A program made the position numbers and the translations under genes. From positions 1 to 43,789 of IMG/VR virus record IMGVR_UViG_3300046520_000168: 43,789 bases of DNA; one strand, written 5' to 3'. The DNA is from a virus. The notes under the pieces are model-generated. The model saw only the letters and a program-made list of their open reading frames with translations, had not been told where the DNA came from and did no database searches. This document shows, piece after piece, positions 1-43,789 of this stretch; the first letter of the stretch is position 1, and each line of letters begins with the position of its first letter.

Positions 1-1095
1 ATTCAGATCCGGAATTGCTTCGGACCAGACGATTTCCTCGTGGTCCCGCTGGTAGTTTCTGGTCATGCCCTCGCTCGCATGGCCAGCAATTTTCTGACCA
101 TCCTTTCCGGCCTTCTTGTACAGGTGCAGCGACAGCGCTCGCACTTCGTGGAAGCCCGGCATCTCTTCTTCCTTCCATCCCGCGTAGCAGTTCGCCGCCT
201 CCCTGGCCTCCTTGAATGCTCGCGTCAAATACCTCTCCTCAACCTTTGTCCAGTGATCCTTGGTCTGCGCCTGTTTCTGTTTCCGGCGCTCGGGCTTTCG
301 GTGCACCAGGTAGGGCGATACGACATCGTCGCGGCATCGGCTGATGACCGCCTGCAACTCTGGCGTTATCAGAAATCGTATCCATGCCGCGTCGCTGGCC
401 TTGGCCGTCTTCTTCTGAACGACGTATAGGTAACCCTCCCGACTGCCATCAAAACGCATATCGAGGATGTCTGTCCGGCGCTGGGCGGTGATTAATGCCA
501 GGTCGATTGCGTTCTGCAGCCAAGTCGGCGACTTTTCTCGGATGGCTTTCAGTCCTTCTACTGTGTGGCGTTTACGCTGCTTCTTCTCGATTCGGTTGAT
601 GGTACTAGCTGCCGGGTTGTCCGGGCACAGTCCTTTGGACGCTGCGTGATTGAAGATGTCGATCAGTAGCGCTCGGCACTGGTTCGCCGTGCGCGGGGTG
701 AGCGCGTCCAGCATCTCAGCGACCATGCGAATGGTGATTTGATCGACGGCCATTCCCTCGAACTGCTTACGGAAACGCCGGAAGTGCACGGCGTAAAGGC
801 CTAACGTTCCTTTGGCCAGTTCGCGGGGCGGAAGGACGTCTCGTTCGTAGGTGTCGAGGAAGCCGGAAAATGATTCTGATGAGCTGCCCATCACAGCGCC
901 GATCAGGTCGGCGCCGCGCATGAACTCCAGGTTCAACTGCTTCGCCGCATCAATCGCCTTGATCCGGTCACTGCCAAACTGGAACCACTTACCGTCGGTT
1001 GGCCGCCGGTAGCGATAAGTCGAGCGCCGCGAATCGAAATACAGGTTCTGCGGGAGGCTCTTGTTCGCCTTATTGCGCGGCCGTGGGACCATCAT
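1..1095 (-). CDS. int: Tyrosine-recombinase integrase (3' end cut by window edge)
   Basis: Site-specific recombinase that inserts and, with Xis, excises the prophage. The frame is open for 365 codons from the ATG at 1095 to the window edge, where it ends ...IPDLN without a stop; the family is usually 350-420 aa, so little is missing. Catalytic signature of the lambda integrase family is visible: Arg near residue 203 (TAQRRTDIL), HxxR near 314-317 (FHEVRAL), His near 338 (AGHAS) and the nucleophile Tyr near 347 (TRNYQRD). The N-terminal part (NLYFDSRRSTYRYRRP) is the usual arm-binding region. A second ATG follows directly at 1092. The first ATG overlaps the xis stop (ATGA), so the two are translationally coupled. 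attP should lie just left of the window. Confidence 0.95.
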   Translation of the reverse strand, partial: MMVPRPRNKANKSLPQNLYFDSRRSTYRYRRPTDGKWFQFGSDRIKAIDAAKQLNLEFMRGADLIGAVMGSSSESFSGFLDTYERDVLPPRELAKGTLGLYAVHFRRFRKQFEGMAVDQITIRMVAEMLDALTPRTANQCRALLIDIFNHAASKGLCPDNPAASTINRIEKKQRKRHTVEGLKAIREKSPTWLQNAIDLALITAQRRTDILDMRFDGSREGYLYVVQKKTAKASDAAWIRFLITPELQAVISRCRDDVVSPYLVHRKPERRKQKQAQTKDHWTKVEERYLTRAFKEAREAANCYAGWKEEEMPGFHEVRALSLHLYKKAGKDGQKIAGHASEGMTRNYQRDHEEIVWSEAIPDLN

Positions 1096-1304
1096 GCAGC
1101 TCCTTTCAATACCATCGCGACTAGGTCGTTGCCGTTCGACCGGTTGAACGCGGTCCAGTCAACGTACCAAAGTTTCCCGATCTGCTCGCCGGGCACCATA
1201 CCGTTACGGATATGGTTGCGGATTGCCTGCGGGCACTGCGGCGTTCCATTCTCGCCCCAGCGCCGGCGCTGGAACTCACTAATTTTGATCAGCTCTCGTT
1301 TCAT
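1092..1304 (-). CDS. xis: Excisionase-like small DNA-binding protein
   Basis: 70-aa basic protein directly upstream of int and overlapping it by four bases. It has the layout of a winged-helix phage excisionase: a short helix-turn-helix start (LIKISEFQRRRWG), then a turn and wing (PGEQIGKLWYVDWTAF). Excisionases bend attachment-site DNA and direct the integrase toward excision. The start at 1304 is chosen because GGAG lies eight bases upstream; the frame continues upstream, but that part is low-complexity and antisense to the neighbouring gene. The assignment rests on position and fold-like pattern rather than on invariant residues. Confidence 0.75.
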   Translation of the reverse strand: MKRELIKISEFQRRRWGENGTPQCPQAIRNHIRNGMVPGEQIGKLWYVDWTAFNRSNGNDLVAMVLKGAA

Positions 1305-1347
1305 TGGGTGCTCCATGCCGCGCGGGGCGGCAGAAGGTGTGGAAGGA

Positions 1348-1620
1348 TTATTCCCAGCCGTGCAAGTAGGCCGGCTCGGTGAGCTCTTCAAGCTCCTGCC
1401 GCAGAGCCATTTCGAGGATAACGGTCTTGCCTTCGTCCTGATCGAAGGCCTCCGTGTTGTCGAGCATGTTTTCGTGGACCAGGTCCACGTCTTCCAGATC
1501 AAACTCGCTGTGCGGGTATCCGCTGAAGTCGCAGAGCACTTTGATTGCGCCGGCCGGGTCGTATGCAGCAACAATGTCGTTGTCGACAACCTGATAGGCC
1601 TTTAGGGATTCTTGGGACAT
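1348..1620 (-). CDS. Conserved phage hypothetical protein, acidic
   Basis: 90-aa acidic protein (rich in D and E: EFDLEDVDLVHENML, DQDEGKTVILEMAL). No signal peptide or membrane segment and no recognised domain. The ATG at 1620 follows GAGGAATTCCT, a reasonable ribosome-binding site; a longer frame to 1692 would need an unsupported start. It sits in the leftward early operon just upstream of xis, where lambda-like Pseudomonas prophages carry several small proteins of unknown role. Probably cytoplasmic; an interaction or inhibitor role is possible but not shown. Confidence 0.65.
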   Translation of the reverse strand: MSQESLKAYQVVDNDIVAAYDPAGAIKVLCDFSGYPHSEFDLEDVDLVHENMLDNTEAFDQDEGKTVILEMALRQELEELTEPAYLHGWE

Positions 1621-1791
1621 AGGAATTCCTCGCCCGCCGTTCACCGGCAGGCTGATAAATGGGTTGTGAAAAAATGAGATGAAGAGCGACATACAAAGCG
1701 GAGAGGGTGGGCTAACGTTTAATCGTTCGCCTCACCAGTTGCAGCCCAATCAGCTCGTCCCTGAAGTGACTGGTGAGGGGGACACTCTTGG

Positions 1792-1848
1792 CTATCGCCG
1801 CGGTGCCTTGTAGCAGTACACGTAGGCGAACCGGGCGAGGGCGATCAT
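1792..1848 (-). CDS. Possible 18-aa peptide, coupled to the gene upstream
   Basis: A very short frame, MIALARFAYVYCYKAPRR, starts inside the stop of the upstream gene (ATGA overlap) and is preceded by GAGGAGAAGCC, one of the strongest Shine-Dalgarno sequences in the leftward operon. The product would be aromatic and basic, with a short hydrophobic stretch. Reality is uncertain: only the ribosome-binding site and the coupling support it. Confidence 0.25.
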   Translation of the reverse strand: MIALARFAYVYCYKAPRR

Positions 1849-2045
1849 GGCTTCTCCTCTTCAGGCTTGTACTTGGTGAGCCGCCATTTGGTATTGTTGC
1901 TTTGGCTGTGATCCGACTCAACGAGGCCGTTACGTTTCATGCACTCCAGCTCCCTGCGGACCTGCTTGGTGGTGAATGGCTCAATATGGAACCGAAACCA
2001 CCAGGTGCAGAACCAGTTGTCCCGGGAGCCGCCCGCGCCGCTCAT
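1845..2045 (-). CDS. Small winged-helix-like phage protein
   Basis: 66-aa basic protein. Residues about 20-60 (HIEPFTTKQVRRELECMKRN followed by GLVESD...WRLTKY) read like a small winged helix: a recognition-helix pattern and a beta-wing ending in KWRLTKY. This suggests DNA binding, but no catalytic or family-defining residue is seen. No strong ribosome-binding site precedes the ATG at 2045; its upstream neighbour ends 27 bases away, so translation may be partly coupled. Part of the leftward early operon. Confidence 0.55.
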   Translation of the reverse strand: MSGAGGSRDNWFCTWWFRFHIEPFTTKQVRRELECMKRNGLVESDHSQSNNTKWRLTKYKPEEEKP

Positions 2046-2071
2046 GTAAGTGGTTATCTACTGGGGTAGGC

Positions 2072-2680
2072 TCATGGCGTCACCCGGTTGAACTCGACGA
2101 CCCAGCCCCACGGGTTCGCATCCCAGTTGCCGCCAGTGGACTCCCATAACTCCCTCCATGCTGCCGGATACCAGTCGCGGTAGTTCAGCGACACGTCGTC
2201 ACTGGCAAGCTCTGGCGGACACCCAAGACCTTCTGGGCGAATGTAGCTGCGACTGATGGCTTGCAGCCGCTCGACGCGCACGTCGGTGATCTCCAGCAGG
2301 ATGCGACTGACCTCCCGCGGAATGTGAATGTTTGGTTTGTGCTTCCGGCCGAAATCCTTTCGCACCTCTCCGCTGTACGAACCTGGGCGATAGTCAGCCG
2401 CATAGGCGTAACGCTGGAGTGGGCCGCCTGGGTCTGGACGATGTTCGACGCCCGTGCCGCGCAGATCGATGAACGTCTCGCGCACCCACAGCAGGTCGCC
2501 TGGGTTACCGAACGGGCAGAGCGCATTCGCAGAATCTGCAACGTACTCGGGGGTGAAGTCGGCCGGCCATTTCAGGTCAGCACCTTTCACTGCTCTCCGC
2601 GTGACCGTCTTCTGGCCTTCCAGGATGGCGCGCTCCATCGGGGCCGAGAACAAGATCGGCCGTTCCTTTATTTCAGGCAT
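2072..2680 (-). CDS. ASCH/PUA-like phage protein (often named morphogenetic protein)
   Basis: 202 aa. The N-terminus KERPILFSAPMERAILEGQK, then TVTRRAV, is the hallmark of a widespread phage family with an ASCH/PUA-like fold: a request to alter RNA or modified nucleotides is suspected, not proven. Further conserved blocks are GDLLWVRETF (near residue 65), IHIPREVSRILLEITDVRVERLQ and a C-terminal WGWVVEFNRV. The start at 2680 has AAGGACC upstream; the frame extends 26 codons further through unlike AT-rich sequence. It is the leftmost gene before the AT-rich cassette at 2,924, and its own upstream neighbour in the operon was probably the now-decayed methyltransferase. Confidence 0.8.
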   Translation of the reverse strand: MPEIKERPILFSAPMERAILEGQKTVTRRAVKGADLKWPADFTPEYVADSANALCPFGNPGDLLWVRETFIDLRGTGVEHRPDPGGPLQRYAYAADYRPGSYSGEVRKDFGRKHKPNIHIPREVSRILLEITDVRVERLQAISRSYIRPEGLGCPPELASDDVSLNYRDWYPAAWRELWESTGGNWDANPWGWVVEFNRVTP

Positions 2681-2923
2681 GACTTGGTCCTTGCCGCTGT
2701 AGCGGTTGATTGCAAAAAAGTGGATTTTTTCACTATGTATGCCACTATTCACTATCACCGTGAATGAATAGAAGCGAGCTCGAGTGAGTTTTAGTATTTT
2801 TTGGGCGGTTTATTTATTATTTTTAATGCGGTGAGGGATAGGGGTAAAACTCATTGGCGTAAGGCGACTGTGACTTTTAATTGTTGTTGAGATATTGTTG
2901 TAAGTTAATAAATAGGATTTAGT

Positions 2924-3337
2924 ATGGCTCTAAAGAAAAGAAGTTCGGCGATGTTGGCAAAAAAGAAAAAATATAAGTTGTTGTTGGAGGAGCTTAGTTT
3001 TGATGTAGAAGAGGTTGACGATGGGGTGATATACTTTCAAAGTAACGAGTTGTATTATAGTTTGATTTTTGAAGGTGGTAATGACGGGTTTGTTGGGTTT
3101 GCTTTTTCGGTTGCTGTCGATGATGCTGATAATAAGCTAGGTCAAGTTGAAGTTGAAAGGTACGTGAACTCGACCTATAAAATCATGAAGTGTTTTTACG
3201 ATGATGCTGGGCTAGTACTGTCATGTGAGGGGTTTGCTATTAATGATGAAGAATTCAAGCGGCTAGCAAAATTCGCTGTTTCTTCTATGTCATTCGCATA
3301 CCCTGAGTTATGCGAAAAATTCCCAGATGCAGTCTGA
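2924..3337 (+). CDS. Unknown accessory protein, possibly YbjN-like fold
   Basis: 137 aa, rightward, in strongly AT-rich sequence unlike the flanking phage genes. The start is a poly-lysine stretch (MLAKKKKYKLLLEEL), followed by an acidic alternating beta region (YYSLIFEGGNDGFVGFAF) and a C-terminal helix (NDEEFKRLAKFAVSSM). This beta-sheet/helix order resembles YbjN-type sensory or chaperone-like proteins, an inference from pattern only. AGGA lies seven bases before the ATG. A stop at 3335-3337 is followed three bases later by the next ATG, so the two genes form one unit. It runs against the leftward operon, typical of a moron expressed from the prophage. Confidence 0.7.
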   Translation: MALKKRSSAMLAKKKKYKLLLEELSFDVEEVDDGVIYFQSNELYYSLIFEGGNDGFVGFAFSVAVDDADNKLGQVEVERYVNSTYKIMKCFYDDAGLVLSCEGFAINDEEFKRLAKFAVSSMSFAYPELCEKFPDAV

Positions 3338-3340
3338 ATT

Positions 3341-3775
3341 ATGGAGATTTCGAATGGGGGTATTCCCAGAGGTAGGGTTTCACAGGTCTTTGCTGCCGCT
3401 CTCGGTTCGTTTTGCATGTTTTTGGTTAATCGTACTTTCGAGTCGGGCCTAGCCGGAGCGTTGATTTACTTTGTTCCTGCTGTGACATTGTTTATGTCGG
3501 GTGTGCTAGGTGAGTTAGAAGATTGGATAAAAGATAACTGGTCGGAATATAGAGAGAAGGCAACAGTTGATCAGTTTGTAGTGGTTTGTGATAATTTTCT
3601 GAAAGACGAGGGGCTCGACGATACGCAGAGAGAGGAAATAATGGCGAAAAAAAATCAAGCTCGCATGTCAGTTATTGATAATAAGTTTCTTAAGTTGAAT
3701 AAGAATGCACCGACCGGAACGAAAATAAAACCAAGAAATACACGCCGAGTTAACAAGAAGGCGATTGATGAGTAA
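3341..3775 (+). CDS. Unknown two-TM membrane protein with charged tail
   Basis: 144 aa. Two hydrophobic segments near residues 13-30 (VSQVFAAALGSFCMFLV) and 36-53 (GLAGALIYFVPAVTLFMSGV) form a hairpin in the inner membrane, followed by about 85 residues of charged, mostly helical cytoplasmic tail ending in a very basic stretch (KPRNTRRVNKK). No clear Shine-Dalgarno is present; reinitiation after the upstream stop three bases away is likely. With its soluble partner it makes a two-gene, AT-rich module. A membrane plus soluble pair in a prophage suggests exclusion or host-surface modification, but no family is recognised. Confidence 0.65.
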   Translation: MEISNGGIPRGRVSQVFAAALGSFCMFLVNRTFESGLAGALIYFVPAVTLFMSGVLGELEDWIKDNWSEYREKATVDQFVVVCDNFLKDEGLDDTQREEIMAKKNQARMSVIDNKFLKLNKNAPTGTKIKPRNTRRVNKKAIDE

Positions 3776-3789
3776 ATAATTTTAACGGC

Positions 3790-4169
3790 TCATCTGATGA
3801 TCGGAATCGGCCGATTATCAGAAAATGGTGGTGGGCTGACGCTGTTGCCGCACATGTGCACCTGCTGGGTCTTGGTGAGCGGTTTGTCGTCGGCGCCGTG
3901 GCTGATGATGTAGTTATCGGGAAGCCTTAGGCTTCGTACCACTCGGCCGGTTGCAGCATCCGCAAGCAGATATCGACGATCGCGTGCGGCGCTCCTTTGT
4001 TGGTGACGGTGACCAAGCCCAGCGGATCCTTATAAGTGATCGTGAGGTTTGACTCGTCGGCGCCGCTCTCGTTCTCGGCGTCGTAGCAGCTAATCAGGAA
4101 TGCCGCGAACCTCAATGCGCCGGCTTCGATCTCTGACGAAAGCTGGAACTCGATCAGTGAGCTTTTGCC
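3790..4169 (-). pseudogene. Decayed C5 cytosine DNA methyltransferase (C-terminal remnant)
   Basis: Reading leftward, the sequence spells the last part of a phage C5 methyltransferase: ALRFAAFLIS, then DPLGLVTVTNKG, LRMLQPAEWYEA, an in-frame TAA where a Gln codon (CAA) is expected, then, after a one-base shift, DNYIISHGADDKPLTK and the motif X hallmark MCGNSVSPP. After that the reading diverges and stops at 3790. The open part starts after a TGA at 4170 without a start codon. The N-terminal motifs (SAM loop, PC, ENV) are absent. At least one nonsense and one frameshift change plus 5' loss make it non-functional. The AT-rich cassettes on both sides probably replaced the missing parts. Confidence 0.8.
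3794..3821. other. Strong hairpin at end of accessory pair
   Basis: CTGATGATCGG and CCGATTATCAG form an 11-bp stem (one G-U pair) around a six-base loop; inside is the perfect palindrome AATCGGCCGATT. No T-tract follows on the plus strand, so it is not a standard intrinsic terminator; it may be a protein site or RNA 3'-end structure. It also lies at the decayed 3' end of the methyltransferase remnant. Confidence 0.5.
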
Positions 4170-4207
4170 TCAACCGTCCGCCGCGATGGCTGCAACGGGT
4201 TATATCG

Positions 4208-4216
4208 CCCCCCCCC
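4208..4216. repeat. Nine-base C homopolymer
   Basis: A run of nine C (G on the leftward strand) lies in the degenerate stretch upstream of the methyltransferase remnant. Leftward it reads as GGG GGG GGG CGA in a short open frame (LTDGQLRDLFASIGGGR). Such tracts are slippage-prone, but no intact gene is controlled by it here. Sequencing error in the run is possible. Confidence 0.6.
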
Positions 4217-4335
4217 GATTGAGGCGAAAAGGTCGCGAAGCTGGCCATCGGTCAAGGTTCAAGTTTATTCTGCTATGATTGGGTTTTGATTTCGTTGAAG
4301 ATGGATGATCTATCTATAATGAGGGCGCCTGGGCA

Positions 4336-4641
4336 ATGACTGCAACCATAAAAAACCCTCTTACAATTATTGCAATTTTTGCAGGGATTGTTGAAGTCGG
4401 CTCGACTACTGTGCTTCCTTTTTTACAGCCCGGTGTTCAATTTGTTTATGTTTGGTTTTTAATGATGTTTCCTACTACTTTGGTTGTGGCATTTTTTGCA
4501 ACACTAAACTGGAATCACAAAGTGTTGTACGCACCCAGTGATTACCAAAACGACTCTTCTTTTGAACGGCTCGCAACCAATGCGGTCACAAACCCGAAGC
4601 TGTCCAATAATACATTTGGTGATCTAGGGGTCGGGCAATGA
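4336..4641 (+). CDS. Small two-TM membrane protein of an accessory pair
   Basis: 101 aa. Two membrane helices: residues about 8-29 (LTIIAIFAGIVEVGSTTVLPF) and 33-57 (FVYVWFLMMFPTTLVVAFFAT), then a soluble tail with WNHKVLYAPSDYQND. Small proteins with this membrane hairpin plus a YAPSDY-like motif appear recurrently in bacterial accessory DNA in my recollection, without an assigned role. The stop overlaps the next ATG (ATGATG), so both proteins are co-translated. AT-rich, rightward, opposed to the leftward early operon. Probably inner membrane. Confidence 0.7.
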   Translation: MTATIKNPLTIIAIFAGIVEVGSTTVLPFLQPGVQFVYVWFLMMFPTTLVVAFFATLNWNHKVLYAPSDYQNDSSFERLATNAVTNPKLSNNTFGDLGVGQ

Positions 4642-4961
4642 TGAGCTTTGATAATTCGGTTTTCCATGGCGGAAAATATCGCATTGACGGTGTCAGCTAT
4701 AAGGGCTGCTCTTTCAATAATTGCACTATTGAATACGGTGGAGAGGGGCCGCTCTCACTGGATAACTGTACTTTCAATAATTGTACATGGACGTTGGTGG
4801 GGGCTGCTAAAAATACCATACAATTCTTAACTACTATGCAGCATCAGTTTGGTGATTTTGGTACGACAATGGTGAAAGTAATCTTCGAAGGAGTAATGAA
4901 TCCTGCAGCTAAAATTAATTCAGTAAATTTGCCGGATGTAGATATGCTGGACGGTAAATAA
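4638..4961 (+). CDS. Pentapeptide-like repeat protein, partner of the membrane protein
   Basis: 107 aa. The N-terminal half contains repeats of the form (S/C)(F)NNC(T): FDNSVFHGGKYR, YKGCSFNNCTIEYGG, LSLDNCTFNNCTW, which would make two or three coils of a right-handed beta-helix as in pentapeptide-repeat proteins. The C-terminal half (TIQFLTTMQHQFGDFGTTMV) looks helical. It is too short for a DNA-mimic such as Qnr. Overlapping start with the upstream membrane protein indicates a complex or strict co-expression. The following hairpin with T-rich tail at 4,987 ends the unit. Confidence 0.7.
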   Translation: MMSFDNSVFHGGKYRIDGVSYKGCSFNNCTIEYGGEGPLSLDNCTFNNCTWTLVGAAKNTIQFLTTMQHQFGDFGTTMVKVIFEGVMNPAAKINSVNLPDVDMLDGK

Positions 4962-4986
4962 CCAGGCTTTAGATCGTAATGTCGTT

Positions 4987-5015
4987 GCTCAAAGTATTGA
5001 GCCTTGGTTTTATTT
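4987..5015 (+). terminator. Terminator of the 4,336-4,961 pair
   Basis: GCTCAA-AGTA-TTGAGC hairpin followed by CTTGGTTTTATTT, 25 bases after the last stop. The stem is only 6 bp and the T-rich tail is interrupted, so efficiency is probably moderate. The rest of 4,962-5,187 holds nothing else I can support. Confidence 0.5.
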
Positions 5016-5187
5016 ACGATGCCCATCCTGGTTTCTGGCCATAATCTTGGGGTGCTCCGGTTTGGTTAAGAGATGCTGAATGTCGAGAGCGGGCAAATTA
5101 TTGGGGTGCACTCGTTGCGCTTACTTTTGTTTGATCAAGGCGTTCTAATGGGGTGTCCTATGTCGGGTTATGCTCGGGCGGTAGAGG

Positions 5188-5469
5188 GTGGTGTGGGATC
5201 AGCTAGAATCCGGTGATCAGTCAACGGATGTGGGAGTGAAATGTTTCATCTGCAAGTTAGAAGCCAGCGAAGTGAAAGCGCTTGGCGACTACAGGCAAAT
5301 CGATTGTCCCCAGTGTGGCGAGTACAAAATCATTGGAACAGCGATCGCACTCTTCGAAGAGCACAACTGTGAGTTCGACGTTGGTCTAGCCACTCGCTGG
5401 CTGAGGTCTGAGCAAATAAGCGCAACCTTCCCAGTGATCGATTCAGATCGCACTACTTCACTCATCTGA
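5188..5469 (+). CDS. Zinc-ribbon protein, unknown function
   Basis: Up to 93 aa. Two CxxC knuckles (KCFICK near residue 18 and DCPQCGEY near residue 39) with a GDYRQIDCPQCG context form a zinc ribbon, a domain often found at the N-terminus of larger phage and defence-related proteins; here it stands almost alone with about 40 further residues (TRWLRSEQ). Start is uncertain: GTG at 5188 after AGAGGG, or GTG at 5236 (MKCFIC...) after GGATGTGGGA. Its stop is one base from the convergent methyltransferase stop, so it may be a truncated version of a longer gene. Confidence 0.6.
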   Translation: MVWDQLESGDQSTDVGVKCFICKLEASEVKALGDYRQIDCPQCGEYKIIGTAIALFEEHNCEFDVGLATRWLRSEQISATFPVIDSDRTTSLI

Positions 5470-5470
5470 T

Positions 5471-6394
5471 TTAGGCGGCAGACTTCAGCGCCTCATTGAT
5501 TCGTTGGCCGGCCAGCGGCGGTACCGCATTGCCAGCCATGTGCATGGTGAGCCGGTGATTGTCCGGGCGCTTTGTGTCGGCCGGGAAAGACATAGCGGCA
5601 AGGGCCTCGTTCGCCGAGAGCATCCGCATCTCATCGCCGCGAACCAAGGCCCAACGATCCAGCGTAGTGATGGTCCCAATAGGGCGCTCCAAACTTCGCC
5701 CTGTCAGGCCTGATCCTGATCCGTAATAGGGCATGATGAATCGATCACCGAAGCGCTCCCGGCCATTCTTCACGCGAAGCAGTGTCGACTCAGCTCGGCC
5801 AGGCTTTACAACCTTGCTCCATTTGCCAGCGTCGAAATCAATGAAGGATGATGCTGAAACGTGCCGGCGCTGGTTAAGTTGAAGGTTCAGAGGTGCCCTG
5901 CTTCGGGTGCAGACCAGAAACAGGCGAACACGGTGCTGCGGCACGCCGAGATCTGCGCAATCAACTACATGTGGCGCGAGCATGTAACCGAGCGCTTCCA
6001 TTGCCTGCGACCAAGCCGTGTACAGAGCCCAATCCGTAAACTCTTCAACATTCTCGACTAGCACCACTTCCGGACGGTGGAATTCGGCAGCCGACACAAC
6101 CGCCCAGGCTGTAGATCGCGAAGCGTCGTGCTGAGCGTTCCCAGACTTCTTGCCGCGCGCCTTAGAATGCCCTTGGCAACAGGGCGAGGCCAGCATGATG
6201 TCGTGGGCTGGAACCTTCGACCAGTCCGCCTGGTGCAGGTCTTGGCAAATGTGCAATGCGTCTGGGTGGTTTGCGCTGTGCCACTCGACCGCAACCGGCC
6301 AGTGATTAGCGGCCCAAAGAACGTCGATACCTGCATTACGGGCACCGGTAGACCATCCGCCGAGACCGGCGAACAAATCGATTGCTGTGGGCAT
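5471..6394 (-). CDS. C5 cytosine-specific DNA methyltransferase
   Basis: 307 aa, complete though compact. Motif I (IDLFAGLGGWSTG, residues 5-17) binds S-adenosylmethionine; motif IV SPCCQGHS contains the catalytic Cys near residue 72; motif VI VENVEEF (113-119); motif VIII QHRVR (153-157); motif X AGNAVPP close to the C-terminus. It transfers methyl groups to C5 of cytosine, most likely protecting phage DNA from host restriction; no partner endonuclease is adjacent. The ATG at 6394 has GAGG upstream and begins exactly at motif I; the frame upstream is unrelated. The variable target-recognition region is short (about residues 165-225). Divergent from the membrane gene at 6,443. Confidence 0.93.
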   Translation of the reverse strand: MPTAIDLFAGLGGWSTGARNAGIDVLWAANHWPVAVEWHSANHPDALHICQDLHQADWSKVPAHDIMLASPCCQGHSKARGKKSGNAQHDASRSTAWAVVSAAEFHRPEVVLVENVEEFTDWALYTAWSQAMEALGYMLAPHVVDCADLGVPQHRVRLFLVCTRSRAPLNLQLNQRRHVSASSFIDFDAGKWSKVVKPGRAESTLLRVKNGRERFGDRFIMPYYGSGSGLTGRSLERPIGTITTLDRWALVRGDEMRMLSANEALAAMSFPADTKRPDNHRLTMHMAGNAVPPLAGQRINEALKSAA

Positions 6395-6442
6395 GTAGAT
6401 ACCTCGTCGGTATATTACGACGTAAAAAATTGAGGATTTGAA

Positions 6443-6847
6443 ATGTCTCAGGACGAACCGCCCCAAGTTGTTTATAAGCCGATGACGCACTGGGCAATCA
6501 TCCCAGGGTTAATACTGGCGATACTTCTCGCCGTATTAGCAGTGGTAACACCAATCGGGGCTTGGTTTGGATTGCTGATGCCTGTGGGCCGCAGTTCTCC
6601 TGATTGGTTTATGCGCAGCGGTGCTGTTACGGCTGTGTTCGCGTTCGCCGCACAGGAGCAAGCTTCGAATGCACTTGAGCGACTTTCCCCCCGAGGCTTT
6701 GGGTCTAAAGAGATTAATAAGCTTCGGTTAGTTTTTGTGCGGCCTTTATTTTGGATAAAACGATTCATTTTCTGGCTGGCTATTGCTGGGTCGCTGATTT
6801 GGGCTTACGGCGACATTGCGATGGTTGCAGTTCAGTCGAGCAACTGA
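6443..6847 (+). CDS. Unknown membrane protein
   Basis: 134 aa with hydrophobic segments near residues 18-45 (IIPGLILAILLAVLAVVTPIG, then AWFGLLMPVG) and 107-125 (FIFWLAIAGSLIWAYGDIAM), and a middle part rich in Ala/Phe. GAGG precedes the ATG by about ten bases. It is divergent from the methyltransferase and only 48 bases from its start, so both promoters must lie in that gap. Rightward moron inside the leftward operon. No family recognised; probably inner membrane. Confidence 0.65.
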   Translation: MSQDEPPQVVYKPMTHWAIIPGLILAILLAVLAVVTPIGAWFGLLMPVGRSSPDWFMRSGAVTAVFAFAAQEQASNALERLSPRGFGSKEINKLRLVFVRPLFWIKRFIFWLAIAGSLIWAYGDIAMVAVQSSN

Positions 6848-6928
6848 GGCAGCATCTCGCCGGCTGGCGTGATTCGTTGAAGTGGAGTATTTGTGTTCGG
6901 CCCGGCATGAAGCCGGAAGGAGAAAACC

Positions 6929-7228
6929 GTGGGGAAGTTGAAAGTTGAACGTCTGACAATTAGCTCGAGCTCAAATCTGGCGACGTATGACCGAGAGAAA
7001 AGCTCTGAGGAGCTTTTTCTGGAAGATACGGATGAGCTTGATGTTTACAAGATCACGCTTCGCGAGGGCACTTATGGTCACACTGGCGAAGTCACGAAAG
7101 AGGGCGAGTTTGAAGCCACTCTTTCGATTGGAGGCAGCTTGCATGGCCACGTAGTTACCCAAATGCCTGGTCGTACTCGGGAAGATGAGCCGGAAACAAT
7201 CGTTCTTACGCTGAAGGCGGAGCGCTAA
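6929..7228 (+). CDS. Conserved hypothetical protein
   Basis: 99 aa, GTG start preceded by AAGGAG at optimal spacing. The sequence is acidic and beta-rich (ISSSSNLATYDREKSSEELFL, TLSIGGSLHGHVVTQM), without Cys or membrane segments. It follows the membrane protein by 81 bases and may share its transcript. Its TAA overlaps the stop of the convergent leftward gene by four bases, so the cassette was fitted in tightly. Function unknown. Confidence 0.6.
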   Translation: MGKLKVERLTISSSSNLATYDREKSSEELFLEDTDELDVYKITLREGTYGHTGEVTKEGEFEATLSIGGSLHGHVVTQMPGRTREDEPETIVLTLKAER

Positions 7229-7587
7229 GGCTCGATTATTTCGTCTTCAGGTTCGCCGGGGTGCTTTGCAAAATGCTGCAGCCCGGCAGCCCTCAACTGT
7301 CGCAACATCTTTTCACTTGGCGCGTAAGGTGTCGTGATATTACGCAGCATCCAAGCCTGCGTTTCGAAGTCAGCGCCGATCAAGTTGATCAGCAGCCGCT
7401 GATGAATGTCCTGCTGGTTGTTGATGCCGTGAGCCTTCATGACCTTGTTCAGGTCAGGCTTGAACACCCTTGCCACCTCAATCGTGAACTTATCGATGCC
7501 CAGTGCGGCTTTCTTCACCGCGTCCTTCTCTCGCTTCCTGCGCTGCTTGATGGCTTCCGCCGTCGGCTCCTGCTGTTCTTCGGCCAT
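7225..7587 (-). CDS. Conserved phage hypothetical protein
   Basis: 120 aa. A basic, helical N-terminus (AEAIKQRRKREKDAVKKAAL) is followed by a conserved-looking body (FKPDLNKVMKAHGINNQQDI, LLINLIGADFETQAWML) and an acidic tail. The ATG at 7587 has AAGAGG upstream; a TTG at 7602 is the alternative. Member of the leftward early operon; a DNA- or nucleoprotein-binding role is plausible from the basic helix but unproven. The 80 bases between this gene and its upstream neighbour carry an overlapping basic frame from an ATG at 7672 (ATGA-coupled) whose coding status I cannot decide. Confidence 0.65.
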   Translation of the reverse strand: MAEEQQEPTAEAIKQRRKREKDAVKKAALGIDKFTIEVARVFKPDLNKVMKAHGINNQQDIHQRLLINLIGADFETQAWMLRNITTPYAPSEKMLRQLRAAGLQHFAKHPGEPEDEIIEP

Positions 7588-7668
7588 GGCCTGCCTCTTC
7601 AATTCCGTGGGCCGGTAGATCCAGCCATGTCTGTCGTCGGCGCTGGCGCACCTGGTTGTTGATTCGTC

Positions 7669-8130
7669 TCATGCTGCGACCCTGACCTGATTCCAGACCC
7701 CGGTGGAATAGAACAATTTCGCCGCCTGCGCCTCTTCAAGCGACACCGCCGCAGGTATGGCGATCCAGCCCGATGCCAGCAGGTGGTTCGGATTGCAGCT
7801 ATTTCGCAGCTCCAGGTAGTAATGCTCGATGGCATCGGTCAGGCGCTCGACCTTGTAAATGCCCTCAGGCGATATTTCCACCGACTTGACGTACTCGACG
7901 CCGCGCTCATCCCGACACATGGCACTGAGGTAGATCGTCCAGTGGTAGGCGAAGTCGAACAGGGCATTGGCTATTGCCAGACTGCGGATCTGCCGGCAGC
8001 TTTTCCAGTTCGCCATGATCTGCTCGCCACTTGGGTCGATGTTCACGACGGCAACATGGTTGGTACGCAACAACGCCCGGCAGCTGCGTTCGGCGCGGGC
8101 GAAGCCATTGTTTGCCTTGCGCTTGCTCAT
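7669..8130 (-). CDS. Conserved phage hypothetical protein
   Basis: 153 aa. Basic N-terminus (MSKRKANNGFARAERSCRAL), then a hydrophobic helical middle (ALFDFAYHWTIYLSAMCRDE) that is too polar for a membrane segment, and a conserved-looking end (HLLASGWIAIPAAVSLEEAQ). No known domain. The ATG overlaps the stop of the upstream gene (8127-8130), and its own stop overlaps a possible ATG at 7672, so it is embedded in a chain of coupled genes of the recombination operon. Confidence 0.65.
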   Translation of the reverse strand: MSKRKANNGFARAERSCRALLRTNHVAVVNIDPSGEQIMANWKSCRQIRSLAIANALFDFAYHWTIYLSAMCRDERGVEYVKSVEISPEGIYKVERLTDAIEHYYLELRNSCNPNHLLASGWIAIPAAVSLEEAQAAKLFYSTGVWNQVRVAA

Positions 8131-8378
8131 AAGGCCTCCGCGAGTTCCCGCAGCGCCTTGCGCTCAGCCGTGGTGATGGCGGGCCGCTGACGCTTGAGCA
8201 CGGTTCCGGGATCGAATTTTGTGGAGCGCTCAGCGGGCAGTGGGTTGATTTGAGCGGGCTCTGCTCTCGAGAAGCGTCCGCCCGCGGCCAAATGCTGTTC
8301 GACCTGGCTGGAAAGCTCCTGTGCTTTATCGCGCCGGAACTCGATGTCGTATTTCAGATTGCTGATCATGGTGGCCAC
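8127..8378 (-). CDS. Small conserved phage protein
   Basis: 83 aa, two alternative starts (ATG 8378 or 8369). N-terminal helix ISNLKYDIEFRRDKAQELSS, then a flexible Pro-rich middle and a basic C-terminal helix TTAERKALRELAEAL. It lies directly downstream of the exonuclease gene by 11 bases and overlaps the next gene. Probably an accessory of the recombination module; function unknown. Confidence 0.6.
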   Translation of the reverse strand: MATMISNLKYDIEFRRDKAQELSSQVEQHLAAGGRFSRAEPAQINPLPAERSTKFDPGTVLKRQRPAITTAERKALRELAEAL

Positions 8379-8389
8379 CTCATTAGTTA

Positions 8390-9052
8390 TCAGGCGCTTA
8401 AACGATAGGCTTGCGCGCGAGCTCGGTCCGCGACTTCATCAACCATGCGATTCAGCTCTAGGTTGAACTGGACCAGCTCTATGTGCAGATTGGCGATGTA
8501 GTCTTCGTCGCGGTAAATCGTCTCGATGTACAGCTGACACTCTTCATCCTGACGAGAATCAAACGACAAAAAGTCCCACCATTTCCGTCCTGTGACGAAC
8601 ATGCATCCCTGTACCTGAGGCATATGCTCCTCTGGCATGCCTTCGAGCCAAGTCCTGACGTGTATCGCCTCGTTGAAAGGGCACTTCGACTCGGTGCCCC
8701 CGTCATCGTTGACCAGGCCGTCTGGCGAGCAACCGAGCCAGTCGTATTTCGGATGAACGATGAACTCTGACGGCATGACGATGTTGCCGGTCAGCATCTC
8801 GTAGGCGTCCTGAGCCTTCTGCTCTTCGGAGTGACCCCACTTCAGGGAGGTGCTGCTGACGTTGTGCTTGGACTTCTTCGCCAGTCGCTCGAAGCACAGC
8901 TCGCGCATGTATGAGGTGCGAGCCCCCATCGGCTCGCGCTTCCCATTTTTGTCTGGCTTCCCCCAGGCCACCACATCTTTGAATCGGCTGGCTGTCACTC
9001 GGCCTGATCGGTCGGCATGCCACTTCCCTGTGCCCTGAAGTTCCGCCCTCAC
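8390..9052 (-). CDS. YqaJ/lambda Exo-type recombination exonuclease
   Basis: 220 aa. Degrades one strand of double-stranded DNA ends, giving 3' tails for the annealing protein encoded just upstream. The restriction-like nuclease core is visible: WGHSEEQKA (Glu near 76-77), CSPDGL (Asp 111) and ESKCP (Glu121, Lys123), then the QVQGCMFVTG helix and WWDFLSF strand typical of YqaJ enzymes. The N-terminal TASRFKDVVA also matches the family (RxGxITASRF). The start is a GTG at 9052 inside the recT stop (TAGTG), which couples the two. Confidence 0.92.
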   Translation of the reverse strand: MRAELQGTGKWHADRSGRVTASRFKDVVAWGKPDKNGKREPMGARTSYMRELCFERLAKKSKHNVSSTSLKWGHSEEQKAQDAYEMLTGNIVMPSEFIVHPKYDWLGCSPDGLVNDDGGTESKCPFNEAIHVRTWLEGMPEEHMPQVQGCMFVTGRKWWDFLSFDSRQDEECQLYIETIYRDEDYIANLHIELVQFNLELNRMVDEVADRARAQAYRLSA

Positions 9053-10041
9053 TACGCTGCCTCCTCGGCCTGAGACAGGTCGTCGTGGGTGCCAGTCATA
9101 TCGGTAAAGTCGCCATCAACGGTTGCGGCCATCTTCTTCAGTGCTTCGTGGCATTCAAGGCCGATCGCTGCGCGTTGCTTCGGCTTGAGGCCAGCCCAGG
9201 CTGTCGCATAGGCTTCGATGTCTTGCTGCTTCGCGACGGCCAAAAGGTCTGCGAATACTCCGTCGATTTCCGGCGACGGGGATTTCGGGCCGAACGACAC
9301 GCTGGAGGCGGCGGCAGTGTTCGCAGCCCGCTTTACAGGGGTGATATCGATTTCGCCGCCGTACGAGTCTTCGAACTCGTCGGGCGTATAGACGCCGAGG
9401 ATGACGTCAGGGCAGAAGAGTCGCGCCCATTTTTTTGTTACCAGGTAGGCAATCTGTTGCTTGGGGTCTTCCGCCCAAAGCGTAGAGTTTCGCGTGCGGA
9501 CTTGGGTGAGCAGAAGTTCCAGAACGCGGGGCTCGTCCTCGCTCTTGAAGGTCGCCCAGACCTTGATCCCGAGACCTTTTTCGTCGTCAAAGCTCCAGGA
9601 CGGAACACGGTATTTCTTGAACTCGCCAGTGTCCTCGTCCTTCTTGGTCTTGCTGGTGACTTCGCGCATCTTTCCGATGACGTTTTCCCAGCTACCGAAC
9701 CACTCGAAGTTCAAGCGACCTTTGACTGGTGCCTTGGCGGTGATCACTGCGTTGACGAGCTGCGCCTCATAGCTCAAGGCACCGCCGTTGACGATGAACG
9801 TCTTCTGCGCAACTGCGAATGGGTTCATCTGCCACTGCATTGCTTGCAGCACTACCGCCATGCAGTCGGCTTGATTGCCCTTCAGATGCTTGGGGACTGT
9901 TGTCACGCCCTTCGACATCATCAGCGCGAGCTCGCTCATCGATTTCATGGTGCCTGGGTCGAGGATGAGCGCTGCCGCGTTGTGCGATGGATCCTGGTAC
10001 GTGGCGAGGCCGGTTGGTGCTTGAGTGTCTGAATCGGTCAT
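9052..10041 (-). CDS. recT: RecT-family single-strand annealing protein
   Basis: 329 aa. RecT/Bet-like protein that coats single-stranded DNA and pairs complementary strands in phage recombination. Family blocks: LALMMSKGVTTVPKHLKGN, ADCMAVVLQAMQWQMNPFAV, GGALSYEAQLVNAVI, a CWA-like AKFKSEDEP region and KKWARLFCPDVILGVYTPDE. The C-terminal third (ITPVKRAANTAAA onward) is low complexity and likely a flexible tail. It directly precedes, and overlaps, the exonuclease gene, the standard SynExo pair. Leftward early operon. Confidence 0.92.
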   Translation of the reverse strand: MTDSDTQAPTGLATYQDPSHNAAALILDPGTMKSMSELALMMSKGVTTVPKHLKGNQADCMAVVLQAMQWQMNPFAVAQKTFIVNGGALSYEAQLVNAVITAKAPVKGRLNFEWFGSWENVIGKMREVTSKTKKDEDTGEFKKYRVPSWSFDDEKGLGIKVWATFKSEDEPRVLELLLTQVRTRNSTLWAEDPKQQIAYLVTKKWARLFCPDVILGVYTPDEFEDSYGGEIDITPVKRAANTAAASSVSFGPKSPSPEIDGVFADLLAVAKQQDIEAYATAWAGLKPKQRAAIGLECHEALKKMAATVDGDFTDMTGTHDDLSQAEEAA

Positions 10042-10091
10042 TGCGCTCTCCGTGGCCGACGGGTAGGTCGACCTTCAGATGGAAAGGGTGG

Positions 10092-11249
10092 TTAGAAGCG
10101 GATGGCGCGAAGCCAGGCGCGAGCAGTGTCGAGGTCCACGTCGAAGCCCAGGGCTACAACCTCGACAATGTCTTCAACCGGTGGTGCATCGACGGTCACG
10201 TCGTCGGACTCAGCAGCGGCCACAAGCGCGCTGATAGGAGCAACTTCGACTTTCTCTGTGACCGCCGGCGCAGCTACAGAAATCGCTGTAGCGGGTGCGG
10301 CCGCATGGGCGCGCAGACGGGCCAGCTCTTCCTGGTCACGCTGATACTGAGCGTCGCGTTCGCGCTGCTGGCGCTGTTGCTCTTCCTGCTGCTCACGCTG
10401 TTGGCGTTGTTGCGCTTCGATGTCGCGGCGCTGCTGGTCCAGATCGTCCTGCTGCTTCTTCAAACGCAGGCGGTCTTCCTCGGCGCGTTGTTTGCGCAAC
10501 TCCTCAGCCTCAGCGTCGGCAATACGTTGCTTCTCGCGCAACTCGTCGAGTTCTTTTTGCTGGGCCAGTAGCTTGGCGGCGGCCTCTTCGCGCTCAACGG
10601 CAGACTTGTGCAGCGTTTCAAGCTGATCAATAGCGTTGTCGCGGGCAATAGTGCCTTCAGCTTCGAACTCGGCATATTCTTCGGGCAGGATCACCGACAC
10701 CTTGACGCCTTGCAGGATCTCGGCGATATCGGCAGCGCTACGGCTTGCATATGCAGCAGCGACAGAGCTGAAGCGGTTGATCTTCGCCCGGATGGTTTCG
10801 ACCCGTTCAGCCTCGACGCGCTCGCGTTCGGCTTTGGCGTCAGCTACGCGTTTTTCCTCAGCTTTAATTGCTTCGTCGACAGGCGCTTCAATCGCTAATA
10901 CGCGCTCCTTTAGGGTTTCGCCGAAATCCTTCACCTGGTTGACACGCGCCTGGGCGTCTTTAACCGCCTGCTGATAGGGAATCAGCGCGGTCTTGGTGGT
11001 GTTCACCAAGGCATAGCGCACTTCGCGGATGTCGACTCGAACTTCCTTCGCATTTGCTAAGCCTTCGCTGGTCGAGCAGTCAACGACCAGCTTCGCGTAA
11101 GTGGTCTCCAGACGAACGATCTGTTCTTCATGTGGCCGATATTCGGCGATGTCGGTGACGGCTACAGCAGGGGCGACAGATTTTTGTGCGCCGTCGGTTT
11201 CGCTGATTTCGAGGGATTCTTGAACGGCTGCTTTGGTACTTGCGGACAT
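10092..11249 (-). CDS. Long coiled-coil protein of the recombination operon
   Basis: 385 aa. Residues about 40-130 form a helical domain (DIREVRYALVNTTKTALIPY, QQAVKDAQARVNQVKDF) of the kind called DUF1351-like in phages; residues about 215-305 are a very regular charged coiled coil with Gln/Arg-rich tracts (DDLDQQRRDIEAQQRQQREQ). The C-terminal 70 residues are Ala/Val-rich and acidic, ending DTARAWLRAIRF. No catalytic motif. Its position directly upstream of recT suggests a structural or accessory recombination role, possibly protecting or organising DNA ends. The ATG at 11249 is the natural start. Confidence 0.75.
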   Translation of the reverse strand: MSASTKAAVQESLEISETDGAQKSVAPAVAVTDIAEYRPHEEQIVRLETTYAKLVVDCSTSEGLANAKEVRVDIREVRYALVNTTKTALIPYQQAVKDAQARVNQVKDFGETLKERVLAIEAPVDEAIKAEEKRVADAKAERERVEAERVETIRAKINRFSSVAAAYASRSAADIAEILQGVKVSVILPEEYAEFEAEGTIARDNAIDQLETLHKSAVEREEAAAKLLAQQKELDELREKQRIADAEAEELRKQRAEEDRLRLKKQQDDLDQQRRDIEAQQRQQREQQEEQQRQQRERDAQYQRDQEELARLRAHAAAPATAISVAAPAVTEKVEVAPISALVAAAESDDVTVDAPPVEDIVEVVALGFDVDLDTARAWLRAIRF

Positions 11250-11292
11250 GACGGTTCCTTGCCGCGCGGTGCGCAGCGTTTGAAGTGATGGG

Positions 11293-11409
11293 TTATTGAG
11301 TGAGCTGGGAGCAGTAGGAGCTGGCCAGCATCCAAGCGGTGAAGAACAGCAGGGCGACGGCCGCGCCGCGCCAGGTGTAAATGCGGCGTGCGCGCTGTTG
11401 GCGGGTCAT
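11293..11409 (-). CDS. 38-aa membrane peptide
   Basis: A short frame, basic at the start (MTRQQRARRIYTWRG) followed by one hydrophobic helix (AAVALLFFTAWMLASSY) and CSQLTQ. The ATG overlaps the TGA of the upstream gene (ATGA), the same coupling used throughout this stretch. The positive-inside start and single helix fit a small inner-membrane protein. Function unknown; evidence is coupling plus composition. Confidence 0.5.
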   Translation of the reverse strand: MTRQQRARRIYTWRGAAVALLFFTAWMLASSYCSQLTQ

Positions 11410-11600
11410 GGTCGAACTCGCACCGCGATCCGGCGACCCTTCATGGTTGGCGCCAGGCGCTGCGGCAAGTTGGCGACCAGCTCTTCGCGCTTGCGGCCGA
11501 TAACCTCATTAAAGGGCAGCCCAAATCCGAGCAGGGCGATCTTGCGCTCGATGTCGTCGAGCTGTTCGTCGATCAAGGTTTTCACTGGTGCGGTGGTCAT
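11406..11600 (-). CDS. Small conserved phage protein
   Basis: 64 aa. Helical N-terminus (VKTLIDEQLDDIERKIALLG) followed by a basic C-terminus (RLAPTMKGRRIAVRVRP). Starts within the stop of the upstream gene (11597-11600) and ends within the start of the downstream one, so it is the middle link of a chain of four overlapping small genes. Function unknown. Confidence 0.6.
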   Translation of the reverse strand: MTTAPVKTLIDEQLDDIERKIALLGFGLPFNEVIGRKREELVANLPQRLAPTMKGRRIAVRVRP

Positions 11601-11809
11601 GACTCTCTCCCTTGCCGCATATCAAAAGTGCGGCGCAAACGCTCGGTGTATTTGGCGTCTTCGTCGGCGCTGATAATGCTCAGCGTGCGGAAGATGAGGA
11701 TTGCGGTGTTGGCTGATGCCTTTACTGCGATGGCGTTGCACTGCGGGTCGATCATGCTCTGGATGTAACCATCAAGCATTCCGGTCGCAAGGTCGTGCTG
11801 GCTGTTCAT
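11597..11809 (-). CDS. Small conserved phage protein
   Basis: 70 aa (MNSQHDLATGMLDGYIQSMI, then a helix ASANTAILIFRTLSIISADE and basic end RLRRTFDMRQ). GGAGG lies just before the ATG at 11809; the frame upstream of this is a read-through of the neighbouring gene's end. Probably soluble. It belongs to the chain of overlapping small genes upstream of the coiled-coil protein. Function unknown. Confidence 0.6.
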   Translation of the reverse strand: MNSQHDLATGMLDGYIQSMIDPQCNAIAVKASANTAILIFRTLSIISADEDAKYTERLRRTFDMRQGRES

Positions 11810-12054
11810 GCTGGCGCCTCCTTCAAACCCCAAAATTCACCAATGGCGTCGACCGCTGCAGCTACACGCTTTGCGCTCGCACTGCGCTCAGCAAGCAATC
11901 GAGCATCGCGATCAGCCAGCGCCTGGGTGCGTTTGAGCTCGGTCGCCTCGTAGTCGTGGAACTGCTCAGGCTGCGATTTCTTCTCGCGCCCCCAAGCGTC
12001 GTAGCGCCTGTCCCACGCTCGGGCCTGCGCACTGTCTGCGTAGCTGGTTGCCAT
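11806..12054 (-). CDS. Small helical phage protein
   Basis: 82 aa, charged and probably all-helical (ARAWDRRYDAWGREKKSQPE, LADRDARLLAERSASAKRV), ending GEFWGLKEAPA. TGGAGGCGACC precedes the ATG at 12054, a strong ribosome-binding site. First of four overlapping small genes feeding into the recombination genes. No domain recognised. Confidence 0.6.
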   Translation of the reverse strand: MATSYADSAQARAWDRRYDAWGREKKSQPEQFHDYEATELKRTQALADRDARLLAERSASAKRVAAAVDAIGEFWGLKEAPA

Positions 12055-12221
12055 GGTCGCCTCCAGAGTGGCGGGTGTTGATCCAACAAAACTCGGCTGC
12101 ACTCATCCATTCCGCTGGTTGCCGTTGGGCGCGGACGTGTTAAGTACATGCGGATTTGGTCGGAAAGTGGCCGGGTGGAAATCTGCTTTACTTGAAGCTA
12201 GCGGCCGAGGAGGACGTAGGT

Positions 12222-13136
12222 ATGAAATCTTTAGCTTGCATATTTCTGGTGGCGTTTGTCGTGATGTTTGCCTTCGGCTTCAAGAACGGCTACGAGTCGA
12301 TGAAAAAAACAGGCGCTGACGAAGATTTTTTATTTTCGCGTGTGGGGTTAAGAAAAATTGGTGATAATTTTTACTTGGTCTACCCCGATAAAAAGGATAA
12401 CCCGCTTTATGTTTATGACTTTAACCTGAAGGCGGTTCGGCCATTTGATGCCAGTATGTTTATTAGTCATTTCAACCCGAGTACGAAGGATCGTGTATCC
12501 GCAGTAGTTGAAAGTTTGAACAATACTATTGACCCTGCAGTGGCCAGCTCACTCGGGATGTTGAGTTTGGGCTATTCAATGAAGGATTTCATTAGTCTTG
12601 ATAAAGAAGGCTTGAGGTCGGTATTTGGCGTACAAGAACGTGTCAAGAAGTTCTTGTCGGCTTTGGCTGGCGGCCTCACTGGCTACAGCTTTGGCTGGTA
12701 CATAGGAGCTTACAAGTGGATGCCAGAGCCTACGTCCGATAGCTCGCTGAAAATTGTTTCGGACACATCTAAGTGGCAGACTCGCAAGGAGTTTATTTAT
12801 AAGAACATAGTTCTTCAGTACGCTGAGTCAATTTCAAGAATCAAAGATCCTGAGGTAAGGATGAGAGCGCAGGGCGATTTAATAGAGGTCGTCAATCTCG
12901 CAGCGGCCAAAAATGAGTTTGGTTACTCAGCCTATCAATTTCTGATTCTTGCTAGTCATGATATTGGAGATGCCATACGGCAAGACTCGGCGAAGCAGAA
13001 TGAATGGCGCCTGGAAGATATTTTTATGTTGTTCCCGCTGCTTGGTATCTTGATGTTTGCGCTTTATGGCGTGTATTCGCTTGTCTTGAAACTTCTAGGT
13101 CGGCTCAAAGATTCTCCCTCGAAACCAGCCTCCTGA
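12222..13136 (+). CDS. Membrane-anchored protein of unknown function (moron)
   Basis: 304 aa, rightward in the leftward operon and AT-richer than its neighbours. An N-terminal helix (residues 2-20, SLACIFLVAFVVMFAFGF) and a C-terminal helix (about 270-292, FMLFPLLGILMFALYGVYSL) flank a soluble domain of about 240 residues, which contains one Gly-rich hydrophobic patch (FLSALAGGLTGYSFGWYIGA). With this topology the middle domain is probably periplasmic or strongly membrane-associated. GGAGGACGTAGG precedes the ATG at 12222. No enzyme motif. Candidate superinfection-exclusion or lysogenic conversion protein. No clear terminator follows. Confidence 0.7.
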   Translation: MKSLACIFLVAFVVMFAFGFKNGYESMKKTGADEDFLFSRVGLRKIGDNFYLVYPDKKDNPLYVYDFNLKAVRPFDASMFISHFNPSTKDRVSAVVESLNNTIDPAVASSLGMLSLGYSMKDFISLDKEGLRSVFGVQERVKKFLSALAGGLTGYSFGWYIGAYKWMPEPTSDSSLKIVSDTSKWQTRKEFIYKNIVLQYAESISRIKDPEVRMRAQGDLIEVVNLAAAKNEFGYSAYQFLILASHDIGDAIRQDSAKQNEWRLEDIFMLFPLLGILMFALYGVYSLVLKLLGRLKDSPSKPAS

Positions 13137-13204
13137 AGCTTCCGACCTTCGCAGTGATTTCTCCTCCCTAGGGGCCTCTTACCAAGGCGGACCAATGCAA
13201 TCGC

Positions 13205-13393
13205 TCACCCTTCGCAAGACCACTGATGGTGGTTTGCATGTTCCTCGCTACAGAACGGCAAGCTTTGTTGGCGCACGTATTTCTTCTTGCGCAACGGGTC
13301 GTACGCCTGATAGATGATGGTTTTATAAACCACCGGATCAGCGGGCTTTCCGCAGCGAGTGCACTTGGTTGGTGCCGCAGTTGATTTATTCAT
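13205..13393 (-). CDS. Small zinc-finger-like protein
   Basis: 62 aa with CTRCGKPADP near residue 11 and PFCSEEHANHH near residue 47: a Cys4/Cys-His zinc site formed by CxxC plus CxxxH. Basic central strand (DPLRKKKYVRQQ). It is among the first genes behind the PL promoter and boxA. Possible nucleic-acid binder or early regulator, even an antitermination helper, but without sequence proof. The ATG at 13393 overlaps the stop of the 33-aa frame upstream. Confidence 0.6.
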   Translation of the reverse strand: MNKSTAAPTKCTRCGKPADPVVYKTIIYQAYDPLRKKKYVRQQSLPFCSEEHANHHQWSCEG

Positions 13394-13487
13394 GGCTTTT
13401 GCTCCGGTCGTTTTCCCAATGCACCCGGGTAACCAGGTGCATCAGTGAAAAATTCCGTTTCTCCACCACGCGCATCGCCGGATTCAT
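13386..13487 (-). CDS. Possible 33-aa leader peptide
   Basis: MNPAMRVVEKRNFSLMHLVT then RVHWENDRSKSHE; the TAA lies seven bases inside the next gene, so the two would be coupled. A weak AGAG precedes the ATG. It is the first plausible frame after boxA on the PL transcript and is basic in its first half, the position where lambda carries N; resemblance to N-type arginine-rich peptides is weak. Confidence 0.3.
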   Translation of the reverse strand: MNPAMRVVEKRNFSLMHLVTRVHWENDRSKSHE

Positions 13488-13663
13488 ATCTCTAACCTGC
13501 GTCACACATTTCGTGCCCGGTGTTCTTCGCAGATCGGCTTGCGTGGTTTCGCGTACTCACATCTGGTGAGCACGGCCAGTTCCAGAGCTGGCGTGGCATC
13601 GACTGTTTGTTGCTCGCACTTACCGGCTGAAACCCGGGGTAGTCGATGGCGAGGATCCTGAGC

Positions 13664-13675
13664 TGTTAAAGAGCG
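13664..13675 (-). promoter_or_regulatory. boxA antitermination element (nut-like site)
   Basis: Leftward the sequence is CGCTCTTTAACA, which equals the bacterial rRNA boxA (TGCTCTTTAACA) at 11 of 12 positions and matches the core of lambda nut boxA. It lies about 60 bases downstream of the PL -10, the expected place for nutL. No convincing boxB hairpin was found next to it; a weak CCGG-loop-CCGG pair lies about 25 bases downstream. Confidence 0.7.
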
Positions 13676-13733
13676 CGGGGGTTGAAGCCCTTCGCTGCCG
13701 GTCCCGATGTGGAGACTGGGTTGCGATGGATGT

Positions 13734-13762
13734 AAGTTAACCGCCGGTTTATTCGTCGTCAA
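13734..13762 (-). promoter_or_regulatory. Early leftward promoter PL
   Basis: TTGACG (13757-13762) and TAACTT (13734-13739) are 17 bases apart on the minus strand. An operator (ACCGGCGGT on this strand) sits in the spacer immediately before the -10, exactly as in the PR promoter at 18,600. It drives the leftward early operon. Confidence 0.7.
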
Positions 13763-13774
13763 TACCGGCGGTTA
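13738..13774. promoter_or_regulatory. OL operators (two CI/Cro sites)
   Basis: Two 13-bp sites, TAACCGCCGGTTT (13738-13750) and ATACCGGCGGTTA (13762-13774), 24 bases apart. They match the three OR sites beside cI (consensus TAACCGGCGGTTA). One overlaps the PL spacer and -10, the other covers the -35. No third copy is seen here. Confidence 0.8.
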
Positions 13775-13786
13775 ATTTATTTTTCG

Positions 13787-13830
13787 TTGAAGCGGCGTAT
13801 GCTCTGATTAAACTGTATGGATATCCAGTA
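13787..13830 (+). promoter_or_regulatory. SOS promoter with LexA box
   Basis: TTGAAG (13787-13792), 16 bases, TAAACT (13809-13814), overlapped by AACTGTATGGATATCCAGTA (13811-13830). This contains the LexA core CTG-N10-CAG and agrees with the TACTG(TA)5CAGTA consensus at 16 of 20 positions. It lies right before the gene at 13,844, so LexA would block transcription until DNA damage. Confidence 0.75.
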
Positions 13831-13843
13831 TCCAGGGGGCGAA

Positions 13844-14155
13844 ATGGCGAAGGCGGAAAAACAAGAAAAACTGGCAGTGCGGCATGAGGTAAGCGGGATA
13901 GAGCGCCTTGGCCTCCGCGTCTCAGAGATGATCAATCACCCCGTAGCGCAGATTCAGCGCTGGGTGACGATTCATCGCTTGGACACGGATGGAGATCGGG
14001 AATGGGGGGAGGTGATGGGGTTGCTATCCGAGACGGACGGCATAGACATGACGCTCAACGATGATGAGTCGGTGACGCTGAAATGGGAGGCGAGCGCGGA
14101 GGAGGATCGACCGGTTGAGACGTATGAGCCGGTTGAGGAACTTGCGCCTTTCTGA
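13844..14155 (+). CDS. DUF1654-type, LexA-controlled phage protein
   Basis: 103 aa. The pattern GIERLGLRVSEMINHP...RWVTIHRLDTDGDREWGEV, then an acidic end DESVTLKWE, fits the DUF1654 family, small proteins common in Pseudomonas prophages and SOS-regulated clusters; their activity is not established. Start at 13844 is chosen from AGGGGGCG upstream; the ATG at 13817 lies inside the LexA box and is unlikely. Single-gene unit: own LexA-regulated promoter and a bidirectional terminator directly after. Being SOS-induced inside the immunity region, it could help lift repression (compare Tum of coliphage 186) or act like DinI; this is inference. Confidence 0.75.
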   Translation: MAKAEKQEKLAVRHEVSGIERLGLRVSEMINHPVAQIQRWVTIHRLDTDGDREWGEVMGLLSETDGIDMTLNDDESVTLKWEASAEEDRPVETYEPVEELAPF

Positions 14156-14164
14156 CGGGCAAAG

Positions 14165-14190
14165 AAAAGCCCGCGAGTGGCGGGCTTTTT
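14165..14190. terminator. Bidirectional terminator
   Basis: AAAAGCCCGC-GAGTG-GCGGGCTTTTT, a 10-bp stem with T-tracts on both strands, between the convergent genes ending at 14,155 and 14,200. It serves both the SOS gene and the lipoprotein gene. Confidence 0.9.
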
Positions 14191-14199
14191 ATTGGCGGA

Positions 14200-15351
14200 T
14201 TACAGCGATTCGTTCTTTTGTTTTTTCAATTCCGCATTGCATGCTGGGCTGTTGTTAAAGGTGTACTCCACTACGAAGTAGCCCTTATCTCTGGAAAGCG
14301 CTCGTGCATCAATTGAAATACTGTTGATGTCATTCTTGATTCCGGGCCCCCTCCATTCTGCAGCTAAAGTTCGATCCTGTTTGTAAAGGCCGGTCATCCA
14401 ATCATTTGAGTCCTTCCAAATGCTGCTTGGCATCAAGAAGTCATAGGTCTTCGGCTTTCCGTAAATTGAGGTCAAGGCATCCTTCATGGTGCCGTAGCCT
14501 GCTTGCAGCTGGTGCCCGAAGTCATTCGTTTGGATGGTTTTGCTTATCCCCCGAACCACGCAAAGGCCGACTGTCGGGGATATGACCAAGCCATATTGCT
14601 CAAAAGCATCGTTAGGCTTAGGAGCCCTATCGAGCAAGTAAAGGTTTTCAGATTCTTTGGCGAGCCGCGGGGCTTCTCCTGTCATTTTTTCAATGGCATC
14701 TCCACTTATGCCCGCCTCAAATCCAAACGGGCCAGATCCAGGTGGCAGAAGATTAGATTTGGCTGGTAACTGGGATGAGGCAGCCGAAGTCGTCGGAACT
14801 GCGCTCAAAGTGGATGACGGTAGTGCAGATACACGAATAGGATTTAAGCCATATTTTGCCACTAGGTACTGCTGCTCTAGCATCGCGAGGGTCTGCTCAC
14901 TAGTCGCTACAGTGGAGAGCTTCAATGCTTGGATAAGCCCGCCGCTGTATTGGGCGGCCTCAGCTTTTGCAGAGGCAATGCCTGCCTTCGCTTGCGTTAT
15001 TTCGGCTGATAGTTTGCTGGCGAGATCCTCGTCCACCTTGGAGGTAACTGTGGCTATAGTTACGCTACTTTGTGATTGGACGGCTAAAATTCGTTGCTCT
15101 AACAGCGCCTGATTGGTTTTAAGAATTTCAACCCGAGTTGAAATCAAATCCTTTATCAGCCCTCCGCTATAGACGGCCGCCGACCGAGTGCCAGCATCGA
15201 TATCCTGTTTTGTCTGCGCAAGCTCCGTTTCTAAGCTGGCAACATATGCCTTTTGCTCTGGAGTGAGATCTTTTTCCATACACCCTTGGAGAATGATGGC
15301 AGCTACAAAACAAAAAATGTATCCGTGCATGCGCAATTTGAATCCCCCCAT
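14200..15351 (-). CDS. Outer-membrane-type lipoprotein, unknown function
   Basis: About 383 aa. The N-terminus has a basic start and hydrophobic core ending in a lipobox, YIFCFVAAIILQGC, so the Cys would be lipidated. Then follow two helical repeats, each with YSGGLI and LLEQ/MLEQ blocks (about residues 60-100 and 135-170), a Pro/Ser linker, and a beta-rich domain of about 190 residues with a conserved-looking GYGTMKDALTSIYGKPK. Start uncertain: ATG 15351, TTG 15336 (best spaced behind GGGGGGA) or ATG 15330; an ATG at 15372 is also in frame. Transcribed alone between a divergent gene and a terminator. A prophage lipoprotein suggests lysogenic conversion, such as receptor blocking; not proven. 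Confidence 0.75.
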   Translation of the reverse strand: MGGFKLRMHGYIFCFVAAIILQGCMEKDLTPEQKAYVASLETELAQTKQDIDAGTRSAAVYSGGLIKDLISTRVEILKTNQALLEQRILAVQSQSSVTIATVTSKVDEDLASKLSAEITQAKAGIASAKAEAAQYSGGLIQALKLSTVATSEQTLAMLEQQYLVAKYGLNPIRVSALPSSTLSAVPTTSAASSQLPAKSNLLPPGSGPFGFEAGISGDAIEKMTGEAPRLAKESENLYLLDRAPKPNDAFEQYGLVISPTVGLCVVRGISKTIQTNDFGHQLQAGYGTMKDALTSIYGKPKTYDFLMPSSIWKDSNDWMTGLYKQDRTLAAEWRGPGIKNDINSISIDARALSRDKGYFVVEYTFNNSPACNAELKKQKNESL

Positions 15352-15471
15352 ATTGAGTCCGTACTTTACCATTCATGGCGCACAGCCACCATTGGTCACT
15401 CAGAGTGCCATCATACTGAACGGTCCGTGTAATCTGCCCTCTACCCCAATAGACCACCATTAGGGGCTCCA

Positions 15472-15693
15472 ATGAGAGAGGCACAGCGAAGACTGGCCAT
15501 GACAGCCTGGCACGAGCTATTCGGCTTGGCTGAAAACCAAATTGACGCAGAGGTTAAGTACTTCGGATTGTTGAGGCGGGCTGACGCCATGGAGCGTGCC
15601 GGCCTCATCACCAGCGACGAGTGGAAGAAGCTTGTACAGCAGGCGGGGGTACTGCTTGCCAGCACCGCAGAATGCATGGGCGGAGCAGGGTAG
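15472..15693 (+). CDS. Small helical phage protein
   Basis: 73 aa (RRLAMTAWHELFGLAENQID, RRADAMERAGLITSDEWKKL), soluble and helical, with GGGG upstream of the ATG. The segment AMERAGLITSDEWKKL resembles the SHOCT-like or short-oligomerisation helices found at protein ends, but I would not name it. Divergent from the lipoprotein gene; followed by two hairpins. Function unknown. Confidence 0.6.
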   Translation: MREAQRRLAMTAWHELFGLAENQIDAEVKYFGLLRRADAMERAGLITSDEWKKLVQQAGVLLASTAECMGGAG

Positions 15694-15702
15694 TGCAGAA
15701 CG

Positions 15703-15730
15703 AAAAGCCCGGCGCTGGGCCGGGCTCTCT
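15703..15730 (+). terminator. Terminator-like hairpin, copy 1
   Basis: AGCCCGGC-loop-GCCGGGCT with A-tract before and CTCTC after. Directly downstream of the 73-aa gene. The tail has no clean T-run on the plus strand, but leftward it ends in TTTTCG, so it could also stop leftward transcription. Confidence 0.6.
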
Positions 15731-15802
15731 GTAGATGGGGCCAAATCCCTTTGGCGGACCGCATTGTGCTTGGTAGCTTTGACGAAGGCGTGACAGACAG
15801 AT

Positions 15803-15832
15803 ACGAAAAGCCCGACGCTTGGCCAGGCTCTC
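15803..15832. terminator. Terminator-like hairpin, degenerate copy 2
   Basis: ACGAAAAGCCCGACGCTTGG followed by CCAGGCTCTC repeats copy 1 (100 bases upstream) with about four changes. On the minus strand it lies just after the DUF1828-type gene stop (15837) and ends AGCCTGGCC...GGGCTTTTCG, so it probably terminates that leftward gene. Confidence 0.55.
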
Positions 15833-15836
15833 AGCT

Positions 15837-16601
15837 TCAGGCCGCAAGCGACCTTATATCCTCAATTAGCTGAGATGCGGTCTTGAAAACCAGCACGCTT
15901 GCGCTTTCTGCCAGTGCAGACGCCGCCTTGCCCACATCCTGAGGGTTGGCCGACTCCAGAATCACCAAGCGCCTTGCTTGTGGCGCGGCGTTCTTTAGGT
16001 CAACCATTTTCCCCAAGGTACTGTAGACGGATAGCCAGTGCGGCTTGTCATCCTGAGCACTAACGGTCTGGATGATCTGCGGATTTCCGGATTCAACATC
16101 AAGCGCGAACTGGAACTTCAGGTTGTGGCCACTTGCGCCCTGAACCTCATAGTCCCTTTTCACGCGCTTCGGAAATCCGGCGCGAAGAGCCTTGGAGACA
16201 ATCTTCTCAAATTTAGATATGGGCGCAGGTCTCCAAGCATCGCAAGCTTGGCTGATCTGGCTGGCCGCTTCGATAAATCGAGCCATGTAGTACGGCACAT
16301 CCTTCTCGGCACACGATGCATGCAGTTCGCCGCTTTCCGATAGTGCTATGTGACAATCCGAAGCGATGCTGGCCAGTTTCGCGGCTTTGTTTGCATTTGG
16401 GCTCACACCCATAGTCATCGCGTGGAACAAGGTATCAGCGTTGTCGGTGATGCGAACCCGACCTTGCCCAATATCCTGAACGTACGCACCGATCAGGGTG
16501 CCGTCAAAGGATAGGGAAATTGGGCTTTCTAGGTAAACGAGGCCGCTATTGATATGCGTACACGCTAGACCGAAAGCCTCGGTAATATGTGTGCAGTTCA
16601 T
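15837..16601 (-). CDS. DUF1828/DUF1829-type protein of a two-gene module
   Basis: 254 aa. The N-terminal block YLESPISLSFDGTLIGAYVQ, then RVRITDNADTLFHAM, is the DUF1828 pattern; the rest (PISKFEKIVSKALRAGFPK, FQFALDVESGNPQIIQTVSA, ARRLVILESANPQDVGKAAS) fits the DUF1829-type part that often follows. Such proteins are carried by prophages and plasmids with no proven function. The last block looks like a Rossmann-type or nuclease-like alpha/beta segment. Its ATG overlaps the stop of the partner gene (16598-16601), implying co-translation. The module lies downstream of cI on the same strand, the rexAB position in lambda. Confidence 0.75.
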   Translation of the reverse strand: MNCTHITEAFGLACTHINSGLVYLESPISLSFDGTLIGAYVQDIGQGRVRITDNADTLFHAMTMGVSPNANKAAKLASIASDCHIALSESGELHASCAEKDVPYYMARFIEAASQISQACDAWRPAPISKFEKIVSKALRAGFPKRVKRDYEVQGASGHNLKFQFALDVESGNPQIIQTVSAQDDKPHWLSVYSTLGKMVDLKNAAPQARRLVILESANPQDVGKAASALAESASVLVFKTASQLIEDIRSLAA

Positions 16602-17113
16602 ATCAACCTCATTTGTGGCTCATCATTTTCCGTCGGCAGATTTATTGGTGGCGCGCCGATGATATTGGCACGACTTAGAAATACCTGCCACAAGCTTGAG
16701 ACGGACTGTGCTTCAAGGGGCTCGATATACCCGTACGACGCCTCAGGGACTGGCAAATGGATGTGTGGGTGGGAAATTTTCTGCATGAAAAACTCCCTTC
16801 CAATGCCGACCTTGTTCACATGATTGGCCGACCCGTTCTCGTCTATCCCGAAGACTCGGGCATTATTGACCAGCAGGGTCATGTACAGCTTGTCCGGCAC
16901 ATCCTGAATTAGGCTTGGCTTGTAGTCGAGCTGGAGGAATAGACCCTCTGGACGCACATTGCCAACTAGAAGTGCGGTCCTGAATTTGAAGCTTGAGGGC
17001 CACTGCTTGACCGTTGTCTGAACCCACTCAATGGAGTTCCCAGCGTCCCAACGCTTTTCTAATTCAAGGCCGGCTATTGCTTCTTCATAGGAGATTTTTG
17101 AAGGCTTTGCCAT
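16598..17113 (-). CDS. Partner protein of the DUF1828-type gene
   Basis: 171 aa, soluble. Mixed alpha/beta with blocks FRTALLVGNVRPEGLFLQLD, DKLYMTLLVNNARVFGIDEN and a histidine-rich FFMQKISHPHIHLPVPEASY. The HPHIH cluster could be a metal site. Proteins of this look next to DUF1828 genes are annotated only as domains of unknown function in my memory. The stop overlaps the downstream ATG by four bases. No strong ribosome-binding site (GGAG lies 12 bases away), consistent with read-through from the cI transcript 75 bases upstream. Confidence 0.7.
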   Translation of the reverse strand: MAKPSKISYEEAIAGLELEKRWDAGNSIEWVQTTVKQWPSSFKFRTALLVGNVRPEGLFLQLDYKPSLIQDVPDKLYMTLLVNNARVFGIDENGSANHVNKVGIGREFFMQKISHPHIHLPVPEASYGYIEPLEAQSVSSLWQVFLSRANIIGAPPINLPTENDEPQMRLI

Positions 17114-17187
17114 TCACGCAATGCTCCGCATCTGCATTCCTTTGGCGCCCATGATGGGCCACGCTCGCATACGTTATAAGAAAAGGG

Positions 17188-17460
17188 CTATATCGGCTTC
17201 GCCCTGGTGATTCGCTGATCCTTGACCTCATCGGCATAGCCGCGCAGCTTCTGCTGCTGAGCCTCTAGCAGCACGCACATTTTCATCAGTGCAATCGCTT
17301 CATCGGGCGATTTGCCGCTGCCGGCCATGCTCGTCAATTCGGCCATTGTCCAGCCAAGGACTGCGCTCGCATCCTCAAGGTCATAAAACAGCTCCTGCTG
17401 CGCAGTGCGTGGCCCGTCGAGCCCCTGGATAAGATCTGCCATCAATACCTCTTCTGCCAT
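17188..17460 (-). CDS. Small conserved phage protein downstream of cI
   Basis: 90 aa, acidic and helical (AQQELFYDLEDASAVLGWTM, DEAIALMKMCVLLEAQQQKL) with a basic tail. Starts at 17460 or at 17442 (MADLIQ). It lies nine bases after the preceding small gene and is therefore part of the cI transcript. Helical bundle; function unknown. Confidence 0.6.
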   Translation of the reverse strand: MAEEVLMADLIQGLDGPRTAQQELFYDLEDASAVLGWTMAELTSMAGSGKSPDEAIALMKMCVLLEAQQQKLRGYADEVKDQRITRAKPI

Positions 17461-17468
17461 GGCAGTCT

Positions 17469-17681
17469 TCAATGAAGAGTCTTTCGGCTTTCGCCAATCC
17501 TGATCCGATCCAGCGCACGGTTTAGAGCATCCAAGGCTTCGAGAAGGGCTTTCGCTTCTGCCTCTCGACCGTCGCCCCAAAGACGTTCAGCCATTTTGTT
17601 CAGGGCGAGGATTGATCGCTCTATGTCTGCAGCAGTTGATGTGGCTTTGCTTTCCGGCTGATTCTTCGTGGTGATCGGCAT
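17469..17681 (-). CDS. Small helical protein directly downstream of cI
   Basis: 70 aa. After a short polar start (MPITTKNQPESKATS) come two amphipathic helices (ADIERSILALNKMAERLWGD and EAEAKALLEALDALNRALDR). The ATG at 17681 is four bases after the cI stop, so it is co-transcribed and probably translationally coupled. It would be made in the lysogen. Function unknown. Confidence 0.6.
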   Translation of the reverse strand: MPITTKNQPESKATSTAADIERSILALNKMAERLWGDGREAEAKALLEALDALNRALDRIRIGESRKTLH

Positions 17682-17685
17682 AGCT

Positions 17686-18552
17686 TCAAACCGGTTGTCC
17701 GTTCCACACATAAAGCACCCGGGCCAGTATGTGGGTGTCGTCCACACGAATGTCTTCAGGGTCGTGGTGCTTGTTATCCGAGATCATCTTGAAGCGGTCC
17801 TTGCCTTTCTTCTGCAAGCGCTTCACGTACAACATTTCGTCGTGGGAGAAGAGATAGATACCGTCACCGGTGAACTCTCTGATCGTGATGTCTACGAGAA
17901 GGGGGTCGCGATCCTTGATCGTAGGGGCCATCGACTGCCCCCAACCGGTGATCATTTTGAGATGAAAGTGCTCTTTGAACGTGACGCCCATCTCGCGCAG
18001 GTGTTTGGGGCTGACCCTTATGTCCTGAAGCATTTCTGGGTATTCGTGCGGGATCTGCCCGCCGCCCATCGCAGCGCGCACGTCATAGTGGGCAATCCAC
18101 ACCTCATCACCGACTTGGCCTGGGCGAGAGAAATCTACGTTGATTACGTTGCTTTTTTCTTCGGCGGCAGCGAGAAGACGGTCTCGAGCTTCAGGTGAAA
18201 GTCCTTTTCCCTGCTTCGCGAGCATTTGGCGAACGATGTCGGCAGCCGATGCGCTCGGTGCAGTCAGCCCTGAGTGCTCAGCAGCGCTTGTAAGGCCGCT
18301 TATTTCAGTCGCCAGTCTTTTGCTGAATTTCTCAATGGGGACGTCGAGCAGGCGCGATAACACCGCCGCAAACTTCACGTTCAGTGGGTTGGTTCCGTTC
18401 AGGTACATCGCAACGGCGGCTGCGGAGATGTCAGCCGCTTCCGCAAGGCTTGCTTGAGTGAGGCCAAGGGCATTCTTTTTCGATACGAAGAGCGCCTTCG
18501 CGGCGTCGCACTCTGCTTTTAACTCTGGGGAAAGTTCTTTCTTTTTGCTCAT
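17686..18552 (-). CDS. cI: CI-like prophage repressor, HTH plus S24 peptidase domain
   Basis: 288 aa. N-terminal helix-turn-helix at about residues 30-55 (GLTQASLAEAADISAAAVAM) binds the 13-bp operators at OL and OR. C-terminal LexA/CI-type S24 domain: catalytic Ser207 in WGQSMAPTI and Lys244 in LYVKRLQK. The usual Ala-Gly cleavage bond is not obvious; the equivalent region reads VRAAMGGGQ (158-166). The ATG has little Shine-Dalgarno (CACGG), which fits a short-leader transcript from a PRM inside OR. It maintains lysogeny by repressing PL and PR. Confidence 0.93.
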   Translation of the reverse strand: MSKKKELSPELKAECDAAKALFVSKKNALGLTQASLAEAADISAAAVAMYLNGTNPLNVKFAAVLSRLLDVPIEKFSKRLATEISGLTSAAEHSGLTAPSASAADIVRQMLAKQGKGLSPEARDRLLAAAEEKSNVINVDFSRPGQVGDEVWIAHYDVRAAMGGGQIPHEYPEMLQDIRVSPKHLREMGVTFKEHFHLKMITGWGQSMAPTIKDRDPLLVDITIREFTGDGIYLFSHDEMLYVKRLQKKGKDRFKMISDNKHHDPEDIRVDDTHILARVLYVWNGQPV

Positions 18553-18562
18553 CCGTGAAATT

Positions 18563-18624
18563 TAACCGTTGGTTAATTTATTTGCGTCAACCGGCGGTAT
18601 TGCTAGAAAACTAACCGGCGGTTA
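18563..18624. promoter_or_regulatory. OR operators (three CI/Cro sites)
   Basis: TAACCGTTGGTTA (18563-18575), CAACCGGCGGTAT (18588-18600) and TAACCGGCGGTTA (18612-18624), spaced 24-25 bases, between the divergent cI and cro. The last is a perfect palindrome around the centre and overlaps the PR spacer; the first, most diverged one is nearest cI and probably plays the OR3 role. Confidence 0.85.
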
Positions 18625-18628
18625 ATAT
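18600..18628 (+). promoter_or_regulatory. Early rightward promoter PR
   Basis: TTGCTA (18600-18605) and TAATAT (18623-18628) separated by 17 bases, with the best operator in the spacer against the -10, the same design as PL. The transcript would start near 18,635, giving cro a leader of about 25 bases. Confidence 0.7.
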
Positions 18629-18660
18629 TGATCTCGAAAACACCATTCGAGATTTTCAGA

Positions 18661-18867
18661 ATGAAGCAGATCCCACTAACAGAGCTGGTTGCTACGAAAG
18701 GGCAGGCCTTTGCGGCTAAGTCTCTTGGGGTCAGCCCCGCTGCAATCAGTAAGGCCATTTCAGCCGAGCGAAACATTTCTGTCATCTGCAATGAAGACGG
18801 GACCTTTGAGGCTCAAGAGCTCAAGTCCTTTCCGGCGCAGGCATCAATGAAGAAATCAGCGGCTTAA
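18661..18867 (+). CDS. cro: Cro-like repressor
   Basis: 68 aa, the first gene of the rightward early operon, divergent from cI. The segment GQAFAAKSLGVSPAAISKAI is a helix-turn-helix of the Cro type (TQxxAAxxLGVxQxAISKAI in relatives), followed by a beta strand (ISVICNEDGTFEAQEL). Competes with CI at the same operators and favours lytic growth. Start at 18661 (MKQIPLTEL) fits the family length; an in-frame ATG at 18628 would lie in the PR -10. Shine-Dalgarno is weak. Confidence 0.85.
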   Translation: MKQIPLTELVATKGQAFAAKSLGVSPAAISKAISAERNISVICNEDGTFEAQELKSFPAQASMKKSAA

Positions 18868-19079
18868 CCAACCGAATTTCGCCTCGACGCGAGCGAGACA
18901 GTTGCGCGCTCAAAACCACGCAGCTCATCACCGCCAAGCCGATCTCGCCAAGGGCCGGCAACCCGCTCAAACGCAGGCCAAAGCCTGAGCTGAGACGACA
19001 AGGGAAGGGTGGTAGCAAGAGCGACCACAAGGCAGCAAAGGGCGGCTATCTCGCCCTGTAATTCGGAATTAGTGGTCAT
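18864..19079 (-). CDS. Possible antisense small gene behind cro
   Basis: A 71-codon leftward frame (MTTNSELQGEIAALCCLVVA, then ERVAGPWRDRLGGDELRGFE) fills the 240-base gap between cro and the next rightward gene. GGGAC lies before the ATG. It looks protein-like but runs against the PR transcript and has no promoter I can see. The same DNA read rightward is open but has no start codon. If not coding, the gap holds only an AGGGCG-loop-CGCCCT hairpin (about 19,036-19,055). Confidence 0.3.
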   Translation of the reverse strand: MTTNSELQGEIAALCCLVVALATTLPLSSQLRLWPAFERVAGPWRDRLGGDELRGFERATVSLASRRNSVG

Positions 19080-19109
19080 GGATGCGTCCCTGATCTGAGC
19101 AGATTTTCA

Positions 19110-19757
19110 ATGTACCCAGACTATGAGCGAGACAGTCCCATGGAAACGTCCAGTCCAAGACACAGCGTTCAAACCCGTGACCAGGTACTGGTCGCTCACG
19201 CAGCGAACCAGATCGCTCGAACCAGCTTGAGTCAGGACGACTTCGCCCAGGCACTGAGCCGCGAGCTGCATCTGGCTTGCCCGGAAAAGGCCGTTTCTAA
19301 AGAGGTGCCGGACTTCAGCGCGCTCACCGCTCAGAACGACGTAGGTGAATTCATGAAAGCAACCGGTCGCTGGCTGAAGCGAGTTCAGCGCTGGCTCTCC
19401 GGCGATCAAGACATGCCGTCCTGGCTTGAGGAGTCGTGGGTCAATGCGCTTAAGCCTGAGTTCCGAGATCACTGCATCAACGAGCTTGCGGGCCGTCATG
19501 GGCTGATCGGCGCCCGCCAGATGACCAGCGACCAATGCGCAAACAAAAGCTTCGGTGCGCTGATCCGCGCTCTCGGCGATGTGATCGACACCGGGAGCGA
19601 AGTGTTCGACGACCAGGTCATGTGCGAAGTCGATTTGCCGCACCTCCCAGCGTTCGCAGCGCAGTGCCGCCAGGTTGAAGCGCGGGCAGGGGAGTTGGGC
19701 CGGAAAGCTGAAGCCCTGCTTGTGAAGCACCGTCCGAACTTGAAGTCCATCGCCTGA
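19110..19757 (+). CDS. Conserved phage protein of the rightward early operon
   Basis: 215 aa (or 205 from the ATG at 19140). Helical, with a central hydrophobic core (WLKRVQRWLSGDQDMPSWLE, SWVNALKPEFRDHCINELAG) and CANKSFGALIRALGDVID. No HTH of the CII type is evident, though the position between cro and replication genes is where CII lies in lambda. Neither start has a strong ribosome-binding site. It is followed by a GC hairpin. Function unknown; a regulator is possible. Confidence 0.7.
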   Translation: MYPDYERDSPMETSSPRHSVQTRDQVLVAHAANQIARTSLSQDDFAQALSRELHLACPEKAVSKEVPDFSALTAQNDVGEFMKATGRWLKRVQRWLSGDQDMPSWLEESWVNALKPEFRDHCINELAGRHGLIGARQMTSDQCANKSFGALIRALGDVIDTGSEVFDDQVMCEVDLPHLPAFAAQCRQVEARAGELGRKAEALLVKHRPNLKSIA

Positions 19758-19769
19758 ATCCCAGGCACA

Positions 19770-19799
19770 AAAAAGCCGGGATTGCGGCCCGGCTAATTC
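19770..19799 (+). terminator. Terminator-like hairpin in the PR operon
   Basis: AAAAAAGCCGGG-ATTGCGG-CCCGGCTAATTC: 7-bp GC stem after the 215-aa gene, with only a weak T-rich tail. A tR-type attenuator that would be overridden by antitermination is plausible. Confidence 0.55.
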
Positions 19800-19822
19800 A
19801 TTAACACTTGATGAGGTCGATT

Positions 19823-20689
19823 ATGCAGAGCCAACTCAATTCAAGCAATACCTCTCCCAATGTCGCGACACGTTTTATTAATTCCGAAAACGTGTCGCGA
19901 ACCAAACCGGCAACCCCTTTCAGTTTTCACGGCCTTCTGGTTCGCGTCATTGACGACGGCTCAGGAGAGCCTTGGTTTATCGCCAAGGACGTGGCTGAAG
20001 CACTCGGTTACGCCAACACATCGAAAGCTATCAACGCCCACTGCAAAGCTGTGAATACCTGCCATACCGAAATGGGAGGGCAGGTCAGGGCAGTGCAGAT
20101 CATCCCGGAGCGTGATCTTTACCGGCTGGTGATGAAGTCGAAGCTGCCGGCTGCCGAGCAATTCGAGGAGTGGGTGGTGGGCCAGGTACTACCGAGCATC
20201 CGCAAGACTGGCAACTTCTCAGCCCGGGCGCAGAACAACTCCAAAATCATCGGCGAACTGGCCATCCTTGAATGCTTCGATCGCCTTCTAAAACCGGCGC
20301 CTTCCAGCAAGATGATGATGCTGGCCCAGATTGCCGCCAATAACGGTCTAGACGCCAAGTTCCTACCTGGCTACGCCGTTGACGCCGCACCAGACGCCGC
20401 CGGTGGCGGCTCCATGCCAACCAAAGCCGTTACCGCCCTAATCAAAGACTTTGACTTGCGCACGTCGGCACCAGTTTTCAACAAACTGCTGGCCGCCGCA
20501 GGTTTCCTGAAGCAACTCCAGCGCAAAAACTCCAAGCAGGGGATGGTCGACTTCTGGTCGGTGACCGAGAAGGGCATGGCTTATGGCAAGAATCTCACAA
20601 GCCCCCAATCCCCCCGCGAGACACAGCCTCACTGGTACGTCGATCGCTTCCTCGAACTGGCCGACCTGATCGGCAAAGGCGGCAAGTAA
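19823..20689 (+). CDS. Bro-N antirepressor-type protein
   Basis: 288 aa. Residues about 30-135 are a Bro-N domain: FHGLLVRVIDDGSGEPWFIA, KDVAEALGYANTSKAINAHC, then ERDLYRLVMKSKLPAAEQFE and WVVGQVLPSIRKTG. A C-terminal domain (about 180-285, TAVTALIKDFDLRTSAPVFN, KLLAAAGFLKQLQRKNSK) is the usual second module of phage antirepressors. Known relatives inactivate repressors or regulate early genes. Start at 19823 has GAGG seven bases upstream. The first 25 codons contain a perfect 14-bp inverted repeat. Stop overlaps the next ATG (TAATG). Confidence 0.85.
   Translation: MQSQLNSSNTSPNVATRFINSENVSRTKPATPFSFHGLLVRVIDDGSGEPWFIAKDVAEALGYANTSKAINAHCKAVNTCHTEMGGQVRAVQIIPERDLYRLVMKSKLPAAEQFEEWVVGQVLPSIRKTGNFSARAQNNSKIIGELAILECFDRLLKPAPSSKMMMLAQIAANNGLDAKFLPGYAVDAAPDAAGGGSMPTKAVTALIKDFDLRTSAPVFNKLLAAAGFLKQLQRKNSKQGMVDFWSVTEKGMAYGKNLTSPQSPRETQPHWYVDRFLELADLIGKGGK
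19863..19900. repeat. Perfect 14-bp inverted repeat in the antirepressor 5' end
   Basis: TCGCGACACGTTTT and AAAACGTGTCGCGA separated by ten bases, within codons 14-26 of the antirepressor gene. The half-site CGCGACACGTTT recurs at 25,001 behind the holin gene. Likely a protein-binding site or an RNA hairpin controlling antirepressor expression. Confidence 0.8.
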
Positions 20690-21588
20690 TGGCCCGAGCA
20701 CGCAATATCAAACCCGGGTTGTTCAGCAATGAGCTGATGGCCGAACTTCCAGCATTCGACCGCCTGCTATTCATCGGCTTGTGGTGCCTGGCTGATCGGG
20801 AAGGGCGCCTTGAAGATCGCCCGAAGCGAATCAAGATGGAACTGTTCCCATGCGATACCTATGACGTGGAGGCTGGTCTTGCCAGTCTTGCCAACGCCAA
20901 GTTCATCACTCGGTACAGTGTCGAGGGTTTCAGCGCCATCGAGATCGACAACTTCCAGAAGCATCAGCGCCCGCACGGCACGGAAAAAGACAGCTCAATC
21001 CCCGACAAAGACGGTTATCTCACCGTAAACGAACGCAAATCTAACGGTGTCATAACAGGTGTCTCACACAGGGTTAACGTTAAAGAGTCCCCAAATAACG
21101 TTAAGGAACAGTTAGAGCCTGTTAACCCACCGTTGAATAACGCCCTGATTCACCGATTCTCTGATTCACTGATTCCTGAAGAAGATCAACACCACTCTCA
21201 CAACGCGGGTGAAGAGCCTCAGCCTGAGCTTGATCTCGATGCGGCCCCGGAACCTGTCGACCCAAAGGCTCCAGTCGAGATGACCCTGGACTGGATGCCT
21301 GACGACAACCTCCTGAAGACCTACTGCGTCCACTTCGGCGTCTCGACTAACCTGTTCACCCGTGAAGCCGTCGTCCCGTTCACTGCTCACCACGAAACAA
21401 CCGGCATCCTGCAGATCCAATCCAAATGGGTATCCCTGCTGGTCAAGTGGGTGAAGGACGACAAGCACCGTGCGAGCAATGTCCGCCAGTTTCCGAAACG
21501 TGAAACTCAATCCCGTCACACCGGCTTCGCTGAGCGCGACTACACCGCCGGGCTGATTCCTCGGGAGGATGGTACCTATGCGTTCTGA
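20689..21588 (+). CDS. Replication initiation protein (lambda O-like)
   Basis: 299 aa. N-terminal winged-helix DNA-binding part (NIKPGLFSNELMAELPAFDR, LLFIGLWCLADREGRLEDRP, then KFITRYSVEGFSAIEIDNFQ), a variable linker at about 115-195 whose DNA contains repeats (possible origin), and a C-terminal part with TLDWMPDDNLLKTYCVHFGV resembling DnaT-type domains. It would bind the phage origin and hand over the helicase loader encoded next. ATG overlaps the upstream stop. Followed within the same operon by the DnaC-like gene, whose start lies inside its last codons. Confidence 0.85.
   Translation: MARARNIKPGLFSNELMAELPAFDRLLFIGLWCLADREGRLEDRPKRIKMELFPCDTYDVEAGLASLANAKFITRYSVEGFSAIEIDNFQKHQRPHGTEKDSSIPDKDGYLTVNERKSNGVITGVSHRVNVKESPNNVKEQLEPVNPPLNNALIHRFSDSLIPEEDQHHSHNAGEEPQPELDLDAAPEPVDPKAPVEMTLDWMPDDNLLKTYCVHFGVSTNLFTREAVVPFTAHHETTGILQIQSKWVSLLVKWVKDDKHRASNVRQFPKRETQSRHTGFAERDYTAGLIPREDGTYAF
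21030..21190. other. Candidate replication origin inside the initiator gene
   Basis: This AT-richer stretch contains repeated GTTAA/TAACGTTAA units (GGTTAACGTTAAAG, AATAACGTTAAGG, CTGTTAACCC, TTGAATAACG) followed by direct GATTC repeats (GATTCACCGATTCTCTGATT). Lambda places its origin iterons at the same relative position within gene O. No functional proof; the repeats also encode the variable linker. Confidence 0.45.
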
Positions 21589-22384
21589 AAAAGTAATCGT
21601 GATGCCAACCGCTCAGGCTGATCCGCAAATCATCACCGGTATCTGTGAAGACCACGGGCAGTTTTCCCAGACGGTCAACGTGATCTTCGGCAAAGAGTTC
21701 AAGACCGCATGCCCTGAGTGCCAGCGCATCCGCTTCGAGGAAGAATCTGCCCGTAAGCAGGCGAACGAAGCTCAGATCATTCGCATTCGGATGGCAGAGA
21801 AACTGGGTTCTGCGCTGATCCCGAAGCGATTCGCTGGAAAAACCTTTGACGGTTACGTGGCCCACACCGTCGAGCAGCGTAAGGCGCTGAACACCTGCCG
21901 CCGGTACGCCACCGAGTTCACGCAGATTGCCGAGTCGGGCCGCTGCCTGTTGCTGCTGGGCAAACCCGGTACCGGCAAGACGCACCTGTCCGTTGCGATC
22001 GCCAACGAGATCATGGCGACCAGCAGCGCCTCAGCCGTGTACCGAACTGTCGGCGCCGTCCTGCAGGCAATCCGTGCCACCTACGACCGCACCAGCGAGC
22101 AGAGCGAAAGTCAGATCGTTTCCAGCCTGATCAGCCCCTCTCTACTGATCCTGGACGAGATCGGCGTCAGCAAGGAAAAGCCCAGCGACTTCGAGCTGAC
22201 CACTCTGTTCGCAATCATCAATGGCCGGTACGAAGAGCAACGGCCGACAGTGATCGTTTCGAACCTGGACGCCAAGGCACTGCCGGCGGCCATTGGCGAG
22301 CGTTGTGCAGATCGGTTGCGGGAGGGCGGGGTGATCGTCATTCCTTTCGAGTGGGAATCGCAGCGCGGCAAGGAGGGCTTCTGA
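21578..22384 (+). CDS. DnaC-like helicase loader, AAA+ ATPase
   Basis: 268 aa. N-terminal Cys motif (CEDHGQ...CPEC, residues about 23-48) binds zinc and probably the helicase; AAA+ core with Walker A GKPGTGKT (128-135), Walker B LLILDEIG (about 183-190) and sensor region TVIVSNLDAKALPAAIGER. Loads the host DnaB helicase at the phage origin, the role of lambda P. GGAGG precedes the ATG at 21578, which overlaps the end of the initiator gene. Confidence 0.92.
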   Translation: MRSEKVIVMPTAQADPQIITGICEDHGQFSQTVNVIFGKEFKTACPECQRIRFEEESARKQANEAQIIRIRMAEKLGSALIPKRFAGKTFDGYVAHTVEQRKALNTCRRYATEFTQIAESGRCLLLLGKPGTGKTHLSVAIANEIMATSSASAVYRTVGAVLQAIRATYDRTSEQSESQIVSSLISPSLLILDEIGVSKEKPSDFELTTLFAIINGRYEEQRPTVIVSNLDAKALPAAIGERCADRLREGGVIVIPFEWESQRGKEGF

Positions 22385-22479
22385 TGGGCTTTCACACCCA
22401 AATCAAAGTGGCTTGCACTCTGGCGGGTTTCTCCATCGGCGTGTTCTGCGTCCTGATCACAATGGCGGTGACGTCATGA
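22384..22479 (+). CDS. 31-aa membrane peptide
   Basis: MGFHTQIKVACTLAGFSIGV followed by FCVLITMAVTS: one hydrophobic helix. ATG overlaps the DnaC-like stop (TGATG) and the TGA overlaps the ninB ATG (ATGA), so it is locked between two real genes. Composition and double overlap make it credible despite its size. Function unknown. Confidence 0.5.
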   Translation: MGFHTQIKVACTLAGFSIGVFCVLITMAVTS

Positions 22480-22946
22480 CTGACAAGATCAGCGTCAACT
22501 GCCAGGCCAAGCTCACCGAGGCCATCACCAGCCTGACTGCCATGTACCGCGACAAGAAGTTCGTCGTGGTCTCTCTGCGCCCGGGCAAGGACCGCACGCT
22601 CGACCAGAACACCTTGTGGTTCGCCATGTACAAACGCATCGCTGAGATGACGCAGATCGGCGATCCGGCGGACGCCCGGCGCTACTGTAAGTTGCATTTC
22701 GGCGTGCAGATCCTGCTGAACGAGGATTCCGGTTTTCAGGCTGCGTGGTACCGGGTCATGCGCCATCTGCCCTACGAGGAAAAGCTGGCCATGATGGGTG
22801 AATGCAAGCTGTTCGGCCCTGATGGCTTTCCGGTGACCAGCCTGTTCAATCGCGCCCAGGGCATCCAGTACACCGACCGTATGGCCGCGTTCTTCACCGG
22901 TCAGGGCGTTGTCTTCACCGATCTGCTGAGCAAGGAGGCTGCATGA
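22476..22946 (+). CDS. ninB: NinB recombination mediator
   Basis: 156 aa. NinB (lambda Orf) binds single-stranded DNA and replaces RecFOR in loading recombinases. Typical features: KFVVVSLRPGKDRTLDQNTL, WFAMYKRIAEMTQ, AWYRVMRHLPYEEKLAMMGE and a C-terminal RMAAFFTGQGVVF. Length matches the family (about 140-160 aa). Start at 22476 overlaps the peptide gene; stop overlaps ninG (ATGATCG). Part of the nin region. Confidence 0.9.
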   Translation: MTDKISVNCQAKLTEAITSLTAMYRDKKFVVVSLRPGKDRTLDQNTLWFAMYKRIAEMTQIGDPADARRYCKLHFGVQILLNEDSGFQAAWYRVMRHLPYEEKLAMMGECKLFGPDGFPVTSLFNRAQGIQYTDRMAAFFTGQGVVFTDLLSKEAA

Positions 22947-23518
22947 TCGCCAAGAAACCCCGACCGAAGAAGTGCAAGAACCCGGCCTGCGGCATCAGCT
23001 TCTCGCCGCAGCGCCTAGGTCAGGCCGTGTGCAGCCCCAAGTGCGGCCTGGCCATCAAGGAAGTGAACCAGGAGAAGGCACACAAGTCGCTTGCCGAGAT
23101 CGGTCGCAAGGAGCTGCGCGCGGCAAAGGAGAAGGTCAAACCCCGCGCAAAGCACATGAGCGAGGCTCAGTCAGCCTTCAACACATGGATCCGCCATCGT
23201 GATGCCGGCCTTCCGTGCGTGAGTTGCGGTCGGCACCACAACGGCCAATGGCACGCGGGGCATTATCGCACCGTCGGCGGCAACCCTGAGTTGCGCTTCG
23301 AACCGCTAAACGTTTGGCGCCAGTGCGCGCCGTGCAACAACCACCAGTCCGGCAACGTCTTGAATTACCGCATCGAACTGGTGAAGCGGATCGGCGCTGA
23401 GCTCGTTGAATGGCTGGAAGGTCCACACGAAGCCAAGCGATACACCGTTGAAGAGATCAAGGCCATCAAGGCTGAATACCGGGCAAAGACAAGAGAGCTG
23501 AAGGGGAGAGCAGCATGA
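22943..23518 (+). CDS. ninG: NinG (Rap-type) recombination nuclease
   Basis: 191 aa. N-terminal zinc motif KCKNPACGISFSP...CSPKCG and the core VSCGRHHNGQWHAGHYRTVG, then NVWRQCAPCNNHQSGN, are diagnostic of NinG/Rap, a Holliday-junction and D-loop cutting enzyme with HNH-like metal-binding residues. Complete length for the family. ATG overlaps the ninB stop and its TGA overlaps the next ATG (CATGACTTA). Confidence 0.95.
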   Translation: MIAKKPRPKKCKNPACGISFSPQRLGQAVCSPKCGLAIKEVNQEKAHKSLAEIGRKELRAAKEKVKPRAKHMSEAQSAFNTWIRHRDAGLPCVSCGRHHNGQWHAGHYRTVGGNPELRFEPLNVWRQCAPCNNHQSGNVLNYRIELVKRIGAELVEWLEGPHEAKRYTVEEIKAIKAEYRAKTRELKGRAA

Positions 23519-24060
23519 CTTATCGCAATGTGGTATCCGCAGTTGTTCGGGCGCTCGCCGCCGAGACAATCAATTCCGCTGGCGGCTGCGACTTTGAGCC
23601 AAAGGTGCAGTGTGCCAAGCAGAAGGGGGAGATCGTCGGCAAGGAGGCTGCATTCCTCACCGACTGCTGGGTGTTCGGTCGGTTACACAAGTCTCTGTCG
23701 GCGGCGCATTGGCAGGCGCTGGTGGCGAAGTACTCCACCCACGCTGAGCGCAAGCATGGGGCGATCCTTGAGCTGATCAAGACGGCGCAGTCTCCAGCGC
23801 CGCAACGCTTCCGTGAGTGCGCGGTGCTGACCTGGGCAATTCCTCAAGTGGCTGGAGCCGAGGGCAAGCGTTCCGCCGCGGTCCTGCCTGCGGCGTGGTA
23901 CGACATCACCAATTGGGACAACGACGGCAAGCCGGAGTCGACCCGGTATCGGTGGCGATCGAACATCCGTAAAGCACTGGATGACCAGGTGAACGAAGCG
24001 CTCACAGCAGCTCAGGAACTACTCGACACAGAGGGACTGATCGAAAGTTGCGCGGCGTAG
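23515..24060 (+). CDS. Putative late antiterminator (Q position)
   Basis: 181 aa, last gene of the rightward early operon, coupled to ninG by a four-base overlap. Helical, with GKEAAFLTDCWVFGRLHKSL, YSTHAERKHGAILELIKTA, and RYRWRSNIRKALDDQVNEAL near the end. The basic helices could bind DNA. The assignment to Q is by position: between the nin genes and a promoter-terminator-lysis block. Lambda Q has zinc cysteines that are absent here, so it would be a different Q family, or a protein of other role. Confidence 0.55.
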   Translation: MTYRNVVSAVVRALAAETINSAGGCDFEPKVQCAKQKGEIVGKEAAFLTDCWVFGRLHKSLSAAHWQALVAKYSTHAERKHGAILELIKTAQSPAPQRFRECAVLTWAIPQVAGAEGKRSAAVLPAAWYDITNWDNDGKPESTRYRWRSNIRKALDDQVNEALTAAQELLDTEGLIESCAA

Positions 24061-24070
24061 CAAATAGCCA

Positions 24071-24100
24071 TTGCACTGAGTGAGAAAGTGAGAGAATATT
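24071..24100 (+). promoter_or_regulatory. Candidate late promoter (PR' analogue)
   Basis: TTGCAC (24071-24076), 18 bases, AATATT (24095-24100). It lies ten bases after the Q-position gene and about 40 bases before a terminator, the arrangement required for Q-type antitermination. The -10 is only a 4 of 6 match. Confidence 0.45.
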
Positions 24101-24139
24101 TGTCCATCCTGTCGATCTTGCGCGTTGAGGTTGCACAGT

Positions 24140-24166
24140 AAAGCCCGGCATGAAGTCGGGCTTTTT
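24140..24166 (+). terminator. Terminator (tR' analogue)
   Basis: AAAGCCCG-GCATGAAGT-CGGGCTTTTT, 7-bp GC stem with T5. Positioned between the candidate late promoter and the lysis genes; would abort late transcription in the absence of the antiterminator. Confidence 0.8.
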
Positions 24167-24184
24167 CATGTGAGGCAAAGGAAG

Positions 24185-24448
24185 ATGCGCACTTTATTGA
24201 TCCTCGCAATGTTGCTCTCGCCGTTGGCGCTCGCCGACTCGATCGAGCCCTCGCATGACTGCAATAAGCCAGACGTTCCCTACGAATTTCAAGATCAGTA
24301 CGAGCGTGATCAGTTCGAGGCTGATGTCGAAGAATATAAAAACTGCATCACTGACTTCGTAGAAGAGCAACAAGACGCCATTCGAAAGCACAAGTCAGCA
24401 GCCGATAATGCTATTGAAGAGTGGAACTCGTTTGCTAGGTCGACATGA
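24185..24448 (+). CDS. Small secreted protein upstream of holin
   Basis: 87 aa. Signal peptide MRTLLILAMLLSPLALA with cleavage expected before DSIEP, then an acidic helical mature part with two cysteines (HDCNKP and KNCITD) that could form a disulphide, and a helix EEQQDAIRKHKSAADNAIEE. AAGGAAG precedes the ATG at 24185. Located in the lysis block: periplasmic accessory of lysis or lysogeny. Not recognisable as Rz/Rz1. Confidence 0.7.
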   Translation: MRTLLILAMLLSPLALADSIEPSHDCNKPDVPYEFQDQYERDQFEADVEEYKNCITDFVEEQQDAIRKHKSAADNAIEEWNSFARST

Positions 24449-24524
24449 GATCGCATAACGATTCATGAAGCCGGATTAACCGCCAGGCTTTTTACGTTTC
24501 CGCAGTTCGTCCAACACCTATTCC

Positions 24525-24552
24525 AAGCCTCGGCATTTGCCGGGGCTTTTTC
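24525..24552 (+). terminator. Second terminator before the holin gene
   Basis: AAGCCTCGGC-ATTT-GCCGGGGCTTTTTCG, 10-bp stem with one mismatch and T5. Together with the hairpin at 24,140 (and a weaker AAGCC-GGCTTTTT pair near 24,470-24,494) it gives tandem terminators. The 24,449-24,665 gap has no gene I can support. Confidence 0.8.
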
Positions 24553-24665
24553 GTTTTCGGCTCCACCACCCCCATCGCTCTGAGCTGGGAATGCTGCTGG
24601 GGCTGATTCAAATCCGCAGGTCATTGCCTGCCGTATCCTCAACTCCCTGACGGGGAGGAACCGAG

Positions 24666-24998
24666 ATGCCAAACATGCCAGACAAACCAGACACATGGGC
24701 GATTGCGCTTGCGTGGTTGAGCCAGCATTCGCCAATCCTCTATGCGGCTGCCCTGTCCTGCGCTATGGCCGTCCTGCGCATCACATACGGTGGCGGCACG
24801 CGGCGCCAGATGTTGGTGGAAGGGGCGATCTGTGGAGGTCTGACTCTGACCATAATCAGCGGGTTGGATTTTTTCGGCCTACCCCAGAGCATGGCCACCT
24901 TTGCCGGTGGGTGGGTTGGCTTCCTGGGGGTGGAGAAGATCCGCAACATTGCCGACCGGGTGACTGATTTCAAACTGCCGAGCCGCAAGCCCGAGTAA
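24666..24998 (+). CDS. Phage holin, lambda-type family
   Basis: 110 aa. Three membrane helices: about 20-38 (SPILYAAALSCAMAVLRITY), 50-72 (LVEGAICGGLTLTIISGLDF) and 76-93 (MATFAGGWVGFLGVEKI), then a charged tail ending DFKLPSRKPE. GGxGAICGGLTLxxxS and the FxGGWVGFLGVEKIR pattern are typical of the lambda-family holins of Pseudomonas prophages. Accumulates in the inner membrane and opens it at the timed end of infection. GGGGAGG precedes the ATG. Confidence 0.9.
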   Translation: MPNMPDKPDTWAIALAWLSQHSPILYAAALSCAMAVLRITYGGGTRRQMLVEGAICGGLTLTIISGLDFFGLPQSMATFAGGWVGFLGVEKIRNIADRVTDFKLPSRKPE

Positions 24999-25000
24999 TC

Positions 25001-25039
25001 CGCGACACGTTTCGCGAAGCGGCAAATTGTGTCGCGACA
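25001..25039. repeat. Inverted CGCGACAC motif behind the holin
   Basis: CGCGACACGTTT (25001-25012) and its inverse GTGTCGCG (25029-25036), within a TGTCGCGACA palindrome, in the 52-base gap between the holin and the next gene. The same half-site forms the perfect inverted repeat at 19,863-19,900. Confidence 0.7.
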
Positions 25040-25050
25040 TTGAGAATGGC

Positions 25051-25239
25051 ATGACCAACGTCACCCATCCGCATCACACATTGCCGCTGAGTCCCGCCAT
25101 CAACAAGGCGGTCAGCGATCTGGATAGCGTCATAGCCAAAGCGATTGATGCAGCCAAGGCGGCCGGTCTGCCTCAGGGCCTGGTCGTATCCATCTTGCAC
25201 GGGCACGCCCAGGTGCAGACCAGCATGATGGTGAGCTAG
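25051..25239 (+). CDS. Small conserved protein after holin
   Basis: 62 aa (PLSPAINKAVSDLDSVIAKA, then IDAAKAAGLPQGLVVSILHG). Such helical proteins with SPAINKA and LPQGLVVxxLHGHA blocks recur next to holins in Pseudomonas prophages as far as I recall; function unknown. Its stop overlaps the stop of the convergent gene by four bases. The start is preceded by a GAGA only. Confidence 0.7.
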   Translation: MTNVTHPHHTLPLSPAINKAVSDLDSVIAKAIDAAKAAGLPQGLVVSILHGHAQVQTSMMVS

Positions 25240-25808
25240 AAATTAATCTTCGCCTGCAACACGCATCGGCAGTATTCACACGTGCAGTTCTCTTTGATCA
25301 ATTGAACGAAGTCGACCTCAACTGAGAGCAGCTTGCCATCCATCGAGGCGCACCAGTCACAGTCGGCGTTATCCCCGCACGCCATGGGAGAGTACTGAGT
25401 GATGCCGATACTCTTTATCTTTGCTATTTCTCTGTGTCGATTGTGATTGAAGGTCGCCTTCAGAAAGAGAGGCTCCAAAACTCTCTTTGGGCCGAATTCT
25501 ATCCCTTCTGGGGTGAGCACTTCGTAAAGCTCTCGGGTGATTTTTAGCCGAGTATTTATGCCCAAGGAGCGTTTTTCTTCGAGGGTCAGAAGCTCTCCGT
25601 CTTTGAGCTTTATTTCTTGCAAGAAGTCCTTGAGCACAGCTTCTCTGCCTGACTCTTTTACAAACGGGGAGTTGGCAATCTCTGCTTTGTAGTACGCGAC
25701 GATATCCGGCTGGATTTTCTGCACCGTTGTCGGCGTTTCTGGTAATGAATTGACCGGTGGAGGCTTGGTGGCCGTATTGAACAGCTTGGAAAAGAATTTC
25801 GTGAGCAT
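25236..25808 (-). CDS. Unknown protein with Cys-rich C-terminus (moron)
   Basis: 190 aa, leftward between the holin block and the terminase, AT-richer than its neighbours. After a basic N-terminus (MLTKFFSKLFNTA) comes a helical region with ELLTLEEKRSLGINTRLKIT and a conserved-looking GIEFGPKRVLEPLFLKA. The C-terminus has CGDNADCDWCASMDGKLL and ENCTCEYCRCVL: at least seven cysteines arranged as a zinc site. CxWCxxMDGK...NCxCxYCR parallels the C-terminal metal motif of Mu F/SPP1 gp7 minor head proteins (compare the gene at 30,005), which is an inference. Acts alone; role unknown. Confidence 0.65.
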   Translation of the reverse strand: MLTKFFSKLFNTATKPPPVNSLPETPTTVQKIQPDIVAYYKAEIANSPFVKESGREAVLKDFLQEIKLKDGELLTLEEKRSLGINTRLKITRELYEVLTPEGIEFGPKRVLEPLFLKATFNHNRHREIAKIKSIGITQYSPMACGDNADCDWCASMDGKLLSVEVDFVQLIKENCTCEYCRCVLQAKINF

Positions 25809-25887
25809 TTAGGTCCGGCTCCATCCCGAGAGTTGAGCTCAACCAATACCGTCAACCCACCACCATTTCAACCTTCCGGGGTGAGTT

Positions 25888-25995
25888 ATGACGACCATTG
25901 GCGACAAAGCAGTCGAGATGGCCATGACGCGTGATAGCTGCACTGGCGGCAAGGTCAGAACGCTGACTGTGAACACTCGCCCTACAGCCAGGTAA
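25888..25995 (+). CDS. Possible 35-aa frame after the first leader copy
   Basis: MTTIGDKAVEMAMTRDSCTG followed by GKVRTLTVNTRPTAR. GGGGTGAG lies before the ATG, and the leader equals that of the terminase gene. It overlaps the convergent gene end at 25,982. Could be the 5' remnant of a gene displaced by the cassette. Weak evidence. Confidence 0.25.
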   Translation: MTTIGDKAVEMAMTRDSCTGGKVRTLTVNTRPTAR

Positions 25996-26182
25996 CGCTG
26001 ACATTGGTGAATCGCATAAGTTCGAGCGATTCCTTGAGGCTCTTGGTCCCGAGGATTTGTCCGCCTAGGCCAAGCCCCAGCACTTCCAGTAGCAACTCAT
26101 GAGCATCTATCCGCGCAGGCGCTTCGCCGGTTTTGGTCTGTGGTGCGTTCATTCGCTCATAGGTCAGTTCGTACTTTTGCAT
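25982..26182 (-). CDS. Small accessory protein
   Basis: 66 aa (MQKYELTYERMNAPQTKTGE, then ARIDAHELLLEVLGLGLGGQ and SLELMRFTNVSVTWL). Soluble, with one hydrophobic helix in the middle and a beta-like end. It follows the gene at 26,241-26,444 by 58 bases on the same strand. The frame extends upstream to 26341 only through sequence antisense to nothing recognisable, so the shorter start is preferred. Function unknown. Confidence 0.5.
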   Translation of the reverse strand: MQKYELTYERMNAPQTKTGEAPARIDAHELLLEVLGLGLGGQILGTKSLKESLELMRFTNVSVTWL

Positions 26183-26240
26183 TGTTCGTCTCTGCAAGAT
26201 CAAATTGGTGGTGTGCCGCAGGTGAGTGCGGTACGGGGTA

Positions 26241-26444
26241 TCACTTCTTGTCCAGGGCGGCCTGGATGGTATCGGCGTATCCCGACAAGTTATCAAGCTC
26301 GTACTCCAGGTTAACCCCCTCGGTGCTGACAGCTTTGGCATGGATCAAAGTCAGAGCGGCCGTGACAGCGGCTTCGCGACGTTTTGCTTCTCTTCCCTCG
26401 CCGACGCTGATCTCTCTGAGAAGGTTTTGATAATTTTCGGTCAT
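26241..26444 (-). CDS. Small helical accessory protein
   Basis: 67 aa, acidic-basic helical (NYQNLLREISVGEGREAKRR, EAAVTAALTLIHAKAVSTEG, then NLSGYADTIQAALDKK). AAAGGAAAG precedes the ATG at 26444. With the 66-aa gene it forms a leftward pair embedded between two copies of the terminase leader. No domain recognised. Confidence 0.55.
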   Translation of the reverse strand: MTENYQNLLREISVGEGREAKRREAAVTAALTLIHAKAVSTEGVNLEYELDNLSGYADTIQAALDKK

Positions 26445-26520
26445 GTTGCTTTCCTTTGCTGGTGAGTGATCCCTACCAATACCGGCAACAAGCTGCCATT
26501 TCAAGTATCAGGGTTAAGCC

Positions 26521-27129
26521 ATGACAGCAAAGAAACCCGACTGGGAGGCAATTGAACGTGCCTACCGGGCTGGTCTGCTTTCCATCCGAGAGATCGCATC
26601 AACCCAGAACATTACGCACGGCGCCATCAACAAGCGCGCCAAGCGGGATGGCTGGGAGCGAAACCTCAAGGCAAAGATCCAGGCCAAGGCAGACGCACTG
26701 GTATCCAAACGCACGGTATCCACCGAGGTATCCACCAAACAGGCGGATACCGAAAGAGAGATCATCGAGGTAAACGCCGAGGTCATTGCGAACATCCGCA
26801 TGGCCCATCGTGGCGACATCTCACGCGGTCGCCGCCTCACAAACAAACTGCTAGATGAGCTCGAAGGGCTGACAGACAACCGCCACCTGTTCGAAGAGTT
26901 GGGTGAGCTGATGCGCTCCGAAGACGACAACGGGCAGGACAAGCGCAACGACCTGTACCAGAAGATCATCGATCTACCTGGCCGCTCCAAGACGATGAAG
27001 GAAATGGCCGAGACGCTGAAGACCCTGATCTCCCTGGAGCGCCAAGCCTACGACCTCGACACCAAATCTGGCGGCAACGACGCCGACGAGCTATCGAAAC
27101 TGATGGACGAACTATCGAAGGACGCCTGA
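26521..27129 (+). CDS. terS: Terminase small subunit
   Basis: 202 aa. N-terminal HTH (DWEAIERAYRAGLLSIREIA, then STQNITHGAINKRAKRDGWE) recognises the packaging site; the middle and C-terminal parts are coiled and charged (RSKTMKEMAETLKTLISLER) for oligomerisation and TerL contact. The pattern of an N-terminal HTH of terminase small subunit type with AINKRAKRDGW is typical. Two bases separate its stop from the large-subunit ATG. Confidence 0.9.
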   Translation: MTAKKPDWEAIERAYRAGLLSIREIASTQNITHGAINKRAKRDGWERNLKAKIQAKADALVSKRTVSTEVSTKQADTEREIIEVNAEVIANIRMAHRGDISRGRRLTNKLLDELEGLTDNRHLFEELGELMRSEDDNGQDKRNDLYQKIIDLPGRSKTMKEMAETLKTLISLERQAYDLDTKSGGNDADELSKLMDELSKDA

Positions 27130-27130
27130 C

Positions 27131-28618
27131 ATGAAGCCCGAGCACATGAAGCTGCTTCGGGACAAACGATGGCGCCTGAACAATCTCTATTTCATCACAG
27201 ACAAGCAGGGCAAAAAGGTCCGCTTCCGGATGACGGACGAGCAGATCGAATACTTCGACGGGATGCACACGCGGAACATCATCCTGAAGGCACGGCAGCT
27301 CGGCTTTACCACTGAGTGCTGCATCATCCAGCTGGACGCGGCGCTGTTCGAATCAGCCAAGTGCGCACTGATTGCTCACACCCTGAACGATGCCAAGCGC
27401 CTGTTCCGGGAGAAGGTGAAATACGCCTACGACAACCTGCCGGCGGAGATCCGCGCTGCCAACCCCGCGAGCAACGACGCCGCCGGCGAGCTGGTGTTCA
27501 GTAAGGGCGGCTCACTCTACGTTTCCACGTCCTTCCGGGGTGGCACGCTGCGTTACCTGCATGTGTCTGAGTTCGGGAAGATCTGCGCCAAGTTTCCACA
27601 TAAGGCCCGCGAGATCGTCACCGGTGCCTTTGAGGCCGTTGCCACGGACTGTTTCGTCACGATCGAGTCGACGGCAGAGGGCAGGGCTGGCTACTTCTTC
27701 GATTACTCGCAAAGTGCTGAGCGCCAGTTACTGGCCGGCGTGCCCCTAGGCCTGCTGGATTGGAAGTTTTTCTTCTTCTCCTGGTGGAAGAACAAGGCGT
27801 ACTGGCTTGACCCGACTGACGTGGTCATCCCGCAGCGCCTGACCGATTACTTCAACGAGCTGCAAGCTAAGCACGGGATCGTCACGAACGACGGCCAGCG
27901 CGCCTGGTACGCGGCCAAGGAGAAGACGCTCGGCGACGACATGAAGCGGGAATATCCGTCCATTCCTGTCGAAGCCTTCCAACAGTCGGTTGAGGGCGCC
28001 TATTACGCGCAGCAACTGACCAAGCTCTACGCCCAGCAACGTATCGGCGCGATACCGAACAACAGCCATCTGCCGGTGATGACCTTCTGGGACATCGGCG
28101 TCAGCGACTCCACGGCTATCTGGTTCGTGCGCCAGGTCGGCACCGAATACCACGTCATCGATTACTACGAGAACTCAGGCGAAGGTCTGCGGCACTACAT
28201 GAAGGTGCTCAAGGACAAGGGTTACACCTATTCCGAGCACTGGGGCCCGCACGACATCGATAACCGTGAGTTCGGCAGCGACGCCAAGACCCGCCGTGAA
28301 TTGGCCCAGGAGGGCTATGAGATCGACGGGCAGAATTACCAAATGATGTTTCAGGTGGTCCCGAAGATCGGCATCAACGACGGCATTGAGCAGGTCCGGG
28401 AAATCCTCCCGCTTTGCGTATTCGATGAGTCGAAATGCGAGAAGGGTATCAACTGCATCGAGAACTACCGCAAAGAGTGGGACGACAAGCGCGGCTGTTG
28501 GAAAGATAGGCCGCTTCATGACTGGACCTCTCACGGTTCCGACGGATTCCGGTACTTCGCTGTTGCGAAGAGCTCCAGGAAGCCGGCTACCTCTATAAAA
28601 ATGGGATACGCCCGATGA
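27131..28618 (+). CDS. terL: Terminase large subunit
   Basis: 495 aa. ATPase and nuclease that packages phage DNA into the prohead. ATPase part: Walker A-like KARQLGFTT (about 53-61) and Walker B region RYLHVSEFGK (about 142-151, with the catalytic Glu in SEF). Nuclease part (RNase H-like): TFWDIGVSDSTAIWF around 318-332 with Asp, and ENSGEGLRHYMKVL, then HDIDNREFGSDAKTRREL. Length is typical. Its TGA overlaps the portal ATG (GATGAGC). Confidence 0.95.
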   Translation: MKPEHMKLLRDKRWRLNNLYFITDKQGKKVRFRMTDEQIEYFDGMHTRNIILKARQLGFTTECCIIQLDAALFESAKCALIAHTLNDAKRLFREKVKYAYDNLPAEIRAANPASNDAAGELVFSKGGSLYVSTSFRGGTLRYLHVSEFGKICAKFPHKAREIVTGAFEAVATDCFVTIESTAEGRAGYFFDYSQSAERQLLAGVPLGLLDWKFFFFSWWKNKAYWLDPTDVVIPQRLTDYFNELQAKHGIVTNDGQRAWYAAKEKTLGDDMKREYPSIPVEAFQQSVEGAYYAQQLTKLYAQQRIGAIPNNSHLPVMTFWDIGVSDSTAIWFVRQVGTEYHVIDYYENSGEGLRHYMKVLKDKGYTYSEHWGPHDIDNREFGSDAKTRRELAQEGYEIDGQNYQMMFQVVPKIGINDGIEQVREILPLCVFDESKCEKGINCIENYRKEWDDKRGCWKDRPLHDWTSHGSDGFRYFAVAKSSRKPATSIKMGYAR

Positions 28619-30030
28619 GCAACGACGTCTCCTTCAAGCGGGCTGACTACATCGAAGTGTTGGGCCGGTGGGCGACTGTCCGCGATGTCTGCGCAGGTCA
28701 GCACCGCGTGGTTTCTCGGCTGCCGTACATCAACGCGCACGACAAGTCGCCGGAGAACGCGGATCGCAACAAGGCCTACCGTGAGCGAGCAGTGTTCAAG
28801 AATGCCACTGGCCACACGCGCAACGGTTTGTTGGGCCTCGCCTTCCACAAAGACCCAACGCTCACCGTGCCGAAAAAGCTGGAGTACTTGCAGGACAACG
28901 CCAACGGGTCCGGGGTAAGCATCTACCAGCACTCACAAGGCACGCTGGAAAAGGTGCTTGAGGCGGGTCGTCACGGCCTGTACGTCGATTACCACCAGGA
29001 CAAAGGTGTCGGTGGTCATTCGGTAATCCTGTCGTATTGCGCCGAGGACATCATCAATTGGCGCGCGGGCATGGTGAACGGCCATAACGTGCTGACTCTG
29101 GTCGTGTTGCGGGAAATGATGGAAGTTGAGGACGGCTTTGGGTTCAAAGCAGTCGAGCAGTTCCGCGAGCTTGCGCTTGAGGCTGAAGGTTTTGTCTGCC
29201 GGGTTTGGCGCCGATCTGGTCCCAGAGGCGGTGGACCTCTTGAAGTCACCGAGGCGTTCGCCCCAGAAGGCATTACCGGACGCCTCAAGGAAATTCCGTT
29301 CACCTTCATTGGTGCGCAGAACAACGATCCATCTATCGACGAGTCGCCGCTGTACGACATCGCGATGATCAACCTCGGCCATTACCGCAACAGCGCTGAC
29401 TACGAAGACAGCGTCTTCTGGTGCGGGCAGGCTCAGCCATGGATTTCCGGACTGACTGAGCAGTGGGTGAAGTTACTGGAAGAAAAGGGCGTCTACGTCG
29501 GCTCCCGGGCGCCAATGCTACTTCCGGTCGGTGGCCAGTTTGGGTACGCACAGCCGCTGCCCAACACTCTGGTCAAGGAGGCCATGGCCGACAAGAACCA
29601 GATGATGATCGAGCTGGGGGCCCGAATGGTCGTCGCGTCACTGGCAGCCAAAACGGCTACTGAGTCCCGCGGCGATCAGTCTGCTTCGACATCGGTGCTT
29701 GCCGGCTGCGTGGCCAATGTCAGCGAGGCCTATACCCAAGCGATCATGTGGTGCGGCCTTTACATGGGCCTCACCGACAAAGTTGCGTACCAGGTGAATC
29801 AGGAATTCGTCGAGCTGACGGCTGATCCGCAAATGATCACAGCCTTGGTTGGCTTGTGGCAGAACGGCGGATTCGCGAAGGCTGACCTTCGATCCTATTT
29901 GCGCAAGCTGGGCTTGATTGCCCCAGAGCGTACTGACCAGCAGATTGACGGCGAGCTACAGGAGCAGAGCGATGGCCTGGGCTTGGATGACGAGGTAACA
30001 GCAAATGGCGGCAAACCAAGCAATCCTTGA
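28615..30030 (+). CDS. Portal protein, DUF4055 type
   Basis: 471 aa. Portal ring of the capsid vertex through which DNA enters and leaves. The N-terminal block YRERAVFKNATGHTRNGLLG and the central YHQDKGVGGHSVILSYCAED, IINWRAG and SPLYDIAMINLGHYRNSADY match the DUF4055 portal family, which replaces the classical portal in some siphoviruses. The C-terminus (EGELQEQSDGLGLD) is acidic and flexible. Overlaps TerL by four bases and the next gene by 26 bases. Confidence 0.88.
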   Translation: MSNDVSFKRADYIEVLGRWATVRDVCAGQHRVVSRLPYINAHDKSPENADRNKAYRERAVFKNATGHTRNGLLGLAFHKDPTLTVPKKLEYLQDNANGSGVSIYQHSQGTLEKVLEAGRHGLYVDYHQDKGVGGHSVILSYCAEDIINWRAGMVNGHNVLTLVVLREMMEVEDGFGFKAVEQFRELALEAEGFVCRVWRRSGPRGGGPLEVTEAFAPEGITGRLKEIPFTFIGAQNNDPSIDESPLYDIAMINLGHYRNSADYEDSVFWCGQAQPWISGLTEQWVKLLEEKGVYVGSRAPMLLPVGGQFGYAQPLPNTLVKEAMADKNQMMIELGARMVVASLAAKTATESRGDQSASTSVLAGCVANVSEAYTQAIMWCGLYMGLTDKVAYQVNQEFVELTADPQMITALVGLWQNGGFAKADLRSYLRKLGLIAPERTDQQIDGELQEQSDGLGLDDEVTANGGKPSNP

Positions 30031-31093
30031 CGCCACTATTCGTCACGCGGTCTTCCTCGAAAAGCTGAAGGCGGGGGAGGTCGGCAAGTTCGCGCCCTTC
30101 CTCAAGGAGATCGACCGCTCGATCCGTGATCGACTCACCCAGTCAGACCTGACCGAGTACAACGTCAAGCGTCTTGAAGCGCTGCTGAAGGAGGTCGACA
30201 GCCTGCTGCTGGGTATCTTCGACCGCTACAGCCTGCAACTGAACCTCGACCTGATCGACATTGCCAACTACGAAGCCGAGTTTGAGGCGACGAGCTTGGC
30301 TCGGTCTGCGCCAGTTGGTGTGTCGCTGGACGTTGCGGCGCCGACGGCTGCTGCCATCAGGGCGGCGGTGCTGACGAATCCACTCAGCGTGCGCGATACC
30401 GGTGGCGGGAAGCTGCTGAAGTCGTTCATCAAAGGCTGGACCACTGCTGAGCGGGAGCGCGTTACCGGCACGATCCGGCAGGGCTTCTTCGAAGGTCAGA
30501 CAAACTTTCAGGTTATCCGCAACATTCGCGGCACCAAGGCGGCGGGGTACAAAGACGGCATCCTGGCAACGACCAATCGCAACGCCAGCACCGTCGTACA
30601 CACCGCGATTCAGCATGTGTCGTCACAGGCGCGCATGGAAGTGGCCAAGGCCAACACGGATATTGTGGCTGAAATTGAAATGGTCGCCACGCTGGACAGT
30701 AAGACTAGCCAGCAATGTCGTTCGATGGATAAGCGACGGTTCCCGGTTGATTTTGGGCCCCGGCCGCCATTCCACCCGAACTGCCGCACCACGTTCATTC
30801 TGTTAACCAAGCTCAGCGAGATGTTTGCCAAGGGCGCTACGCGAGCCTCAGTAGGAGCAAATGGTGCAAGTCAGGTCAATGCGAGCCTTGACTACTACCA
30901 CTGGCTTCAGCAGCAGCCGGCGTCGTTTCAGGATGTGGCAATCGGCCCTGTTCGGGCGAAGCTGTTCCGTGAAGGCGGGCTGAGTGTCCAGCGCTTCGCC
31001 GATCTGCAGCTTGATCGCAACTTCGCGCCATTGACCTTGGCGCAGATGAAAGGGTTGGAACCCCTAGCATTTGAACGGGCTGGATTGAGTTGA
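30005..31093 (+). CDS. Head morphogenesis protein (SPP1 gp7 / Mu F-like)
   Basis: 362 aa. Minor head protein bound to the portal and needed for DNA delivery or genome packaging. Family motif at about residues 195-262: AIQHVSSQARMEVAKANTDI, then ATLDSKTSQQCRSMDKRRFP and PPFHPNCRTTF, where Cys and His form a metal site. N-terminal half is helical (EVGKFAPFLKEIDRSIRDRL). GAGGTAACAGCAA precedes the ATG, which lies in the last codons of the portal gene. Confidence 0.92.
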   Translation: MAANQAILDATIRHAVFLEKLKAGEVGKFAPFLKEIDRSIRDRLTQSDLTEYNVKRLEALLKEVDSLLLGIFDRYSLQLNLDLIDIANYEAEFEATSLARSAPVGVSLDVAAPTAAAIRAAVLTNPLSVRDTGGGKLLKSFIKGWTTAERERVTGTIRQGFFEGQTNFQVIRNIRGTKAAGYKDGILATTNRNASTVVHTAIQHVSSQARMEVAKANTDIVAEIEMVATLDSKTSQQCRSMDKRRFPVDFGPRPPFHPNCRTTFILLTKLSEMFAKGATRASVGANGASQVNASLDYYHWLQQQPASFQDVAIGPVRAKLFREGGLSVQRFADLQLDRNFAPLTLAQMKGLEPLAFERAGLS

Positions 31094-31117
31094 AATCCTA
31101 GTCTGCTTCGTTATGGT
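31090..31117 (+). promoter_or_regulatory. Candidate moron promoter
   Basis: TTGAAA (31090-31095), 16 bases, TATGGT (31112-31117); 5 of 6 and 4 of 6 matches. It begins at the stop of the head gene and serves only the 31,145 gene, which has its own terminator, so it can be read in the lysogen. Confidence 0.5.
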
Positions 31118-31144
31118 GTGCATGACATACACAGGGAGTCATGC

Positions 31145-31810
31145 ATGCGCCTTAAAAAAACACCGATTCCGTATCTGACCAAAGAAATCATTGGTACAGA
31201 TGAAGGTTGTGGAATTTTCATTCCTGCCAACCGGTTGCTTTATCAGTTTGTACGGGATAACCCAAGCAATACCGACAAGGCGCAAATTGCATCGAAGGCT
31301 TTGATCATCGGGCGGAGCCTTTCGGCATCAGCAGAGAGGCGGACACCTAGCGAAATAGATCCAGTCAGTGGCACGGCAAATTTCTATGATTTGCTGGGGC
31401 AGACTATCGGAAATTCAATGGTTGGTGAGCTGCTCGATATGCTTGATCAGCACCAAGAACTGACGCCATTGCTGGTTGGTGATGTTGTAAAAGTGCACGC
31501 TTTTCTTTGCGACGCAATCACAACCATTACCGAAAAAGATTGCAGTAGCTTTGCGTCGAAGTACCTTCATTTTCATCGACCAAAGCTGTTCCCAATGATG
31601 GACTCACGGGCTCGGACTGCCTTGAAATGGGTTGCAAACGAGCAGGAATGGGACTTTGCATACACAACAGCCGGCAAGTCAAAAAACTATAGGGTTTATG
31701 TTGATCATTTCCTACGAGCAAGGAAGCTTTTCCAAGAAGATTTGGGTAGCTCGTTGAGCCTAAGGCAGATGGACAACATTCTTCTGAACCGATTCGACTT
31801 AAATATTTGA
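31145..31810 (+). CDS. Single-gene moron in the head operon, unknown function
   Basis: 221 aa, AT-richer than its neighbours. N-terminal part RLKKTPIPYLTKEIIGTDEG, then FVRDNPSNTDKAQIASKALI; a conserved-looking C-terminal part with SFASKYLHFHRPKLFPMMDS, ARTALKW and YRVYVDHFLRARKLFQEDLG, ending SLRQMDNILLNRFDLNI. The pattern S(x)ASKYLHFH(x)PxxFPxxDS appears, from memory, in uncharacterised proteins of accessory regions and slightly recalls helix-hairpin-helix glycosylase-type folds; I cannot name a function. GGGAG precedes the ATG at 31145. Flanked by its own promoter and terminator, the definition of a moron. Confidence 0.75.
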   Translation: MRLKKTPIPYLTKEIIGTDEGCGIFIPANRLLYQFVRDNPSNTDKAQIASKALIIGRSLSASAERRTPSEIDPVSGTANFYDLLGQTIGNSMVGELLDMLDQHQELTPLLVGDVVKVHAFLCDAITTITEKDCSSFASKYLHFHRPKLFPMMDSRARTALKWVANEQEWDFAYTTAGKSKNYRVYVDHFLRARKLFQEDLGSSLSLRQMDNILLNRFDLNI

Positions 31811-31823
31811 AGATCTTGAACCT

Positions 31824-31847
31824 AACCCGCTCCGGCGGGTTTTTTTA
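31824..31847 (+). terminator. Terminator of the moron
   Basis: AACCCGC-TCCG-GCGGGTTTTTTT, 7-bp stem with a tetraloop and T8, 14 bases after the stop at 31,810. Late transcription from upstream must pass it, so antitermination would be needed for the capsid genes. Confidence 0.92.
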
Positions 31848-31889
31848 TGCCTGCAAAACGGGCCGACCAAATCCAAGGGGTGCATCAAC

Positions 31890-32618
31890 GTGGCAGAAGA
31901 AAACGAAATTGACCTGGACAACCCGGCAATTAAGGCCGCTATCGCGACTGCCGTTGAAGCATCCGTTTCGGGCCTGAAATCCAAGAACACGGAACTGCTG
32001 GGCAAGCTGAAAGACACCACCGGCAAGCTGACCCAGTTCGAAACCCAGTTTGAAGGCATCGACATCGACGCCGTCAAAGGGTTGCTGAGTCGGGCAGGCC
32101 AGGACGAAGAAACCAAGTTGCTGACAGAGGGCAAGGTGGACGAAGTCTTTAACCGTCGCACCGAGCGCCTGCGCGGCGATTACGACAAGCAACTGAAAGC
32201 CGTAACCGGTCGAGCCGAAAAGGCAGAAGCCTTCGCTGCCAAGTTCCAGGGCAAAGTCCTGGGTGACTCGATGCGGGGCGCAGCACTGAAAGCCGGCGCT
32301 CTGCCGGAGGCTACCGACGACATTATCCTGCGCGCCAAGGGCGTGTTTTCACTGAATGAAGAGGGCGAAGCGGTCGCCGTCGATGAGTCTGGCCAGACCA
32401 TCCTCGGCAAAGATGGCAAAACCCCTCTGACCCCGCTCGAATGGGCGGAATCACTGCGCGAAAGCGCGCCTCACCTGTGGCCAAGGGCTTCAGGGACACA
32501 AGCCCCGGGCGGGGGTGGCGGCCAGGCTGCATTCAAACGCTCCGAAATGACCTCCGAGCAAAAGCGCGACTACCAGCGCAAGCACGGCCAAACCGCATAC
32601 CTCGCATTGCCAAAGTAA
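31890..32618 (+). CDS. Capsid scaffold protein
   Basis: 242 aa, acidic, helical, GTG start. Typical scaffold pattern: N-terminal VSGLKSKNTELLGKLKDTTG, coiled coil with QFETQFEGIDIDAVKGLL and RLRGDYDKQLKAVTGRAEKA, then a Gly/Pro-rich part with GTQAPGGGGGQAAF and a basic end SEQKRDYQRKHGQTAYL that would contact capsid. Guides capsid assembly and leaves before DNA entry. Directly upstream of the major capsid gene, the standard order. Confidence 0.85.
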   Translation: MAEENEIDLDNPAIKAAIATAVEASVSGLKSKNTELLGKLKDTTGKLTQFETQFEGIDIDAVKGLLSRAGQDEETKLLTEGKVDEVFNRRTERLRGDYDKQLKAVTGRAEKAEAFAAKFQGKVLGDSMRGAALKAGALPEATDDIILRAKGVFSLNEEGEAVAVDESGQTILGKDGKTPLTPLEWAESLRESAPHLWPRASGTQAPGGGGGQAAFKRSEMTSEQKRDYQRKHGQTAYLALPK

Positions 32619-32630
32619 GGGGACTCACCC

Positions 32631-33581
32631 ATGGCCACAACCGTAAACAGTGACCTGATCATCTACAACGATGAGGCGCAAACCGCATACCTGGAGCGTG
32701 TCCAGGACAACCTCGACGTCTTCAACGCATCTTCCAACGGCGCGATCGTTCTCGACAACGAGCTGATCGAAGGTGACTTCCGCAAGCGCTCTTTCTACAA
32801 AATCGGAGGCTCGCTCGAGCATCGCGACGTCAACTCCGTCGGCAAAGTGACCGCGAAGAAGATCGGCGCCGGTGAAGCGGTTGGCGTAAAAGCTCCGTGG
32901 AAGTACGGCCCGTACCAGACCACCGAAGAAGCGTTCAAGCGTCGCGGTCGTCCAGTCGATGAGTTCTCCCAGATCATCGGCGCCGACGTGGCCGACGCCA
33001 CCCTGGAAGGTTTCATCCAGTACGCCACAGCAGCGCTTCGTGCTGCGATCAGCTCCAACGCCGGCATGGTGGTCACCGCCAACATCGAAACCGACGGCAA
33101 GAAGACGCTAACTCGCGGCATGCGTAAGTTCGGCGACAAGTTCGGCCGCATTGCTCTGTGGGTCATGCACTCCAGTGCTTACTTCGACATCGTTGACGAA
33201 GCCATCGCCAACAAGGTCTACGAAGAAGCTGGCGTTGTGATCTACGGCGGCCTGCCGGGCACCCTCGGTAAGCCGGTACTGGTGACCGATACCGCGCCGG
33301 CGGACGTGATCTTCGGCCTGCTGCCGAATGCCGTGGTGATCACTGAATCGCAGGCCCCAGGCTTCCGCTCGTACAACGTGGACGACGAGGAAAACCTCGG
33401 TATCGGCTACCGCGCCGAGGGCACCGTCAACATCGACGTGCTGGGTTACAGCTGGAAGGACGCCGTCGGCGGCGCGAACCCAACCCTGGCAGCCGTAGGT
33501 TCGGCGGCCAACTGGGTCAAGCACTCCGACAGCGATAAGGTCACAGCGGGCGTGATGATCACGCTGACGACCACTCCATAA
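32631..33581 (+). CDS. Major capsid protein
   Basis: 316 aa. Forms the icosahedral shell with an HK97-like fold. Visible blocks: TEEAFKRRGRPVDEFSQIIG, AALRAAISSNAGMVV, ALWVMHSSAYFDIVDEA, VVIYGGLPGTLGKPVLVTDT and the P-domain end GIGYRAEGTVNIDVLGYSWK, typical of the capsid type paired with DUF4055 portals. GGGGAC precedes the ATG. No N-terminal delta domain, in keeping with a separate scaffold gene. Confidence 0.92.
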   Translation: MATTVNSDLIIYNDEAQTAYLERVQDNLDVFNASSNGAIVLDNELIEGDFRKRSFYKIGGSLEHRDVNSVGKVTAKKIGAGEAVGVKAPWKYGPYQTTEEAFKRRGRPVDEFSQIIGADVADATLEGFIQYATAALRAAISSNAGMVVTANIETDGKKTLTRGMRKFGDKFGRIALWVMHSSAYFDIVDEAIANKVYEEAGVVIYGGLPGTLGKPVLVTDTAPADVIFGLLPNAVVITESQAPGFRSYNVDDEENLGIGYRAEGTVNIDVLGYSWKDAVGGANPTLAAVGSAANWVKHSDSDKVTAGVMITLTTTP

Positions 33582-33627
33582 CGCTCACCCCTGACAGCGG
33601 TCAGTGATGGCCGCTACGGAGATTTCC

Positions 33628-34197
33628 ATGGAACTCATTTATTCCACTCAAAGCTCCGGCTTTGATCCAGATAAGCGCTATCGCAACCCCGAGCACTTCG
33701 ACCGACCAGAAGCAGGCGTGACCAGTGTTGTTGTCATCGGCGAATGGCCAAAGGTGGTTGATGCCTACGAGCATGTTGGCGTCGAAGTGACGGCGTTAGA
33801 AGCTAAGCCGCGCCAGGTGCTGGTTGTTGGTGCCGCTGATAACAATGCAGAACTGGAGGCTCTGATCAGCAAGCTTCAGATTGAAAGCGATACGATCCGC
33901 GCTGTCATCGACGGGCTCGATGCCGGCGAGATTGAAAAACCGGAAGCCGGTGAACTTGCAATTCGACTGTTTCAGGCGCTCGACGGCATCCGCCTTCAGA
34001 TGGTTGATCTGGCTGATGCGCGTGATGAGCTCGCGGCAGAAAATGAAAGGCTGCGTAACGAGCTCGCAGAGAGCGTGGGCGAAGGGCAGGAAATCGAAGC
34101 CCTGAAGGCTTCGCTCGATAAGGTCGGCGTGAGCTACCGCGCCAACGCCTCAAAAGAATCCTTGGAAAAGCTCGTCGCTGAACTGCCCAAGGCGTGA
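33628..34197 (+). CDS. Head-associated protein with C-terminal HeH/SAP-like motif
   Basis: 189 aa. N-terminal part (YSTQSSGFDPDKRYRNPEHF, DRPEAGVTSVVVIGEWPKVV) probably beta, followed by a coiled coil (QMVDLADARDELAAENERLR) and a C-terminal helix-extended-helix motif (EIEALKASLDKVGVSYRANA, SKESLEKLVAELPKA), as found in phage head fibres and Rho-like DNA binders. ACGGAG lies before the ATG at 33628. Situated between capsid and connector, where head-decoration or assembly factors are found. Confidence 0.7.
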   Translation: MELIYSTQSSGFDPDKRYRNPEHFDRPEAGVTSVVVIGEWPKVVDAYEHVGVEVTALEAKPRQVLVVGAADNNAELEALISKLQIESDTIRAVIDGLDAGEIEKPEAGELAIRLFQALDGIRLQMVDLADARDELAAENERLRNELAESVGEGQEIEALKASLDKVGVSYRANASKESLEKLVAELPKA

Positions 34198-34257
34198 TAC
34201 TGCGGCTGCCGATAATTCGGCGGCCACTCATTCAAAGCTCATCCAGCGAGTTGATCC

Positions 34258-34761
34258 ATGACACTCATCATCGAGGACGGCACCAGCAAGCTTGATGCCG
34301 AAAGCTACGCAAGCGCCGCGGACCTGGTCATTTACGCCGGCAAGTTTGGCGTGGCCATTCCTGCTGACGCGCCGGCGCAAGAAGCGTTGCTTCGCCGGTC
34401 CGCCTTGGCGATGGATGGCATGACATGGAAAGGGCGAAAGACAGACAGCGATCAGGCACTGTCCTGGCCGCGCCGAGGTGTGGCACTGGATTGCGAGATC
34501 AAGCCCGACAACTACCTGCCGGCGCGAATCCAGTACGGCCAGATGGCCTTGGCTGCTGAGATTCATCAGGACGACATTGATCCACCAGAGAAACGCAATG
34601 GAGCGGTGACTCTGGAGCGTGTCGAGGGCGCAGTAACTCGCGAGTACGCAACGATTCCGAACACCAGCGGCCGACTGTTGCCGGCGGCGCCGGAGCGGCC
34701 GAGTGCCACGCAGTTCGCGGATTATTTGGAGCGTCGCGGGTTGTTTGCGGTTCGGGCTTGA
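34258..34761 (+). CDS. Head-tail adaptor (DnaT-like ssDNA-binding family)
   Basis: 167 aa. Start MTLIIEDGTSKLDAESYASA then ALLRRSALAMDGMTWKGRKT and DQALSWPRRGV are the markers of a family called DnaT-like single-strand-binding in annotation, but acting as the first head-tail adaptor ring in siphoviruses. ALxWPRxGV and the conserved C-terminal end SATQFADYLERRGLFAVRA fit. Length typical. Next gene in the original operon is the head-closure protein, now separated by a moron. Confidence 0.85.
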   Translation: MTLIIEDGTSKLDAESYASAADLVIYAGKFGVAIPADAPAQEALLRRSALAMDGMTWKGRKTDSDQALSWPRRGVALDCEIKPDNYLPARIQYGQMALAAEIHQDDIDPPEKRNGAVTLERVEGAVTREYATIPNTSGRLLPAAPERPSATQFADYLERRGLFAVRA

Positions 34762-34800
34762 AGCGGATTTGCGGCATGGAGCGAGGACACAATGCACTCA

Positions 34801-34828
34801 TTGGTAAGCCTGAAAAACGAGCTATGCT
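34801..34828 (+). promoter_or_regulatory. Candidate promoter of the amphipathic-repeat moron
   Basis: TTGGTA (34801-34806), 16 bases, TATGCT (34823-34828), both 4 of 6. It lies 48 bases upstream of the moron start in a locally AT-rich gap (34,762-34,875). Confidence 0.45.
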
Positions 34829-34875
34829 TTCGTGAACAATTTTTGGTTGTCGCGATTTAGTATTTTTTTAGCTCA

Positions 34876-35769
34876 ATGAAGTGCTTTCTAGCGAGGTGGC
34901 CTTTGGAAATAAAGGAGCTCCTTAAACGGTGGGCTTTGAAAATAAAGGACCTCCTTAAACGGCGGGCTTTGAAAATAAAGGGGCTCCTTAAACAAAGGCA
35001 CCAAGAAATCAGCGCCGCTGCGGCAGCCACTCAAGCCATTGCTGCTGTTATTGCTGGAGTCTGGTTTGGTTGGGCTTTTTACTATTCGGAAGTTGTAAAG
35101 CCAAAGCAGCCAATTTCATTTCTAAATCCAAAGTTGAAAATCGAAATTGTAGGTAACGAAAAGGATAGCGGTGGAGCTGAGTACTATGTGCTTCGATTAG
35201 ATATGGATATCGAAAACAAAAGCGGTCAGAACCTATCTGTAGCATCTTCAATTGTTACTATTTATGCGGATAAAATTAGCTCCAAGCCAGTGAGTTTTGA
35301 TGCCAGAAGCATTCAAGTAAGTGTGAACGATGGTAGAGGCTCAAGCTCAAGGTACAGGGGAGGAGTTGAGAAAACTCAAATGGTTTATGCAGGTAGCGAG
35401 TTCTCTGGATGGCGATTTGGAGTCGGTGAAAGGGCTGCGGAGAGTCGCCTGTTCCGGGTTCCAGTAGGTAAGTTTGATCAACTGGAGGCTAACTGGTATA
35501 CGCTGAGCGGTTCTGAGTTGAAAGATGTTAAAGTGACCAGACTTGTGTCATCTAAAGATGGAGAGGATTTTTCTATAACTACCTGTGTATGCAAAGATGA
35601 TTGCCCTCAATCTTCCAAAGTTGGCGGTGAGGTTGGAAGTGTGGGCGCATGTGTTGCTCCCTGGGTTGACCTAACTAGCCGTGAAGCTGATGGTTTCATG
35701 GGGGGCGAAGATAAAGCAGGAAATGCAAGAGCGACTGCTTTCATAGTTCTACCACCTAAAAAACAATAA
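34876..35769 (+). CDS. Membrane protein with N-terminal amphipathic tandem repeats (moron)
   Basis: 297 aa, AT-rich, between head-tail adaptor and head-closure genes. Residues 8-40 are three 11-residue repeats (WPLEIKELLKR, WALKIKDLLKR, RALKIKGLLKQ), a basic amphipathic helix; then a transmembrane helix (ATQAIAAVIAGVWFGWAFYY, about 49-68) and a C-terminal soluble domain of about 225 residues with a beta-rich first part (YYVLRLDMDIENKSGQNLSV) and four Cys (TTCVCKDDCPQ and VGACVAP). The helix would lie along the inner membrane facing the cytoplasm, the Cys domain in the periplasm. No Shine-Dalgarno at the ATG. No known family. Fits superinfection exclusion or envelope modification. Confidence 0.75.
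   Translation: MKCFLARWPLEIKELLKRWALKIKDLLKRRALKIKGLLKQRHQEISAAAAATQAIAAVIAGVWFGWAFYYSEVVKPKQPISFLNPKLKIEIVGNEKDSGGAEYYVLRLDMDIENKSGQNLSVASSIVTIYADKISSKPVSFDARSIQVSVNDGRGSSSRYRGGVEKTQMVYAGSEFSGWRFGVGERAAESRLFRVPVGKFDQLEANWYTLSGSELKDVKVTRLVSSKDGEDFSITTCVCKDDCPQSSKVGGEVGSVGACVAPWVDLTSREADGFMGGEDKAGNARATAFIVLPPKKQ
34897..34995 (+). repeat. Three 33-bp tandem repeats
   Basis: Units at 34897-34929, 34930-34962 and 34963-34995, each containing (A)AAATAAAGG and CTCCTTAAAC. The junction AAGGAGCTCCTT in unit 1 is a perfect 12-bp palindrome, changed to AAGGACCTCCTT and AAGGGGCTCCTT in the others. In-frame 33-bp length means copy number can vary without frameshift. Confidence 0.9.
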
Positions 35770-35796
35770 GATCATCAACAATATTTTGGAGCCACC

Positions 35797-36165
35797 ATGG
35801 CCTTCTACGACGAAATGGCCGTGATGGCTCTGGAGATGATCACAGAGTTCGGCCAGCCCGTGACCATCCGGGCAACGACGGTCGGAGAGTACGACCCGGA
35901 AAGCGGCACAGCACCGCCCGACACCATCACCGATCAAACCTCTCAAGGCATCCTGCTCGACTTCACCGGGCAAGAATTCCAGAACAACAGCCTCATCAAG
36001 CAGGGCGATAAGAAGCTGAAGATCGCCGCACAGGGGCTTGATTGGGTGCCGGACCTGCTGAACAAGGTCATCGTCCAGGGTCGCACCTGGTCAATCGTTC
36101 CTCCGCTGAAAGAGATCAACCCAGCCGGCACGCCGATTCTTTATGAGCTGCAGGTTCGGTCATGA
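35797..36165 (+). CDS. Head closure / head-tail connector protein
   Basis: 122 aa. Small beta-barrel protein closing the capsid after packaging. ITEFGQPVTIRATTVGEYDP, then QGILLDFTGQEFQNNSLIKQ and GDKKLKIAAQGLDWVPDLLN fit the SPP1 gp16/HK97 gp9-type stopper proteins. Position between the adaptor and the gp10-like neck protein agrees. GGAG precedes the ATG. Stop overlaps the next ATG. Confidence 0.8.
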   Translation: MAFYDEMAVMALEMITEFGQPVTIRATTVGEYDPESGTAPPDTITDQTSQGILLDFTGQEFQNNSLIKQGDKKLKIAAQGLDWVPDLLNKVIVQGRTWSIVPPLKEINPAGTPILYELQVRS

Positions 36166-36815
36166 GCAAATACTCAGGCCTCAACGGCAGCTTCGCCGAG
36201 AACATCCGTCAGTTTGCCGAGCAGGCCAAGTCTGGGCTCGACACCACCTTCCGCGAAATCGTGGTCGAAATCGGCAGCAGCGTTATCCGAATGTCGCCGG
36301 TAGGCAACCCCGAGATTTGGGCCGCCAACGTAACGCACCGACAGGGCAATGCCGCGGCGGCTGATGCCTACGATTTCAAGGTGGCCGTGCGCAATACGGG
36401 CATCAACCTGACTGACAGTAATTTCACCAAGGCCGGCAAGCTGAAACGCGGTGTGAAGTACGCCAAGCCCCTGACCAAGACCGAGCGCGACCAGAACTTC
36501 AATGTGAACGGCCTGGTCGCGGGCAAAGACTATGTCGGCGGGCGGTTCCGCGGGAACTGGCAGTTCTCAATCGATTCTCCGGCCGACGGCGCGCTTGACC
36601 AGATCGACCCCTCGGGCAATGTGTCCATCGCAGTGTTGAGGACTCAGGTTCAGTCGCTGACCATCGGCCAGACGGCGTACCTGGTGAATAACCTGCCGTA
36701 CGCGGTGCCGCTTGAATACGGGCATTCGAAACAGGCTCCCGGTGGCATGGTTCGAATAACCCTGGCCCGTTTCCAACAGATCGTCGATGAAGCCATCAGG
36801 AACAACCAGGTATGA
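36162..36815 (+). CDS. Neck/tail completion protein (HK97 gp10-like)
   Basis: 217 aa, longer than most gp10-like proteins (120-170). Helical start QFAEQAKSGLDTTFREIVVE, then VIRMSPVGNPEIW, FRGNWQFSID and the end PYAVPLEYGHSKQAPGGMVR with ITLARFQQIVDEAI, the signature of this family (SPVxTGxxxxNW...YAxxLExGxSxQAP...). Joins head to tail. It contains an insertion at about 60-115 (AAAADAYDFKVAVRNTGINL). Overlapping starts and stops on both sides. Confidence 0.85.
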   Translation: MSKYSGLNGSFAENIRQFAEQAKSGLDTTFREIVVEIGSSVIRMSPVGNPEIWAANVTHRQGNAAAADAYDFKVAVRNTGINLTDSNFTKAGKLKRGVKYAKPLTKTERDQNFNVNGLVAGKDYVGGRFRGNWQFSIDSPADGALDQIDPSGNVSIAVLRTQVQSLTIGQTAYLVNNLPYAVPLEYGHSKQAPGGMVRITLARFQQIVDEAIRNNQV

Positions 36816-37228
36816 GCCACAACATCATCGCTTCGATCTACGAGGCCAAGCTGATTGCCTGGGCGAAGACGCTGCCGGTGCCGCTGAAGGTCGTCGTCGA
36901 AAATGAAGCCTATACGCCTGTCGACAGCGCCACTTACCTGAAAGCCTTCACGCTGCCCGGCGACACCGCAAGCATCACGCTCGGCGGCGACCACAAACTG
37001 TACACCGGCGTGTTTCAGGTCAGCATCGTGACGCCGTCCGGCAAATACCGCGGCGCGGCCGGCGCGTTGGCTGACCAGATCTCCGCGCTTTTCCCGCTGT
37101 ATGAGCGAAACACGAAGGGCGCGCTGACGGTGGTGACCATGAGTCCAGTCGACCCAGGCCCTGGCATACCCGACGACACTACGTTCACCGTGCCTGTGTC
37201 GTTCATGTACCGAGCTGACACCAACTAA
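36812..37228 (+). CDS. Tail terminator protein (lambda gpU-like)
   Basis: 138 aa. Caps the tail tube and sets the head-attachment end. The start IIASIYEAKLIAWAKTLPVP, then YTGVFQVSIVTPSGKYRGAA, GALADQISALFP and a final strand FTVPVSFMYRADTN correspond to the DUF4128/gpU-type fold. Position before the tail tube gene agrees. A terminator follows 23 bases later. Confidence 0.82.
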   Translation: MSHNIIASIYEAKLIAWAKTLPVPLKVVVENEAYTPVDSATYLKAFTLPGDTASITLGGDHKLYTGVFQVSIVTPSGKYRGAAGALADQISALFPLYERNTKGALTVVTMSPVDPGPGIPDDTTFTVPVSFMYRADTN

Positions 37229-37250
37229 TCCGCCCATTGGGCAAACCCAG

Positions 37251-37275
37251 AACCCGCCATTGAGCGGGTTTTGTC
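37251..37275 (+). terminator. Terminator within the tail operon
   Basis: AACCCGC-CATTGA-GCGGGTTTTGTC, 7-bp stem. It separates the head-tail joining genes from the highly expressed tail tube gene. Late antitermination would allow read-through. Confidence 0.75.
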
Positions 37276-37298
37276 ATTTCTGAAAAGAGGAAACACCA

Positions 37299-37946
37299 AT
37301 GGCCGTTTTTCTACCCAATGGCTCGACTGCCGCTATCGCTGCCTCGTATGACGCGCCGATTATTTTCACCGCGATCACCAATGCTGTCGAAGCTGTTGTG
37401 TCGTCGGCGGGTCACGACCTTGAGGCTGGAGACTTTGTTGAAGTCACTTCTGGTTGGGCTCGCCTGACAAATCGCGTTGCGCGCGTTAAGACCGCGACCA
37501 CTGACTCGTTCGTACTTGAGTCGGTCAACACGCTCAATGCCGCGCGCTTCATCGCTGGTGCGGGCGGTGGTTCGGTGCGGAAAATTCTGACCTGGGTGCC
37601 TATCAGCCAAGTAACCGAGTCGAGCAAGTCCGGCGGCGAGCAACAGAACGCCACGTACTCGTTCCTCGAGGAGGACGATGAGCACCAGATCCCAACGTCC
37701 AAGTCTGCGCTGTCGTTCACGCTGACCATGGCCGATGACCCAGCACTTCCACACAACGACGTGCTGCTGGAAGCTGACGACGACAAAAAGCCGCGGGCGG
37801 TCCGTGTGAACCTCGCCTCTGGTGGCGTCATTGCCTACAACGCTTACGCGTCGTTTGACAATGTGCCGTCCATGACCAAGAACAACATCATGGCCGTCAC
37901 CGCCGTGTTCGCTGTGGTCGCAAAATTCATCCGCTACGCCGCGTAA
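37299..37946 (+). CDS. Major tail (tube) protein
   Basis: 215 aa. Polymerises into the tail tube. N-terminal LPNGSTAAIAASYDAPIIF, a beta-rich body (GDFVEVTSGWARLTNRVARV), then SVRKILTWVPISQVTESSKS and a C-terminal AYASFDNVPSMTKNNIMAVT (a typical tube-protein end with a NNI/NxxL motif). GAGGAAAC precedes the ATG. No obvious Ig-like extra domain; compact form of the family. Confidence 0.88.
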   Translation: MAVFLPNGSTAAIAASYDAPIIFTAITNAVEAVVSSAGHDLEAGDFVEVTSGWARLTNRVARVKTATTDSFVLESVNTLNAARFIAGAGGGSVRKILTWVPISQVTESSKSGGEQQNATYSFLEEDDEHQIPTSKSALSFTLTMADDPALPHNDVLLEADDDKKPRAVRVNLASGGVIAYNAYASFDNVPSMTKNNIMAVTAVFAVVAKFIRYAA

Positions 37947-37955
37947 GGGGGATTA

Positions 37956-38333
37956 ATGGTCAAGTTTAAATTGATCCAGAACCCCACCTTCAAAGCAGAC
38001 GTGATGCTACCCACCATCGGCGGCGATCCTGTGAAGGTGGGGTTCGAGTTCAAGTACCGCGACCGTGTCGAGTTGGCGACCCTCTATGCCGGCTGGGGTG
38101 AGCGGCATAAGGCACTGGGGGAAAAGTCCGAAGAAGCGGGGCTGGAGAAATTCACCGGCCTGCTGATTGAACTTCAGGTAGAGCAACTCAAGGCGATTGT
38201 CGTGGGCTGGGATGTCGATGAAGACTTCACCGACGAAAACCTTCGCATCTTGGTCAGTTCGATCAGCGCCACCCCTAGCGCAGTGTTGGCGGCCTACTCC
38301 GAGGCATACAGCAAGGCTCGCCTGGGAAACTAA
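37956..38333 (+). CDS. Tail assembly chaperone G
   Basis: 125 aa. First of the two overlapping chaperone forms that coat the tape measure protein during tail assembly. FKLIQNPTFKADVMLPTIGG, then EKFTGLLIELQVEQLKAIVV and VSSISATPSAVLAAYSEAYS are helical, in line with lambda gpG-like proteins. The last two codons, GGA AAC, form with the preceding G the slippery heptamer GGGAAAC directly before the stop, so part of the ribosomes produce the longer GT form. Confidence 0.85.
   Translation: MVKFKLIQNPTFKADVMLPTIGGDPVKVGFEFKYRDRVELATLYAGWGERHKALGEKSEEAGLEKFTGLLIELQVEQLKAIVVGWDVDEDFTDENLRILVSSISATPSAVLAAYSEAYSKARLGN
38324..38330 (+). promoter_or_regulatory. Programmed -1 frameshift site GGGAAAC
   Basis: G GGA AAC in the zero frame, directly before the TAA of the G protein (38331). 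Both tRNAs can re-pair one base back on GGG and AAA. Reading then continues CTA ATA AGC... for 104 codons to the TGA at 38644, with no in-frame start upstream. Lambda uses the near-identical GGGAAAG for gpG/gpGT. Confidence 0.9.
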
Positions 38334-38644
38334 TAAGCGTCGCGCGCGCCCTCTATCAGCCGACCATCCAAGGCCAGGATGCTTTCGGGTTTTCGGCTGA
38401 AGACTATGGCGACGAGGCCGAAGTCTGGCCGGACACCTGGCCAGCGTTCCAAGTCTTCGAGGCAATGAGCACCCAGTGGCGTACAGGTGCGTGTGGCGCT
38501 ACCGGTTTGGATTACACGTCAATTCGCGATGTCGCGGGCTTCCTCGGTTTAACCCGGGCTCAGGCCACCGACATTTTCCCGGATATCCGCATCATGGAAG
38601 CCGAAGCCCTGCGGGTGATGGCGGAACAGAGGGACAGTAAATGA
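38330..38644 (+). CDS. T domain of the tail chaperone GT (made by frameshift, DUF1799-like)
   Basis: 104 residues fused to the 125 of G by -1 slippage, giving about 229 aa. Translation after the slip is LISVARALYQPTIQGQDAFG, then YGDEAEVWPDTWPAFQVFEA, DYTSIRDVAGFLGLTRAQAT and EALRVMAEQRDSK. The EVWPDxWPAxxVF...QWR and VAGFLGL blocks match the DUF1799 family that follows gpG-type chaperones in Pseudomonas phages. The T part binds the tape measure. There is no ATG, GTG or TTG early in this frame, and the TGA overlaps the tape measure ATG. Confidence 0.88.
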   Translation, partial: LISVARALYQPTIQGQDAFGFSAEDYGDEAEVWPDTWPAFQVFEAMSTQWRTGACGATGLDYTSIRDVAGFLGLTRAQATDIFPDIRIMEAEALRVMAEQRDSK

Positions 38645-41600
38645 GCACCAACTTCGCGTCACTGGGCATTGAGGTCAATTCGTCGCAGGCGGTTAAAGCC
38701 GCTGACGATTTGGACAAGCTGGTCGATTCCGCTGTTGATGCCGAAAAGGCTATCGCCGATCTCGGCAAGACCGGGGCCGAGCTAGCCGACACTGGCAAGA
38801 AGATCGTTCAGGCCGAGCGTGAAGTTGCTCAGGAGATCGACAAGTCCACTGGCGCTACACAGCGTCAGTCCGAGGCAAGGCGAAAATCAGGTGCAAGCGC
38901 GACCAGTGAAATCGCCATCATCAGCCAACTTGAAAAGGCGATGTCCGGCAACATCGGCAGCATCGAGCAACTGGTTCAAGCGGAAGGGTTGCTGGAACGT
39001 GCGCGCAAGGGTGGCCTGGTCACTGTCGAGCAGCAAGAGGCCTATCAGGAACGCCTCGGCAAATCCTACGACAAGATCGAAAAAGCCGAAGCCAAGGAAG
39101 TTGCGCAGAAACAGCGCCTGATCGACGCGGAAAACCGCCAGATTGAAGCGCTGAAGCGCACAGTCAACGGCATCGACCCCGTGACCGCGAAGCTGGGCAA
39201 GTTGGAGGTGCAGGAAAGGGCGCTCGAAGCGCTCAGGAACAGCGGGGCGATCTCGTCCGAGCGTTACGCGGAAGCCCTCGCCAAAATCGGCAAAGACCGG
39301 GCCGGACTGACCGCGACAGAAACTGCATTCGAGAAGCTGAAGCTCGGCACCCGCCAGGCTCAAGAAAACGTCATGCAGCTCACCAACGCGCTGTCGTCCG
39401 GCGATCTGGGCAGCGGAGCGAGGGCCATTGCTCAGCTTGGCGCCGGCGCTGGGGCGTCAGCCAAAAGCATGGCGGCTTTGCTGCTACCGGTGGGCCTTCT
39501 CACCGGCGTCATTGGCGGGCTCGGTTACGCCTACTTCGATGCAATGAAGCAGGCCCGGGAGTTCAACGCCGCAATCAATGGTGGTTCGAACGACGCCGGT
39601 CAGAGCATTGCCAACCTCAAGGCTATGAGCGAGTCGGCTGGCGCGTTGACCGGTAATCTCTCCGGTGCACGCGAGGCGGTTGTCGCGCTGGCATCTGGCG
39701 CGGCTAGCAGTGGCGTCCAGATGCAGAACCTGGCGCAGGCGGCGGCTGCCATTGGAGAGGTTACAGGGAAGGGGGCGGGCGATATCGCCAAGTCCTTGGC
39801 CAACGCCGGCGATACTGCGACCGAGGCCGCGGCCAAGATTAGCGACCAATACGGTCTGCTCACCTACGAGCAGTACCAAGTCATCAAGGCGATCGACGAC
39901 CAGGGCGACCATCAACGCGCGCTGGATGTCCTGAGTGAAAGCCTGAACCTATCGGCACAGGAGCGGCTGAAAGCCTACCGTGCCTCACTGTCCGATGTTG
40001 AGCGTGATTGGGACGACATCAAGAGAGCGATTACTGGCGCCTATGGCGCCATTCGCTCGGAGATTTTTCCGGACCTGGCCAAGCAAATCGAGATCACTCA
40101 GCGAGTGCTCGACACTCGCAAGGGTGGCGGTGTTGCTGGTGCGGTATCGAACGGTTTGAGCTCGCTCAATTCGTTCCTAGGGCTGGGTGATGGTGAAAAC
40201 GATGACTCCACCGCAGCGCTGGAGAAGAAGCTTGCCGGGCTCAAGGCGCGGCAGGCGGCGAGCGAAAGTCTCACCGCAATAACAGGCGAAACAACGCACG
40301 CGAACAAAGAGCTGATCGCTGTCCAGAAGGAACTGGACAGGCAGATGGAGGATTTGAATCCGCTTGCAAAGCGTCAGGAAGCCTACAAAAAGCTGAATGA
40401 TCAGTTCACGAAGCTTTATCAGGACTCGGAGAAAACCGGACAGAAATCGCCGCTGCTTAATGGTGTCGATTTCGATGGAAAGAAATTCTCCGGTGGTGCC
40501 TACGAAAAGCTGAAAAAGTCCATCGACGACAAGGATAAGGATCCGAAAGCCGCGGCGGGCAGTGTTGACCTTTCGGGTTTCAACGATGCGAAAAACCAGC
40601 TCACGGCGATTCTGGCCGAATACAGCAACGCCCAAAAGCAACTGGACGCGATGCAGAAGGCCGGGCTTATCTCCCAGGCGGAGTATTCGCAAAAACGTGA
40701 CGGACTGATCGGAAACGAGCGGGACGAAGTAACGGCTGCGTACGAAGCCGAGATTGCGGCGCTGGAGGCCGTGAAGGACAAATCCAGCACCACGGCAGCG
40801 CAGCGCATTCAACTGGACCAGAAGATCGATGACGCACGCACAGCGATGGTCAAGGCGCAGAAGGATGCCGACAGCCAGCAGGAAGTGCTGGCCACCGCCG
40901 AGAAAGGGCGACTCGACAAGCAAACGTACGCAGTCAGCCAATACGTCGCAGCCCTCGGGCAGCAGCAGAAGGCGCTGGCGCTTGCTGGTCAGCGTGCAGT
41001 CAATGGCGTTGGTCAGGGCGATCGGCAGAACGCGCTTTCCAGCGAGCTGAATAGCCAGCAAGACCGGTTTGCGCAGCAGTCGCTCGAACTGGAAAACCAA
41101 CGTTCAGACCCCTCCAGAAACATGGACCCGGAGGAGTTCAAGCAGAAGTCACAGGCGCTCGCAGATGCGAACAAGAAGGCCACGGACCAGATTCGGCAAA
41201 ACTATGCCGACGTCGAAGCAGCACAGGGGGATTGGACCAAAGGCGCGACATCGGCCTGGGCCAATTACCTGGATTCGGCGCGTGATATTGCCGGGCAAAC
41301 ACGGAGCCTTTTCACGAACGCCTTCAGTTCGATGGAAGACTCGATCGTCAACTTCGCCATGACAGGGAAGGCCTCGTTCGGTGACTTCGCAAAATCGATC
41401 TTGGCTGACATGGCGCGTATTGCCACCCGGCAAGCCAGTTCGGCATTGCTCGGCAGTCTCGTCGGCGCAGCTACCAGCTACTTCACCGGCGGTAGCGGCA
41501 CTAACGGGCTCGCTTCGGGCTCTGCCGGTGCTGCTTCGTCGGCCGCAGGGGCGTCGCAGGCTGGATACACCGGCGTCGATTTCTCCGGCTACAGAGCGGC

Positions 41601-41961
41601 CGGCGGGCCTGTGGCGCCTAACTCGCTATACGAGGTCAACGAACTGGGGCCGGAGTTGTACAACGAGGGTGGCAAGTCTTTCCTCATGACCGGCGCCAAT
41701 GGCGGCAGCGTGACACCACTGAATTCAGGTGCAGGGCCAGGTGTTGCGGCGATCAGCAATAGCGGTGGTGGCTCGTCAATCAGCATCAATGCACCGGTCA
41801 GCGTGATCACGCAGGACCGAAGCTCGGAGGGCATGCAGATTGACCAACAGGCGCTTCAGCAGAACCTGCAAATGCAAATGAAGGCAGCGGCTGAAAGAGC
41901 TGTGGCCGATTCATGGCGTGCAGGTGGCGTCAGCTTCCGAAACGTGAATGGGAGAGCCTGA
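38641..41961 (+). CDS. Tape measure protein (lambda gpH-like)
   Basis: 1106 aa. Determines tail length and forms the channel for DNA. Extended coiled coil in residues about 20-230, hydrophobic segment about 270-300 (MAALLLPVGLLTGVIGGLGY), then a helical region with a TMP signature (AGALTGNLSGAREAVVALAS, ERLKAYRASLSDVERDWDDI), a further coiled coil (650-850) and the C-terminal lambda-type domain SMEDSIVNFAMTGKASFGDF, then ADMARIATRQASSALLGSLV with a Gly/Ser-rich end. Overlaps the GT frame by four bases. Confidence 0.95.
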   Translation: MSTNFASLGIEVNSSQAVKAADDLDKLVDSAVDAEKAIADLGKTGAELADTGKKIVQAEREVAQEIDKSTGATQRQSEARRKSGASATSEIAIISQLEKAMSGNIGSIEQLVQAEGLLERARKGGLVTVEQQEAYQERLGKSYDKIEKAEAKEVAQKQRLIDAENRQIEALKRTVNGIDPVTAKLGKLEVQERALEALRNSGAISSERYAEALAKIGKDRAGLTATETAFEKLKLGTRQAQENVMQLTNALSSGDLGSGARAIAQLGAGAGASAKSMAALLLPVGLLTGVIGGLGYAYFDAMKQAREFNAAINGGSNDAGQSIANLKAMSESAGALTGNLSGAREAVVALASGAASSGVQMQNLAQAAAAIGEVTGKGAGDIAKSLANAGDTATEAAAKISDQYGLLTYEQYQVIKAIDDQGDHQRALDVLSESLNLSAQERLKAYRASLSDVERDWDDIKRAITGAYGAIRSEIFPDLAKQIEITQRVLDTRKGGGVAGAVSNGLSSLNSFLGLGDGENDDSTAALEKKLAGLKARQAASESLTAITGETTHANKELIAVQKELDRQMEDLNPLAKRQEAYKKLNDQFTKLYQDSEKTGQKSPLLNGVDFDGKKFSGGAYEKLKKSIDDKDKDPKAAAGSVDLSGFNDAKNQLTAILAEYSNAQKQLDAMQKAGLISQAEYSQKRDGLIGNERDEVTAAYEAEIAALEAVKDKSSTTAAQRIQLDQKIDDARTAMVKAQKDADSQQEVLATAEKGRLDKQTYAVSQYVAALGQQQKALALAGQRAVNGVGQGDRQNALSSELNSQQDRFAQQSLELENQRSDPSRNMDPEEFKQKSQALADANKKATDQIRQNYADVEAAQGDWTKGATSAWANYLDSARDIAGQTRSLFTNAFSSMEDSIVNFAMTGKASFGDFAKSILADMARIATRQASSALLGSLVGAATSYFTGGSGTNGLASGSAGAASSAAGASQAGYTGVDFSGYRAAGGPVAPNSLYEVNELGPELYNEGGKSFLMTGANGGSVTPLNSGAGPGVAAISNSGGGSSISINAPVSVITQDRSSEGMQIDQQALQQNLQMQMKAAAERAVADSWRAGGVSFRNVNGRA

Positions 41962-42299
41962 TGGCGATCGAGCGCTTCACCTGGCCAACACAAAGCGGCG
42001 ACGCGCCCGATATCACCTATCGGGTGCGCACCGCTCAGTTTGGTGATGGCTACAAGCAAGAGTCCGCTGACGGGCCAAACAACAAAGTGGACTCCTATCC
42101 GATTTCCTACACCGGGCCAAAGACCAAGGTGCAGGAGATCATGGCGTTCTTTGACCGGCATGCCGGCGCCAAGCCGTTTCTATGGACAACCCCTCTCGGT
42201 GAGCTCGGCTTGTTCACCTGTAAAAAACCGGTTCCCACCCCAATGGGCGGGACCGTCTTCAAACTTACGGCCACTTTCGATAGGGCCTTCCAACCATAA
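41961..42299 (+). CDS. Minor tail protein M
   Basis: 112 aa. AIERFTWPTQSGDAPDITYR, then VRTAQFGDGYKQESADGPNN and the end GGTVFKLTATFDRAF match phage tail protein gpM (phage minor tail, PHA-type), which starts the tail tip assembly with L. ATG at 41961 overlaps the tape measure stop by one base (TGATGG). Confidence 0.9.
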   Translation: MAIERFTWPTQSGDAPDITYRVRTAQFGDGYKQESADGPNNKVDSYPISYTGPKTKVQEIMAFFDRHAGAKPFLWTTPLGELGLFTCKKPVPTPMGGTVFKLTATFDRAFQP

Positions 42300-42308
42300 G
42301 GGGCAATC

Positions 42309-43058
42309 ATGCCGCTGATCAGTGACATCCAGGTTCTTCAGCCTGGCAGCGAAGTGCTGCTTTTTGAGTTGGATGGCTCGGACTACGGGGCTGATGTGCT
42401 GTGCTTTCACGGGCATGCCATCCCGCACACACCGGCGGAGCTTATCGCCGCTGGTGACGATGCCGATCAATTGCCCGCGAAGCCGATCTGGTTTCAGGGC
42501 AACGAGTACGGGGCTTGGCCAATGCAGATTGACGGCATCGAGGCCAACGGGGATGGCACCGCAGTCCGGCCGACCTTGTCTGTCGGCAACATCAATGGGC
42601 GTATCACCGCGTTATGTCTGGCCTTCGACGACCTACTCGAGTTCAAACTGACCATGCGTCATACGCTGGGCACGTACCTAGATGCGCAGAACTTCCCGGC
42701 AGGCAACCCAACGGCCGACCCAACCCAAGAGACGATCGAGGTCTGGTACATCGACCAGAAGACGAACGAAGACGGTGAGACGGTAAGTTGGGAGCTGGCC
42801 AGTCCGGGCGACGTCGGCGGTGAGTCCATCGGCAGACAGGCCACGACCCTGTGTCACTGGGCGCTGACGGGTGGCTATAGAGGGCCGAACTGCCAATACA
42901 CCGGCCCATATTTCGACATGGACGGTAATCCTACGGATGACCCCGAAAAGGATCGGTGCAACGCTCTCCTTACGACTGGGTGCGAATGTCGGTTTGGGAA
43001 GGGTAACCCTCTTAGCCACGGAGGCTTCCCCGCTGTCTCTCTCATCGCTCGGAGCTGA
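42309..43058 (+). CDS. Minor tail protein L
   Basis: 249 aa. Tail-tip protein binding an iron-sulphur cluster in lambda. The four cysteines are present: LCHWALTGGYRGPNCQYTG (two) and DRCNALLTTGCECRFG (two to three), and the central block NINGRITALCLAFDDLLEFK fits the family. Begins LISDIQVLQPGSEVLLFELD. Ends 3 bases before K. GGGGC precedes the ATG. Confidence 0.92.
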   Translation: MPLISDIQVLQPGSEVLLFELDGSDYGADVLCFHGHAIPHTPAELIAAGDDADQLPAKPIWFQGNEYGAWPMQIDGIEANGDGTAVRPTLSVGNINGRITALCLAFDDLLEFKLTMRHTLGTYLDAQNFPAGNPTADPTQETIEVWYIDQKTNEDGETVSWELASPGDVGGESIGRQATTLCHWALTGGYRGPNCQYTGPYFDMDGNPTDDPEKDRCNALLTTGCECRFGKGNPLSHGGFPAVSLIARS

Positions 43059-43060
43059 CC

Positions 43061-43789
43061 ATGCGCAAACACATTTTGAGCGCCATTCAGGCGCATGCGG
43101 CAGCCGAGTACCCGAAGGAATGCTGCGGTCTGCTGTTGGCTATCGGTCGCAAGCAGCAATACTTTCCATGTCGCAATATCGCCAGCGAGCCAAACGAAGA
43201 GTTCCGGATTGATCCCGAGCAATACGCGGCGGCCGAGGATATCGGCGAAGTCATTGGCGTTGTTCACTCCCATCCGGACGCAACCAGCCGACCTTCACCG
43301 CGGGATCTAGCCATGTGCGAGGCGACCGAGTTGCCCTGGCATATTCTCAGTTGGCCTGAGGGGGACTTGCGAACAGTCATGCCAACTGGCGATGTGCCGC
43401 TGTTGAAGCGTCCATTCGTTCACGGTGCTTGGGATTGCTGGCAGGTCTGCGCTGATTGGTATAAACGCGAGTGGGGACTGGAGTTCGAAACCTTCAAACG
43501 CGCCGATGGCTGGTGGGAGAGCAAGGACAACACCAGCCTGTACGAGGCGTACTACGAGGCCGCCGGCTTCTACAAGGTCGATCAGCCGCAGCGTGGCGAC
43601 ATGATCGTGATGGACGTGGGGCGGACGATTCATCCAAACCACGCTGGGATATTCCTCGGCGGTGATCCGTCGATGCCTAGGGAGGATGTTATGACCTTTG
43701 GCCCCGGTCCTTTTCTGCTGCATCACCTATATGGTAGGCCCTCCGAAATTATCATTTTCGGAGGGCCGTGGCTCGACCGGACGCGCCTG
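43061..43789 (+). CDS. Tail assembly protein K: JAMM plus NlpC/P60 (3' end cut by window)
   Basis: 243 codons are visible and the frame runs off the window. N-terminal JAB/JAMM metalloprotease domain with HSHPDATSRPSPRD (His69, His71, Ser79, Asp82) followed by an NlpC/P60 peptidase domain: catalytic Cys126 in GAWDCWQV and His in HPNHAGIFLG (about 205). In lambda, K acts in tail-tip assembly and may cut host peptidoglycan during entry. GGAG is six bases before the ATG. The end contains an unusually strong hairpin (43,737-43,767). Confidence 0.93.
   Translation, partial: MRKHILSAIQAHAAAEYPKECCGLLLAIGRKQQYFPCRNIASEPNEEFRIDPEQYAAAEDIGEVIGVVHSHPDATSRPSPRDLAMCEATELPWHILSWPEGDLRTVMPTGDVPLLKRPFVHGAWDCWQVCADWYKREWGLEFETFKRADGWWESKDNTSLYEAYYEAAGFYKVDQPQRGDMIVMDVGRTIHPNHAGIFLGGDPSMPREDVMTFGPGPFLLHHLYGRPSEIIIFGGPWLDRTRL
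43737..43767. repeat. Perfect 12-bp inverted repeat inside gene K
   Basis: GGCCCTCCGAAA and TTTCGGAGGGCC separated by TTATCAT. It codes for GRPSEIIIFGGPW, a sequence conserved in K proteins, so part of the symmetry may be coincidental, but codon choice makes the two arms perfect. It would form a stable mRNA hairpin with a seven-base loop. Confidence 0.8.

Follow-up and report, generated by a model that had tools for sequence, protein, structure and literature searches.

Lambda RexAB is encoded in the prophage by two genes that lie behind cI on the same strand, and in Pseudomonas putida two additional genes separate cI from the RexAB-type pair PP_5643-5644 (PMC12894663). HipAD, or DS-6, an experimentally validated defence system, is likewise a two-gene pair, with the effector HipA encoded first and followed by a DUF3037-DUF1829 protein (PMC13092281). 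In the TumE-TumA modules (DUF6516), TumE represents a validated toxin family that inhibits translation and is described as having seven strands and two helices and no relative in the PDB; its partner is a small RelB-like antitoxin and in most pairs the toxin is encoded second (PMC10584680). PDC-M24, a candidate system of PADLOC, is composed of PDC-M24A (DUF6978) and PDC-M24B (DUF1828/DUF1829), encoded adjacently on one strand with A first. DUF6978 and DUF1828/DUF1829 occur in common bacteria and in phages but are unexplained, and a literature search revealed neither a paper naming PDC-M24 nor an experiment on its anti-phage activity. Two other PADLOC candidates, PDC-M63AB and PDC-S04, showed no activity on testing (PMC12409345).

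The locus described here contains the same two families as PDC-M24 in the same arrangement, in a divergent branch that is phage-borne and linked to a repressor gene. We propose that these genes form a PDC-M24-type defence cassette with which the prophage excludes superinfecting phages. It would be made in the lysogen, with the first protein acting as a toxin and the second as its neutraliser and as a sensor, and we assign this reading a probability of about 0.55.

The gene pair behind cI

The window, by which we mean the whole stretch of DNA that was analysed, comprises 43,789 nt of a Pseudomonas phage. cI, the two small genes orf1 and orf2, and the pair, designated A and B, are all encoded on the minus strand, and cI is the upstream end of the lysogeny operon.

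17686-18552, minus strand: cI-type repressor, 288 aa, with HTH_3 (PF01381, 2e-8) and S24 peptidase (PF00717, 2e-18) domains
17469-17681, minus strand: orf1, 70 aa, starting 4 nt past the cI stop
17188-17460, minus strand: orf2, about 90 aa, phrog_6388
16598-17113, minus strand: gene A, 171 aa, containing HPHIH; divergent DUF6978/PDC-M24A-type protein, probably TumE-like, proposed toxin
16757-16858, minus strand: the part of A that encodes R86 to H119, whose motif R86-D91-H98-x-N100-H117-x-H119 is retained in distant branches
16598-16601, minus strand: ATGA shared by the stop of A and the start of B, an overlap that almost all homologues in proteobacterial phages retain
15837-16601, minus strand: gene B, 254 aa, DUF1828 in the N-terminal half and a C-terminal half in the position of DUF1829; PDC-M24B; proposed neutraliser and sensor
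15806-15832, minus strand: hairpin and U-run just past the B stop, a possible operon terminator, weak in that it is no more stable than shuffled sequences
15798-17153, minus strand: approximate extent of the exchangeable cassette, from the limits of DNA homology to pair-bearing phages with other neighbours (L011, L002 and L116 compared with L034 and others)

The interval 15837-17681 is bounded by the stop of B and the start of orf1 and therefore contains the A-B pair and both small genes. The gene order given in an earlier note on this DNA, cI followed by two small genes and the A-B pair with its ATGA overlap, is accurate by the coordinates. The note likened this arrangement to rexAB, and the position behind cI and the coupling of the two genes bear out the comparison, with two small genes intervening, as in the P. 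putida pair. Homology to RexAB, by contrast, is not found: the families differ, no search returned a RexA or RexB match, and both predicted models are of soluble proteins, with no multi-pass membrane protein of the RexB type.

Comparison with relatives that are 94-99% identical in protein gave for A a dN of 0.018-0.028 and a dS of 0.50-0.57 (dN/dS about 0.03-0.06), and for B a dN of 0.003-0.005 and a dS of 0.50-0.55 (dN/dS about 0.007-0.01). The low dN relative to dS means that both reading frames encode proteins on which purifying selection acts strongly. In the lysogen the pair is probably co-transcribed with cI, its expression from the cI promoter being deduced from the gene order. A promoter scan showed no promoter-like site and was uninformative, and no RNA family was found in the region.

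Relationship of A and B to PDC-M24, and probable kinship of A to TumE

B matches DUF1828 (PF08861, 31.7 bits, cut-off 22) and the PADLOC model PDC-M24B (E 4.2e-8, residues 36-230 of 254). Its DUF1829 half is not detected by Pfam in the window's protein, whereas relatives do match DUF1829, in agreement with the note's description of B as a 254-aa protein of the DUF1828/DUF1829 type; A is, as it had stated, a 171-aa protein with an HPHIH cluster. Profile searches with the window's own A gave no Pfam or NCBIfam match, and no PADLOC or Pfam model, PDC-M24A and DUF6978 included, matched at E<=1; a weak match to phrog_2017 (E 0.001) was obtained. The A homologue of Escherichia phage ev207 matches DUF6978 and PDC-M24A (E 5e-4 for PDC-M24A), and a profile of the A branch built from 27 sequences could be aligned to the DUF6978 core along 130 columns with an E of 4e-6, compared with 0.56 for the reversed control. 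For canonical PDC-M24 members the matches to the two models are strong, with E values of 4e-53 for A and 2e-104 for B. From the B match, the ev207 match, the profile alignment and the canonical matches it was concluded that the pair, as judged by sequence, is a divergent branch of PDC-M24, which PADLOC already lists as a phage-defence candidate. What is added here is the probable kinship of A to TumE and the predicted composition of B from DUF1828 and a nuclease-like half without catalytic residues.

The predicted model of A (pLDDT 83) consists of seven strands and two helices and has no match in the PDB, which corresponds to the description of TumE. A structure search with A returned one uncharacterised protein, from a virus, at E 6e-5, and a sequence search against solved structures yielded nothing useful. 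A also has the R-D / H / HxH motif order in common with TumE, and both are encoded in two-gene modules. When the DUF6978 core was compared with the TumE profile, the score was 24.7 (E 0.002), whereas none of 60 column shuffles exceeded 16.0, and the R-D / H / HxH motifs lie in register in the alignment. The clearest direct match to TumE is that of A from the haloarchaeal Halorubrum virus Humcor1 (E 0.003, 18.1 bits, below the curated cut-off of 23.4). The window's A does not match the Pfam TumE profile, the phage A branch alone reaches an E of 0.08, below significance, and hhalign gives the TumE link a probability of 4-14%. Taken together, these comparisons suggest that A is probably a distant relative of TumE. 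The two modules differ in that the candidate toxin is encoded first here, unlike in most TumE pairs, and in that its partner is a 254-aa DUF1828 protein instead of a small RelB-like antitoxin. A cupin assignment of A, derived from an HxH(x)3-4E motif, received no support from the fold search, and profile searches and the predicted model gave no similarity of A to kinases.

B was modelled with a pLDDT of 91. Its two halves were assigned from the identity of the fold matches and from topology: the N-terminal half resembles DR_1245, and the C-terminal half has a nuclease-like topology with marginal matches to Card1 (E 5e-3), Can2, NucS and McrC, all at E 5e-3 or weaker. An active PD-(D/E)XK nuclease was considered for B and rejected; the catalytic D and D/E-x-K positions are not conserved and the fold match is marginal. 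The aspartate of the FDF motif, present in the DUF1829 half of canonical PDC-M24, is absent from the window's B. According to the model, B thus joins DUF1828 to a nuclease-like half without catalytic residues. As an antitoxin B would be far larger than usual, and it lacks a clear DNA-binding domain. Kinship of B to DUF3037 was also considered. A mixed alignment gave an E of 7e-4, but with the cleaned alignment the score fell within the shuffles, so that the former value is an artefact. In contrast to HipAD, whose effector is a kinase, the pair encodes a DUF6978-type protein together with a B without DUF3037 similarity in the cleaned profile.

On the basis of these relationships we infer the following mode of action. 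A would be a TumE-like toxin that halts growth, most likely by blocking translation by means of a nucleic-acid-cleaving site around H98, H117 and H119. B, which is translated from the overlapping start and hence made together with A, would keep A inactive, while its DUF1828 half and the catalytically dead nuclease-like half would serve for binding or sensing. On superinfection the incoming phage would disturb B and free A, and the cell would halt before the rival phage multiplies.

A doubtful alternative, although the one that survives best, is that A and B form a single defence complex without TA logic, in which the nuclease-like half of B binds an invading nucleic acid or phage protein and A becomes an effector only once the complex is assembled, neither protein being toxic alone. 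DS-5 is a precedent, as its two genes make up a defence system of a kind other than TA (PMC13092281), and the pairing and translational coupling of A and B, like the marginal fold matches of B to the nuclease domains of Card1, Can2, NucS and McrC, are compatible with such a complex; the resemblance of A to a toxin family and the loss of the catalytic D and ExK positions from B argue against it.

Pairing and distribution

A survey of gene neighbourhoods for co-occurrence of the two families, which the earlier note had set beforehand as a test, revealed that they do occur together elsewhere. An A gene recognised by HMM lies directly upstream in 49 of 62 distinct B homologues, and in most of the remaining 13 the place of A is taken by a DUF6978-type gene; distinct sequences were counted instead of contigs, many viral contigs being near-identical, and even distinct sequences are not independent events. 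Where A is present, the 4-base overlap is nearly always the same in proteobacterial phages. In 369 gammaproteobacterial genomes all six DUF6978 matches adjoin DUF1828. Among 5426 complete E. coli genomes, full-length A was found in 238 and full-length B in 238, with cI and the pair together in 236; the carriers of this branch include Nissle 1917 and ATCC 25922. Prophage e14 of MG1655 was considered as a carrier and dismissed, the ORFs behind its repressor looking unrelated by inspection.

Of 47 distinct B genes from phages and prophages, 42 are preceded on their own strand by a cI-like gene. The order repressor-A-B is found in the Pseudomonas Detrevirus phPA-G, in Escherichia phage ev207, whose gp49-gp48 belong to the E. 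coli branch, and in a Helicobacter prophage, and also in Staphylococcus phages 37 and phiSP119-3, Streptococcus phage Javan197 and Lactobacillus phage Lj965, where A matches DUF6978 with E values of 6e-31 to 1e-37. The recurrence of this order across such hosts indicates that the pair has long been carried in the lysogeny region of phages from several phyla. The pair also occurs without a neighbouring cI, in Humcor1 (L231, 1998-3181) and in chromosomal copies that have no recognised cI alongside. A decayed chromosomal pair was observed in the gamma proteobacterium L18 (L003, 5803-6764), in which the middle of A is lost and B is frameshifted.

The exchangeable cassette and the slot downstream of the repressor

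E. coli Nissle 1917 and E. coli O157:H7 8368 encode an identical cI protein (WP_001302016.1). At the DNA level the two share homology as far as a point 2 bases short of the end of cI and again from a point 2 bases short of the end of B; in between, across the pair region, they differ. In the relatives of the window, orf1 is also found behind cI of the pair-less phage L034, whose cI is 94% identical, which places orf1 outside the exchangeable segment; orf2 is likewise present in relatives that lack the pair. The pair, moreover, accompanies different types of cI (L011, L116). As delimited by DNA homology, the A-B pair behaves as an exchangeable cassette. Two further divergent A-B branches of the M24 type occupy the same cI-downstream slot in L036 and L040, which suggests repeated independent acquisition of the pair.

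The occupants of this slot were surveyed in 61 relatives of the window's cI for which downstream DNA was available. In sister phages the slot contains beta of gop-beta-cll (E 1.5e-156) and PDC-S42 (E 1e-30), and further occupants are a HipA-like kinase with DUF3037, an HTH antitoxin with a small partner, and PIN, AAA and GHKL proteins. HipAD-like pairs of a HipA-like kinase and a DUF3037-type or similar second gene fill the slot in the sister Pseudomonas phages L035, L059 and L067, the second gene being of the DUF3037 type in L059 and L035, and the slot of L059 shows in addition a weak match to PDC-M66. The comparison of sequences shows that the two families travel as a unit in repressor-downstream slots in which they are swapped with known or predicted defence genes. 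By analogy, the case for a defence role of the pair is made chiefly by this equivalence of slots. The earlier note had put the pair forward as a candidate for a new exclusion or TA-like system. A role of either kind is likely, because known defence genes share the slot, whereas newness is not supported, PDC-M24 being already listed. The position behind cI suggests itself as a general place in which to search for new defence genes.

A broader and more tentative proposal, to which we give slightly less than even odds, extends the exclusion cassette to PDC-M24 as a whole. PDC-M24 may be a phage-triggered TA system in which a toxin of the TumE superfamily (DUF6978) is held by a superinfection-sensing DUF1828 protein with a dead nuclease fold, and which is exchanged as an exclusion cassette in the repressor-downstream slot of temperate phages of very different hosts. 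The link to a toxin superfamily and the swappable slot would turn unexplained families into a concrete, testable exclusion system.

The TA-like architecture, the TumE-like A and the chromosomal copies without a recognised cI would also suit a plain addiction module that stabilises the prophage without excluding phages. This is improbable in view of the slot, which also houses relatives of tested defence genes (beta; HipA-like kinase with DUF3037), and of the little need that a chromosomally integrated prophage has of addiction. That the pair instead serves its own phage as a regulator of lysogeny or induction, for instance by modulating cI or sensing the state of the host, and has no part in defence, would fit its place beside cI in phages of several phyla but is very improbable, given that unrelated genes replace it beside an identical cI, that it accompanies cI proteins of different types, and that it occurs without an adjacent cI in chromosomes and in a haloarchaeal virus.

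Some neighbouring genes were characterised by inspection. Behind orf2 of L034, at the place of the pair, lies a frame that resembles a trypsin-like serine peptidase, as in L091 (391 aa). On the other side of cI, a Bro-N-like protein of the antirepressor type is encoded on the opposite strand of the window (19808-20689, plus strand). Downstream of B, at 14200-15372 on the minus strand, the window encodes a 390-aa putative lipoprotein with an LQGC lipobox, which is apparently a second accessory gene, lying outside the cassette, since a close homologue occupies the same place in L103 next to a different cassette.
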